A DNA stretch of 64,000 nucleotides from NCBI GenBank assembly GCA_030068145.1, contig JAPJBO010000074.1:391633-455632 (forward strand), given 5' to 3'. Shown here piece after piece: positions 1 through 64,000 of the stretch. The position numbers were made by a program, and so were the translations under genes. Numbering within the stretch: the first letter of the stretch is position 1; each line of letters starts with the position of its first letter. The stretch comes from Diplonema papillatum (lineage: Eukaryota > Euglenozoa > Diplonemea > Diplonemida > Diplonemidae). Under the pieces are notes generated by a model. The model was not told the origin of the DNA. It made no database searches and was given only the letters and a program-made list of their open reading frames with translations.

Positions 1-1006
1 AAGCTGGTAGCGGCCTTCGGGGAGATGGACATCTCTACGGCAAAGTGAGCGGATTGCTGTGGATGTGCACTCTGACCTCTTCATTTTCGCAAACTGGTCG
101 GCAGGCGTTAGTGCCCGTCCGTGCACAAGAGGCGCCGGGCGCCCTCTGCCGAGTGCAATAGCGGGTTTGATTCCAGGATGGTGACATCGTCGCCGAACCC
201 AGTACATCGAGTGATACATGCATAATATCAGCCGCTGGCTTCCGTGTCAGGACTAGCCTCGTGGATCATTGTTGGATCCATTGGTATGTACAGCGGCAGC
301 CGTTGGACAGCTTGGCGCGAAGAAAACCCTCACTATCTCCGTCTGATACAGGGTGCAAGGTGCAGCTACCCGCATGCAATGCAACAAAAGTCAGGGTATC
401 CGAGCATTGAGCAGAAGGCGAAGCCACGATTCGTCCGGTAGGGTTGGTCCTTCGTGAGCCCAACGGCTCGAAGAGAACTGCCTGCTGTTGAGAATTTGGA
501 TGCAACTTTTGCGTTTTATCGAGCTGTCAGAAGTGGACTAGCTGAAATCTTCCATATGGCGGACCATGAGGACAACGGTGTTTGCCTGGTTTGCCAGGCG
601 GCTATTCGTAGCTCATCACAGCCAGGCCCACCCATGCTGCGAAAGCTCAGGCAATCCGCCCCGGGGAGAAGGAAACTTGTCGTCAGGGTCAAAAGGTCTT
701 TTTTTGCGTCAAAATGGTGACATTTTCAGCCTGTAGACTTAACGGCAGTTTAAGGCTAAAAAAACATGCAACCCTCAGAAATGCCCGGAAACGTGTTTTT
801 GGGGAAAGTTTCATGGAAAATGGCCCAGGGGGGGGTGTATTAGTTGATGGTTTTAGGGTGGACACCGTTTGAGACCAAAGTACCGGCTAGCTGCCTGTGT
901 GTGTGTGCTTCACTGTTCATACCATGCAAAGATGAGGCTACAATCACGTGCAGGCAGCCACAAATGGAAGCAACAAAAGGGCAAACGACACCCAGGAGGA
1001 AGGCAG
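1..1006. other. intergenic edge, no recognised gene
   Basis: Nothing recognisable is seen here. The first 48 bases on the plus strand read as sixteen open codons ending in TGA, which could be the tail of a gene entering from the left, but so short a run is not convincing. Positions 764-870 contain short A and G runs only. Confidence 0.3.
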
Positions 1007-1654
1007 CTATGAACGTTGCTCGTCTGGATGGTTAACAACGTCCCAAAAGGCTCTCTGAGTCTTGCGCAAGCTGAGGTGTTGTTGACACCGCAGGCAGCAG
1101 CTCTTCCCCGAACTGCTGCTGGGGCGATATTCACAAAGTTCGATGTCTTTCCGAGAAAAACAATGAGATGCTCTCATCCGTAGTGGGATTTTCCAGATCC
1201 CAACGTTTTTGTTGAAGGGATGCACGCGACAGTGTCTTTTATTCAAGTTCGCCTTTCGTACACCACCCCGAAAGGGTCGCATTGCACACGCACGGAAGAC
1301 AATACTGGTCACCGGGGTGTATCTGGTACCTAACCCCAACGCACGTTGAGCTTGAACAAAAATAGAAAACTGGACTTGAACGAAAAGGTTCGGCGGTGGA
1401 TTCATAGGGCTGCCACGACATAGCAGCTCAGGGCAGGGTATCTGCAGCTTGCGGTAGCACGCTACACGACACAGGCCACTACGAAAGCTGGCGCTGACGT
1501 CAAGGACTCGAGGGGGCGGCACGTTACGAAGCCGTACCTCATTGAGTCGCTTGTCGATGCCTCCTACGAAGCCCCACCATCCCCAACTCTCAGGAAAGTC
1601 TTTTGAGTAAAAATACATAGGTTTGGGCAGTGTTGTTTTCCTTCTTCGGTTCAT
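1007..1654 (-). CDS. unrecognised 215-codon open frame
   Basis: I do not recognise this frame. It is 215 codons from the first ATG (1652-1654) to a TAG at 1007-1009, and the same frame is open a further 28 codons upstream with no ATG. A frame this long is uncommon by chance in this base composition, and it lies on the same strand as all confident genes. The translation is rich in Arg, Cys and Pro, with no clear signal peptide, transmembrane segment or family motif. It could be a fast-evolving gene, a decayed mobile-element fragment or a chance frame. There is no supporting neighbour within 4 kb. Confidence 0.2.
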   Translation of the reverse strand: MNRRRKTTLPKPMYFYSKDFPESWGWWGFVGGIDKRLNEVRLRNVPPPRVLDVSASFRSGLCRVACYRKLQIPCPELLCRGSPMNPPPNLFVQVQFSIFVQAQRALGLGTRYTPVTSIVFRACAMRPFRGGVRKANLNKRHCRVHPFNKNVGIWKIPLRMRASHCFSRKDIELCEYRPSSSSGKSCCLRCQQHLSLRKTQRAFWDVVNHPDEQRS

Positions 1655-1984
1655 GCTGTCACTATTTTTGGGGTTGTCACCTAAAAAGAAGAACACCGGT
1701 ACCAAACGGTGTCCACCCTGAGTCCAAAAATTGGGCACTCGTAAAAAGGCCTTTTCGGGGCACTTCAGCAGCCAAAAAGCATGTTTTAGGCATTTCTATA
1801 CGGTTCTGGGGCGGTTTACCAAATTTTATTGCCTTCTAGGAGCCCCTATGTGGTTCCCAAAAAAATGACCTATTTTGACAGCTTTTGACCCCCGGCCCCC
1901 CCCCCCCCAGAGTGAGAGTTACTGGTCTCTCTTCTTGGTATTTTCGACAATCAGTTCCACCTCCCCCCCCCCAGAGTTATTTAG

Positions 1985-2190
1985 AATTAAAGTTCACTTG
2001 AGAATCCGGGATTTTAAAGTCTCCGGATGACCTTCGTCAAATAGGTTCTTTTAAAGTTAATACGTATTAGGGGGTTGGGGGGGGGGGCATGCATGGCTTC
2101 TTTCGTGTACACGTTACTTGCTTGTTTTGGCAAGCCAGATTCGTAACAATTTCCGACACCAAGATCTCACCAGGTTAGGGATGGATTCCG
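1985..2190 (+). repeat. dispersed repeat family 1 (TTCGCTTGA head), copy A
   Basis: About 200 bases closely matching 4498-4705. It starts with AATTAAAGTTCACTTGA, continues through a CCGGGATTTTAAAGTCTCC-like block and TTCTTTTAAAGTTAATACG, then a G run, and ends near GACACCAAGATCTC. The family head recurs at least ten times in the window; tails differ between copies. This is an unclassified short interspersed repeat. Confidence 0.8.
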
Positions 2191-4497
2191 TTTATGTGAC
2201 CCCTTTTCGGAATGTTGGGGGGTCAGTGCATTTCTGCACGGTGTGCTCCAGCACGGGTAACTGCGACCACAATGTCGTGTGGGTCACCCGTAAATTCAGT
2301 GTCGCACCCGCAAATCCAGTGTGAAATCTGGTGGACACCCGCAATTGCAGGTGCAAGCGAACTGCTGGGCCCGAAGTTGGTGCGCGCTGATACAATCAGC
2401 TAGATGATGCCATCCTCTTTCTTTATCCGAGTACCCGTCGGGTATGCCGTCGCTTCGAGCTCAGGCATGGAAAACGTCGACAAGGCTACTTCTGTGCCAT
2501 ATTCGCGCGCCTAAAAACGTTGCCGGTAGAAATACTCGACGTAGCTGTTCGACTCCGAATGGAAGGGGGGAAATATAGAGGTAAGGGGCAAATACAATAC
2601 AAACACAATCTGATTTGTTCTTCGCTTACACCACCGTGTGTTGTTTTCTCACTCAGGACGTTTGACCTGTTGTGTTTGTGTGATTTGTCGTGTCCGGGTA
2701 GACCCGCATGACCTCACGTCCGTTCAACACGTGGTTCGGTAGTTACCGCACTTTGGATCCCTTCTGTTCTTTGTCGGGCAGCATCGTCGAGCATTTCCTT
2801 TCGAGCTGGCGCTTATGTATAAAAAAAACTCGGAGCAGTCCATCCGAGTGCTACACATGTGTAGTTTTGTTTTATTCTTTTACTTGTTAGTTGTCGACAA
2901 CTTTTTTTGTATTGAGGTGTCATTCAGATGTAAATCCAAAGCCGCCCACGTCAAATTTTGTTAAGCAGCGGCTGCCAAAACTTGCCGTGACACGAAACTC
3001 GGAGCAGTCCATCTGAGTACTACACTAGTGGACAATACATCTACCAATCATGGGTCTTTTTTCTTGACCGCCGCCGCCGATACACGAGTAAGTCTGGGTG
3101 TAGCGCCGGGCAGCTCTCAACGAAAGACTGTTGGAATCGTATTGTTTCTCGCCCCTCCGTCGGAGGCACCAGGCAACGCTTCCAAGCGCTTATTGTGCAT
3201 CTTGAAACTTGTGCACTTCTGAGCGGGTGCTTATGTTTTAGACTGTTCCGAGTTATAAGAAGCCGGTATTTTCGAGTCCCCGGTTGACCGTTGTGCTGGG
3301 GGATCGCAAGAACGTGCTTGGAATGGCTTATGTGCTCAACACCGCACTGGTCCCGTCTGCGCCGTGTTGTGGCAGGGGAGGGTATTGGAGGGCGAGCATT
3401 TTGAAGTGAAAGTTCGTTGTAAACTCAGGGGTTTCAGATTTTCCGGGCTCCTGACTTTGGGCATTAGGAATATCCTTTGAACGCTGCAAGGTTTGGACAG
3501 AACGAGCACTGCCCCTCATCCTTTGGGATTTCGTCTAAGTAGTAGTACTACTAGTTTCAGCTTAGTGTGAGTTTGATCAAAGTAACATCAAGGCAGCCCT
3601 TACAAAGACCAGCCACAGTCAACGCCGCGTGGGTGCGGGCTTTTGATATTAAGCATCATGCTTCAAACCCCCGATTGCGCGTAACCTGGAAGCACCCAGA
3701 GGATGTCGGGGGTACAAAGGTGCAGTTGCGCGCATCCATCCGGCAATCAGCTCGCATCGGGGAGGTGACGCTACCCACCTGGACAAGGTGTCCTGCTGCC
3801 CCAAGTAGTACTACTAGTAGTACAACTTGGGAAAAAACTTTAGTTTAGTGCTAAGGCAGAATCTTGCCTCTCATGTATAGGGGAAAATCTTACTCAAAGG
3901 TTGAGGCGGTGCTGCCTGCCTCTCATGCATGTTTGATGCTAGCATCAAGTCTTCTTCGAAGAACATGTTAACAGAAAAACACAAGTGGGAAAAGGGGAAA
4001 GGGAAAGGGAGTTGAACTACGTAGGTGGGGTATGAAACCGTGAGGGGGGAATGTTAGTTACTGTTTAGGCAGGACACTGCCTCATGCATGTGGGGAAGAT
4101 CTTAGTTTGGGGGAGGGTGTGAGAAGAAACGTGTGTATTAGCTTGATGATTCTACTTGGTCATTGCAACTTCATTTAGTCGAGGAAGGTTGTACAGGTAA
4201 GTTAGAGTGCAGGGACCATCTCTCCGAGGAGTATCCGGTCGCCCCATTACTAAAAGAATCTGTAAGGAAATCGCGCCCCTTCAAAAGACAGGTGCTTCGT
4301 TTTGTTTGTGCGTGCCGGTTGATCGTTTTCCCACTTGTATTCACCCTGTGTCATTTTCAGGTAGGAATTCTGATCAACCACCAAAATACGCTGCATAAAC
4401 GCTGTGCTAAAACAGAAATACTCGAGGGACTGCCTTGTGCTCATTTCGAAGGAGGCTAGAGGGGGAGAAAACAATACAACTACAAAGTGGGTCTTTT
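2191..4497. other. intergenic, short repeats only
   Basis: No gene is supported. Positions 2828-2868 and 2996-3035 share ACTCGGAGCAGTCCATC. The string GTAGTTTTGTTTTATTC near 2860 recurs near 36983. GTGCTCAACACCGCACTGG near 3335 recurs near 45452. Two blocks with palindromic AGTACTACTAGTA cores lie at 3540-3560 and 3803-3825. GCCTCTCATG-type motifs recur at 3860-4090 with a GGGGAAGATCTTAGTTT tail that reappears near 44720. Confidence 0.5.
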
Positions 4498-4705
4498 TTA
4501 GAGTTATAGTTCGCTTGAACCCGGGATTTTAGAGTCTCCGGGTGACCTTCGTCGGATGGGTTCTTTTAAAGCTAATACGTACTGGGTGGGTTTGGGGGGG
4601 CATGCATGGCTTCTTTCGTGTACACTTTACTTGCTCGCTTAGGCGAGTCAGGTTCGAGACAATTTGTGACCGACACCAAGTTCTCGCCAGGATAGGTGAG
4701 TGCTC
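4498..4705 (+). repeat. dispersed repeat family 1, copy B
   Basis: Nearly full-length partner of the copy at 1985-2190. It begins TTTTTAGAGTTATAGTTCG, runs through the CCGGGATTTTAGAGTCTCC block and a G7 run, and ends GTGACCGACACCAAGTTC. Same order of sub-blocks as copy A, with scattered substitutions, so the two are diverged copies of one unit. Confidence 0.85.
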
Positions 4706-4771
4706 TTGTGCTCCCCACGTCTTACAAGTTGAGCAGGAGTTGCCCTGTACACCGTACCGGTCCATTGTTTT

Positions 4772-4913
4772 TGTTGAACGCTTACGCCCGCCACTAAACC
4801 CAGATTTACCAGTGTTTCGTGTGGGCTGCAGCACATTTACCTCCTTTGATCTATCGCAACTGGCAGTCTCCTCAAGCATTTCCTATAAAGCAGGTGCTTA
4901 TACAAAAAATAAA
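4772..4913 (+). repeat. dispersed repeat family 2, copy A
   Basis: About 140 bases starting TTGAACGCTTACGCCCGC and ending GCAGGTGCTTATAC followed by an A-rich stretch. Other copies are at 8984-9112, 35300-35435 (head in inverted orientation) and 37860-37985, and a fragment at about 2775-2830. The A-rich end suggests a retroposed sequence (inference). Confidence 0.75.
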
Positions 4914-6178
4914 AAACTTGAGTTGAGATGGGCCTTCCTTCGGAGGGGCTCACACACTCAAAGTCTTACAGTCTCACTGCGGGAATGCTGCTGCGCAGTC
5001 GTCAAGCCACCCAAGAACCAGGTGGTTGGGGGGAAAATGTTTCTTGGGTTTCGTTGGACGGGAAGTCCCCTGGACGGGTATTTCATCTTGCCACTACGCA
5101 ATGTAGGTGATAGGTTTACCCTGGATGGTTTGATTCCTCTTCGTTCTTTCTTGCAGTCATTTCACCAAGAAGTATCCCGCAGACTTTACGTCAGCGAACA
5201 CAAAAGGCGCAGACAGACCAGTAAGCAGAATTCCGACGTATATGCAGTAGTCGGAGCAAGCTCAGACGGGGCACGTCGGCGCTGCGCAGATAAATTTGGT
5301 CGATGCACTTCAGCGCGTTCACCTTCCGCGAGTGCCGCGCGGCCTGCCGTTTCCGCGGTCTTCCGATCCCGAACCGATCCCACGCGTTTTTGATGCCTTT
5401 TCGCGAGATTCGCGGCAACCGCTCTACCCTCACCTGTTGGCCTTCACCACGTCACGGCGTCCTAGGCCCTTCCTGTCCGCCATCCAAAAACCGGATTTGA
5501 CCATGACTGTTCATGCCAAGGACACGCTTCAGCATATCGAGGACAGTGTTACAAAAAGAAAAGAGTATCGGTGTCAGTGACAGCGGTGCCTTTGCAATCC
5601 CATTCAACGTGGGGGGGGGCCTTGCTGTTCGTTCTTCTGGAACACCATTCGTTACTGCATTCGGCTCCTTGACACAAACTTGTATAACTTGTTTGGCAGG
5701 GGAGGGGGGTGGGGAACAGAAAGCAGCGAGAACAGCAACTTGGCACGGTCCTCCGCGTCTTGGGGCTGGTCTGAGCCATGTTCAGTTGCATGAATATGGA
5801 TGGCTGGAGTTTGCTTGCAGAGGTGAAAGCATAATAATATTAAAGAATACAATTTTTGAAAGAGATCGAAACAGCCAGCAGGGTTCCGAGGGCTGAGTGT
5901 TGAGGTGAGTCAGATTGCAGGAGGTTGCGCGACCGACCGCCCCCCAGCGCGAAGCTGCGGGCAGCCTGAAACGGTATTCATTTACGGTGAGCCGCGCCGG
6001 CTGCGTGCTGGTCGTATGGGTAGCTTGACTGCACGAACATGGAAGCGTCAGCAGCAAGGGGCCGAGTCGTGTGTTGCACGACGAATGGCAACGGATCATC
6101 GGCAGAGCCTCTGGTGATGGCACGAGAACCGAGACCGGTTGAAGAGCTGACGTTGGGCGTCGGTTCGCCAACGGACCA
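4914..6178. other. intergenic, no supported gene
   Basis: No gene is supported. A minus-strand frame at 5191-5433 is basic and looks protein-like but begins only with GTG. Near 5440-5490 a minus-strand ATG frame of 17 codons ends at a CAG|GTGAGG junction that resembles a 5' splice donor; I could not find a convincing second exon. Confidence 0.3.
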
Positions 6179-7423
6179 TCAGCAACCGAAGAAGTATCGC
6201 AGGCGCAGCGCTGCTGTCGAGACGTTTGACGAGTCAAAGTACCGACGGCCCCCCGCGCTTAGCAACTTTCGGTGGAGCGCTCTGCGCGTGTCGTCGCTGC
6301 ATTCTGGATCAGCTTGCGCCACAGCCTGAAACGGGGTTATGCTTTGGTGATCGATAGCGTTGGGGTCGGCACCACGCGACAACAAGGTGGAAACGGTTTT
6401 CAGGCTGGCGTGCTGACACGCTACGAACAGCGGAGTTCTTCCCAGACTGTCTCGGCTGTCGAGCTTCGCCCCCTTTTGGAGCACCAGCTTCACGAACAGC
6501 GAGCCGGTCTTCCACGCCGCCGCCAGGTGCAGAGGGGTCGACTGTGTCTTGCAGTGCGGCGCCATCGGGTTCACGTGATGCTTTCGGCACTGCCGGACGA
6601 GGTGTCGGAACACTTTTCGCCCCATCAGCTCCTGCGAGAACGGACTCTGGCAGAGTTTCAGCAGCGGCGTCGTCCCGCATTGCCTCGGCGCAATTGCGAC
6701 GTCGTGCCCGGCAAGTCCGTTGGCCAAGAAGCGGGCAAGTGTGTACCGACGGTGCCGCACTGCCTGTTCAATCACGTCGTTGGCGCCGAGGCCATCATCG
6801 ATCACGCCGCTGGCGCCGTGGGCCACGAGGAGCTTGGCGATGTGGATGATTTCCTCGCTGCAGGGCGCCTGCGCCAGGCACGAAAACGCGGTCAGCCCGG
6901 CGAAGTTCTTGACGTTGATCTGGTCGAACGCGGGCGCCTCGTCCCCCTGCGCGTGCGCCAGCAGCACCTGCACCATCTGGCTGTTCCCATCGCGGCACGC
7001 AGCGTGCAACGGATCTTCACCCTCCGCCGCATGCTCGACTACAATCGGTGTTCCAACACTGAGCAACGCTTTGACGACATCGATGTTGTTCGCTCGCACA
7101 GCCCTGCACATGTCCTTAATATGCGTGGCCCGTCCCCCTGCAATACCGCAGGATCGTAAGTATTGCATACGAGGCAGAGCACATCGCATCTTGATGTCAA
7201 GCCTTACCGTCAGCACAGACGTCGAAAGCAGAGCAAGGTCAGACACCGACTTCGTCGTGTCCTTCAAGTCCCATTCTTCCCCATCGCACTCGAACTCCAC
7301 CCCGTCTTGGAGGCTTCCTACCACCAGCGCTGCCTTCTCGGCGATGGAGCCGACCGTGTCGTACTCAGCCACATCAATAAACTCGTAGATTCCGGCTTCT
7401 GGAGCTGAAAGTGCCAACTGCAT
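6179..7423 (-). CDS. ankyrin-repeat protein with ubiquitin-like N-terminus
   Basis: 414-residue intronless protein starting at ATG 7421-7423. Residues about 105-375 form ankyrin repeats: DPLHAACRDGNSQMVQVLL at 137-155, STPLHLAAAWKTGS at 295-308, and GRTPLFVACQHASLKTVSTL at 328-347 followed by LLSRGADPNA, with more degenerate repeats between. Ankyrin repeats mediate protein-protein binding; no partner can be named. The first 75 residues look like a small beta-grasp (ubiquitin-like) domain, which is an inference from pattern only. The C-terminus (about 376-414) is not repeat-like. No transmembrane segment is evident. A family-1 repeat begins about 110 bases upstream of the start. The fold call is firm; the function is unknown. 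Confidence 0.85.
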   Translation of the reverse strand: MQLALSAPEAGIYEFIDVAEYDTVGSIAEKAALVVGSLQDGVEFECDGEEWDLKDTTKSVSDLALLSTSVLTVRLDIKMRCALPRMQYLRSCGIAGGRATHIKDMCRAVRANNIDVVKALLSVGTPIVVEHAAEGEDPLHAACRDGNSQMVQVLLAHAQGDEAPAFDQINVKNFAGLTAFSCLAQAPCSEEIIHIAKLLVAHGASGVIDDGLGANDVIEQAVRHRRYTLARFLANGLAGHDVAIAPRQCGTTPLLKLCQSPFSQELMGRKVFRHLVRQCRKHHVNPMAPHCKTQSTPLHLAAAWKTGSLFVKLVLQKGAKLDSRDSLGRTPLFVACQHASLKTVSTLLSRGADPNAIDHQSITPFQAVAQADPECSDDTRRALHRKLLSAGGRRYFDSSNVSTAALRLRYFFGC

Positions 7424-7532
7424 CTACCAGCCACCTCCCTCTTACCCCTCCCGCAAGCCTGTGCAAGGGTGATGTGTGTTTGCCCTGGTTTTGACATCCG
7501 GGACTTCTCGAACAGCACCGCGTCCCCGTGAA

Positions 7533-7740
7533 TTATTTTAGAGTGCAAGTTCGCTTAGGGATCCGGGGTTTATAGTGACCGTAGTCATAACGGTTCCTTT
7601 AAGGTATTGTATGTTTGTGTGTATATCCTTGCTTCCTACTGCCGACTATTCGACTTACTTTAGCGCGCGCTCTTTTTTCCTATGTGCTTTGCCAAATCCA
7701 TGGTTCTTGTGACCGACACCGAGTTCGCGTTCGCGAGGAA
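7533..7740 (+). repeat. dispersed repeat family 1, copy C
   Basis: Starts ATTTTAGAGTGCAAGTTCGC and ends GTGACCGACACCGAGTTCGC, the same beginning and end as copy B, but the middle is diverged and lacks the G run. It lies just upstream of the ankyrin gene start. Confidence 0.7.
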
Positions 7741-8983
7741 AGCGATCTCTGAATTATTTTGCGAGAAAAAAAGAGCACCTCAAAAAAAGAACGAACCGGA
7801 CATTCCAAGCATCAGATGGCAACTACTAAAGCGACTGGGTGATGACAGCCGTGTCTACGCACCGTAGCAGGCAGCCTCGTGTCGTAACTGCGTTGAACAG
7901 AAGGCGAGACATTTTGTACTGGACAGTTGACATGTCAGTAAACGAACGGCGTCGCGCGCAGATCTCCACGACTTGACGATGAATGTAGGGCGTTCTCGGC
8001 TTCTCACACAGGATCACCGCAATGATGCAGTGCCCACCTTAACCTCCCAACCCGAAAATCAGTTTGCCGCTGCAGAGTCGAGGTCAGAGCTGCCCTGCAG
8101 CAACTACCTTTGCAGAAAAAGGCTGCATCAGACGCGGGTTGACACGTGAGAACTCGTTGGAAGGTGGTACGGCCGCACGCCTGTCCGGTCTCACAACTGC
8201 CAGGTATCCTTCCCCCACAGAGGAAATGATCAAGGCTAGCATCGGCAGCGTGAGCGCCGTACTCAGTCCAACCGTTCGCTTGCACACCGCGGCGCTGATG
8301 CTGCGACTGCTGCTGCCGTTGATGCTCGTGTCGCTGCTGTAGGGCGACTACGGCGAGTAGTAGCTGTGCAGCGCTAAAAAAGGGCGGATTGGAGCACACG
8401 AAGGTGTTGAGCCCGTTCAAACCTCACATGATAGGCACCGTCGGAAGATGGGACAACGGGGCTAGTTGGCACAGGAAGAGGGGTCCCTGCTAGGGGGCAG
8501 AGGGGGAACTTGGCTATGGGATTACTTTCTCATGGAGAGCCTTGCGCAGCGTATTGCCTTGTACACTACTTTGTAAACAGTATAGGGAACGTGGACTATG
8601 TTTTGCGAATCCACGATGCAGCATTTTTCGGATCCCCATGTAGCCGCAGATGCATCCTCTTTTTCGCTTTCTCCGTTCACGCCAATCTTCTTCTTTCAGT
8701 GAACAATCGCTTGGGACTCCGGGATTTCATAGTCTCCGGGTCTGTTCGATCAGTATGGCATCTCCGGCTCCATCCTTGAACATGACGAGATCAAATGACT
8801 AAAAGGCTACGCTTTCAAATCTAGGATCGCGTGTTGGCAAGCCTTTTGTAGCCATCGGAGTTTGGGCGGAGGACTTTCGCTGTGGACCCTTCCACGCGAA
8901 ATCGAGGATCGGAGCGAAAGCCATCTCCGCCGTCGCGCCCAACACGTGTGAAGCATAGGAAGATGGCTGCCGTTAGTATTGCT
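7741..8983. other. intergenic, one repeat fragment
   Basis: No supported gene. A family-1 fragment lies at about 8695-8750, with CGCTTGGGACTCCGGGATTT and a second CTCCGGG block. GCTGCTGCCGTTGATG-type runs at 8290-8340 are low complexity. Confidence 0.4.
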
Positions 8984-9112
8984 AGTTGAACGCTTACGCC
9001 CGCTAAACCCAGCTTATGTAGCTGTGTTTCGTGTAGGCTGCAGCACTTTTACCTCCTGTGAAATTTTGCAACTCTCAAGGATTTCCTACAGAGCAGGTGA
9101 CTTGAATTGCGC
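8984..9112 (+). repeat. dispersed repeat family 2, copy B
   Basis: Starts TTGAACGCTTACGCCCGC like 4772 and contains GGCTGCAGCACTTTTACC, CAAGGATTTCCTACAGAGC and GCAGGTGACTTG, followed by CAAAAAC. It abuts the decayed phosphatase duplicate at 9180-9345. Confidence 0.75.
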
Positions 9113-9179
9113 AAAAACATTCTCAATGACATGGGAACCCAGGCGGAGTCATTCCACCTTCTCGCCGCAGCAGTAGTCG

Positions 9180-9345
9180 ATGAACGCCGTAAATCTTCGC
9201 CGTCTTGCCCGGCACGTATACGCCCGAGCACTTCGAACGAGACGCCCCGCTTCCGGCGCTCGTAAACAGCGCCGGCGGCAGCATCCTTGTGGCAAACGGC
9301 CATCGTGTTACCCCTCACAAAATGCCGACCGTCCTGCCGCTGCTT
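9180..9345 (-). pseudogene. truncated duplicate of the phosphohistidine phosphatase gene
   Basis: About 55 codons closely match the middle of the intact gene at 9383-9817, including VRGN, CHKDAAAGAVYE (intact copy: YHKDAAAGAVYE) and RKRGVSFEVLG. After the Gly-rich loop a net loss of about 11 bases shifts the frame, although the bases for the following TAKIYG segment are still recognisable. Both the 5' third and the 3' end are missing. The copy lies directly downstream of the intact gene in the same orientation, so a partial tandem duplication followed by decay is the simplest reading. It ends close to a family-2 repeat. Confidence 0.85.
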
Positions 9346-9382
9346 GAGGTGGAGAGACGGCCCGGCAAGCCTGCAGTTTGGA

Positions 9383-9817
9383 TCAGTAGCCGTCATTGCT
9401 GACTGTCGTCCGCACGCCGGGCAGATGCTTCGCGATGACTTCCGCGGTGACGTCGTGCCGGAACTGGCCGTCCTTCCACGGGAACCCGTAACTGAAGCCG
9501 TAAATCTTCGCCGTCTGGCCCGGCACGTACTCGATGCGCCCGCCCCCGAGCACCTCGAACGAGACGCCCCGCTTCCGGAGCTCGTAAACGGCGCCGGCGG
9601 CCGCATCCTTGTGGTAATCAGCCATCGGGTTGCCCCTCACCAAATGCTGGCCCCCGGCCTTGATCAGGACGTACTTCTGCACCCCGTGCCCGAGTTCGAC
9701 CGCCGGCATGCCTTCGATCCCGCCCGCGCCGCTCGAAGCTCCCCCCTCGCGCATTTTCGCGGCCTCGGCGCGTTCTTCGGCGGTGGTCGTGAACGCTTGG
9801 GCGTCGCTGGCCGCCAT
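9383..9817 (-). CDS. phosphohistidine phosphatase (PHPT1/Janus family)
   Basis: 144-residue protein from ATG 9815-9817. The frame extends 65 codons upstream to another ATG at 10010-10012, but that leader is basic and unlike the family, while the shorter product fits the family's size of about 125 residues. Diagnostic blocks: KYVLIKA (48-54), ADYHKDA with the presumed catalytic His69, the glycine-rich GGGRI loop (91-95), KIYGFSYGF (104-112) and the C-terminal VSNDGY. Family members remove phosphate from histidine (and some lysine) in cytosolic proteins without a metal. The N-terminal 40 residues are Ala/Glu/Gly-rich and probably flexible. No introns. A truncated duplicate follows 37 bases downstream. 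Confidence 0.9.
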   Translation of the reverse strand: MAASDAQAFTTTAEERAEAAKMREGGASSGAGGIEGMPAVELGHGVQKYVLIKAGGQHLVRGNPMADYHKDAAAGAVYELRKRGVSFEVLGGGRIEYVPGQTAKIYGFSYGFPWKDGQFRHDVTAEVIAKHLPGVRTTVSNDGY

Positions 9818-11292
9818 GTTGCTTCCTTTTGCCTTTGTGAATCTCCTTCTGTTGATGGGTTCGCCCGGGCCGCGGCTGGGCAGGGTGCTGATGATCGCAA
9901 ACAGCCTCCGCATGGTTGGTGTTCTTTTGGGTGTGTCCGACGGCCCCCGTGTGTGTCGAGGTGTCGTTCGACCTTTCGTTTGTGTGTCAAGGTGGAATGT
10001 CGCTGCGTCCACCCAAAACGAATTGGGTTTGGGTGGGGGGAGAAGGTCAACTCACCGTGTGAGCACAGGCTGTTCGCTTCCCCAAGCCAGTTCGCACTTC
10101 ACGGCCCCAGTGTGTATTTGTGCGTTGCCCCCATGCCGTTCCTGAGCATTCATCCAAAGCCGTGTCGTTTCCCGCAAAAGCAGCAGGGGGGTCCGAAACT
10201 GCGCGTGCCGGGTTGCAGAAGTAGAGAGCGCAGGACAGGCCGCCCCCCGCCCCATGCATCTGCAGGGCTGCCAACTACCAGAGCGCCAAAATGTGACCTG
10301 TGCATCCTGTGGTCCAATCAGAACGCTGGGGCGACTCGGGTAGTTGTGGAACCGGCGTGAGCATCGGCGGCGTGCACGGCGACTAGGCGCGCACGGTGGG
10401 GTGATGTTGAGAAGGCCAGCTGGCCTTGAGCCAGTCCACCCCTATTTCCTGGAAGTGCATCGAATCGCCCTGCTGCTCACAGTCAATCAGCAGCCTACCA
10501 CAGTCGATGCGGATCGCCATAAATTATTTGTTTTTTAACCCCAACATACCACAGTCTATCACAGGGGGTCCTAGTGGCTAATGCAGATTATTGCCATGCA
10601 TTCTTTGCATTCTGCACTCCACTACCTCAGGCTGGCACAGGCGATCAGCAGTCTATCAACACTTGGACCGGCTCAGCTGGCCTTCCGACTTTCTGTGTGT
10701 TCGGCGATAGTCGCTCAGTGCCTGGAACGGCATTCTTTGATTGGTATTCAGAGATCGGATGCAAAATAGCTGCGTGGCTCTGCAACTGCAGTGCCGGGTG
10801 GTGGAGGATGACTTGTAGCCATAACAGCGTGGGCAAGCTGAAGTAGGGCCATCTCGTTGTCGCTGTGCTCGTCGCTCTCAGGTGCTTGTGACGACTACTC
10901 AAAACGATCAAACGGAAGCTTAAAAGCAAGAGTTGGCGATAGAACATGGCGACTTTGGTTGGTTTTGATGGTGCTGCATGGGACCATCACGAAGTACGAT
11001 GCGTGGCCGTACGCGCACCGGATGGGCGGTTGCTACCACCACAGGGTGCAGTGCTTTACTCCGGCATGTTGCACCTCCAGCAGGAGCACATGGGAACTGC
11101 GGTGCTCTGTCCCACGTGTGTGTGCGAGCCTTCATCTTGGCAGCTTTTCCTCATCAAGAGCCATGAATGGTCCATCAAGAGCCCTGACCAGTTGTTCGTA
11201 CCGAACGTAGATCAAGAGCTGTGGTAACCACGTATGGTCCGAACTATGTATGGTCTGTCAAAAGGCTTGAGCAAGTTGGTGCGTGCATCCGA
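9818..11292. other. intergenic, no supported gene
   Basis: The upstream 195 bases continue open in the phosphatase frame (possible longer N-terminus or 5' leader). Beyond this I see no gene. A long plus-strand frame at 9287-10360 is antisense to the phosphatase and follows from its codon bias. Confidence 0.4.
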
Positions 11293-11997
11293 TCAAATGA
11301 ACATAACCATAAGCACCATGTAGAACAAGGTGAAGCACATACAGCTGACGAAGCCGGTGAAGTAGGGCATGTTCCGCTCCGCGATAGCTGTGCCCGTCCA
11401 CGGACAAAAGTGGTCAAACTTGTAGAAGAACACGCGACTCTCGGAGCACCACTGTGTCCCCGGGGCACGGTACGAGCCGGACGGCTCGTGATACGGCCAC
11501 GTTTCGCAGTTTTCGGGCTGCGATAGGTGGAAGGGCGCGATGCCAGGGTTGGTGAGGGAGGTGTAGAAGAAGCTGAAGAGGACGAAAAGGCACAGCACGA
11601 CGCCGATGACGAAAAGGGGGATGGGCGTATGTTTTCGGATGGAAGCGAGCAGCACGAGTTCGACGACCAGGATCAGCGCGCTTGTGACCAGCACCATTGG
11701 CCAGCAAGGGCCGCACGCATAGCGGTAGTCATGGAAGGACTCTGGTTGATCGGTTGCCTCGGCTTCTTCAGCATCCAACTGGACGATGGTGGCGGTGTTC
11801 TTGCCGAACACTACCATCCTTCCTACCTTGCGCCCAACTGGCAGCGGCCAAGCGGGCGCATACCGACACAGGGAGTTGTCTCGACGGGTCCGACGCTGCG
11901 CTTCGCCCTCAGCGAGCGTCTCGACCATCTGCTCACAGTCGGCCACTTCCTCGTCGACAGTCGCCTCGTTGCGACTGTCGACGTCATCGGCTTGCAT
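11293..11997 (-). CDS. divergent DHHC-type protein S-acyltransferase (DHFC variant)
   Basis: 234 residues from ATG 11995-11997. Order: acidic N-terminus (1-95), transmembrane segments at about 100-119 and 126-147, the TNPGIAP motif (149-155) that follows TM2 in this family, then FDHFCPWTGTAIAERNMPYF (194-213) corresponding to the DHHC core and its following segment, and TM3 (212-234). Family members palmitoylate membrane-associated proteins through the Cys of DHHC. Odd points: the core is DHFC, most zinc-binding Cys/His positions before it are absent (only two Cys remain between 164 and 190), and the protein stops within TM3 with no fourth segment or C-terminal tail. It may be a non-canonical enzyme, a non-catalytic relative or a truncated gene. 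Confidence 0.7.
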   Translation of the reverse strand: MQADDVDSRNEATVDEEVADCEQMVETLAEGEAQRRTRRDNSLCRYAPAWPLPVGRKVGRMVVFGKNTATIVQLDAEEAEATDQPESFHDYRYACGPCWPMVLVTSALILVVELVLLASIRKHTPIPLFVIGVVLCLFVLFSFFYTSLTNPGIAPFHLSQPENCETWPYHEPSGSYRAPGTQWCSESRVFFYKFDHFCPWTGTAIAERNMPYFTGFVSCMCFTLFYMVLMVMFI

Positions 11998-13459
11998 CTC
12001 TCGTTCTTCTTCCCTCTTTGTCCCTACAGTTCGCCCGGCGCGGGAACCGAGAAGTCAGGGCGCTCACACACCCCGCTGCCGGAGCAGATCTTGCTTCGGG
12101 GCAATGGTTGATTTTAAGCCTGGCGGGGGATGATACTCTTTTTGGAAATGGGCTGGCTCCAAGACGCAACACGCGCAGTTTCAAGCAACCCCCACGTGCT
12201 CGCTGGTGTTCGCGTGCACCCCCGACAACACCTTTTTTTGACGCATTTATTGGGCGCAAACTGATGAACTCGACAGGTGCTGCTTTTACGTATTCCATCC
12301 ACGTCGCAGCGTCGTCCCAGGTGTCTCGGTTACCATGCGCCTTCTCGTCACGGTAACCCCGGTCCAGTTTGAAATGCAGCTGTGCTTTCCCCTTCGCTTT
12401 GCAGGAAAGACAGAAAGAGGCTGAGGACAAGACGCAATTACACGAGCGTGAACGGCCAAACTCCTGCGGACTCCTCTTAGCATGTTCTTCGCTTTTTCTC
12501 TCTTTTTAGGAGCGCAGTTGGGAACGTTTCCGGAACAACGGTTGGCACACAAAAGAAATTAAACGAAGCCGACAAAAAAAAGACAGTGCTCCCTGCAGGA
12601 GACACCGTACTAGGTGCTGAACCCCGTGTACCGGCGAAGAACAAGGGCATGTTTTGTTTCCTTTTCACTGTCATGATCAGTTGTTGCCGATCGCGTGTAG
12701 CTTCGTTCAGTGCGAGGAAGCCCCACCACCCTCTGGAAACGTTCATTTGCTTTTTCCTTTTTTTTTGCGCAGAGCCAAGGGTGGTCCGGGCCGTACACAC
12801 GAGAAAGAAGACTCCTCCTCTTCCTGCGTGTTCACTCGCCGTGGAGGAGTTGGGGGTTGGTTGCTTTCTGCATAGTGCAAGCAAAGCACATACTTGCTGA
12901 AATTCGCCTTTTCCTCAACAGCAACGCAGCAGAGGCAGCGAAAAGGCATATAGCCCCAGCACCTACCGCGTACCGCTGATGCTGTTGCAACATGAAAGGC
13001 AGCGGAAAAGCAAGTGAAAGCAGCCAGAATCCGACTTTCCGGGGCGAAGCAGATAACTGCGATGCTTGCACTATATGCCGCTGTTAATAGTCCAGAGATG
13101 AGCCATACATACACAGGGGCCGGTCATGTGCTGGGCGCTGATCGCAGTTGTTGGCAGAAAAGAACTGGCCGCAATATTGCAGCTTTTACCGGTTCCGGCT
13201 ACGATCGGTCACCGGGAGACGAACGGAGGACCCCGGGGGATGTAGCACACGTCGTCTACGCAGGTCGAGCTCGCAAGCAAAGATAACTAAGCCGCAGACG
13301 GGCAAGAAGGCCACACCCGAAAGAAAAGTCTCGTGTTGTTCGTGCACTCCACGTAGCTTGCACTCGCGCCGTGCGTAACAACGGGCCTTTTTTTTAAAAA
13401 AACACCCGCTTCCCCGCAACAGCTTCCGGAGAATCTCTTTGTTCCACGCGGAAACCAGG
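11998..13459. other. intergenic, no supported gene
   Basis: No family is recognised. A minus-strand frame at 12743-13114 contains two hydrophobic stretches but has only a GTG start and a stop a few codons upstream, so it is not called. Plus-strand pyrimidine tracts ending in CAG occur near 12750-12773. Confidence 0.3.
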
Positions 13460-14140
13460 TCAAAGCGGGGCGATTGTGGCTGCACGCTGCGCCTTGAGTT
13501 GCGCGAGGTCGTGTTTTACGCTGGCCCACCGCTCGATGTCGAAGTTGTGCTGGCTGTACAGGTCTTTGGCGACGTTCGTGATGACGAGGTCGTCCCAAAC
13601 CTCGGGGGTGTGCTCGCGGCGGTACCACCAGACGAAGAAGAAGAAAGCTACCGCGTTGCCCTGCATGACGAACCACGTGATCGGCTCCATGGTGTCCCAG
13701 TCGAAATCGCCGAAGGTCAGCCGTGCGAAGAGCCACATCTGACCGCCGCAGTAGGCGGCTGTGCGGGCCCACACCCGGCGGCGCCACTCCCGAACTGCGA
13801 TGTCGACCGCCTGCTTCCTGCGGCAGAGCAGTTCGAGGTCTGTGGAGAGGTCTTCGATCTTGGCGTCGAGGCGGTGAGTGCCCGCGACTGCCAGCTCCTT
13901 CTGCACGCTGGCGAAGAACGCCGCGGTGTCGGTGCTGACGATCCCGTTCGCATACCGCACCGTGCCCGACTGCTCCAACGCGCGCAAGAACGGCTCGCAG
14001 TCGCCGGCCTTCATCCCGGACCCCAGGCACGCGCCGCGAAACGCGTCCCACGACACGTGCCGGCCATCTTTCCCGCCCAGCCATCGGCGCACCGACGCCT
14101 GGCCTTGCCGCTTCAGCAAGCCCTCCCACCCTACCGCCAT
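13460..14140 (-). CDS. mitochondrial calcium uniporter pore subunit (MCU family), paralogue 1
   Basis: 226 residues from ATG 14138-14140. MCU proteins form the Ca2+-selective pore of the mitochondrial inner membrane. A segment at about 28-72 (HVSWDAFRGAC ... SGTVRYANGIVS) resembles the helix-turn region preceding the pore in plant and trypanosome MCUs. It is followed by a coiled-coil-like helix (about 88-122), TM1 (about 123-142), the selectivity-filter signature WDTMEP (148-153) and TM2 (about 154-172), then YRREHTPEVWDD and a second helix. Asp and Glu of the filter are intact. The N-terminal 20 residues are basic and lack acidic residues after Glu6, compatible with mitochondrial import (inference). 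The large N-terminal domain of animal MCU is absent. A family-1 repeat begins 32 bases upstream, and paralogue 2 is the next gene upstream on the same strand. Confidence 0.87.
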   Translation of the reverse strand: MAVGWEGLLKRQGQASVRRWLGGKDGRHVSWDAFRGACLGSGMKAGDCEPFLRALEQSGTVRYANGIVSTDTAAFFASVQKELAVAGTHRLDAKIEDLSTDLELLCRRKQAVDIAVREWRRRVWARTAAYCGGQMWLFARLTFGDFDWDTMEPITWFVMQGNAVAFFFFVWWYRREHTPEVWDDLVITNVAKDLYSQHNFDIERWASVKHDLAQLKAQRAATIAPL

Positions 14141-14171
14141 CTTCGCACCCCTCCTCCCAATTTCCTGCCGA

Positions 14172-14325
14172 TAGTTTTAGAGTTAAAGTTCGCTTGAAAT
14201 TCCGGGGGTTTAGGGTCTCCGTGTGACCGTTGTTAAATGGGTTCTCTTAGAGCAAGAAAGGGCTGTATGGTTATGTTGTTTGTGACCGACACCAAGTACA
14301 TTCCACCGTGAAGCTTTGTTTGGGC
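14172..14325 (+). repeat. dispersed repeat family 1, copy E
   Basis: Starts GTTTTAGAGTTAAAGTTCGC, contains a CCGGGGGTTTAGGGTCTCC block and TGGGTTCTCTTAGAG, and ends TGTGACCGACACCAAGTAC. It lies between the start codon of uniporter paralogue 1 and the upstream spacer. Confidence 0.8.
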
Positions 14326-15445
14326 GACTTGACTTGTGTGTGGTATTTATTCCTGCAGGTCGAACCCACCGCCGACGTTCACTCTAACGCGGAGAGAATG
14401 CCTTGTCTGGAAGGCAGTTGGCGGTACTGTCGTCTCGATCCCCGGTAGGCGTGTCTGCCAGCAGAGAGAGGCCGTGATTTGAGAGCGAGCGAGAGAAAAA
14501 AAATGTTGTGAAGAAGTTCGCTTGAGAACCATCCGATTTTTTTGAAGTCTTCGAATGGGTCATCACGTAGTACAGTAAAAGAGGTGTGCACGTGTGCTCA
14601 GTATAATATTACCTTTGTTGGTTTGTTTGGGTTGGTTCGTGTTGCGTGTTGAGGCGGGCGAGACCCCTTCTTTGGTCAACACAGTCGTTACGGCAAAGAG
14701 TGTAGGGGCCCAGCTGGAAAACTGGGACTGGGCAAACCATCGGTGCAAAGGGTGTCCGGTCTATCGGGGAGCTTTTCAAGGACACACTTTTTTCTCCGCT
14801 GATCTTTTCACCGAAGCTTGAGACCCGAATGCGAAGAGCGTCAGCCAACCGCAAGAGGTTTAGCTAGCTGGTTCCTGCATCTCCCGCAGCGTTTTTTTTT
14901 TTTTTTTTTTTTTAGCCACCTTTCCAGGGCATTAACTTCGTCTCCGGCACAATTTCCAAATTTGGACCGCTGACGGCTTTTTGCGTCCTCACTCAGGGAT
15001 GGGCTCAACACAGCGCGATGCGACGTATCGTCACGACAATGCTGCCTTGGATTGCGCATTGGCCACCTTTGCCTGGGTGATGGTGTAGTGCCATTTTTTT
15101 CTTCTTTTTCCCCGCCGAATTTTGGACTGCCAGTCCAAATGTGGATATAGAAGCTAATCCCCTGAACCTTTCTTCTATCTTTTGCACACGAGAACCTCGT
15201 GTTCTCCGCAGGTGCCGCAGCTCGGTTTGCATATGGCTGCTCCAGTGTGCGAGGCATCGCGCCAGGAGTCCGGGGTGAATCGCCTCTTCCTTTCCCTGAC
15301 GCCACTTGCGTACCGCCAGCCTGGTGAGAAATTCGACGCCGATGCCTCCGGAGGGGGGATCGAGGCGCGTCTTCGAATAGGCTTCTTGGCGAATCTGCGG
15401 CCAGTGAACGTTCCTAGCTGTTACACTTATCGATTCCCAATACAC
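14326..15445. other. spacer between the two uniporter genes
   Basis: Contains a second family-1 fragment (about 14514-14575, TTCGCTTGAGAACCATCCG) and a 23-base T tract at 14892-14914 followed directly by AG. Read on the minus strand this is an A tract in the 3' region of paralogue 2. No further gene is supported. Confidence 0.5.
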
Positions 15446-16126
15446 TCACAGCGGGGTGGCGGGTGCCTCGCGCTCTCGTTGCAGTTGCTGCAGCTCGGCT
15501 TTGATGTTTGCCCAGCGGACGACGTCGAAGTCGTAGCGCTGGTACGCGGCGCGTGCCACGTTTGTAAGAATGACGTCATCCCACACTTCGGGTGTGTGTT
15601 CACGGCGGTAGTAAGACATGAACGCGAAGAAAGCAACGCAGTTGGCCTGCATGGTGAGCCACGTGATCGGCTCCATGACGTCCCAGTCGAAGTCGACGAA
15701 CGTCAGCCGGGCGAAGAACCAGAGCTGCGCGGCGCAGAAAGCGGCCGTGCGAGCCCACACCGTCTGCCTCCAGTGCTCGATCTGCGCGTCCACAAACCTC
15801 TTCTTCTTCTCCAACGAAGTGAGCTTGCCGGTGAGGTCCTCGATGCGGCAGTCATGCCTGTGGCACCCCGCTATGTCAACTGCCGCATTCACCGACTCGA
15901 ACAGTGACAGTGCGTCCGTCGAGACGACCCCGTTCGCGTACCGAACGGTGCCGCTCCTCTCCAGATTCCGCAGGAACCCCTCGCACGCGTCGGGCTTCAT
16001 CCCAAAACCTGTGCACGCGTCCTTGAACTCCCACCAGCTGACGTGCTTCAATCCACTGCCTATAAGCCATCTTCTCGCCGTCGCTTCGGCCTGCTTCTTT
16101 TTGAAGGTCGCCCACAGGTGCCTCAT
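15446..16126 (-). CDS. mitochondrial calcium uniporter pore subunit (MCU family), paralogue 2
   Basis: 226 residues from ATG 16124-16126; five further open codons upstream start only with TTG, and the chosen start gives exactly the length of paralogue 1. The two proteins align end to end without gaps, about half of positions identical, and the filter is again at 148-153, here WDVMEP. HVSWWEF, SGTVRYANGVVSTD, VWARTAAFC, FARLTF, YYRREHTPEVWDD and ILTNVAR correspond to the same blocks in paralogue 1. The N-terminus is again strongly basic. In trypanosomes several MCU paralogues assemble into a hetero-oligomeric pore, so the pair may form one channel (inference). Intronless. A 20-base A tract (minus strand) lies about 60 bases upstream. 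Confidence 0.87.
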   Translation of the reverse strand: MRHLWATFKKKQAEATARRWLIGSGLKHVSWWEFKDACTGFGMKPDACEGFLRNLERSGTVRYANGVVSTDALSLFESVNAAVDIAGCHRHDCRIEDLTGKLTSLEKKKRFVDAQIEHWRQTVWARTAAFCAAQLWFFARLTFVDFDWDVMEPITWLTMQANCVAFFAFMSYYRREHTPEVWDDVILTNVARAAYQRYDFDVVRWANIKAELQQLQREREAPATPL

Positions 16127-17072
16127 TCTTCGTGACGCCAACGATCAACCGGAGTTGACGTGCTCTTGTCTTTCGACTTTCTTTCGTTTTTTTTTTTTTT
16201 TTTTTTGCCTGCGGTTACAGTGCGGTAGCCTTGAAAGTGGTACACTTTCTCCAGACTAGTCAAGCATCCTCAGCATGCGCCCCTTTCTGCTATCGGGCGT
16301 CAATTCTTCGGAACAGTAGGACCGGGCACTACGCAACGCGGTTGCCACACTTGGGCTGTTGAAAGCGGGTCGCAGCATCAGGCGGCACCTTTCAAAAGTG
16401 CAGCCGAGCCCGGACTGTTCACTGCGCATTTCCAGCTTCGTGAAAATAGCACACCTCTCGCTGGCCTCGCGTGGGCATGAAAGAAAAGCCTACTTTGTTT
16501 CGTATTATCATCTATGTGGGTTCTTTCTTTTTTTTTTTACAGCGAACGCCACTTCAACCGAATGACCAAGTGGAAACTCGACAAAAGGTTCGTTGCGAAT
16601 GATTAGGTTGTGACGCTGTTAACGTGGGTACATTATTCGTGTTTTTTGTCACGAAAATGGGGGTCGGACCCCTTTCAGGTTACGTAAGGATTTCCGACTC
16701 CCGGAGTCATGAGCAGCTCAAACTCAAGATATCAAGACAATTATTCCCTGCAGTACTAGCTAGATACTTTCAAGAATAAAAGGCTTCCTGAAGCGCACCA
16801 CTGCCCGCTGCCTTGTGCCGGTTTGGTGTGGCGCTTGGTTTGCCTGTCTGCCTCTTGGTGTATGTTCATTCTATCGGCTGGCTTTGCACTTCTTTTGTGT
16901 TGCTTGTGCGGCTGTGTTCCCTTCTGTTGGGCGTACTTGTTGGTGCTCTCCGTGCTCGCGCAATGTACTCCCACCTGCTCCTGCGCTGGGCTCTTTCTCG
17001 CACTGTTGCTGCCGGCGTTCAGTAACGAGGCCGTCCCGATGGCTTTTTCCCGCAGCGACACGGTGGCTCGGC
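16127..17072. other. intergenic with T tract and dispersed repeat family 3
   Basis: A run of 20 T occupies 16187-16206 and another pyrimidine tract ending ACAG is at about 16520-16543. Positions 16640-16785 form a copy of dispersed family 3: GGGGGTCGGACCCC, a CCGACTCC block, CAAACTCAAG, then TTATTCCCTGCAGTA. It is shared with 29465-29585 and, inverted, with 43865-43965. Confidence 0.6.
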
Positions 17073-18689
17073 TCAAGTAGTCAAATCGCCCGAAGGACCC
17101 AGTCCTCGTGCGCTGCGGATAAAACGGTAGGACACGTCGAGCAACTGAGTCCACTCGTTGAGCGGAGCGGTTACGTTGTGCGCTGACCGCTTGCAGCGGG
17201 TGGGACGCGAGTCGCAAGGACAACGCGGCGGGACCTCGCTGGCGTACGTGAAATGGTCACGCTTCAGGTACCAGCGGAGGAGGTGCGTGCGCGCCCATCG
17301 CGCGCTTCGGATGGACCAGTAGTCCACGCCGTAGTCATACGACGTGATCTGGATGGCGACCGTGTTCGAACGGCAGAAGGGGAGCACCGACAGCTCGGCG
17401 CCGTAGACAGCCACAATCACGTGCACAGACTGCAACTCGCGCACCACATCGAGGAACTTCCCCGGCCGCACCAGCATAGTCCCGTTCTGCAGCGGGACGA
17501 GTACCTCGTACCCCCGGTTCCTCGCCGCCGCCGCGAGCGCGTCGACGTTTTCGAGGTACCTGCTTGATCCCGGCTGTCTGAGGAGGAAGGCCAGCCGCTT
17601 CTGAACGCCTGCCTGCAGCGGCCGCAGGTCAAGCTGCAGCGCCAGTTCCAGCCTCCTCCGCACGTGGCGGTACTGCCAGATCCTGTCGTAGGCGCCGGTG
17701 CCGACGACCGCCCGCCGCAAGCAGAAGTCCGAGCTCGCAACCCGCGGCCTCCACGTCTCGCGCGCCAGCCTCGCGAAGGCGTCGCCGCCGCCGGCCGCCA
17801 TCGCTCGGAGCCCGGCTTCGTAGCCCTTGTTGGGGAACACCAACGCCTTCGTCGCGGCCGGAGCCTGCAGCTCAAAGAACACCATCGGCCACAGCAGGCG
17901 CTCGACGATGAAGCGCCCCGCGTTGCCCAGGTAATCGACGGTCCCGCCGGAGCCGAACGGGACGAGGAGCACCGGCTCGTCGATCACGTCCAGGCGCCCG
18001 CAGCCGGAAGCGTTCCAGCTCTCGGGGCTCACGCGCACCGACGACCCCCATCCGACGCTCTCCAGCGCGCCTTGCAGCGCCGGGGCCGACGCGTTCGCGG
18101 AGGACAGGGCGACTGCCCTTAGCGTCGTTTTGTGCGTTCCCCGCCCCGTTCGTTCGGCCCGGCTCGTCGTCATCGACACCCTCATTTCCGCTTCCACGGG
18201 GTCCGGTGGGACCACTCGCGCTTCCTGCGCCGCTTCGTGGACCATGAGCTGCGACCACTTGTTCGTCTCGCCCATCACGTACGCCGTGTAGGGCAGCCAG
18301 ATCATATCCAGCCAATTGCCGTCTTCGCCCGTCTTGCGGTACCACGCTGTGCCATTATCGTTCAAGCTCCGCTGCGTGAGAACATGGATGACGTTGTCGT
18401 TCGTTCGTGATGCTGTGGTGTTCGCGCCGCACTCGTAGTCTGCGAGAGCCATCAAACGCAGATACTCTTCCGCGCAAGAAGGGCACGGCGTGCTCGACCG
18501 CGGGAGCTGCGGCACGGCGGCCCAGATCTCCCGGTCTTCGAACTCCCGCAAACACTGTTCGTCCGCTTCCTTGTCGAACACGTGTCCCGCCCACTGGCTG
18601 ATCGTCAAGTCATCCAGCGACTGCAACAGCAGCACCAGTGTGCACGCGCCCGCGGTCGCCGCACAGCATATCGTCACGAAGCGACGCAT
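17073..18689 (-). CDS. GT61-type (DUF563) glycosyltransferase, type II membrane protein
   Basis: 538 residues from ATG 18687-18689. A short basic N-terminus and a hydrophobic segment (about 4-23) predict a signal anchor, placing the catalytic part in the Golgi/ER lumen. The C-terminal half (about 365-460) matches the GT61 pattern: FLLRQPGSSRYLENVDAL corresponds to the R-x-SR-x-N region, then GYEVLVPLQNG, a hydrophobic strand VHVIVAVYGAELSVLPF corresponding to the HGAGL block (here YGAEL, so the usual His and second Gly are replaced), and VAIQITSYDYG. Several N-glycosylation sequons (near 90, 112, 226) fit luminal location. GT61 enzymes transfer xylose, GlcNAc or related sugars; the substrate here cannot be told. 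Weak family similarity means another GT-B family is possible. Confidence 0.7.
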   Translation of the reverse strand: MRRFVTICCAATAGACTLVLLLQSLDDLTISQWAGHVFDKEADEQCLREFEDREIWAAVPQLPRSSTPCPSCAEEYLRLMALADYECGANTTASRTNDNVIHVLTQRSLNDNGTAWYRKTGEDGNWLDMIWLPYTAYVMGETNKWSQLMVHEAAQEARVVPPDPVEAEMRVSMTTSRAERTGRGTHKTTLRAVALSSANASAPALQGALESVGWGSSVRVSPESWNASGCGRLDVIDEPVLLVPFGSGGTVDYLGNAGRFIVERLLWPMVFFELQAPAATKALVFPNKGYEAGLRAMAAGGGDAFARLARETWRPRVASSDFCLRRAVVGTGAYDRIWQYRHVRRRLELALQLDLRPLQAGVQKRLAFLLRQPGSSRYLENVDALAAAARNRGYEVLVPLQNGTMLVRPGKFLDVVRELQSVHVIVAVYGAELSVLPFCRSNTVAIQITSYDYGVDYWSIRSARWARTHLLRWYLKRDHFTYASEVPPRCPCDSRPTRCKRSAHNVTAPLNEWTQLLDVSYRFIRSARGLGPSGDLTT

Positions 18690-18751
18690 CGGCTTCGTGC
18701 CCCTCTCCCCCCCGGTTGTTTTGTTCCAGAGCGCAGGCGCTCTCGGGACCT

Positions 18752-18862
18752 TGTTTGATGTTCGCTTGAGATTCCGATATTGTAGGGTTTCTGGGTGACA
18801 GTTTTTGAATGGATTCTCTAGTAATAGCTAGCCTTGTCCGGGAATGTTGTGCGCACAACAGG
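18752..18862 (+). repeat. dispersed repeat family 1, copy G
   Basis: GATGTTCGCTTGAGATTCCG head, diverged TTTCTGGGTGACAG block, GGATTCTCTAGTAATAGC and a GCTAGCCTTGTCCGGGA tail that also occurs in the copy at 22494-22630. It begins about 65 bases upstream of the glycosyltransferase start. Confidence 0.75.
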
Positions 18863-19489
18863 AACTCGCCTGTTTACTTGGTACGGACAATGCCAAAAGA
18901 AAATGGGAAGAGTGCGGTGAGGTCCAGCCCCAGAAGCTAGTGAAGGAAACAGCATCGTCGGTCTCTGATCATTTCATGTTCGCGCCGCTTTCGTTCATGC
19001 AGCAAGAGCAAGGAACTGGGGGGTGACCTGAGGTGCCCCGTTTAGTAGGTTCTGCCAATACCCACGAACTTCTTTGGCGCGCGCCGCATGAGGTGTACCG
19101 CAAGGAAAGGCAGCGAAACGGACGGTGGAAAGGCCAGTACAACGGCAAATGCCGGGAGAGAAGTTCGACTGGTTGGTTGACGGATGCGGCGAAGGAAGCG
19201 ACACTTTCATTTGTTTTCTCTGTTTTTGAAGAAGCGCCTGCTTTGCAGGAACTCATCCGCCAGCTCTTTTTAGTGAAGTCTGGTATTGCCGAGTGCACTG
19301 TGGCAGGTTTCGGGCTGCAGGCGAACCCAACCTTTCTTCTTTTCTCTGCTCTGGTTGCAGGCTTTTTTGCGTTTTTCTTCACCCCGAGTTTTGAAACAAG
19401 GTCCAACTTCCTCCCCCTAGTACCTTTGAATCAGTTGGGAACCTTGGAATCGGTTTTTCTAGGCACTACGGCGACGCTGGACTGACCCG
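18863..19489. other. intergenic, no supported gene
   Basis: Open frames exist on both strands (for example 19033-19485 plus, 145 codons minus) but show no recognisable motif. Confidence 0.3.
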
Positions 19490-19655
19490 TATGGTCCTGC
19501 CAGGTACGAAAGAGCACCAGTGACACAGTGAGTGGAACAGCTTCGCCCGCTTGCCCGACCAGATCTGTGACTAGTTTGCCACCCCTTGGGCTAAGTAAAA
19601 GCCTACGGCGGGAAAGGTCTTGGCAAGCAGCCGAAGGGGTTCGGTATTCACGCGT
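19490..19655 (-). pseudogene. relic of the 3' end of the non-LTR retroelement found at 51.3-56.6 kb
   Basis: The minus-strand translation retains REYRTPSAACQDL, matching REDRTASAACQDF near the C-terminus of the retroelement protein. At the DNA level TTGCCACCCCTTGGGCTA is identical between this copy and 51373-51390, and ACCAGATCTGTGACTA aligns with ACCAGATGCAATGACTA. The terminal ACCTGGCAGGAC corresponds to the family 3' end ACCTGGTCGG. Frame is lost and many bases differ, so this is an old copy. Confidence 0.7.
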
Positions 19656-20049
19656 TTTCATGGACACGATGGCATCCTTGACAGAGTGAGAAGCAGACCG
19701 GCGGGCCACTCCAGAGCAAGAAGGGCGGGTAGCCATCTTCGCCGTACCTGCTTTTGTTGGGAGAACGCAGCAAGCGCAGGAATCACCGCGTGATTCAGCC
19801 GAGAAAGTTGCACTCCCACGCAGACGCATGTATGAACGGCATGCCCTGTTCCCTGGCCAGTCAAACCTAGACAACGGCTGAGCTTAAACGCGATCGGCTA
19901 TAGGACACGGTGAATACACGAGTACTAAGGCTGGCCTTTTATGACCAGGTGGAGCATCCGGAATTCAGTTGCAGGACGTCGTGAGCACTGCTCTGACAAG
20001 GAAATGCATAGAGCTGGTGCCAACAGCTGCCAGGCACGGAAGCGCCATG

Positions 20050-20913
20050 TTACACGAAGGTTTTCCCGCGGTGGTTCCGATGGTCCATCGGGTGAAAATG
20101 GGGCGGCGTCGGGATTGGCGGCGGCGCATTTTCGACAAACTCGTGCTGTTGTTCGGTCAGATCCGTCCACGTCTTCTTCGACGAGATTCGCTGCGCATTC
20201 TCGGGGAGGAGCTCCATGCGCGGTGCGGGTAGCGGGTGATCCTGAATGCCCACGGGTGGGATACCTTCGATAACCACCTCAGTGACGCCTCTGGCGTGAA
20301 GGTCATAAACCAAGATGCACAGGGTCTGCTCATCGCTAACCCTGTGGCCATCGAACGACACCAATACAGTTCCCACGAAAAGCCTTGCGTGTTCTGCTGC
20401 GCTGCCTGGCTTAACGTGCAGCACTTGAAACGGCTTGTCCGGCTTCGCCCGACCGATGATCAACCCCAAATCCTCTCCTGGGTACTCCAGCTGAAGAATG
20501 TACGAAGCCGGCGTTAACCCGGTCATCAAGCAGTCGCTCTCGTAATGACCTGTCCCGCGGCAGCGCCTGCAAATCGGGCTGGGGCACTCTGTCGCTCTGT
20601 GCCGCTTGCCGCCGCAGATGCTGCAAGGCACCCGTCCGGATCCAGCGCCCGTCTTCCGACACAGTGTGCAGAGCTTCGGCGATGTGCATTTCGATGCGTG
20701 GTGGCCTCTCCCCCCGCATTCCAAGCACGTTATCTCCTCGCCGTACACGGTTCTCGACCCTATCCTCGGGTACGAGCACGGGGGCACTATGGCACCGCAC
20801 CCGCCGCAGATTTGTTTCGGGTCCTTCTTCCTCTTGCTGCTTTTCTTCGGTTCGCCTGCCTCGCTCGCAGCACCCCGCGCCTTCTTCTCGCCTGCAGGCG
20901 GAGGTGCCAACAT
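20050..20913 (-). CDS. zinc-knuckle and PDZ domain protein
   Basis: 287 residues from ATG 20911-20913. The frame stays open upstream through about a further 60 codons without ATG, including a GTG-initiated lysine-rich stretch directly ahead of the chosen start. Order: Lys/Glu/Ser-rich segment (1-35), a Cys-rich region with CGGCG (about 39-43), three CCHC knuckles of spacing CX2CX4HX4C (CLECGGRGHHASKC, CSICGGKRHRATEC, CRRCRGTGHYESDC) and an extra CTLC pair, then a PDZ-like domain (about 140-225) with LGLIIGRA as the carboxylate-binding region and VKPGSAAEHARLFVGTVLVS, and a Pro/His-rich tail. CCHC knuckles bind single-stranded RNA or DNA, while PDZ domains bind C-terminal peptides. The combination suggests an RNA-linked scaffold (inference). 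The missing ATG on the Lys-rich start may mean a non-ATG start, an upstream exon or a sequence error. Confidence 0.75.
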   Translation of the reverse strand: MLAPPPAGEKKARGAASEAGEPKKSSKRKKDPKQICGGCGAIVPPCSYPRIGSRTVYGEEITCLECGGRGHHASKCTSPKLCTLCRKTGAGSGRVPCSICGGKRHRATECPSPICRRCRGTGHYESDCLMTGLTPASYILQLEYPGEDLGLIIGRAKPDKPFQVLHVKPGSAAEHARLFVGTVLVSFDGHRVSDEQTLCILVYDLHARGVTEVVIEGIPPVGIQDHPLPAPRMELLPENAQRISSKKTWTDLTEQQHEFVENAPPPIPTPPHFHPMDHRNHRGKTFV

Positions 20914-22077
20914 TTCGTACTTGGTCGTTTTCTTTGCTTTTTTTGGCACCCGACTCCCAACTGTTGTGCACGTTGGTGTTCTTTCACCATCACCAGGTCT
21001 CTGTTCGCTAAAAAAAACCGGGTTCGGTTCCGTACCGCTGCGGTTTGCGTAGTTAACATCGCTACCTCTCCTGCATCTGGATTCTGTCTGACCTAGTCTG
21101 ACCCGACTTCAACCCAAAACCAAAGCTCCAGTCCATTTTCGCACCGGCATGTTGAGTGCTTGTTCGAGTTCCACGGGAAGTCGAACAAGTCGATGTCTTG
21201 CTCCAGCACGACGTTGGACAGCCCCCTATCAACAACGGCAGGCTGCGTTCGACGTAATAGCCGCGGTGAGCAGATAGGTCTACGCAAGGCATGCAGTCCT
21301 GTGTGGCGCGGGCCTGGTCTGCAGCACGTATCTATCCTGTGTTGGACCGGACACTATCGGGCAAAAATAGCCGTTTCCAGCTGCCAACTGTTGATGTCCG
21401 GTCGTTTTTTTTAACGCAAGTCCTGCCCGCAGCTGGGGCTTCCACACAAAAACAAAAACGGAACAAATACTTCCCTGGTGGTCTGGTAACTAATCTGAGT
21501 ATGACGCTTTGAACCGTTTGATGGCCTTCGAAAAGGATTATACCTCGTGATACTGGTGCACGCTCAAACTTGTGACGGCAGCTTCAAAAATTGGGGGGGA
21601 AGGTCCTTGTGTGCAGCTGGAGTACCTTTGCCTCACGCGGCTACAACCGAAGTGGCTTGACCAGGTAGCTGGATTGAACTGGGAAGGCTGGGCTCGGGAT
21701 GACTGGGCGCTTTTCAAACTAAAAAGACGCGGCAGGGCTTCGCAAAATGGAGGAGATACGAAGGCAGGTCCAGTGTGAGCACCACAAAACGAAACCCAAC
21801 CTCCCCTGCTTCGATTCACGTGCCCCCTAATTTACAAGGCCCCCCACGCGTGTTTGAGTGAGTAAAAAAAGGGAAGTAGGACCATGAAGGATCGTCGATG
21901 AATACGAAAGGAGCGATGGCAAGAGAAAAGGGGGTTCTTCGGGGGATGAAGAAGTGAGAGAGGACTTCTACACAAAGCACAAACAGAAGGAATCGAAGGG
22001 ATGTTTTCGTTCATTTGTGAGGCTTCCGTGTCAATGAAAGGAATCAATGTGGACACGTCTTTCGCTTTTCGTTCAAA
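20914..22077. other. intergenic, no supported gene
   Basis: The first 200 bases are the possible 5' extension of the PDZ gene. No recognisable gene beyond it on either strand. Confidence 0.35.
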
Positions 22078-22125
22078 GTGAACGTTCGCTTGGAACTCCG
22101 GGGTTAGCGTCGCGAGTAATTTCGG
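22078..22125 (+). repeat. dispersed repeat family 1, short fragment
   Basis: GAACGTTCGCTTGGAACTCC followed by GGGGTTAGCGTC; only the head of the family is retained. Confidence 0.55.
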
Positions 22126-22493
22126 CAAGTGGGACTCTTCTTGTTCACGACGAGTATGAGTACAAGGGCGGTCGCTTGCATAGTTGGCTTTTTGCAGCGT
22201 GGTCATCAAACCGACTCTTCGCCAGATCAAAAAACAGTGATTGTGGCCAGCTGAAAGATCTCAACCGACTTCTTGGGGCGGGAGGTTCCTGAGGCGGGTT
22301 CCGGTGTATTCAGTGGTTCGCCCCTCAACAACAGCACCCCGAAAAATCTTGTCAAGAACCGTGCATGGACACGCACTCGCAGTTGCTTGTGCAGATGTTC
22401 TAGCGTTATTTGTGGATTAGAAGGTTCTATTATTTGTATTAGGCCATTTGCAAATCCCACGATGCTGATCAATCAAGTGCTGAGACCAGACCT

Positions 22494-22632
22494 TTTTGGA
22501 GTTAAAGTTCGCTTGAGATTCCGGGACTTGAGGGGGGAGGGTATCCGGGTGACCTTGGTGTACACTTTCATTATGAGTAATGGCTAGCCATGTCCGGGAC
22601 TGTTTGTGACCGACAGTAAGTACATTCTGTCA
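22494..22632 (+). repeat. dispersed repeat family 1, copy I
   Basis: TTTTTGGAGTTAAAGTTCGC head, CCGGGACTTGAGG and ATCCGGGTGACC blocks, TGGCTAGCCATGTCCGGGA middle shared with copy G, and TTTGTGACCGACAGTAAG tail shared with copies B, C and E. Confidence 0.8.
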
Positions 22633-23740
22633 AGGGATGTAGTCTGTGAAAAAGGTCTCGGTCCCTCGGCTTTCAAGCTGAAAGAGATTCTCTCAAGAAG
22701 CTCTTCATTCCCGTGACGAACATGTAAAACAGACACCACCTGTGCACGTCGCGGCATTTCTAAGGTGATTGCAACTCTGGGGTTTGCAAGTAGCTGGGTG
22801 GCTTTCGCTGCAATGATTTCCCTCAGGTGACACCACGAGCAACGTTCTTGTGCATGGTGGGCGGGCTTTATTTCATGCTGTGCGAGCATATTCACGGTGC
22901 GTTCACGTGGGGTTTCGGCCAGTTTCCACGGATCTGTACCTGGCTCTTATTGCGTGGGTGGTTGGTCCGGTTTTGAGGTGTGAGAGTGCCTACCTTGGTC
23001 CCCCACGAGTAGGAAGCCGACAGGTATCCCGTAAATGGCACACATGCCGGACTCCAGGGTTCTCAAAGCGGGTCACAGGCCCCCACGCGGGTTTGCGGGT
23101 GGGGTTCTTCCTGCTGTCGCTGTCTATGCTCCGACAACACCGCCCGTGCCCCTTCCGGTGACGGTTGCCACCCGTCGTCGTATACAAGGTGCAAACGATG
23201 CTTAACGCGCACCTTACTGCGTGGCCATCGCTTTTCTGGCGGGGTTCAACATTGCCCGGCGTACATGTGCCCTTCTCACCTCCTGGTGCTGATCGCACTC
23301 CCTCTTTGTCTTACGCCGCCGAAAACCCCGGTCTTGTAGCCTGTGGCGCGGTGCTCCCGCCGTCCTGACCGATCGTATCTGGATAGCCATTATTGGAAGC
23401 GGATGTGCTTTCCCGATCGTCTTCAGCACGTTGGCCAACGGCCTCGCATAACGGAGCTGCAGACCTCAAAGTCATCACAACCGGATGCGCGTGGTTGCGT
23501 CTGCTCCACGCGGTCGCAACTCTTATGCTTCTTTCCTCCCTCTTTTCGGAGCCTCCTTGTCCATGGTTTCCCACTGGATTGCGGGGTCCGCCGTTCGGAA
23601 CACATTTCCGGTCGGACCTTCAGCCAGTATACTAGTGGCATACCAGCCGTTTCTTTTGAAAAGAAACGGCGTTTCCATCCACCGCCAAAAAGAAGGAAAC
23701 GGAAACGGAAACGTTTCCAACGTTTCCATCCTACATAGCC
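22633..23740. other. intergenic, no supported gene
   Basis: No gene is supported. CTCTTATTGCGTGGGTGG at about 22946 recurs near 27420. At 23640-23735 a purine-rich stretch with GGAAACGGAAACGGAAACG and an AAACGGCG repeat forms a local low-complexity block. Confidence 0.35.
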
Positions 23741-25078
23741 CTAGGGGGGGGGGGGGCAGCGCTCTTGTTAAGGATCAGCCACTTTGGCCGGATGGCCGGA
23801 TAAACCAGACCCCCCCCCCCCAGGGGTACCTGTAATCCGGGGCCCGGGCCCTGGAAAATTTTCCAGGGTTTTTGGCCCTGAACGATTACCAAAGGAAAAA
23901 CTCTTTGGTACGAGATGCAATTCGTTTACAATTCCATTCCAGGGCCCCAGACTGTCCTTGAGCTCAACGGACTCAAAAGCGTTCAAAAACGTCCTCGGAA
24001 TGTATTTTTTGACACAGCCACGAAACCTGAAGGAGGTTTTCAGGTTCTGGCAGGTCTAGCTGGCTGCATAAAGGGTACCACGGCTCACCCAAGGTCACAG
24101 GTGGCAAGGTGGGCGTTGAAAAAAAAAATTTTTTTTTTGGGCCGGAATCTCTAAAAACCCGCATTTCGGAAAGTTTTGTCCCACATTTTTCCCAGGGCAT
24201 TTTGACCATTTCACCTTAGAGCCTCCGCCCGCTCAGCCCATATGGTAAATGCACGACTGTGAGCTTTTTTTATCAAATTTTATCAAGTTTATTTCTTGAT
24301 TTTTCTCGTCTTGCTCTCCGCTTGTTGTGGAAGCTGCAATATTGAAGATTCCATCCTTGGATGGCGTGATTACCGTGGGCCTGGACCCTATCTGGACCCT
24401 AGCGCTAACCCGGGGCCCGGGGCCCGGGGCCCGGGCCCTGGAGGCCCTGGATTTACAGGTACCCTTGCCCCCCCCCCCAGTGCTGATGCTAAGGCCCCTA
24501 AACTCGGCATCGTTGTCAGCCGGACGGCAACGAGGGGTGGGTGGGTACCCCCCCCCCCTAAACACCCCCCCCCTCCTGCAGGGCCTGTGTGCAGCAGGGT
24601 GGTGACCGCTCTAAGGTGGTTTCCTCAGCAGCGACCAAGAAAAAAAAATTTTTTTTGGCCCAAATCCTCCCAAAAAAGCACTCGAAAAAAAAAAATTTTG
24701 ACCCACTTTTTCCACCATTTCACCTTAGAGAATTTAGCTAAGGTGGGTCCCACAGTAGGTCCACAGTGGGTTGCACCAGGAGGGGGGGGGGGGGGGGAGG
24801 GGGGGGGGGGGGGGTACCCACCCCCACCCAGGGTTAGCAACTTCGTTTTGGGTCTCAGGCTTAGTATCAGCACTGCCCCCCCCCCCCCTACAGTGCAGTT
24901 GCCTTGGAGGCTGGGTGGTCACATTCTCGTAGGTGAAATGGTCAAAATTCCCTGCCAAAAGTGGGCCCACAAAAATTTTCCAAAGTGTGGTATTTGGGGT
25001 ATTTGGGGCAAAAAAAAAAAAAAAAAAAATTCTGACCGCCCACCGTGGTGACCGCCTTAGAGAGTGACAGTAGCGTCT
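23741..25078. repeat. G/C-homopolymer and foldback-rich low-complexity block
   Basis: G runs at 23742-23757 and 24781-24814, C runs at 23812-23822, 24470-24478 and 24879-24889. There is a perfect 20-base palindrome CCCTGGAAAATTTTCCAGGG at about 23851, and GGGGCCC repeats at 24411-24437. A module of about 90 bases (A-run/T-run, then TTTGACC.CATTTCACCTTAGAG) occurs directly at 24120-24225 and 24640-24735 and inverted at 24930-25060. No gene. Confidence 0.75.
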
Positions 25079-25079
25079 C

Positions 25080-27075
25080 CCCCCGGGGGGGGGGGGGGGG
25101 GGGGGGGGGGCGTGCAAGTAATTGCACGACGCACTTGTCATGCACAATCACTTGTTATATAACAAGTGACCTAACAAGTGAAAATGTATAACAAGTAATC
25201 ACTTGTTATATAACAAGTGATTGCTTGTTATAACAAGTGATTGGTTGCAATTTCATGAGGAACCTGGAGTTTGCACCTACCTACGAGAGAAAATCACGTG
25301 ATCTGCAAGACACAAGGCTCCACCTGGTCCAGACAAAAATATCGGGGAGTATCGGGGAGTTTCGGGGAAATTCGGGGTATTTCCTTTGTGGCAACCACTT
25401 TCCCTGCAGCCGGCCTTGGCGAAGGCGGGGAGGGGGCTACGATAGTATGGCCCTACCTTGCGCAGAGCGGTCCCGTGTTTGGCTATGCCCCGAAGACGAA
25501 GATAGAGGCTGAGAAGGAAGGGCAGACTCGGAGGTACAGGTTGATACGGTTTGACACAGGTAGCGACAGGATCCGCTGCGGCAAGGAGAGCAGGAACCGT
25601 TCCACCAGAGGTCGTGCGGGCACAGAGACGATGCTTGTGCTCGAGTCGCAGCTGGGGACGAACAGGCACGCCTTCATGATGAGGTCTGGGGGATGGACGT
25701 ATTTTCCACGTCTGGGGAGGCAAGGATCGGACGTGGGACGCCTGGTGGGACGCCTTCGAAGACGGCACCTCCGGCAAGAAGGGGCAGAAGAGGGTAAATT
25801 AAGTGGGCGGCGGAGACCCAGTGCATGGAGGTGGCGTGCCCAGGCCACCACCAAGGACAAGAGAGTGTACACGAGACATCACAAAGTGAAATGCGAAGAG
25901 TGCAAGCATCGGCAAGCGTCGGTAGCGCGCTGCTGCCGTGGCACACCACGCGGCAGGGGACGGCCTCGCCGTGAAGTATTGCGAGAAGCACAGGATGGCG
26001 CAGTGCGAGACGTGGTCTTGAGAATGGTACGCGGAACCCCAGATGACTTCCAGACCTCGACGAACTTCATTCTCATGGCCCGGGTGTGGAACCTTTTCCC
26101 CGTCCCGATGCACGACTTGAACGCCTTGACGACATCCTCCTGTAGGCGGCGGTCGCTCGGTGGCAGCTTGAATACCAAGCGCTTGCCCCCCAGCGTTGTA
26201 CTTGTGGACACCGAAGGGGAAGCTCGTCTTTACCCTTTAGATCTGCTTGAACCGAGCACGGCGATCGTCAGAGAGGCCGGGCACGGTGTCCAGTGAAAAC
26301 GGCTCGAATTGCCTCGGCGAATTGCCCTTCCGGCTCTCCCCAAGAAGAAGACCCCTCCGCTTTCACGATGCTCCCAGTCGCAAGCACGATGGAACTTCCG
26401 CACTGCGTTGCTCAGTTCCGCCCGCTCTCGGCCACGCAGTTTTTCAGCCCATCCCTCGAATTTGTGCGGCGGTGCTGTTCTGCTGCAGCTGACATCCGGA
26501 CTCTTGCAGTACTCTGACTGCACGCAGTCAATTTTAGGTGCAGTTCTGGTGTAATCTTGCGGATTTTGGTTACCCCTGGTGCCGAAAACCTGTGCATGCT
26601 ACCTCTACACTACCGTTACACTACCGTTACGCTACCGCTACGCTACCGTTACGCACCCGGGACCAGCTTGATTGAGAAGGCATAGGATGGTTTTCAACAC
26701 TATTCTGGTCACCGCCTTGGGCGAAAATGTCAAAAAACACGAAATCACGCTCGTTTGGCTGGGCCGTGGTACCCCGGCAGGGGTTTTTCACACGACAAGA
26801 AGCTTCGACCCACAGAAGAACCCCGAATGAGCGGTTCGGGTGTGCAAATGCCAAGCGTGCTTACAGCAACCGTTTGTTTGCCAAAAGCCTAGTGTCTTGC
26901 AGATCACGTGACTTTCTCTCGTAGGTACAGCCCAGGTTCCTTATGAAATTGCAACCAAACACTTGTTATAACAAGCAATCACTTGTTACATCACTTGTTA
27001 GAAATGTAACCAGTTATGTCCCAAAAAAAAACAGCTAACAAGTGCGTCGTGTGGGGAAACGTCCCCCCCCCCCGG
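25080..27075. mobile_element. 2-kb element with about 190-bp terminal inverted repeats
   Basis: The left end (about 25080-25325) and the right end (about 26885-27075) are inverted copies. Both run inward from a G/C homopolymer through ACGACGCACTTG, ATTGCTTGTTATAACAAGTG, TTGGTTGCAATTTCAT, AGGAACCTGG, CCTACGAGAGAAA and TCACGTGATCTGCAAGACAC. The ends contain nested palindromes such as ATCACTTGTTATATAACAAG. Interior open frames (341 codons plus, 110 codons minus at 25879-26211) show no transposase motif I recognise, so it is probably non-autonomous or decayed. Target duplication cannot be read because of the flanking homopolymers. Confidence 0.8.
26600..26655 (+). repeat. short tandem repeat, about 11-bp unit
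   Basis: About five copies of a CTACCGTTACG-like unit inside the 25-27 kb element. Confidence 0.7.
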
Positions 27076-29390
27076 GCGTGTGCGCGTGGTGTTCCTCCAC
27101 CAGGGTCACTGCCGAAGCAGCCGCATCACCCCTAACTGGCTTGGAGAGGCGTCACCCAACCTGTCATTTAGCTAAGTTCCTTATGACTGCCCCTTTCGGC
27201 GGTGACACACACGACGGGAGCACCTGAGTCGTTCGCCGGGTCACGATACTCTATAATCCGCTACCCAGCATCTTCAGTCGCGCTACGGATTCCCCCCGTT
27301 GATCAGGCGGTGGCGTGGTGTCTCCCGTCGCGTCTCGCCTTGCTCGCTTATGGGGAGGTGAGGCCACTCACCTGTCGTGACCCAGCAGGGGCGACGCCAA
27401 ATCACGATGTTGCCCCAGCTCTTATTGCGTGGGTGGAATCGTCCTTCCGACAGAGTGCTCTCGTTTCACTAATCAGTACAGTTGTGTCGCTTGCTCTGGC
27501 GAGGCTGGAACCCGGCTTTGTAGCTATGCGTGTGGGTGGTACTGACGAGACACGTGACTTCGCTATTTCTACGGTGGTGGAGTAACGAAGTTATTGTTGC
27601 ATAACTGTTAATGATGTCTCTCGTCTACACACATTCATTCACGGCTTTGCCGGGCCCGCACTGCCGTTCGGGAGCAGCAGCTTCGTTCTATCCAAGGCGA
27701 TTAATCCATTTTCCGGATCTAACAAGTGGATTTGACCATAGACCCCTCATCAAATCCCATTCCAGTAAATCAGGATCGGACTGTGCTGCATCTCATGGAT
27801 TTGGACCAAGCTTGAGCCGCGGCTATGTTATCACAACCCGTCTACCCTGCCTGCAATGCGCTGTCTCCGCAGCTTGTGTCCTCAACGCCAAATTGTTCGC
27901 TTGATGCTTGTGCTTGGCCACGGCCCGCAGTACCGACCACGGGAAGAAATGTTCCCGTGTGAAGTAGGCTTTTTCTCCAGGGCACTCGAGGAAGATCCAG
28001 AGATGAAGAGAAAAAATGCGAACGTGTTTGTGAAAGAGAAGAAGATCGTCGTGGGCCCTCTGTCACTCTTATGGCGACTAACAGAAAAGGCGGTTTGTTT
28101 AGTAAGAGGCTTTGTTTCCTGTTATTTGGGGGTTTCGTGATTTTTCTTTTCCCATTTCCTTTTTTTCGGTGTTTCCTAGGAGAAACAAAACAGTCTAGAA
28201 ACCGAGGTTTTGAATGGTGTCGTAGTAGGTGACGGTCTCGGTATAACCCTTCTCGTGCACATCTAGTTTGCAGTATTACTCTGTAACTACGTCGTCTTTA
28301 ATACGAGAGGGCGACAAAAGATGGTGCTTCATGTTTTTGGTGTTTTTTTTATGATGGCATATTCTAAGGACTGTAGCTTGCGTTGCCGGATTGGCGATGA
28401 AACTCGGTCGAAACTCGGTCAGGCAGGCACAATAACCAACATACTTTGCGTGCACTCACTTGGTCCCAGCCCGTATCCAACCCCTTCAATCCATGCCCCT
28501 ATCTACCTCTCTCTTCCCTTCTCCCACCCATGTCTGCAAGCCGGTGTCACGGTGTCGCTCATCCCACTGTGGTCTGAAGTCGCGAAGTCGGCCCCCATTT
28601 GAAATTTGCCACCATAAGCCGCGCGGAAAGAAACTTGTATACTTCGTGGACTGTATTGCCGACCACCTCCCCGTATTCGGACACTGTCTTTGAAGGCAGT
28701 AGGGGGCTGCGGGGGTAGGGGTAGTGTTGTACCACTGACGCGCACGAAAATACCTATATGTTTTCATTGAGCTTTGGAAGCCCCGATTGGTGACCTCGGA
28801 AGGAGACAATTTCATTCCACACCCTCCCTGGACGCCCGCCAGCCATCTGTGCAGCGGACGCAACGTCTCCTAAACCCCCGGACACATTTCCTCATTCGTG
28901 TACGGCGTGGCGGGCAAATGTGCGCTGTGGAAGGCCTGTGTCGGGTTGCAGCTCAGGTGCCACTTTTGACAGGGACTCCGTGGTTGTCAGCTGAAGCTGG
29001 ACAGTTTTGCGTTGGGCAGAACAGTCTTGCGAAAGTTTGCACTCCATTTCCGGAGGGATTCATGGTGGACAGTGCGGCTGATGCATTTGAAGGGGGTAGA
29101 AGACGGCTTCATTGCTAAGAATTCCCTCTATTTGCTGATCTTGGTCCACGTAGCGATGTCCAAAAGGTTTCACGACTTTGCAGGAGGGCTCGAAGGAGGT
29201 CGTTGTGCAGCTTGTGTCGTGCCTGTGCCTCCAACAGAAGCTTGTCCCTCCCTCTCCCACACCACCTACCCTCACCTACACCCCAACCTCTGCACCACCC
29301 ACGTCCAGCCTACGACCAACATAGCTAGCCTGGTCAACCTTTTCTAGCGTTTATAATATAACCTTTTCTTTCCAGATCTATACTTAAGGC
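27076..29390. other. intergenic desert, no supported gene
   Basis: Open frames on both strands are short or lack ATG starts, and none shows a recognisable domain. Trinucleotide and pyrimidine-rich runs occur near 28140-28170. Confidence 0.35.
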
Positions 29391-29587
29391 AGACTATTTT
29401 TATTTTTTGATCCGCGTCCCCCGACCCCTGAAAAATTTCCGCGCGCGCATTTTATTCTTCGCTTTTTCTCACGAACGGGGGGGTCGGTCCTGCTTTTGGC
29501 TTTGTAGGTTCTCCCGACTCCCCAATTCGTGGTCAGCACAAACTCAAGAGGTCTAGTCAACTATTCCCTGCAGTATTGGCATACTTT
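29391..29587 (+). repeat. GCAGACTATTTTT terminus plus dispersed repeat family 3
   Basis: GCAGACTATTTTTATTTTTT followed by GATCCGCGTCC at 29391 is present inverted at about 33625-33660, suggesting terminal inverted repeats of an element or of two related ones. From 29465 a family-3 copy follows: GGGGGGTCGGTCCTGC, TTTTGGCTTTGTAGG, TTCTCCCGACTCC, CAAACTCAAG, CTATTCCCTGCAGTA. Confidence 0.65.
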
Positions 29588-30341
29588 CAGTGCAGTCACC
29601 GGCCGGTCGAATAGACAAGAAAAAAATTATTGCTCTCGGATTGACATTCGACCGGTCAAGGCGGTCGAATGTGGACACCGGTCGAATTCGACCGGCACCC
29701 GTGTCGATTCGACCGGGCAAAAAAAAAAAGAAAAATAGAAAAATCGGCCATGGGTAGTGCCTCACAGTAGTAGAAAATGGTGGGAAACGGAAAGCTTTGA
29801 CAAAAGCCAAGGTCACGGGGGCAAGGGCAAGCTTTTGGATTCCCAACTCCATCCCAGATTGCAGTATGTTCGGCTGCAGCCAGAATACAGAGACTACTGG
29901 GGTCTACAACAAGGTGGAGAAGCCACCAGCTCCCAGATTGCAGTATGTTCGGCTGCAGCCAGAATACAGAGACTACTGGGGTCTACAACAAGGTGGTGAA
30001 GCAGCAGCACACCCACGAAGGCACATGCCAAGGTCACAGCAGTCATGAAGAGAACAGTGTTCCATTGCCTCAGGCATCTGAAGACTCCACTGCAACCCCG
30101 AAACTCGTCGCTCTGGGCCCATCTTTTGTATTGTGACAGTGAACCTGGGTTGTCGGCCTGTTCATGGCACTAATGATTCACAAGCGAAGCTACTGGAAAA
30201 GTCGTATTAAGCCGTCCTACTACTGAAGCACGACAGTGTACTAACTTTGTGAGACTGCCCGTTTCAGCTAAAACCCAGAGTTTCAAGGGAACTTTTACTC
30301 TAAAACACCACATGTTGTTTTCCCACGCGTAGCGTGGGAAT
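29588..30341 (+). mobile_element. copy of the hAT-like repeat at 41.6-42.4 kb, right end missing
   Basis: Begins CAGTGCAGTCACCGGCCGG, the same left end as 41568. Both copies share a hairpin of inverted TTCGACC blocks, a GGCCATGGGTAGTGCC segment (C to T in the other copy), the AGCCAGAATACAGAGACTAC segment (here duplicated in tandem at 29861-29985) and the ending CCACATGTTGTTTTCCCACG. The family right terminus (TGACTGCACTG) is not found here, so the copy is truncated. Confidence 0.8.
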
Positions 30342-30362
30342 AGCTATTTTTTGCCCGAGAGA

Positions 30363-30470
30363 AAAGTTGGTTTCTTGCACGAGAGTTTTCCGGATTGCCA
30401 CGAGGGCCCCCCGGGGTGGGGGGGGCCCGAGTGGCAATCCGGAAAACTCGAGTGCAAGAAAACAACTTCT
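30363..30470. repeat. long near-perfect hairpin
   Basis: Two arms of about 48 bases, TTTCTTGCACGAGAGTTTTC...GGATTGCCACGAGGGCCCCC and its reverse complement, face each other across a short GGGGTGG loop; only a few positions mismatch (for example CGAGAG versus CTCGAG). No coding content. Confidence 0.85.
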
Positions 30471-30759
30471 CGAGGCAAGAAGATGGCTTTTCCACCTGCC
30501 AGACGACTTTGACACACTGCGAGAGGCTACTTTTAGGGACAAGAACGATGCGACAGATGCCGTATTTGCGTACGCCTGATCTGTGATGAAAGAAGAAACA
30601 AGGGTTTGGAGTGCACACTGATCTTCTCGAAGAAGAGCACGAGTCAGTGTTAAATGAACGCTGCACCTGGATGCGTCTTGAGTGCTGAAGTTCAGTACGG
30701 CACCGCTGCCTACTGTAATGTTGTGCACGACCGTGGGCACGGCTTGTGGCACAGGACTG

Positions 30760-31345
30760 GGCACGAGAAATTTCCACCGATGGATTCCGTTAGAAAACAT
30801 TTCCACCAACAATTTCTGTTAGAAAAGTTTTCCGCCAAGCTTCCCGTGAAAGAAATTTCCGCCGCTGGTTTCTGCCATGAGAAAATTTCCATCAGTTTTC
30901 TGTCGTGAGAAAGTTTCCACCAACAGTATTCCACAAAGAAATTTCCGCCAGTAGTTTCCACGAGAACATTTCCACCAGGTTTCCGCCATGAGAGAAATTT
31001 CCGCCAGTAGCTTTCGCCGAGAAAACTTCCACCAGTTTTCTGTCACGAGAGAAATTTCCACCAACAGTTTCCCACGAAAGAAATTTCCGACAGTAGTTTC
31101 CACGAGAATATTTCCATCAGGTTTCCGCCACGAGAAAATTTCCATCACTTTTCTGTCGTGAGAGAAAATTTCCACCACAACAGTATTCCACAAAAGAAAT
31201 TTCCGCCAGTAGTTTCCACGAGAAAATTTCCATCAGTTTTCTGTCGTGAGAAAATTTTCCACCACCAGTTTCCCTTCCCACGAAAGAAATTTCCGCCGGT
31301 AGTTTCCACGAGAAAATTTCCAGCCTACACAGTGACAAAACAGAA
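30760..31345. repeat. degenerate minisatellite (GAAATTTCCRCC units)
   Basis: About 20 imperfect units of 25-35 bases built from AGAAATTTCCGCCAGTAG, TTTCCACGAGAAAATTTCC and AGTTTTCTGTCGTGAG. Minus-strand open frames through it only mirror the repeat. Confidence 0.85.
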
Positions 31346-31394
31346 ATCTGGAAAAAAAAATTTCCCAGTAATTTTCTGACTTTTTTTTGCCTGC

Positions 31395-31510
31395 CCGCCG
31401 ACTTTTCTACACTGCTTGTAGGCTACTTTTCTTCACTGTGGGCGGACTTTTCTTCACTGTGGGCGGACTTTTCTTCACTGTGGGCGACTTTTCTTCACTG
31501 TAGACACTTT
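31395..31510 (+). repeat. 24-bp tandem repeat
   Basis: Four to five copies of ACTTTTCTTCACTGTGGGCG with small length differences. Confidence 0.8.
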
Positions 31511-31855
31511 TGGTTTTCCGTCACAAATCCGACACAATTCCGGTACTTCCAACACGATCTCAGGGGTGAGGATGCCAAAGACAAAGAAAGATGTTGCGAA
31601 ACTCGTCGCCGAAGCTCGGGAAAACGAGTTGCTGGGCACGGCGAGCCAGGCAAAGTACGAACAGCGCTACACTGCTACCTTGCGCCGGATCTGGGCAAAG
31701 GCAGAAACCTGATGGAAAAAATCTTCTCATAGCAGAAACCACCGGCGGAAATTTCTTTCACGGAAAACTGTTTTGCGATCTTCGTACTTAGCTGGCTGGC
31801 CAGAAAGGCGCCAAAATTTTCCGCGCGCTAGGACGCGCAGGGCATTAGCTTCCCA

Positions 31856-32985
<1,130 letters not shown>

Positions 32986-34362
32986 GGGCGGCTCAAAAAA
33001 TAAAAGAAAAAGTGCAAAAAACGACCTTCGATGAAAAAAGTCGTGGGGGTCCGGTGGAGGCGTGGGTTAGGCCAGCTGTGCCAGTGGCGGTCAAGGGCTG
33101 GGCTGGCGGTCAGTGGCTGGCCATCGGTGGGTCATCGCCGGGCGTGGTGGGCTGGCTGGCAGAAGTTTGGGGCTGCCGCGGGTGCTGAGCCGAGAGAGAC
33201 GAGGCTCAGAAGCAGCCCGGAATTCTTGATAGATTCTCTCCGAGTTGACACAAGTGCCTTGTTCCGTGTGATCTGCGGTCTGCATCTACTCGTGCCAATG
33301 ATACCAGCACACAGTATCTGAGTGGTGGATGAATTTGAAATGGGCTGTTGGTGTGCACCAGGGGGAGCGGGGCAGGGTCACACAGATGGCAAACAGTGCC
33401 ACCAGTACGTTGATCGTAACGCGACAAACGGACTGAGAAGTGCAAACTGTTTCTCCACCTGAATGTACCGTACCGTTTGCCGGGGGGCGGAGCCCCCCGG
33501 ACCCCTTTTGGAAGGTTCGGGTGGCCTAAACAAAGGCTTCTCGATTTCAGAGCGGGAAAAGCAAATTGGCTATTGAGACGGGGTTTGGAAAACTGAGGAA
33601 AAATGACGCTAATAGCCTGGTCCAGGACGCGGATCAAAAAAAAAAAAAAAAAATAGTCTGCTGGTGCGATCCACCCTGGAGTTTTTCCGGGGTTTGTGCC
33701 GGGTTTGTACCGGGGGGGGGGGGTCCGGGTTTTTTATTTTTGTCTCCCCAGCACCCGCTAGCAACCTTGGTCGTGGAGATTTCAGGCTTCGCGGTGGATT
33801 TTGCCACGTTTCATGATCGTCTGGTGCTCGTGGGGCTTTGTCCCGCTCTTTGCGGTCCCTCGCCCTTCTGTCATGTTCAGCCTACGGGCTTCGGTATCGT
33901 GAATATTTTGTCGGTTTGAGGCCCCTTCCGTAGCTTGGAAAACGGAAAGAGGAGCAGTGCCAGCGGAACAGAAGTCGGCAACAAGCGGTTCGGACGGGCG
34001 GGTTCCCCGCCCATCAAGTACAACCGGTTTTCCCTCGCCTAGGTGCTGTCGGATGGCTTAAGATGGCCTGAGCAGACTGGTACCTTTGGGTCCGCATCCT
34101 TTCAAACTGTAGCTGACCAAGCCGCTGTTTGAGCTCTGCAGGGGTTTCGATGCACTCCAAAATGCGGGTACCAACAACCCCGGCAGCTGGGAGGAATGAC
34201 TACTGAGCATGGGTGCGTGGCGTTCGTGGACGCACAACTGCGTGCAAACAAGCGTCACGCAATTACCAGAGACAGGTCACCACTCGTTCTGCAGTGGAGT
34301 TAGCATTAGCTCAATGTGTCGGGAGCAGTAGTTGTCGACTGAAAAGTAAGCACGTACCGCGG
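32986..34362. other. intergenic; inverted ACTATTTTT end and CCGGGTTTG repeat
   Basis: 33480-33515 contains the inverted CCGGGGGGC.GAGCCCCCCGG block. An A19 tract followed by TAGTCTGC at 33635-33660 is the inverted partner of the 29391 terminus. GAGTTTTTCCGGGGTTTGTG with GCCGGGTTTG at 33680-33710 recurs at 35152-35185. No gene. Confidence 0.45.
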
Positions 34363-34743
34363 ATGCAGAACATCGATGCAGACGATGAGTGCCGCAAATG
34401 CAGGGAATTCGAGGCCGTTCTACGAGCAGGCAAGATGGCAAGCGAGAGAGCGTGCCGTACCTCAGGCAGGTCGCTCGAAAACGGGAACCCGAAATGGAAG
34501 ATTCACCCCCAGGAACAATACCCAGCGGACTGGAAGCGCAGGCAGGCCCGGATGGAAGCATGGGGTGAAGCAGAAGAGACAGAGGAGCGGAGAAACGGGG
34601 CCGCACCAGTGGCAGACCCGGACGTTGGGGTTCAACAATTGAAGAAACACCGACTCGGGCATACCGGCCGAGAACAGCCAATCATGGAACCCAGGGCACA
34701 AGGGAGGCTACGGCGCGGTGGTGAAGTAACGCTCGCTCGCTAG
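34363..34743 (+). CDS. unrecognised hydrophilic 126-codon frame
   Basis: Open from ATG 34363 to TAG, and open a further 50 codons upstream without ATG. The product would be rich in Arg, Glu, Gln and Gly with two CXXC-like Cys near the start (DECRKCREF). No family is recognised. It is on the opposite strand to all confident genes, which counts against it. Confidence 0.15.
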   Translation: MQNIDADDECRKCREFEAVLRAGKMASERACRTSGRSLENGNPKWKIHPQEQYPADWKRRQARMEAWGEAEETEERRNGAAPVADPDVGVQQLKKHRLGHTGREQPIMEPRAQGRLRRGGEVTLAR

Positions 34744-37700
34744 CATCCGGCAAGAGCCAGCATGACACACGAATTTGGAAATGATGCTTCATTTGGAAAC
34801 AGCGAGGGCAGAGGGTTAATCTGCTTGTACTAGGCTCCTCGGTTCCCGTAGTATCGGGAGAGTTTGAGGCAATTGCTGGCTGGTGGTCGGTTGTAGTCCG
34901 TTGCGTCAAGCACAACCGGGCTTGCCCTCTGGAGGCTTTGGAAAATAGTGGTTCCTGTCTGTATTCAGCGCTGCAATGGCAAAGCATTCCGGGTACCTTC
35001 TGCGGTGGACCTTCACTTTCGGTGCCGCCTTACATATTAATTGGTGTTGGTTTTTACTCGACAGGACCCTGGTGCAGTCGGTTTAGCTTGATTGCAGCGA
35101 TCACCTGCCATAACCTGAAGGGGTGGTGCAAAATAAAAAATCGGACCCCCCTTGAGTTTTTCCGGGTTTGTGCCGGGTTTGCACCGGGCATATGGATCAC
35201 ACCATCTGCCCTTACTTTTCTATTTTCACCCTGACCGAGTTCCGTACTGCACGAAGGACAAACAGGTTGACCGAGGACACCTCCCCAAGCTACACCCCGT
35301 TATTCTTTTGCGTAAGCGTTCAACAAAATACTCGTGGGGCTGCTTTGTGCTTGTGTTACTTCGAAGGAGGCGAAATAATTCGCAACTGGCAGACTCCTCA
35401 AGGATTTCCTACAAAGCAGGTGCTTAACCAAAAAAAGAACCATTTGTAGGTGGGTGGGTGGTTTCTCCTCCTCCAGCCTCCGCGTCAAAATAGGCACCGG
35501 ACGGACCCTCCGAGTATATCCTGCGGATTCTTAAGTGGCCTTTGAGCCCTCGGCGAAGACCCGTCGACTCCTAGGAAACCCCGTTTTTCTCCTTTCCTTT
35601 TTTTCTATTTTTCTTTTTGCTCTATGCGCAGAGAGGAGCCATAAGTGGCAGCGAAGTCTTCTTTGGGAAAGGAAGAAAGCAACCCCGAAGCCAATGCATC
35701 GGGGCCTGCTTATAAGAATATGAGTAGGCGGGCGGCCTCACCAAATGAGATGTTTATTCCGTGTCATCACAGAGAGAAGAAGACGTCACGCTGAATATCG
35801 AAGCACCGATGCCCCGATCTCGGTGACAAACCGAGATGGGGTATTGTGTACGGTTTTCATGACGCTTGCAACAGACAACAACACGCGAGAGTGTGTCGTC
35901 GAAGTGATGCCTCTCGTCTCACCTTTTATTCACAGCTGCGCCTGGTCCACTCTACCACTAGCTGATACGCTGGCGTTTCATGTATTATGTAGGTGGAGCC
36001 GTTCGGTGATAGTGGCAAGGGGTGCATTCATTAAAAATGTGCACTGTCGCAGTAGTCACTCTCATGAATAACGAGTGAGTTCGTCCCTTCGCTGAACGAT
36101 GAGCAGCATATGCGTTCGGGTGTGGATAGTCCACGCGACGACCTGAAGAGTGAACACACAGGATCGCTGGTGGGAGACAGCCTCTTCGAAGCGCAACTTT
36201 GAAGTAGACTCGGATTGATCACGGATGGTTCCATGTATTATTTTCTGGTGCCGCAGGCTTAAATCTTGAACGATCGCGCCCTACACAGCTACGAATCGAG
36301 TGATGAAACGGAGTGTGGCGGGACCGATTTCCTGCAATGTATTTTGCCATTGTGGGGTGCAAAATACCCCCAGGTGATGCGACGGCCACCTGTCCTCCAC
36401 ACAATGAAGACCCAGTCAGCTTTTGTGACCGAGTTTCATTGTGCAGAGTCTACAAGGTCAGGCTGACTGAAACTTTCCCCTGCATTTTCACCAAGAACGT
36501 GAGAGTGGGGACCCAAGCAGATACCCTGAAAACGATGCCATCTCAGGATCGATGGCTCGCCGGCACCCGAACGAGGAATTGAGAATACACTTGCAAAACT
36601 TTAATGAGCGGATTCGAGGAGCTATCGGTTTCTGCCTATACTGCACGAGCGCCCCTTCACAACTCCCCCCACGCCCAAACGGCAGTCGCATCGCTGATGA
36701 AGATACGTGACTTTGTTTTGTGCTGATTATTTTTGCTTGCGTAGCAACACCCAGACAAAGTTGCTGAGAGGGAACAGGGATTGTTTGCTTTCTCTAAAGA
36801 TTCGGATAGCGCCCGTTGGAGACACCGGGGACAAAGAACACGGGTGCTATCGCTAAGAGGTTCAAGGGTTTCAAGAGCCGGTGGAGCGAATCTACACGAT
36901 GCGCCAGATTTGAGAGCAGGACAAAGAGGAAGAAGAAGAAAACAGAAGAAGAAAAAGAACTCAGAAGAAAGAGAAAGAAATGCGTAGTTTTGTTTTATTC
37001 TTTTACGTGTGCAAAGAAGCTCGCTCCAGGGCAAGAACGTACCGGTCAACCGCAGCCTGTAAAGCTTGAGTCGAAGCTAGACCAGTAAGCGGCGCAAACC
37101 CGTCCACCCTGCCCTGTGGCTGGCTTGTGTTCAGTGCAAGCGTATGCCGCATCTTGTTTAGGGAAATCGGTAGCCCACTTGACTTATTGACATGGGTCTG
37201 CAGTACCGCGGTAAACGAGAAAAATGGGGTGCTCACCAGTCAGATCGGGATCCCGCTGCAGCCTCAATTGAGCCGCCAGATACGAGAGCAGGCAAGAACA
37301 GTTTCGAAGTTGGGGCTTGTACTAATAAACAAAGTAACGGGCCGCATCAATTGGCCAATGGTAGTAAAAATGATGGTTGTTCTTCGCATGTACATGCGTT
37401 GAGACCATAAAAAAGGTTCGGCTTTTTTTGTAGTGGTTAGTGTAGTGCCTAGAGACTTCCAAACTTGCGGACGGTGTCCATTTTTTAAGCCCTTAGCGAA
37501 TACACTGGGACCAACCAAAAATGTCCCAGAAATGGACGACCGCTACCAACCGACTGCCACCTTCAGTCAGCTTTTAATATCGGGGTCAACTTCACACGTT
37601 GGCGAGTGAGCTGGTCTGGATCGTTACGTGCGAACAAGTGTAAGTTAGTACAAGTCTTCTTCAGAAGGTGTTCCTGAGCGGTTGTCGAGGTTGACCAATC

Positions 37701-38410
37701 GATATAGTGTGTGAAAACGAAGACTTGCTTTCTTTCGGCGACGATTGCGCGTGCATCACTTTCCCACAACCGTTTAAGTCTGGCACTTGCATTGCGGAGA
37801 AAAGGCATGTGCCGTATGTATAAGACTCGGAGGTACCCGCCTGTACTCGGTTTTTTGCTAAATGCTTGCACCTCGCACTAAACCCAGATGATCCAGTGTT
37901 TTGGGAGCATCAGTTGGTGCTGGGATTTGCAACTGACAGATCTCGGGTAATTCCTACAAAAGACTCGCGCATAAGATGCTTATTAAAGTTTATTATTCAG
38001 AAACGGTTTTTATCGACGATCCTATTCATCATACTATTCTACGATCCAAGAAACCGATACGGCAAATGGATAACCATTCCAGTGTTTGCTGAATCCGTCG
38101 TGTCTCAGTCGTTGGGTTCGCCTTTGACGTGAAGGCGAGGCGGGGACAAACCCCATTTCGGGCTGGCTCCCTGTGCGCCGTAAATCCTAGCAAGTCCCAG
38201 ATTCCGAGCTACTCAAGTAGGCCACGAGGAGCGGCACACCCAGTCGATTGCACGGCTTCCTCGGAAACCGGGGAGCCTATCATCGTCAACCTCATCCCAA
38301 GGACACTTGCCGACGAAAGAAGAAGAGAGCGACTGGGATGCAGCAGTTCATTCGTGCCTAAGAGCGTGCACGGCAAAGAGGGATATGCTCCTAACTCAAG
38401 ACACGAGGGT
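34744..38410. other. intergenic desert with dispersed repeats
   Basis: 35152-35185 repeats the GAGTTTTTCCGGGTTTGTG motif of 33680. Family-2 copies are at 35300-35435 (with TTTGCGTAAGCGTTCAAC as an inverted head) and about 37860-37985. GTAGTTTTGTTTTATTC near 36983 matches 2860. No supported gene. Confidence 0.5.
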
Positions 38411-40573
38411 TCATGGCCCCTTGACGAGCATCTCCAGGTCTTCAAAAGATAGCTCGGAGTCGGCGCAGCAGAAAGAGTTGGTCTTGTTCGCTATGAGCGC
38501 GGTGAGAATGTCATCACGCTCTTGGGGTTGAGGACGTTGTTGTGATTGCCGGTTGATAGGGAAGCGGGTCTGGACGACGCGTGTAGTCGGCGAAACGTGT
38601 GTCATCGGGTCATTTTTCCCTACACTTCGTCTCCGCGAAGACATCACAGCAACCGGTTCCTCACGGCCGGAAGGTGGCTGTGTTTCGACATCCGGAATCG
38701 CGTCTTTGCGATGCGCAGAAATGCTTCGAGCTACAGACGGCGGCACTGGACTAACCGACGGTGACACCGGACGGAAACCTCGAACTCCGCCCCTGTCAGA
38801 TGATCGCTTGTAGGGGCTTATGCTGCGCATAGCACAAGCTCGGTTTCCTGTGGGCGCTGTTCGGATGGACGAGAGCGAGTCTCTCGGATCAACAGACGAA
38901 ACCCGTCTTCCGAGACGCTTGACGAGTGTTGGCACGCCCACAACATTGTGATCTGTAGCGATGAGTGGTTTTGGGCTGACGCTTTGACTTGGATTGGTGT
39001 TGAGCGCTCGTGCTGTGAGAGGCGATGCGGGATTCTTGGTGATGTGGGAGTACCCTGTACGACGACCCGCTGGGGCTGACTGTACCGAGTGAAGAGAAAG
39101 CCCAGGATCGACGTCTGCTTGATAATATCGCAGAATTGAAGGCGACTGGTGCGCGCCAAATTTCTGCGCGGCGATCAGAGGTACGGGCGAGCGAGCACGC
39201 CGACTCGTGCTATGATTTTGAGCAGGCGACGGGAATCCCACCTCGCGAAGTGGGATGAGTGGGCGACCTGTCGCAGGACCCAAGCTAGTGCCGTACGGGC
39301 TCGCCATTCTACGCATCGACGCGCATCGCGTTGCACTCGAGCGTGACGAGCCTCGTACTGTCCGCGGGTTACCGGCAGCAGATGATGTGTCGGTCGACCG
39401 CCTGCTGCGACCGCTGGTTGTTGTCGTTCGAGTCTCGGTTACGCGTTTTTTTGCCTTTACACGCGGACTGGCTGGACGCGAAAGCGGCAGGATTCCTGCT
39501 GGCATGGCAGGGCTGGTACTGGGGATGCTTTCAAGAGGCGCACCAGCTTTGGCCATGAGCAGCTCTATTTGCCTCCTCAACTTCGTTTCGTTAGTGGGCA
39601 GAGTGCTATGGACGTGGCGCAAACCGGCGACGACATCATTCAACTGATCGCGCAGGTGCACGCTCCGCTCGTTGGGGGACGAGCGAGGGGAGGGCGTGCA
39701 TGTAGATGCTTGACTGCGCGGTGTGCTAACGCAACGATGCGACGGCTGAGTGGACGATACGAGACCCGTCGATGAATGAAGGTTCGTGCTGCGTGCGGTA
39801 TGCAGACCGGGGCTGCTGTATCCACTTTCGGAGCGAGGTGTTGGTCGCTCGCTGCCTGTACCCGAGCCATTCGGCTGGCTGAGGTGACTGATGTGGAGTG
39901 GCAGGCTTGCATTTGGCGAGTGAATGCCTCCTTTAGCAGCAGGCGAGTCACTGACACCTGAAGCATCGTTGTGGCGGTATGGAAGCGGGTTGTGCTTGAC
40001 AGATGTGAGAACTGTCGAGGTTTGAGGCGCAGGAGAGGGATAAGGCTCATGCTCGACGTCGCTATCTTCTTGGAGTATCTTTAATGCTGCCTCCTGACCC
40101 GCGAGGAGCGGCACGGTCTGCCTTTGCGCATGATCTTGCAGGACGCCTTCGGTCGCCATCAAAAACTGTCGGACTTCAGACGGACTCGCATCGCAGACTT
40201 CACACTCCAGAGACGCTGTTGCCAGTTTCTTGGCAGGGCTGGCGAGGTCATCGCTCATGAAGTCAACCCACTTGTAGTCACACCAAGGCCTCCGTACGTC
40301 AATTTTTACCTCTGATAGAACCTCACCTGACGGGCCGTCCACCAACGACAGAGACAGCACCCGTCCGTGCACTGTGTCCTTGTCCCACAGGAAAGTAAAA
40401 GAGCTTCCGAGATACAACTCTTCCTCGTCAATAACCTCAGTGCGACCTTCTTGGCTGTTAAGCTCCGCTGCTATGTGAACATTGTCGACGAGATGGGTTT
40501 GCAAATGTCGCACCTCGACCACCTTCACGATGGCTTTGCCTGTGATGTCGATACCCGACCCCACGGGACCCAT
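38411..40573 (-). CDS. C2-like domain protein with long disordered basic tail
   Basis: 720 residues from ATG 40571-40573. The first 120 residues have the beta-strand rhythm of a C2 domain (KAIVKVVEVRHLQ, VHIAAELN, SSFTFLWD, RVLSLSLVD, LSEVKIDV), but I do not see the full set of calcium-binding Asp residues, so it may bind lipid or protein without calcium. Residues about 125-190 look helical (DASPSEVRQFLMATEGVL). The remaining 500 residues are low-complexity, rich in Ser, Pro, Arg and Thr, typical of disordered, phosphorylatable or cytoskeleton-binding regions. The last 20 residues (ELSFEDLEMLVKGP) form a possible short acidic helix. No transmembrane segment. The function is unknown; the fold call is moderate. 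No repeats or neighbours help. Confidence 0.65.
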   Translation of the reverse strand: MGPVGSGIDITGKAIVKVVEVRHLQTHLVDNVHIAAELNSQEGRTEVIDEEELYLGSSFTFLWDKDTVHGRVLSLSLVDGPSGEVLSEVKIDVRRPWCDYKWVDFMSDDLASPAKKLATASLECEVCDASPSEVRQFLMATEGVLQDHAQRQTVPLLAGQEAALKILQEDSDVEHEPYPSPAPQTSTVLTSVKHNPLPYRHNDASGVSDSPAAKGGIHSPNASLPLHISHLSQPNGSGTGSERPTPRSESGYSSPGLHTARSTNLHSSTGLVSSTQPSHRCVSTPRSQASTCTPSPRSSPNERSVHLRDQLNDVVAGLRHVHSTLPTNETKLRRQIELLMAKAGAPLESIPSTSPAMPAGILPLSRPASPRVKAKKRVTETRTTTTSGRSRRSTDTSSAAGNPRTVRGSSRSSATRCASMRRMASPYGTSLGPATGRPLIPLREVGFPSPAQNHSTSRRARSPVPLIAAQKFGAHQSPSILRYYQADVDPGLSLHSVQSAPAGRRTGYSHITKNPASPLTARALNTNPSQSVSPKPLIATDHNVVGVPTLVKRLGRRVSSVDPRDSLSSIRTAPTGNRACAMRSISPYKRSSDRGGVRGFRPVSPSVSPVPPSVARSISAHRKDAIPDVETQPPSGREEPVAVMSSRRRSVGKNDPMTHVSPTTRVVQTRFPINRQSQQRPQPQERDDILTALIANKTNSFCCADSELSFEDLEMLVKGP

Positions 40574-41041
40574 CGCAACGGGTCAACGTATACACGGGTA
40601 GGATTCCTTCGGTTGCTGTATTTCTTTTCGGGGGCGGTGTACCTGACATTTCGCTTATTGCATAAGCACGAACACAAGTGAGACGAACTACCATCACAAG
40701 CTTATGAAACAATTCGCCGTGACCCTGTCCCTCAGAGAGGCTACAAAGTCTTGGATGCCATCTTGGTTTTCGCTACTTTTTTTCTTTTTGAAAGTATGAT
40801 CAGGGTGGACTATTTTTCGTAATAACAATTAATTGTAAACACGAAAGAGAACGCTGGCAGCGTGTTTGGGAGAAGATTAGCCTACCGATCATATGCACTC
40901 ACTATCACTCACTAACAGGCTAATCCTCCCCCGGCACGTACAAACAAACCGGACGCTGCAAGCTTCTTGGAAAGCATTAAGGACGACAACTGGAGCTGTC
41001 CAGTCTGTTGCTGCCTTGCTGACCGAAACAAGCACGCAGCC

Positions 41042-41517
41042 ATGGCCGACGACCTCGAGGGCCCAATCGAGTTCCCGAGGCTGTTTCCTCAGCCGGGGGA
41101 GGATGAGGACGAGGGCGGAGCCCTACAGGCGGTCCTGGAGAATCTTCCAGATGGACCCTGGAAGGCGCCCTTTTCCCTCCTTTTGCACCAGCTCACAGGC
41201 ACTCAGTCTGAGCTGTCGAAACTCAAGGCAGATGCTGCCCGAGACCGCCAGGAGGCAGAGGCTGCTGAGAATGCCGAAGTAGACGCGCGACGAGTCCAGA
41301 CGTGGGCCCCCTTGCTGAAGACTTCGGGGGGCCGGCTCTCCCTACGCAATGACCTCACCCGTCGGTTTGGCGATGCGTTAGAGGTGGACGAGGCGAGGCA
41401 GGCGTACCGGCATGAGCTGAGGTCGTCTTACGACTCTCTGTGGGCTCTTCTGCCTGTTGCTCACAACAACCCTCCCGTGCTTCAGGCCATGCAGGCTACC
41501 ATCGTCCGGATCAACTA
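41042..41517 (+). pseudogene. coding-like frame interrupted by repeats
   Basis: From ATG 41042 about 158 codons read as a plausible protein: an acidic start (PQPGEDEDEGG), DGPWKAPFSLLLHQL, a coiled-coil-like Ala/Glu/Arg stretch (SELSKLKADAARDRQEAEAA), then TWAPLL, LTRRFGDALEVDEARQAY and SLWALLPVAHNNPPVLQAM. At 41517 it runs into a T tract and then a hAT-like element, and the frame continues only by chance to 41755. It could be a capsid-like protein of a retroelement cut by insertion. I cannot name the family, and it is on the plus strand unlike the main genes. Confidence 0.35.
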
Positions 41518-41567
41518 TTTTTTTTTTTCCTTCTTTTCTGTCCCGTTATTTTTTTTATCGCGCCGTG

Positions 41568-42358
41568 CAGTGCAGTCACCGGCCGGTCGAATTGACAAAA
41601 AAAAAAATATATATATATATTGCTCTCGGATTGACATTCGACCGGTCAAGGCGGTTGAATGTGGACACCGGTCGAATTCGACCGGCACCCGTGTAGATTC
41701 GACCGGGCAAAAAAAAAAATTAGAAAAATCTGCCATGGGTAGTGCCACACAGTAGCAACAAAAGCCAAGGTCACGGGGGCAAGGGCAAGCTTTTGGATTC
41801 CCAACTCCACTCACCAACTCCTGGATTGCAGTATGTTCGGCTGCAGCCAGAATACAGAGACTACTGGGGTCTACAACAAGGTGGTGAAGCAGCAGCACAC
41901 CCACGAAGGCACATGCCAAGGTCACAGCAGTCAGAATGGGGCCCACCTACAAAACCAAAACTGGCCTCAGGCATCTGAAGACTCCACTGCAACCCCGAAA
42001 CTCGTCACTCTGGGCCCATCTTTTGTATGATGGGTGAAACTGGGTTGTCGACCTGTTCATGGCACTAATGGTTCACAAGCGAAGCTACTGGAGAAAGTCG
42101 TATTAAGCCGTCCAACTACTGATGCACGACAGTGTACTAACTTTGTGAGACTGCCCGTTCAGCTAAACCCCAAAGTTTGAAGCGAACTTTCACTCTAAAA
42201 CCACATGTTGTTTTCCCACGCGTAGCGTGGGGAAATTTTTTTCTGGCATTGGATGGATTTTGACCTGCATTCCCCAGTGCAAAAAAAAGTTGTGGCAAAT
42301 TCCTGTCCAAAAAAAAAAAGTTTTTTCGCCGGTCGAGCGGTCGAGCCTGACTGCACTG
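41568..42358. mobile_element. 791-bp hAT-like non-autonomous element
   Basis: Terminal inverted repeats CAGTGCAGTCA are found at both ends, continuing as related GGTCGA-rich sequence. Flanking 8-base strings GCGCCGTG (41560-41567) and GAGCCGTG (42359-42366) match at seven of eight positions, consistent with the 8-bp target duplication and CANNG ends of the hAT superfamily. The interior is shared with 29588-30341 and includes a short AT microsatellite (41608-41620). No transposase. Confidence 0.75.
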
Positions 42359-42460
42359 GAGCCGTGTAACGCGGAACAAATAAAAAAAATAGTCTACCCT
42401 CATAGTTACAAAAGATTCTTCGAGTAACACCCGGCGGCAACCCGATGACTCCGGAGACAG

Positions 42461-42860
42461 TCAACATCTGACGCCACGGAGATGTCGGGTATTAGAACCT
42501 TTGAACGGTTCATCCCTTTTCCCACCGTAGTAACGCGTAATTCCAGCGTCTTTTAAACACTGCGGGAGCTTTTCCTGAAACTGCTGGGAAGATACATTGG
42601 CAGTGTCACCGCTTGCTACTTCGTCTTCGGGACCTTTTGGAACCTTCCTTGTTCCATTGTGCAGCAAGAATAGCGGAATACATCACACTCGCCACGCAGC
42701 AACTCGGTGTCCTTTTCAGCATCAAGGGTTGAAGCAAACCGGCTGAACGCGCTCCGAACTTGGCCGACATCCACCTTGTCGGAGGACGCAAGGTTCAACT
42801 TCGCAAAGCCGTACAGATACCCGTGTAGATGGTACGTTCGGCGAAATGTGTGCCTCTTTC
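42461..42860 (-). pseudogene. coding-like fragment with a frame break
   Basis: On the minus strand from about 42860 an open frame reads as a compact protein segment (YHLHGYLYGFAKLNLASSDK, VGQVRSAFSRFASTLDAE, LLRGECDVFRY) and ends in TAG near 42616. A neighbouring frame takes over (QEKLPQCLKDAGITRYYGG) to 42461. The two overlap at a VPK/VPEDE junction, suggesting a small indel. No family recognised; its position among repeats suggests an old mobile element. Confidence 0.3.
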
Positions 42861-42904
42861 GAGTAGCGTTTTTTCGGAGGCAGAGCCTTTTGCGCGGGCA
42901 GGCG

Positions 42905-43080
42905 CTGCACCGCTAAGACGGGCGCCGAGCGAGACTAGAGGCAGCAATTAAAGTTCTGGTGACGGTAAGGTTCGGGGGATGTAAGTTCGAGTTTGGGCGT
43001 TGCTAAGTTCTGGTGAAGCAAATGCTGGAAGTTCTGGCGAAGCTAATAAATGCTAAGCTCGCGTCGAGGGTTGCCAAGTT
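42905..43080 (+). repeat. short relative of the 16-bp array at 60 kb
   Basis: GCGAGACTAGAGGCAGCAAT then AAAGTTCTGG and repeated AAGTTC(T/G)GG.GAAGC units match the beginning of the large array (59946 onward: GCGAGACTGGAGGCAGCAGT). Only about six degenerate units are present. Confidence 0.75.
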
Positions 43081-46000
43081 ATTTACCAGCACAGTTCGGG
43101 ACGCTTCGTTCAGCCTGTGGTGGCAAGTGGCGATGGCCCCCGACAGACCCCTGACGTAGAGTCCTGGTTCTAAGTGGACGCAGGACTGGCGACGCGGGAT
43201 GAACCGAGCGTTGACTTAAGGTGTCCGAGTGATCGCTCATCAGATCCCACAAAGGGTGTCGGTTCATCTTGACAGGACGGTGGCCATGGAAGTCGGCATC
43301 CGATGATGGGTGTGTAACAACTCACCTGCCGAATGCGCCGGTCCCGAAAATGGATGATGCTCAAGCGATCTACCCATAGTTGGCCGCGTACTGGTATCAC
43401 AAAGCCAGGCGTGCGTAGGAGTGCGTGGTCCACGCCGCGAAGTCGTTGGCGTGAGGCTCGATGGAGCGCGGGTGAGTGCAGATCTTGTCTAGCTTGGTTT
43501 GCTGTTTACCTTTCTTGTTAGCAAGCACACGAGTGCGAGGTTTGAGGGCAGCAACGCCGGTCCAAATAAGCCCGACGTAAGAAGTTCGGAGAGAGGGATC
43601 AAGAACTTCGTGAACGAAGGGAGAGAAGTTCTGGACGAACTTATACCGATCACGGAACATCGAAAACCCGGACCGGGGAATGGACTTAAAAAAAGCGTAC
43701 GACGGCCAGCTAAAAAAGTGCGGCTTCGCCCGCGGACCCTCGACAGAGAGCTATTAGCATACCGCTAGCCGCGGAAAATCTGGGTGGACGTCAAATGTTG
43801 CTACGTTCAACCCTGCGCTTAAATCACCTACACTGCACTGCGCTGCCAGTAACTGCCAGTAACCGCCAGTAGACTGCTGAGTTTGTGCTCACCACGATTT
43901 GGAGTCGGGAGAACCTAGAAAGCCAAAAGTAGGACCGACCCCCCAGTTCGTGAGAAAAAGCGAAGAAGACTTCTTGTGGCCTTGTATTTTCGTTGATTGT
44001 CGGGTACATACCCACAATCACCGAACTGGCATTAAAACACCAGTCGTACGTCTGCCAGTTTGTCGCGAACAAGACCGATGAAGAAGCTTGCTGGCTAGCT
44101 TGCGTTGGACAAGCTGCATACCGCTGAAGCCTCGACAATTAGAGATCTTCGCAGAATAAGAGAGGAAGGACAGCATAGTAAAGTTTGGGCACAGAAACCT
44201 TCGCAAAATCAAAGTGAAATAGGATGTTGGTTGTGTACTGTCTCCTACTGCCAAAGAAGAGAAATGTCAAGTGGAGTAAAGCAGCAGCCGAACAAACCAG
44301 CTACTCAAATGCGATATGACACAACGACCATTTTCTTCATGCTAAGGGGCGAGTGGGTGTGGGCGTTCTTGATTTTTCAACTGCGATTGTTTCCCGTTTC
44401 GTCTACAACTAGCGCCACATTGAACGGGGGCCGTATGAACGGCGTTAATGCGGATTATGAGTACACGAAAAAGGGTAAGCTGTTTGACCCTGTGAGTTAG
44501 AAAAGCAGGTTGCCTTCTCCTCGGATACCGTTGGCGGTTTCTTGTCGGCTTTGACACTAACAAGATCAGCAGGAGAGCTTCTGCTTAAGAAATTGGTCAA
44601 GCGAGTGACTCAACAGATAACGCATGTGAAGCAAAATATCTTGTATCGATCCGCTCAAGGACCTTGGGAGAGAAACCCGATTTGCGTGCGAACAGGATCG
44701 TGAAGCGATGCACGGCTGGGGAAAATCTTAGTTTGGTGTTTGGGCTGAATACCCCGGGGTGGGGACACGTGTAATATAGGCCTTCTCTCCGAAACGGAAT
44801 TGCCTGTTGTGTTCTCGTAGCATATGCAGCAAATTAGCTTAGCTTTGTTGGATAGTAGCTGTATACTGAGTGTTAACTCGAACGTTTACTCGGGACAGGA
44901 AGGGCACTTTCCTTCGTACGTCACCATTTCCCGATGTTCCAAGACAAGAACCAAGAAGAAGCCCCGTGTACCTGGAGGAAGTCCACTACAATTTCGCTTC
45001 ACTCCTCGTCTTCAACGCCTCAGAGACGTGAAAGTACAGGTGGACGAGTCCGACACGCTATGATGAAGCCACCAAGGTCGAACGATTATTGGATGCTACG
45101 TTCCTGTAAGCCGATCATCTGCGTTCGGAACCAACCGAGACTTGCCGTAACAAAGCGGCTTCGGGAGCCTTGGCCACACTTGCTCCCAAATTGTTGCCAC
45201 CACATCCATTCATCTCACAGTTTCCCTTGCCTCTCCCCGAAGCTGTTGGGCCGTGACCCCGTCACACTTTTCCATTCTTTTGGATGTGGCTTTGCAACAA
45301 CTTCCGGTGCTAGCTGTGTAACCGCCTTCGAGCTCATTTCGCGGTAACTTTGTTTACTCCGTGTGCCGTGGTTGATTACTAACTGTGGGTTGCCGCACGT
45401 GCGTACGCGTGTGCTAAAACGATATCGGCATACGGCCGGACGCTGGATCGGGTGCTCAACACCGCACTGGTCCTATCTCCACCATGCTTCGGTTTAATTT
45501 AGCGCGGAACCTGAGTCTGCACAAGGGCAGTGTTGTCAGGGCAAGCAAACCCACACCAACCCTACTTTGACGGCCCTGGCCACTAGACAGAACACCGGTG
45601 AATGAATACTTCTTCCTGACCCTCTTTTTTGGCGGCTGAATGAGCACGGTCGTCAACGACAAAGCTGCAAGGATGCAACCGATGCTCGCGATGTCACAGC
45701 ACACCCCTTTGATGAGAACCGAAAGTCGTCATCGGGACGGACGTGTCAGACGGCGTAAGCGGCTGCTGTAAGGATGACTGCATGGGCGGCATGGCTGACG
45801 ACGGGTGCCTCTTCATCGACGGCTGAAAACTCTTCTCGTTTTTCATGTTGCTGTGAGAGGGGAGCTTGAGTAACTAAGAAATATGTAACCAAAGAAGTCC
45901 GACCAGTGCAAGCCAACGGCCCAAAACTTCTGTAGGGTCCCTCGAATGGCATAGCAGGTAAGAGAAGGTGACGGTCGACATGGGCGCTAAGTGCCCCATG

Positions 46001-46252
46001 GGGAACTGGAGACAGAGGCACTCCAGGATACGTCGCTGATGTCGTCAGAAGTAGCCCTGATGTCTGCACTCTTCTTCGGGACGATCCCTTGGGAAGGAAA
46101 AGCTCGTGGAACTCCCTCCATCGCGACGAGGTTAGCAGCCCGAACACTGGCGAAATCCGTTGTATTTGTCATATGACAAGTACGTGGTGGGGCCCTCAGG
46201 ACACACACACTCCCCCGTAGCGGTGTATCACACCATTCAAATTTATTGTCGA
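43081..46252. other. intergenic with repeat fragments
   Basis: 43865-43965 is an inverted copy of dispersed family 3 (GAGTCGGGAGAACCTAGAAA, CCGACCCCCCAGTTCGTGAG). GGGGAAAATCTTAGTTTGG at about 44718 and GTGCTCAACACCGCACTGG at about 45452 recur in the first 5 kb. Minus-strand frames at 43397-43660 (ATG start) and 43170-43433 look partly protein-like but are unrecognised. No confident gene. Confidence 0.45.
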
Positions 46253-49156
46253 TCAAACAATGGCATACTTGTAGGATTGCTCTGCACAGCAGAACATGGA
46301 GACGAAAAGGTAGGCAACTAGAAGCAGGCCAACACTGCTCACTGCGGCTAGTAGAATGGAGATGACCGAGACGTAGCGGAAATTCGTGGCGAGCTTTCTT
46401 TGAAGTGCACTCATGCACGGGTTCACATATGAGTTCCCAACCGTGCAATTCTTTGGACAATAGCTGTTCTGTACATTAAAGCAGGCTTTTTGGAATCCCG
46501 AGCAATGAACTTCAGCCTGAAATTGACACACAAGATCGGGCTTTTTACGGCAGGCAGTCTTCCATAAGTCCCCAAGCGTCTCCATCCACTCAAGGTCAAC
46601 TACAAAATCCCCAACGTTGATGTTGATGGCTTCCCAGGATTCGGCATTGGGCGTGTTGTCTGCTGCCTCAACCGTGGCCGCTGCGCTGTTTGCCATCTGG
46701 TGCACGATGACTGCCATTACCATGAGCAGAATTGTGGTGAGCACCAACAACACGACCGAGACCCCAAGTTGGCACTTTCCTCGCGCAGCCGCCGCGCTAA
46801 AAATAAAGAAGCTCACAATGAGGACACCTCCTGCTGCCAAGCCGGTGACCAGAATAATCATGTGCCCCCAGATTTCCATCTCGGCCTGTAAGAAGAGAAA
46901 CACTGCAAACCCTGCAACCGCCACAGAGCCCCAAACCATGAGAGCAAACAGGACCATGATTGCCAGTCGAACAGCTGAATTGCATTGCGTGTATTTCCCC
47001 TCAAGCTCAGAGTGGTTGAGTGTCTTCGAGCATGTTTTGTACAACATGACTATCATCCCGAGGAGGATTCCGGCGAGCCCAATGAAAAGAGCGACTGCCC
47101 CGCCACCCAGTTGCTCAGAGACTTGATCGACGTTGACGGGGTTCGAGTCGAACGTATCTGTACCTTCTGGAATAAAGACCTCTGCCTTCTGAGGATTCGT
47201 GGTGTAGGACATGTTGCACTCATTTGGGTCACCATCGCAAAGTGTGCATATGCTGTACCCGCCGCGACCGTGCTCGTTGGTCTTTCCAAAAAAACGGCGG
47301 CAGGACCCCAGGGTTTTGTCCCAGTAGCACTTGCTCGTCAGGCAAGCTACTTCATTAGTCGCCAAGCAGTCATTGTCAGTTCCACGACCGTATCGCGTGT
47401 TGCAATCGTAACGGACGCACGCGCTCAAATCTTCAGATCCTTGCGTAATACGTACTCTGAAGTCTGCTGATGTCCTCATTGCGGTGGATAGCAGCCAATT
47501 ATGGCTGCGCACGGTGTCTGCAATTTCGGCTCGGATGAGGTAATCGCCTTCTACAGCCTGCGCACCGCCTGGCCATCCACAAGCTTCTGCTCCGGGTTCG
47601 CCTCCCGACGGGCAGGCACCAACCGTTAACTCAGTTGTGTCCGAGGTGCCTGACTTGATTGGACCTGCTGACGTTCCCGCTGGACCATTTACACAGGACC
47701 AAGATACGTTGAATGCGGGGCCCCATAGAGAACTCTTCGTCGTGAACCAGTAAAAATCTTGAATGGCAGGGTTGATGTGTAGTCGACTGACGTCAGCTGG
47801 GGCCATGACAAGAGTCTCCGATGCAACCGGGCAGCGTGGAAGGGACAGATCTTTCAGGTTTTCGTACAGAGCGTTTTGCAGTAACCCTTCGCGACAGACA
47901 TCGCACAGTTTTGGCATGCCTGAGGACCGCATCAGGCAGCTTTGATCTCCTTTCTCGCCTTTGTTTGGCCGCACAAAATTTGAGTATGAGCACGTTTCGA
48001 ACGTGGAAGACGGCTTGCCGAGACCCTGCCACGTCGGAAACCAATCTGACCACGGCACTTCGGTATCTTTTTTCGCGCAGTTGATCAGACTCAGTGCTGA
48101 CTCTTCATCAAAACCGTAGTCGTACTCGTCGGAGAGTCCACCCGAGGCATGTCCAGTTTCGTGTATGAGAACCTTTTCAAAGTTCTTTCCGTTGTACAGG
48201 TATGCCTGTCCGCCGCCTCCTGCCCCTCCGTATTCGTCGTCGTTGACAATGGTGATGATCAGATCCGCCGCTGGAGCGTACGACGCCAAGGCGGCGGTCT
48301 CGGCATAGTTGCAAGCAAGCATTCGCTTTATGGTTGTACCGTAGCTGCACTGTAAGCGATTTGGTTTGGGATTGGCAATACTGCCCCTCGGGTCTGGGTG
48401 ATTCGCGCCATCCTGAGGCGATTCGTCCCATACGCTGAATACGTTAATGTATGTCCAATATCGGTTCCACGGTTGTGCATGCAGAGGTACGTTGTTGAGA
48501 GTGATAGACTCCTCTGCTGTCACGGTGCCTGACAGAAAGCGTACGGCTCTCTGAACATCAGCATCGAAGTCAGACCGCTGTGTGTAGCATCCTGCTAAGA
48601 AGACCAAGTTGAAGGTATCGCCGACGGGACCAACCTTTTGCACGGTGGTCAGCTGTGGCTCAAAGGAAAAGGAAGGGTCGCTCAACGTTGCTGCCCCTCG
48701 TGCAAATCGATGGGTCTTTCGGTTTCGAGGTCCGAGCACAGACCATGCGGGGCTGCTGTGTTCCACGATGTGAATGTCGACCACGGACATCGGCAGAACA
48801 AAAGGTGCATATGTCACATCTGACTTCACTGTGGTTCCGTTGATGTCCATTCTAATGTCGTCCCAATGTTCGTGAACCATCGCAGACGGCTCGCTGAAAT
48901 GTACAGCCGCAGTTGGTGCCTCGTCCTCAAATTGCTTCACTTGCGACTTTGCATGGTGGACAGTAAAAATAGTCGTATTCAAGTGTTTGCGATGTTTTTC
49001 TCGTACATGACTGGCTGGTGCGGTACTGATCAACCGTTCTCGAACTACGGACACGCCGAGTTCTCTGTGAACCTTGAACAACACCCATCGCATTTCGGTC
49101 TCACAAGTGGAGGCGGTCAAACACAGGGTGCACAGCATGATGCCTTCGAAGCGCAT
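46253..49156 (-). CDS. M64-family metallopeptidase fused to a tetraspanin-like membrane region
   Basis: 967 residues from ATG 49154-49156; the frame runs 83 codons further to ATG 49403-49405, but the inner start is followed by a hydrophobic, Cys-containing signal-peptide-like segment (MRFEGIMLCTLCLTASTC). Residues about 175-430 carry the M64 (IgA-peptidase-like) core: the zinc site HETGH at 332-336, the GGLSDEYDYG extension supplying the third-ligand region, and a Cys-bracketed SCLMRSSGMPKLCDVC. A Cys-rich ectodomain follows (about 450-680), then TM1 at about 685-706 and four more hydrophobic helices at about 730-756, 766-788, 797-819 and 929-956. A 110-residue Cys-rich loop precedes the last, an arrangement like tetraspanins but without a clear CCG. 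Predicted surface or endosomal membrane zinc protease; substrate unknown. Intronless. Confidence 0.85.
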   Translation of the reverse strand: MRFEGIMLCTLCLTASTCETEMRWVLFKVHRELGVSVVRERLISTAPASHVREKHRKHLNTTIFTVHHAKSQVKQFEDEAPTAAVHFSEPSAMVHEHWDDIRMDINGTTVKSDVTYAPFVLPMSVVDIHIVEHSSPAWSVLGPRNRKTHRFARGAATLSDPSFSFEPQLTTVQKVGPVGDTFNLVFLAGCYTQRSDFDADVQRAVRFLSGTVTAEESITLNNVPLHAQPWNRYWTYINVFSVWDESPQDGANHPDPRGSIANPKPNRLQCSYGTTIKRMLACNYAETAALASYAPAADLIITIVNDDEYGGAGGGGQAYLYNGKNFEKVLIHETGHASGGLSDEYDYGFDEESALSLINCAKKDTEVPWSDWFPTWQGLGKPSSTFETCSYSNFVRPNKGEKGDQSCLMRSSGMPKLCDVCREGLLQNALYENLKDLSLPRCPVASETLVMAPADVSRLHINPAIQDFYWFTTKSSLWGPAFNVSWSCVNGPAGTSAGPIKSGTSDTTELTVGACPSGGEPGAEACGWPGGAQAVEGDYLIRAEIADTVRSHNWLLSTAMRTSADFRVRITQGSEDLSACVRYDCNTRYGRGTDNDCLATNEVACLTSKCYWDKTLGSCRRFFGKTNEHGRGGYSICTLCDGDPNECNMSYTTNPQKAEVFIPEGTDTFDSNPVNVDQVSEQLGGGAVALFIGLAGILLGMIVMLYKTCSKTLNHSELEGKYTQCNSAVRLAIMVLFALMVWGSVAVAGFAVFLFLQAEMEIWGHMIILVTGLAAGGVLIVSFFIFSAAAARGKCQLGVSVVLLVLTTILLMVMAVIVHQMANSAAATVEAADNTPNAESWEAININVGDFVVDLEWMETLGDLWKTACRKKPDLVCQFQAEVHCSGFQKACFNVQNSYCPKNCTVGNSYVNPCMSALQRKLATNFRYVSVISILLAAVSSVGLLLVAYLFVSMFCCAEQSYKYAIV

Positions 49157-49539
49157 TTTTTTCGGAACGAGCGGTTTTGAATTTTGCAACCTTGGTGTTT
49201 GTCGTTCGAATAAATTAGCCTTACACATGCAAATGTCCATACAATTGAGCCCATACGAAGGTTTGCTCTGAACTGAAATAGTTTGGACCGAGGTGAAGGA
49301 ACAGCCTCTCTGTCGGGGCCAGCTCTGTGCAACAGCTCTGGATGCGACCACCCTCTTAGCATGGTCAGAGGACATTCTCGTGGAATGCTTCCTGTAAGAC
49401 CTCAAGTCTACCTTCGATCTGGAACATTGGAAGGTGATGGTGGACCGCGTCAGCGGGATCGAACCATGCCAGCCGCCATACCTGGTCGAGACGCTGGCGA
49501 CAAGGCGAAACTCTCGGTGCGCATCCTCCGGCTACGGGG
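49157..49539. other. upstream region of the M64 gene
   Basis: Holds the optional 83-codon N-terminal extension. On the minus strand GGTTCGATCCCGC near 49455 resembles a tRNA B box, but no tRNA fold was found. Confidence 0.35.
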
Positions 49540-49875
49540 GACGGAGGCGAGGCCGACCAGGCCGGACCCGCCGCCGCTGGAGGCGAGGGCGACCAGGCCG
49601 GACCCGCCGCCGCCGCCGGGTGCGAGGCCGTCCAGGCCGACCTCGTCGCCGCTTGTGGCGAGGTCGACCTGGCCGAACCTGCCGCCGCAGGCCGTCCGGG
49701 CCGACCCTGTAGCCGGTGGTGGTGAGGTCGACCAGGCCGACCCCGCAGTCGCCGCCCAGGCCGAACCCGCCGCCGCCGGGTGCGAGGCCGTCCAGGCCGA
49801 CCTCGTCGCCGCTAGTGGCGGGGCCGATCAGGCCGACCCCGCAGTCGCCGGCCGGGCCGAACCCGCCGCCGGACG
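49540..49875 (+). repeat. GC-rich degenerate repeat (GGCCGACC units)
   Basis: Repeating GAGGTCGACCAGGCCGACCC and CCGCCGCCG blocks. A segment of about 60 bases (GGGTGCGAGGCCGTCCAGGC ... CGTCGCCGCT) occurs twice, near 49618 and 49775. Plus-strand frames give Ala/Asp/Gln/Pro repeats. Confidence 0.75.
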
Positions 49876-49879
49876 AAAA

Positions 49880-51175
49880 ACTATGTGCGTGGTTCGGGGC
49901 ACTTTACAAGTTGCAGGGCGCCGGGCGTGGAAGGCGCCAGGTGTGGATTGAGAAGGACGGGAATCGATCCCCTGGGTGGTGGCATTTTCCCGCCGGACCA
50001 CGCGGCAGGCCTTTTTCGACGAATTTTAGCTCGCGATCAGCTGCAATGAAGAGATCCGTGAAAAATAGACCCGAAAACGAAAAAGTATGCGCGTGGTTCG
50101 TGGTTCCGTGCATGATGCAGGGCCCCGGGTGTGGAAACCACCAGGTTGGATCGAGCAAGACGGGTATCGACCCCCTGGTTGGTAACTTTTTCCCGCTGGT
50201 CCATGTAGCTGACCTTTTTCGACAAATTTTTGCTCGCAATCAGCTCCGATGAAAAGAACTGTGAAAAATAGACCCGGAAACGAGGGTCCGTGCAAGATGC
50301 AGGGCACCGGGCGTGGAAACCACCGGTGTGCGGGAAGAACGGGATTCGATCCCCTGGTTGGCGACATTTTCCCGCTGGTCCACATAGCAGACCTTTTCCG
50401 ACGAATTTTTGCTTGCGAACAGCTCCGATGAAGAGATCCGTGAAAAATAGACCCGGAGACAGAAAACTATGTCGTGGTCAGTAGTTTTTACAATTTGCAG
50501 GGCACCGGGCGTAGAAACCACCAGCCTGACCAGGTGTGCATTGAACACGGACGGTATCGATCCCCTGGCTGGTGGCATTCTGTTGCTGGTCCGCGTAGCA
50601 GACCTTTGTCGACAAAGTTTTGCTCGCGATCAGCTTCGATGAAGAGATCCGTGAGAAATAGACCCGGGAATCAAACACTACGTGCGTGGTCCGTGGGTTC
50701 TTACAGGATGCAGAGCACCGGGCTTGAAAACCACCCGGTGTGCACTGAGCAGGACGGGTATCGATCCCCTGGTGGTGGCATTATGTTGCTGGTTCACGCA
50801 GCAGACCTTTTTCGACGACTTTTTGCTCGCGATCAGCTTCGATGAAGAGATCCGTGAAAAATAGACGAGGGACCATCAGTATGTGCGTGGTCCGTGGGTT
50901 CTTACAAGATGCAGAGCACCGGGCTTGGAAACCACCCGGTGTGCATTGAGCAGGACGGGTATCGATCCCCTGGTGGTGGCATTATGTTGCTGGTTCACGC
51001 AGCAGACCTTTTTCGACGAATTTTTGCTCGCGATCAGCTCTGATGAAGAGATCCGTGAAAAATAGACCAGGGACCATCCAGTATGTGCGTGGTTCGGGGG
51101 TCCTTACAAGATGCAGGCACCGGGCGTGGAAACCACACCAGGTTTGCAGTGGGAAGGACAGGAATCGATCCCTGG
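49880..51175 (-). repeat. tandem array of about 200-bp units with Pol III-like A/B boxes
   Basis: About 6.3 units; the landmark GAGATCCGTGA recurs at 50051, 50433, 50644, 50848 and 51048, with a diverged copy at about 50252, giving unit lengths of roughly 180-210. On the minus strand each unit has TGGACCAGCGG or a near variant, close to the tRNA A box TRGYNNARNGG. About 30 bases later comes GGGATCGATNCC, close to the B box GGTTCGANNCC. This suggests a tRNA-derived SINE family amplified in tandem (inference). Units also read through as short open frames, which I do not consider genes. Confidence 0.8.
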
Positions 51176-51272
51176 CCGGTTGCTTCCGGAGCGGGAGCCC
51201 AAAAAATGCTTCTTCAGCACACAGTGAACGCCAGTCTCGCTGCGACCTGGGCTGGCCTGCTAGCGAGCAGGT

Positions 51273-51450
51273 CCGACCAGGTAAAAAAACCCGCGATGCA
51301 GTGACACTACCCCCTGCAACAGGGTGGACCGCTTCGTCCGGTCGCGCCCCACCAGATGCAATGACTATTCTTGCCACCCCTTGGGCTACCTGAAAGCTCA
51401 ATTGGTGGAAGAAGTCCTGGCAGGCGGCCGAAGCGGTCCGGTCTTCACGG
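51273..51450. repeat. retroelement 3' end, left member of inverted pair
   Basis: About 178 bases matching 56616-56794 in inverted orientation with only a few differences. It is the C-terminal coding end of the retroelement (TASAACQDFFHQLSFQVAQG). The pair could be mistaken for terminal inverted repeats. Confidence 0.85.
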
Positions 51451-53448
51451 AGGGCGCTTTTGCGGGCTATTTGCCGCAACTCCGTGAGTGCTCCAGGACA
51501 CCACGCTCCGAAGGTGTCCACGACCAGCGGGACAGCGAGCCATTCCCGAGGGTTTGGCTCGTTGTCTATTATGCCGCGGTACTTGCCTTCTTTGACAGCT
51601 GTTGCGTAGGCTGTCGCCGCCCCCCCTGGCTTCTCCGCTGCCCTCTTAGCGTACTGGGGATTCGATGGCTGCAGGGGGAAGGTGACGGCGACATCTAACA
51701 CAACGGTGGTGCCGTCCCGGACATAGCTGATGTCCGGGCGCTTCCGCTCCGTGTTCGAAAACACGGGGCGCTCGACCGCCGGGGCCAGCAAGCCACGGCG
51801 GGCGAAGTCAGCGATGACGTCGCGGAGTGCATTGTGCATTCTCGTCCGGCGGCCGCCGGAGAAGCAGCTCCGCGCATGCACTCCGTCAACGTCAGCCGAG
51901 CCTGTCCCGCAAAGGCGACAGATGCTCGGCATGGGGGCGATGGGCAGCCCCAGCCGGAGCCGGATGGCCACCGCGAGCTCCGCGGGGGATAGCCACAGCT
52001 TGGGGTCTGCCTCCGCGTTGCCGTAAAGCCACGCGGACGCATGTTGGCCGGAGCAGCTTTGGATCCGCGCCCGGACTTGGACCTGCTTCAGGGCCAGCGC
52101 CGACCCTTGGAGCTGGCCTGACCTGCCCAGCTCCTCAGTCATCGAGATGATGAGGGCCTTGCGCCGCTCGTCATGAACCGTCGCGGACCACACTTTCTGT
52201 CCACGTCCCCCGTAGTTATCCCGTGCCTGCAGAGCGTTCTGGATCTTCTCCAAAACGGTTTCGAAGGGTGCAAGGCGCGGGTCATCGAGGGACGCTAGGA
52301 AAGTGTCGTCCTCGTCCAGAAGCATGGCGTGCGGCAGCACGTAGGGGGTCACCAGGGATGGAAGGCAAGCCTCGCCGTCAAAGGTGGCCGCGATATGCGC
52401 GATCGCCGCTGTGTCTGCACAGGAGTGCAGACCCAGGCCGCCTAGCCTGACGGGAAGGGAAGCCAGGGCCCAGGCGGAGGCGTCCGTCTCGATACCCGTG
52501 ATCGTCGCCAAGCAAGACTGCGTGGCCTGATCGATGCAAGCGAAGTCGAAGACGGCCCCCACAGCGCGCATGAGGTGGACGACGCTGACGAAGCCGGCGC
52601 AGAACTTCAGCAGAGTCAGAGCCACATGCGCATCCGGGAGGGAGGCTATCATCCGCATCTTCCTCTCGGCGCCTTTGACCGCTTCATCGACGAAGACACG
52701 CATCTTCTCGGGGGAACCGCAGGGGACGCCAAGGTGCTGAATCTCGTCTAGCGGACAAGTCTCGATGCCTTGCAGGGCCTCGGGGATTGTGGCGCCGGGG
52801 GCGACGGACAGCCTGCACTTCCCCCGATTCAGGCTGAGCCCGACCGCTGTCGCCCTGTCTTCGAAGTCCCGCAGCCAGCGGCCGAGGGAGTCGAGCTCCC
52901 CCCCAGCCGCCCCGTCATCGAGGAAGAACGACAGAAGGTCAAGCTCCGCCTGGCTCAGCGCCCCCTCAGGGGCGCCCCGGGTTGCCGAGGATCCTGCCGG
53001 TGGCGGCGACGCTGCTGGGTCCCCCGAGCCTGGGGCCTGCGCCGGCACTAGAGGGGTGGGCTGGCCCTCGATGGCGCCAGGAGGCTCCGGCTGACCGGAG
53101 TCCCGTGCTTGCGTCGCGGGGGCAGGATCGGCGGGCGCCTGCGACGAAGCCGCGGGGACGGGCAGCTGATCCTCGGGGCTCGGCGGAACAACGACATCGT
53201 GCAAGGCGAGGCTGAAAAGCAGCGGCCCCAAGGGGTCCCCTTGTTGGACTCCACACTCGGAGGAGATCCTCCGGTCGCCCACCACTAGCGCGGAGTGTTT
53301 CTCGTACGCTGCCAACGCGTACCCCAACAGTTGGGGGGCGTGTCGGTTGACACTGCGGATGATCGCTTCCCGCCGCAGCATATTGAAAGCGTTGGCGAAG
53401 TCGATCTGCAGTATGCCCCTGTCGGTCACGTCTCTGTCGCGGTACAGG
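51273..53448 (-). CDS. reverse transcriptase with C-terminal restriction-like endonuclease, 3' part of split gene
   Basis: The frame is open from about 53501 through the element's end and on to a stop at 50982 in flanking repeats. RT motif A is QIDFANAFN (about 53405-53379), motif B GVQQGDPLGPLLFSLAL (about 53252-53202), and motif C has the rare FLDD in place of YXDD (about 52925-52914). About 95 Pro/Ala-rich residues separate B and C, far more than usual. Downstream are the RT thumb region, a CRLCG...HARSC zinc motif (near 51900) and an endonuclease-like block with KRPDISY, VVLDVAVTF and KEGKYRG, as in R2/NeSL-type elements. Such proteins nick DNA and reverse transcribe their RNA at the nick. 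No stop lies before the shared 3' end. RT motif 1 is in the separated piece at 56399-56570. Confidence 0.85.
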
Positions 53449-53744
53449 CAGTGTGGCTCCTGCGCCAGCCGCGCCAGGCCGCGCCAGAAAACCCTGTTTT
53501 CTGGCGCGTTTGGCGCGTTTGGCGCGATTGGCGCGCCCGTAGTGTTTTTACCAGGAATTGACAACTTTTTCATTTTGGGATCATCATTCGTCCAGTTTCT
53601 CGGCGATCCCGGCGTGCGTTCCGACAATTTTTTTGTTCGATGAGAAGATCGATGGCGAAATCTTCCAGAGAACCTGTTCTCAGAGGGTGTCAGCCTATTC
53701 TGGTGCCTTCCCACACCCCCTGTCCTTCCAGAGCCACTGAAAAA

Positions 53745-54170
53745 CAAGCTTTTTCCAGGGGATCGATCCCTGCAGCCTTTTTGGACCGGTTTGGACGTGC
53801 TCGCCATGGTAATCCATGGTACCCTGCGGCAATGCAAGGCCGACGAACCACAGGGATCCACTTACGGTTCCGGGTCTATTTGGCACCGTTCTCTTCATCC
53901 GAGAAAAAATCGAGCAAAAAGTCGTCGGGAAAAAGTTGCTACGTGGACCAGCGGGAAATTGTCACCTACCTGGGGACGATTCCTGTCCTTCCCGTGGTAA
54001 ACCTGCCGCCCGGTGCTCTGCATCTTATGAGGAGTCACGAACCACACGCATACGTATGGGTCCCCGAGTCTGTTTTGAACCGTTCTCTTCATCGGAGCTG
54101 AGGGCGAGCAAAACGTCGTTGAAAAAGATCTGTTACGTGGGACCAGCGGGAAAATATCACCACAACTTTT
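53745..54170 (+). repeat. inverted relatives of the 200-bp units, inside the hAT-like element
   Basis: At least two diverged units on the plus strand, each with TGGACCAGCGG or GGGACCAGCGG (53955, 54150) and, in the first, GGGGACGATTCC 30 bases later. CGTTCTCTTCATC and GAGCAAAA(A)GTCG landmarks match the array at 49880-51175 in opposite orientation. Confidence 0.75.
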
Positions 54171-54239
54171 GCCAAACCCAGATTCCACTGTTTGTGCATT
54201 GAAAAATGGCCCGGGAAAATTATCAATTCCCCCGAGGTA

Positions 54240-56228
54240 GGGCCAAAACCCATTACAGTATGTTATCCAAACTTTGAACCCATTACGGTACATGATCCAA
54301 ACTTTGAACCCATTACGGTATGGTGCCAAACTTTGAACCCATTACGGTATGGTTTTCCAAACTTTGAACGAATTACGGTAGGTTCCAAACTTTGAAACCC
54401 ATTACGGTATGGTTTTCAAACTTTGAACCCATTACGGTATGGTTTTCAAACTTTGAACGAATTCCGGTAAGTGTAAAATTTGAGCCCAATTTCGGTACCG
54501 TTGTCAGTCGAGGTCTGCAAGTTGTTAACAACGCAGTGTAATTGGGCGACAAATTCATCTTCTGTGGTGACTCTACAGTGCCACGTCAGTGGTCGATCAG
54601 TCAGACTCTAAGGCGGACGGGTGATGGTTGCAGCTACCATGTCTTCAGTAGGCCGATCCTAAGTCATCATCCTTCTGCACCGCAGTAGCAACAGATTCAC
54701 TTTCATCTCCAATTCGGCGACCTCCGAAATCCACGTTCAACGCAAAGATGCGGCGTTAGACTACCGTCACTACGGCTCATGCTGGCCGAGCGGCTGTGTG
54801 CTGTTGCTACAGCTGTAGTAAACCTCGTGATCAGCAGGCACTGAAACCTACGGCCACGTCCGGATTGTGATTGGACCGGAAGAAGAGTCATGCTCATCGA
54901 GCTGCTTGCCACTTAGCCGCACCGTTGCGACAAATTTAAGAACAAAGTTCACAATCAGAAACGAAAGGTAAACCTGATCATTGTGGACGCATTTTGGGAA
55001 GCTTTGGAACGTTCGCGCCATTCGCAGATGATTCTGTCCATCACTTGCGTCAACAGGAAGGCAAAAAGAGAGAGATGAGGAGGAGGAAGGGTAAACTTCA
55101 TGATCAGCAGTGAAAGTTGGCAGGCACTGCCCCTACTGTAGTACGGCGACCTCGGAAGCTCAGTGGAGTACTCTTCTCCCTGTTGCGAAAGCAGGATCCC
55201 TACCGACAGCGTAGGAGAGGAATAACCACCGACGGCCCATTACAGGGGGGGGGCTAAATACAACGAGCGCCCGTTGTATTCAAAGCGTCAAGCTCAAAAT
55301 GCAGGTTCGCGGCAGAACGTGGTCTTCGAACACAACTGTTTTTCCATGCTAATCAACCGTGGGATTCTGCCCCCGTACAGAGGGAGCAGTTTTCGAGCAG
55401 CATTTGATACTTCGCAGTCGGTCTGAGTCCGCGACTCTGACTCCGCGAGCGGCAGGCCGTCACTGGATCCGGAAGTAGCAGCGGCGTTTCAGCCACAGGG
55501 TCGACTCGAGCGTGAATCGGACAAGCCGAATCGGAAGTGGACTCGTCGGGACCTCCTCCCATGAAGTCTGATGACGAGTGACGGAGGGCCCGGACCGCCG
55601 TCCGACCTGCTGGACAGGGAAGGAAGGCATTGGACCGGACCCCGGGGTGGGCGGATCGGGGGCGAGTGCGCCGCAATGGTGGTTGCCATGCACCGACTCT
55701 TCTTCAAACCCGAGCACTTCCCCTGGGGATGCATCTGTGCGAGGTCCTTCAGAAATCGAGAGGTCCAAAGCAAGCAGCCAACCTCGAGCATGTGCCAAAA
55801 GACACAAACTGGATCCATCGACGCCAACTTCACATCTATGATCTCTCTCCACGTCCGCTTCTACGTATCTCGTTGGTGTTGGGCTTATAACCTGACAGTG
55901 ACACCGAAATGCTCAAACTTGAGAGTCAAAGTTTAGAAATCATGCCGGAATTGGTTCAAATTTGGAACCTCACCGTAATGGGTTCAAAGTTTGAAAACCA
56001 TACCGTAATGGGTTCAAAGTTTGAAAACCATACCGTAATGGGTTCAAAGTTTGGGACCATACCGTAATGGGTTCAAAGTTTGGAACCTACCGTAATTCGT
56101 TCAAAGTTTGAAAATCCATACCGTAATGGGTTCAAAGTTTGGATTGACATACCGTAATGGGTTCAAAGTTCGGACCATACTGTAATTCGTTCAAAGTTTG
56201 GATAACATACTGTAATGGGTTTTGGCCC
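54240..56228. mobile_element. 1989-bp Mutator-like element with minisatellite inverted ends
   Basis: The ends GGGCCAAAACCCATTACAG...GTATGTTATC are identical inverted for at least 28 bases, flanked by a perfect 9-bp direct duplication CCCGAGGTA (54231-54239 and 56229-56237). A 9-bp duplication with long inverted ends fits the Mutator-like class. The arms (54240-54480; 55935-56228) are arrays of a 30-bp unit CCAAACTTTGAACCCATTAC.GGTATGGTTT in mirror orientation. The interior (54480-55935) has no recognisable transposase; a 130-codon minus frame at 55460-55852 is unrecognised. Confidence 0.88.
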
Positions 56229-56398
56229 CCCGAGGTACTCTTTTTGCCCCGTGCATGTGACGAGGGAGCCTAAATTTCCTTGGGGCTACAGGGTGCGCCA
56301 AACGCGCCGCGCCGCGCCAAACGCGCCAGGCTTGGCGCGCTTGGCGCGCGCCGCGCCACGCCAAACGCGCCAGGCCCCAGGAGCCACACTGGTACAGG

Positions 56399-56570
56399 GC
56401 CGCAACCCTGCGGATGGCGTGCACGCCTGCGTCGACTTGCCCACTCCGCAGGAGGACGTTCGCCCCCAGGTCCTTGATTGCCCGGTCGGATGCGAGGACC
56501 TTGCCGGCCACCCGGCGCAGAATCTCCCCACATGCAATGGGCCTGATGCCTCTTAACCAACGGGACGAAA
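56399..56570 (-). pseudogene. reverse transcriptase motif 1 region, 5' part of the split gene
   Basis: About 55 codons read RGIRPIACGEILRRVAGKVL, then an Asp/Val/Arg-rich stretch ending RRVAALY. RPIACGEILRR is the typical RT motif 1 of these elements. Its last codons CTG TAC fall in the target duplication, and the first codons of the 3' part (CGC GAC AGA GAC) continue the frame exactly. The 5' side ends at a junction with unrelated A/T-rich sequence. Confidence 0.85.
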
Positions 56571-56615
56571 AAGAGTGCCACCACCTGGACTGAATTTCTT
56601 TTTTTTTGCCAAAAA

Positions 56616-56794
56616 TAAAAAAAAACCGGACCGCTTCGGCCGCCTGCCAGGACTTCTTCCACCAATTGAGCTTTCAAGTAGCCCAGGGGGTGGCAAGAAT
56701 AGTCATTTCATCTGGCGGGGCGCGACCGGACGAAGCGGTCCACCCTGGTGCAGGGGGTAGTGTCACTGCATCGCGGGTTTTTTTACCTGGTCGG
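56616..56794 (+). pseudogene. 5'-truncated copy of the retroelement 3' end
   Basis: Plus-strand codons TASAACQDFFHQLSFQVAQG onward to SRVFLPGR match the split element at 51273-51450 almost perfectly. It is preceded by TTTTTTTTGCCAAAAATAAA and ends at CCTGGTCGG, the shared 3' terminus. It lies head to head with the larger copy. Confidence 0.88.
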
Positions 56795-57128
56795 GGGTCA
56801 TTTCCCATTATAGTACACACTTTCTTAGAGTTACCCATTATAGTACATACCTCTTAGAGTTACCCAAGATAGTACATGTTTCCTTAGAGTTGCCCATTAT
56901 AGTACATGTTTCCTTAGAGTTGCCCATTATAGTACACACACTTGAAACTCCTGGAAGGCCCCCAGAAATGCAAGAAAAATGCACAGAAACCGTAGTTTTT
57001 GCTTTTTCTTCGTTTTTTTTAGAGACCCCCCTCCCAGCCGTGGCCCAGGCACGGGCTGCTGGTTGGGTGAAATACCAAAAGAGTACGGTTTCCTGACTCG
57101 GACCTGAGTTTGTGCCCAAAACTTGAGT

Positions 57129-57876
57129 TCCAAACTTGGGTCCCAAACTTGGGTCCCAAACTTGGGTCCCAAACTTGGGTCCCAAACTTGGGTCCCAAAC
57201 TTGGGTCCCAAACTTGGGTCCCAAACTTGGGTCCCAAACTTGGGTCCCAAACTTGGGTCCCAAACTTGGGTCCCAAACTTGGGTCCCAAACTTGGGTCCC
57301 AAACTTGGGTCCCAAACTTGGGTCCCAAACTTGGGTCCCAAACTTGGGTCCCAAACTTGGGTCCCAAACTTGGGTCCCAAACTTGGGTCCCAAACTTGGG
57401 TCCCAAACTTGGGTCCCAAACTTGGGTCCCAAACTTGGGTCCCAAACTTGGGTCCCAAACTTGGGTCCCAAACTTGGGTCCCAAACTTGGGTCCCAAACT
57501 TGGGTCCCAAACTTGGGTCCCAAACTTGGGTCCCAAACTTGGGTCCCAAACTTGGGTCCCAAACTTGGGTCCCAAACTTGGGTCCCAAACTTGGGTCCCA
57601 AACTTGGGTCCCAAACTTGGGTCCCAAACTTGGGTCCCAAACTTGGGTCCCAAACTTGGGTCCCAAACTTGGGTCCCAAACTTGGGTCCCAAACTTGGGT
57701 CCCAAACTTGGGTCCCAAACTTGGGTCCCAAACTTGGGTCCCAAACTTGGGTCCCAAACTTGGGTCCCAAACTTGGGTCCCAAACTTGGGTCCCAAACTT
57801 GGGTCCCAAACTTGGGTCCCAAACTTGGGTCCCAAACTTGGGTCCCAAACTTGGGTCCCAAACTTGGGTCCCAAAC
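57129..57876. repeat. 13-bp satellite, about 57 copies
   Basis: Nearly perfect tandem AAACTTGGGTCCC. The unit is close to a palindrome (CCCAAACTTGGG). Because 13 is not a multiple of three and the unit has no stop in any frame, it creates long open frames on both strands with a 13-residue period; these are not genes. Confidence 0.97.
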
Positions 57877-58111
57877 GCGGTGCACCGTGCTGCACGCGAG
57901 GAAAACCCGGCTGAGGGGAATTGATGCCTGTTGTGTTTCAGTTTTTGATCGGCATGGCAGCAAACCTTGCCATTTTGGTCCTTGATTCGATGAGAGTCTG
58001 GATTTGCTAACCGAACCTGGTTCTGCAGAAACTTGGACACAACTTGGACTCAAAACTTGGACCCGCACTCAAGTTAGAACAAAGTACTCTTTTGGGCGAG
58101 GCGAAGTACTT

Positions 58112-59640
58112 TCTATTACTATCCCCAAACTTTTATACCATTCTATTACTATCGCAAACTTTTATACCATTCTATTACTATCCCCAAACTTTTATACCAT
58201 TCTATTACTATCGCAAACTTTTATACCATTCTATTACTATCCCCAAACTTTTATACCATTCTATTACTATCCCCAAACTTTTATACCATTCTATTACTAT
58301 CCCCAAGTTTTTATACCATTCTATTACTATCCCCAAACTTTTGTACCATTCTATTTCTATCCCCCCCCCAAATTTTTGTACCATTTGGTTGGTGTCCCAG
58401 CACTTGGCGTCAGTACCGAAAACGTTGAAGCGTTGTCCCACCGCACGAAACAAAGAGGCCCCTTTTTGCTTTGCCGCAAGTTTCTAAGCAAAGACGAAAT
58501 CTCAAACTGCCAGCACGGAGTCTAAGTGGTTTCGGTCTCTCGTTTGCGGAGTCGACGACCCCGACATTCTGTTTTGCCCCGACTCCACCCTGTGGAGGGA
58601 GCTTCCGTGGGAATCCCACTCCAATCCTGTAGTTCCGCAGTTTGACGCTAATCAGGCTCAGATACGAGTCAGTACGCGTGCACGCAGCACGGTGCTGGAT
58701 TCTGGAGTCTACGCTATATCGCCGAACAAAAGCCACTACGACTGTGCCCGGCCCAGGGTTCCACCGAAGATTTGGTCGACCGTTCAGCCACTCCGACGAC
58801 TCAGACTGGTCGCCGGCCGCTGTGAAATCCACAAATAACGCTAGAAATCATCGGTCAGTTTCTTTGGCCCACCGCAGTCGCGCTCTGCTGCACAACCCTG
58901 CCGCCCGGGCCTGCGAGTCAGCACAAACCCTTCCATGTGGGTTACCGGCTTTGGTAATTCCATTTGAGAGTTCTCGCAGAACAGGTGTCATCAGGAATGC
59001 CAGGATGTCAACTGAGTCGGCAACATCAACTCGCAGAGCTTGGCTACGTTTCGTTTACGGGCAACACGTAGTACATGCTGCGGGAATGGTTCCCAGGCTG
59101 TCAATGGGACCCAGCCCTGGAAAGCCCGCGGCTCGGGGCTGGGGATGGAAAGTGGAAAAACAGTAGAAGTGTCGGGCACCCTGGACTTGGTGACTGTTCC
59201 TAACACTGTACTAACGTAATTCAGTGACCGACTCACTGGGTGACACCAAAATGGGTTCAAAGTTTGGGAATGGGGTTCAGCTTTGGGACCGTAATGGGTT
59301 CAAGTTTTGACCATACTACAAGCCGGTCTCCTTCATGTTTGGATACCGCGTAATGGTCCACACAATGTGACACATTTACATCATGAGGCAACTTCACTTC
59401 CAAGTCGAATAGAGGCAGACTCGCACAAGGCTTTTGTGACAAGCATGTACTTGTTTTTGTACCGAGGGCTGCCAGCAATGGGTGAATTCAGTCTCCAGAG
59501 TTGCAATAGTAATAGAATGGTATAAAAGTTTGGGGATAGTAATAGAATGGAATAAAAGTTTGGGGGTAGTAATAGAATGGTATAAAAGTTTGGGGGTAGT
59601 AATAGAATGGTATAAAAGTTTGAAATAGTAATAGAATGGG
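58112..59640. mobile_element. inner foldback-like structure with second 30-bp arm family
   Basis: Left arm 58112-58375: about nine units CCCCAAACTTTTATACCATT.CTATTACTAT. Right arm 59505-59640: four to five inverted units (AATAGAATGGTATAAAAGTT.TGGGGATAGT). The interior is unique, except that 59245-59315 contains units of the Mutator-like arm type (ATGGGTTCAAAGTTTGGG). No transposase recognised. Confidence 0.75.
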
Positions 59641-59969
59641 CAAAAAAAGTTTCAAACGTCATATTTAGGACTTCACCTCCTTTTGGGCACAAACAGGAAA
59701 AGGTGCTGTTTTGGGCACAAAGTCGGGAAACGTACTGTTTTGGACCTTATCCCAGCCTCGTTTTGCCCGGGCTTCGTTCCGCCCCACAGGACAGAACAGA
59801 ACAGGATAAGAGACCGTACCAGAGCAAAACGTACTATCATGGACAACTCTAAGGAAACATGTACTATCTTGATCAACTCTAAGGAAAGATGTACTATCTT
59901 GATCAACTCTAAGGAAGTACGTGCGCTCGGCTAAGGCCGGCGCGTGGCGAGACTGGAGGCAGCAGTTAA

Positions 59970-61180
59970 AGTTCGGGGAACAGCAAAGTTCGGGCGAAGC
60001 TAAGTTCGGGCAATGCTAAGTTCTGGTGAAGCAAAGTTCGGGTGAAGCTAAGTTCGGGCGAAACAAAGTTCGGGCGAAGCAAAGTTCGGGCGAAGCTAAG
60101 TTCGGGTGAGCAAAGTTCTGGTGAAGCAAAGTTCGGGCGAAGGTGAAGCTAAGTTTGGGCGAAACAAAGTCCGGGCGAAGCTAAGTTCTGGGTGAAGCAA
60201 AGTTCGGACGTTCTGGTGAAGCTAAGATCGGGCGAAACAAAGTTCGGCGAAGCTAAGTTCGGGTGAAGCAAAGTTCGGGCGAAGCTAAGTTCTGGTGAAG
60301 CAAAGTTCGGGCGAAGCTAAGTTCGGGTGAATCAAAGTTCTGGTGAAGCTAAGTTCGGGCGAAACAAAGTTCGGGCGAAACAAAGTTCGGGCGAAGCAAA
60401 GTTCTGGGCGAAGCTAAGTTCGGATGAAGCAAAGTTCTGGTGAAGCAAAGTTCGGGCGAAACAAAGTTCTGGGGGAAGCAAAGTTCGGGCGAAGCAAAGT
60501 TCGGGCGAAGCTAAGTTCTGGTGAAGCAAAGTTCGGGCGAAGCAAAGTTCGGGTCAAGCTAAGTTCGGGCGAAACAAAGTCCGGGCGAAGCTAAGTTCTG
60601 GGGGAAGCAAAGTTCGGATGAAGCAAAGTTCTGGTGAAGCAAAGTTCGGGCGAAACAAAGTTCTGGGGGAAGCAAAGTTCGGGCGAAGCAAAGTTCGGGC
60701 GAAGCTAAGTTCTGGTGAAGCAAAGTTCGGGCGAAGCAAAGTTCGGGTCAAGCTAAGTTCGGGCGAAACAAAGTGCGGGCGAAGCTAAGTTCTGGGGGAA
60801 GCAAAGTTCGGATGAAGCAAAGTTCTGGTGAAGCAAAGTTCGGGCGAAACAAAGTTCTAGGGGAAGCAAAGTTCGGGCGAAGCAAAGTTCGGGCGAAGCT
60901 AAGTTCTGGTGAAGCAAAGTTCGGGCGAAGCAAAGTTCGGGTTAAGCTAAGTTCGGGCGAAACAAAGTCCGGGCGAAGCTAAGTTCTGGGGGAAGCAAAG
61001 TTCTGGGGGAAGCAAAGTTCGGGTGAAGCAAAGTTCTGGTGAAGCTAAGATCGGGCGAAACAAAGTTCGGGCGAAGCTAAGTTCGGGTGAAGCTAAGTTC
61101 GGGTGAAGCAAAGTTCTGGTGAAGCAAAGCTCGGGCGAAGCAAAGTTCGGGCGAAGTTCGGGCGAAGCAAAGTTCTGGTG
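59970..61180 (+). repeat. 16-bp satellite with 194-bp higher-order repeat
   Basis: Over 70 units of AAAGTTCGGGCGAAGC with variants (GCT for GCA, TCTGG for TCGGG, GGGGGAAGC). The variant GT(C/T)AAGCTAAGTTCGGGCG occurs at 60553, 60747 and 60941, exactly 194 bases apart, showing higher-order amplification. Minus-strand frames with period-16 peptides are artefacts. A short relative lies at 42905. Confidence 0.95.
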
Positions 61181-62515
61181 AACCAGGGCTGGTCGCCACA
61201 CGGTTGCCACGTGTGGCCCACATTTGCCACACGAAAATGAAAAAGTCGTGTGGCGGATGTGGCGAATTTTTTCGGTTTTTTTTCCCTCCTGAAAACCGGC
61301 CGCAATTGCCGTATAACCACCATATCCCCCTTTTTTTGTGTTTTTTTTGGAGTTTTTTTGGGATTTTTACGACAGGTACCCGATCCCAGCCAGTACAAGC
61401 TGCTTTGTGGCCCTGTACTGCAGTAACCAGTTCTGTTAACATCTGGTGAATGTCGCCGTGAAGCAACTCACTCACTCGCACAGAAAACGGGTGAAAACCC
61501 AGGTTCTTGTGTCGTTGGGATGAAAATTATGCATCGAGTGCAGGAACAGGTCCAGTTACAGGACGCCATCCAGCCTGGCGGAGTCAACTTACTCGAGGAA
61601 CAGGGACGACACTCTGAGTCTTGGGGACGTTTCTCAACCGTTGTCAGTCGGCGTTGACGCTGCTTCTGCGATGTGTGCAGCTGCAGCGGGGCCGAAACCA
61701 CGTGCAAGTTTGAGGTCGAACTACGGCAACTCGAAGTGCGGGAACAGTTGGGTATGTGCAAGCTCCGTGTGTTTACGTGCCTGGTGTGGTAACGGTCGTC
61801 GGACTCGAAGGGATGACAACCCTGCCGGAGGGGGCAACACCCCTGCCGCGGCGGCGGCGAGGAGACGACTCTCACCGCGCCAGCACCGACCGCGCGAGGG
61901 ACGAACCCCTCAGCCGGGGTTCCTGCGCGAAGCACGGCCTTCCCACGGGCAAGGAACCACCCCTCGGTGGACACCCACCCGGGCCACCGCAAGAGAGGAC
62001 AGCATCCAGCTGCCAGGGGCCAGCACGCGAGGGGATGATGCCCACTGGCCGTCGGTCACGACCATCGTTTAGCGTCCAGTTTTCAACAAAGTAGACGGAG
62101 CAGCCGCAGGCTTGCCTTTCCCGGTTGTTGAATAAGCCTTATTATTATGAGGCCGCACCACAGCCTTCGGGCGTTAGACACCCAGACACTGACACGTGAC
62201 TGAGTCACGCAGTGGTTGGCCACTGGTTGTCGTCAGGTGGGTCACTGGGTTAGTGGGTGTTCGTTGTGGACCCAATCAATGGGTCAATGCGGTATACCAC
62301 CCATTCCACGAAAAAGTGTCACAGATTTTCCGTCTGAAAAGCAGCCCGTTTTGGGTCAAAATTTTGGAATTTTTGGGAAATTTTTTTTGGGATGGAAAGA
62401 GCTATCCCTGGCGATTATGGGCAAGCAATCAGCTCGCGTGGCGACCAAAATCTGGCGTGCAGATGGACAAAAGGTCGGTTTTGGGGCTGTTTTAAAAACC
62501 CGAAAAAACGATTTC
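61181..62515. other. repeat-flanking region, no firm gene
   Basis: 61185-61265 has nested inverted GCCACACG/CGTGTGGC blocks. T tracts follow at 61275-61360. Plus-strand frames at 61640-62095 are Arg/Pro/Gly-rich and could be a remnant of a retroelement's first frame, but no motif is recognised. Nothing else is seen to 62515. Confidence 0.35.
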
Positions 62516-62518
62516 CGG

Positions 62519-62582
62519 CAGGAATCGAACCACCGACCCACAAACCCCTGTGTGGGTGTGGTAACCTCTGGACCATGGGCTA
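62519..62582 (-). ncRNA. tRNA-like sequence with intact A and B boxes, no acceptor stem
   Basis: On the minus strand TGGTCCAGAGG (A box) and GGTTCGATTCC (perfect B box) are 44 bases apart start to start, as in tRNA genes. A D-arm-like TGGT...ACCA stem and an anticodon-like ACCCACA...TGTGGGT stem are visible. The T stem is poor and the ends do not pair as an acceptor stem, so a pseudo-tRNA or a tRNA-derived SINE head is more likely than a functional gene. Confidence 0.4.
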
Positions 62583-62771
62583 AAAAAACGGCGGAAATTT
62601 TTTTGTTCACTACCGAGTGAGAATTTTTGGACTCATTTTGAGTTCTTCGCAAACCGGGCGAAATAAGCTCTGAGAGAGCAGAAATACCGTCCTGGGACAC
62701 TGGAAACGAGTAAATGACGATCTCGCACTTTCCGATAAGAATTCCAACTGAGCAGGCGCTAAAAGCGAATT

Positions 62772-63323
62772 TTGGCCCGAGTTGGGCTCCCACTACGACG
62801 GGAAACTCGCACACGCGCAATCGTCAACGGGAGGAAACTCCCGAAAATCGATCACCTCACGCGACGGGCCGAGCGTGAGATCAGGCAGATCCGCACGGCC
62901 AGCACCGCCTCCTTCGCATTGGTGCCGGGAGGACTACGACGCGTTAGCGAAGTCCGAACGGAGCTCGAATCGTCCCTGCCCGCATTGCGGAGAGGTAGCC
63001 GAGTGCCCGGTCTCGCACCTTTTCTTGGACTGCGGCCATGAGGGGACGCAAGGGAAGCGTGACCTGATGTGGGAAGTGGCCTCCCCGTTACGGCGGGAGG
63101 GTGGCCAACCGGTGTGGATACCGAGACACGAACAGCTGTGGAGATTGCTGTTCGAACACCCGGAGACGGCACTCGAGTACCTGCAAGGGACCGGACTGCT
63201 GGAGGAGTACCGGATACTCGTGCCGACCACACCCGACGAACAGCCCACCGAATCCCGCCCATCCGCCACGAGAACCGCGACACAAACACGCGAACTCGAG
63301 GCCAGCGGATTTGCACGCCCGTA
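62772..63323 (+). pseudogene. C-terminal fragment of a second non-LTR retroelement
   Basis: The frame from 62782 contains CPHCGEVAECPVSHLFLDCG, the CXXC...H...C zinc motif that closes the reverse transcriptase proteins of many non-LTR elements. It is followed by KRDLMWEVASPLR and LWRLLFEHPETALEYLQGTG. The upstream part of the domain (AEREIRQIRTASTASF) is in another frame, so a frameshift lies near 62915. The catalytic RT motifs are absent. It is a different family from the element at 51-56 kb (short CPHC motif, opposite orientation, no endonuclease block). Confidence 0.75.
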
Positions 63324-63769
63324 ATCGGACTCGGCCCCGACTCAACCACCGCATACCGGGCCCCGCCTCGTCCGTCGGAGGGACAACCCCCCCGGCCCAC
63401 GAGAGCGCGTCCGAGGAACAGTCACGACCGTGACCGCGAGACGGCCGACCCCCGACGTCGAAGCAACCTCGAAGAGCGACGAAACGAAGGCAAAGCGAAG
63501 CGAAGTACAAATGGAGAACGAGAGTAGGAAGCTAGAGAATTCTACTCCGGCACCTTGCACTTGACACTTTGAACCAAGAAAGTAGAAAGAGGAGCAGAGG
63601 CATTACTAGCGAAAAGCGAATTGATTTGCCCAGTACGTATAGGTGCCTCAAGCATCGCAAGCAAAACTGAGGTCCGATGCTCACCCGAGAAGGTACGGCT
63701 CGGAGGAGACAGCATTGAAACATGAAAAGCTGCGCGCCCTGACCACGCCCTCGGACTTGGAGTAGGACC

Positions 63770-63935
63770 TCAAACTTTTACGTGAACCGAAAACCGTTAA
63801 CAGAAAGAGAACCAATTTACGTAAACCGAAAACCATTACCAGAAAGCGAACCCAATAACGAGAACCAAGAACCGTAGCCAGAAGGAAAAACAATTTACGT
63901 GAAACAAAAAACCGATAAACGAACAAGTAGTAGTC
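63770..63935 (+). repeat. degenerate tandem repeat, about 35-bp unit
   Basis: Four to five imperfect units of TTTACGTGAACCGAAAACCG then TTAACAGAAAGAGAACCAA. Confidence 0.75.
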
Positions 63936-64000
63936 ATCACTCCATCACAAACAACACAACGGAGTAAATGGTGGCACAAAGAACCACTGTACGCTTGCCC

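Follow-up and report, generated by a model that had tools for sequence, protein, structure and literature searches.

A foldback element inside a 7-bp-duplicating inverted-repeat transposon inside an R2-like LINE fragment of Diplonema papillatum

The window analysed here is the last 64 kb of its contig, from a Diplonema papillatum assembly of 271 Mb in 2910 contigs, and it holds a nest of three transposable elements: a LINE fragment, a transposon of the CAGTGTGGC family with terminal inverted repeats (TIRs) inserted in it, and a foldback element inserted in that transposon. The three layers and both target duplications are seen directly; so are the LINE without a break where the transposon entered it and, in a relative, the unsplit target of the foldback element. 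Our confidence in this nest is high; it covers the three layers, with the superfamily assignments outside it. The layers are well resolved and the type of event is ordinary. In the proposed order, a 5′-truncated copy of a young R2-like LINE was already present at the locus; a cut-and-paste transposon of 945 bp, bounded by CAGTGTGGCTCCTG, entered its reverse transcriptase (RT) region, duplicating GTACAGG (7 bp); and a 1989-bp foldback element later entered the transposon, duplicating CCCGAGGTA (9 bp).

The TIR element occupies 53449..56391 (plus strand), 2943 bp as found. Its left terminal inverted repeat, CAGTGTGGCTCCTG (53449..53462, plus), and its right one, the reverse complement CAGGAGCCACACTG (56378..56391, minus), match perfectly over 14 bp, and copies of GTACAGG flank them at 53442..53448 and 56392..56398. 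An earlier sequence-only reading had described such a 2943-bp insert with inverted ends and this duplication, and its boundaries are exact. It had taken the insert for a single transposon; the TIR element and its perfect duplication stand, but a third element nested within (54240-56228) had been missed. The 2943 bp are thus two elements, a member of the CAGTGTGGC family that measures 945 bp once the nested insert and one 9-bp copy are removed, and a 1989-bp foldback element with a 9-bp duplication. The first 789 and last 165 bases of the insert align to a 948-bp relative (locus L019), 9 bp occurring twice where the alignment breaks, and the reconstructed 945 bp are 94.8-97.6% identical to 13 of 26 relatives, those 13 being chosen for near-full length.

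Searched blind for inverted ends exact over 10 bp and flanked by direct duplications exact over 7-10 bp, the stretch between 50,000 and 64,000 gave only the CAGTGTGGCTCCTG-ended pair and its nested element; over the whole window the scan found four elements, two of them this insert and its nested element. The control, 20 shuffles in 300-bp blocks (which destroys tandem repeats), gave no finds. An origin of the junctions by assembly error or rearrangement instead of transposition is highly improbable: repeats abound in the region and the contig stops at the right edge of the window, but both layers have exact duplications, the shuffles yielded no comparable pair of inverted ends, and all the LINE copies fetched, described below, are unbroken at the site.

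The LINE lies on the minus strand. Its 3′ part (51273..53447) carries the RT from motif A on, followed by a CCHC motif and a restriction-like endonuclease pattern of PD type; the last two were read by eye in the translation, where no domain model matched them. The Pfam model RVT_1 matched the RT at E 9.7e-6, under its curated cut-off. A PDB search with the 3′ part returned only R2 retrotransposon proteins (9nl3, 9dou and 9nl2; best E 3.1e-7, matches considered up to E 1), and the fragment resembles R2 retrotransposons in these matches and possibly in the CCHC and endonuclease patterns seen by eye. The 5′ part (56392..56568) lacks 8 nt at 56550/56551 and 24 nt near 56433. A second LINE fragment lies close by in inverted orientation (56622..56794, plus strand, 173 bp), identical to 51273-51445 at 167 of 173 positions.

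A genome search with 382 aa of the 3′ part yielded 2922 candidates, 108 of them scored as matches and all 108 free of internal stops, and 15 other places tie with the window copy at the top score. By hand count, 32 of the 108 sit in open frames of at least 2000 aa, a point of difference from R2 retrotransposons; because other members of this abundant R2-like family occupy frames of this size, the window copy is a 5′-truncated fragment and no whole gene. The sequence past 51273 is common to four of five fetched 3′ stretches (the fifth, C762, lacked this end). Since the shared sequence continues below 51273, that position is not the 3′ end of the LINE.

All 11 fetched LINE copies that reach across the insertion point run from CCCTGTAC directly into CGCGACAG, with nothing between, so that the codon junction TAC|CGC is passed without extra sequence. 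The Tyr/Arg boundary at which the sequence-only reading had rejoined the frame is thereby borne out, and the extra coding sequence between the two halves that would have spoken against it is absent. The same 11 copies all possess the 24 nt and the 8 nt missing from the window copy; the 24-nt loss is in frame and the 8-nt loss shifts it. The earlier reading spoke of a reverse transcriptase gene split without stop or frameshift. The RT region is indeed split, with an open frame to either side of the insertion, but the host is a truncated fragment, and the statement about frameshifts fails at the edge only, because upstream of the 8-nt gap the copy keeps just an 18-nt stub (56551-56568). Likewise, the RT motif 1 part that had been placed at 56399-56570 is the minus-strand 5′ part of the LINE, its extent corrected to 56392-56568 and its two private deletions added; it carries one substitution, common to two of the 11 copies (C2 and C1589). 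With its truncation and private deletions the window LINE was therefore no complete gene even apart from the transposon.

Three fetched copies were compared with the 3′ part of the LINE: two agree with it at all 2175 bp and the third at 2174 of 2175. Since this part has no substitution against two relatives, the layers look young, an appearance that gene conversion or a collapsed assembly could mimic; the earlier proposal of an insertion that looks recent and orders the repeat layers is supported.

Other copies of the insert, which the sequence-only reading had proposed to look for by their ends, are numerous. Its 14-bp end matched 492 places in the genome at one mismatch or fewer, against 77 for a reversed-pattern control. 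We fetched 40 stretches, covering part of 100 listed places among the 492. They gave 28 TIR pairs at one mismatch or fewer, and after dropping the outer pair of L024, which spans two elements, 27 remained, the window included. Exact 7-bp duplications flank 20 of them; two more have a 7-bp duplication with one mismatch, one (L028) has one with a one-base indel, one has 8 bp, and three (L009, L013, L019) show no target duplication. The expectation of 7-8 bp duplications at other copies thus holds for most pairs and fails at these three. Pairs with more diverged ends were kept outside the 27: a pair from L039 shows an exact 7-bp duplication, and none of three others (two from L034, one from L046) has an exact 7-bp match.

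Some of these pairs share their surroundings. Six loci (L016, L020, L027, L028, L029 and L036) have long flanks in common, and L018 and L025, as well as L026 and L032, agree in the printed 10 bp on each side. Collapsing shared flanks by hand left 20 independent sites, 14 with an exact 7-bp duplication, two with one mismatch, one of 8 bp and three with none. When left flanks were compared with the right flanks of other copies, 12 of 702 combinations were exact at 7 bp, presumably for the most part within the shared-flank groups. The six copies at CTCGAGC had suggested site-specific, Dada-like insertion; this was rejected because all six are flanked by copies of a single repeat with the insert in it, and so amount to one event.

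A copy of that repeat lies in the window as a separate TIR element (31875..32959) with a 9-bp duplication, CGTCAGCTG, and it is empty at the CAGTGTGGC-family target, a second empty site of the kind the earlier reading had recommended seeking. The L020 flanks align to it, the left at 92% and the right at 94%, and overlap by 7 bp at 32822-32828, which supports the 7-bp duplication of the family. At L020, L027, L028 and L036 the shared sequence ends at the boundary of this type of element, with different sequence beyond; at L016 and L029 that boundary falls outside the 200 bp examined. Because the shared sequence stops at the end of the host element, the insert seems to have travelled as a passenger of another transposon.

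The superfamily of the insert is less certain than its structure. hAT elements have short inverted ends of the CAGNG type, usually CAGTG, and commonly duplicate 8 bp, with variants of 5, 6 and 7 bp described. The ends of the insert, CAGTGTGGCTCCTG, are of this type and perfect over 14 bp; the duplications of the family are of 7 bp exactly in 20 of the 27 pairs and of 8 bp in one. The sequence-only reading had called the insert hAT-like, a label that is unproven: it rests on the CAGTG ends, the duplication is of 7 and not the usual 8 bp, and no transposase was found.

The hAT transposase domain itself gave 150 scored matches of 851 candidates in the genome, many in long open frames and several near-identical; 30 of the 150 loci, plus a few more, were inspected. 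A family of 904 aa has four copies with both ends, and its duplications, read by hand from the flanks, are exactly 8 bp in two, 8 bp with a mismatch in one and exactly 7 bp in one. From its first copy alone it had seemed a 7-bp duplicator, a candidacy withdrawn when the three further copies proved mostly of 8 bp. The single copy of a 942-aa family has an exact 8-bp duplication at a low-complexity site; for a 691-aa family neither the 5′ end nor a duplication was found. The ends that could be delimited in these three families differ from those of the CAGTGTGGC family. At two mismatches or fewer, matches to CAGTGTGGC-type ends are scattered beside hAT genes at 14 of 30 loci (L049-L078); being absent from the ends of the delimitable families, they are read as chance.

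A transposase gene would not fit between the ends of most of the 27 pairs. Longer copies (L013, L017, L030, L032) have open frames of up to 266 aa, a Pfam scan of 10 open frames from the single-ended loci L034-L048 gave no transposase, and no autonomous partner with CAGTGTGGCTCC ends turned up among the scanned frames and inspected hAT loci. The 945-bp element is probably non-autonomous and was probably mobilised by a transposase of hAT type with 7-bp target duplications. We favour as the likeliest assignment a 7-bp hAT of the 'hAT7' kind of rust fungi, because hAT transposase matches are many and a search for P-type transposase, one that had no working control, gave none. Passages of PMC12730594 (2025) describe hAT7 families of rust fungi with 7-bp duplications, as in the CAGTGTGGC family, and hAT domains are plentiful in the present genome; in contrast to hAT7, no transposase is tied to the family here. 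A literature text search in other wording for hAT elements with 7-bp duplications found nothing.

Rather unlikely, by comparison, is that the family is KDZ (Kyakuja-like), Dada-like or of an undescribed superfamily. Parts of PMC12730594 give Kyakuja 7-bp duplications and CA..TG termini, and parts of PMC3706591 give Dada duplications of 6-7 bp; but according to the same sources Kyakuja and the U1/U6 Dada families are without terminal inverted repeats, whereas those of the insert family extend over at least 14 bp, and small RNA genes are where Dada resides. Compared with one another, the target sites of the CAGTGTGGC family vary in sequence. We give similarly little weight to a 7-bp transposase, undescribed or unassigned, that is neither hAT nor P.

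Membership of the insert family in the P superfamily (Galileo/1360 kind) instead of hAT is also doubtful, in view of its CAGTG ends, usual for hAT, and of the plentiful hAT domains in the genome. A genome search with PF21787 had no matches among 9 candidates, and none of 14 control genomes matched either. The duplications do agree with the 7-8 bp of the P superfamily: Galileo, in the portions of PMC2775673 and PMC4168063 that treat them, makes duplications of 7 bp and sometimes 8 bp, and the insert family mostly 7 bp with one case of 8. The end sequence differs from that of Galileo, and no GTANTAC consensus is seen by eye in the listed 7-bp sites.

With a 7-bp hAT still the preferred reading for the insert, two transposon families now have exact ends, duplications and empty sites, and their genome is rich in open-frame hAT and R2-like copies that are nearly identical. 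CAGTG ends alone are insufficient for assignment to hAT, because the CAGTGTGGC family differs in duplication length from the small number of local hAT copies examined. The identity of its transposase would tell whether the 7-bp hAT variant extends past rust fungi.

The innermost element (54240..56228, 1989 bp) has GGGCCAAAACCCATTAC ends, symmetric as GGG..CCC, and lies between copies of the 9-bp duplication CCCGAGGTA at 54231..54239 and 56229..56237. Its inverted arms are tandem arrays of a 30-bp repeat, the left at 54247..54469 (plus) and the right at 55926..56221 (minus), and two frames within it had no Pfam match. In the relative L025 the CCCGAGGTA target is undivided; every other printed copy deviates there by at least one base. 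The end of the nested family, GGGCCAAAACCCATTACAGTA (its ends are also written GGGCCAAAACCC), matched 173 places in the genome at two mismatches or fewer, against none for the control. Ten fetched pairs comprise six with exact 9-bp duplications, three with exact 10-bp duplications and one with none; L123 and L125, both 9-bp pairs, share flanks and are hence non-independent. The CCCGAGGTA duplication has the approximately 9 bp typical of MULE/Mutator elements, and by this length and its ends the element appears MULE-like; a MULE-type transposase presumably moved it. Tm1, a Mutator/Foldback element of root-knot nematodes, likewise combines 9-bp duplications with arms of short tandem repeats in the sections of PMC3169594 that describe it, but those repeats are of 13-15 bp instead of 30 bp, and the present element is set apart by its symmetric GGG..CCC ends and by the lack of a transposase in the two frames scanned.

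Both ends of the CAGTGTGGC insert (53449-53558 and 56284-56391) are dense in GGCGCG/CGCGCC motifs, with 16 in about 220 bp, where the window as a whole has 0.86 per kb; these motifs are possible candidates for transposase binding sites. The insert interior matches, at 72-85%, a tandem array with a unit of about 200 bp that adjoins the LINE (50105-51180), and is repeated in a longer copy of the family fetched from the same genome (L017), where the copies are spaced about 230 bp apart.

At six loci the CAGTGTGGC insert is present in the family of another TIR element, found in the window at 31875-32959 with a 9-bp duplication and an interior of 6-bp period. On contig C55 of the same genome, a CAGTGTGGC end (435636) lies 655 bp from a copy (436291-438160) of the nested family, that of the foldback element inside the CAGTGTGGC insert, and the pair is perhaps a second nest of this kind.

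The fragments at 51273-51445 (minus strand) and 56622-56794 (plus strand) come from the same LINE and are in head-to-head orientation, separated by a T/A-rich joint; the plus-strand fragment ends at the point where the minus-strand fragment runs on. To the right of the insert, 56804-59916 holds 30-bp tandem arrays in two inverted pairs, one (58111-58364 with 59506-59639, 95%) nested within the other (56804-56936 with 59831-59916, 88%). These pairs are perhaps additional foldback elements; a scan of 50,000-64,000 for inverted ends of 10 bp with duplications of 7-10 bp, both exact, did not find their ends. A 13-bp unit, AAACTTGGGTCCC, is repeated in 58 copies at 57119-57876 (99% matches).

Elsewhere in the window, an element-like pair of inverted ends spans 1602 bp (25302-26903) and has a palindromic 8-bp duplication, TCACGTGA. 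A single open frame of 1092 aa (46253-49531, minus strand) combines an M64 peptidase domain with a tetraspanin domain, which is an uncommon association.
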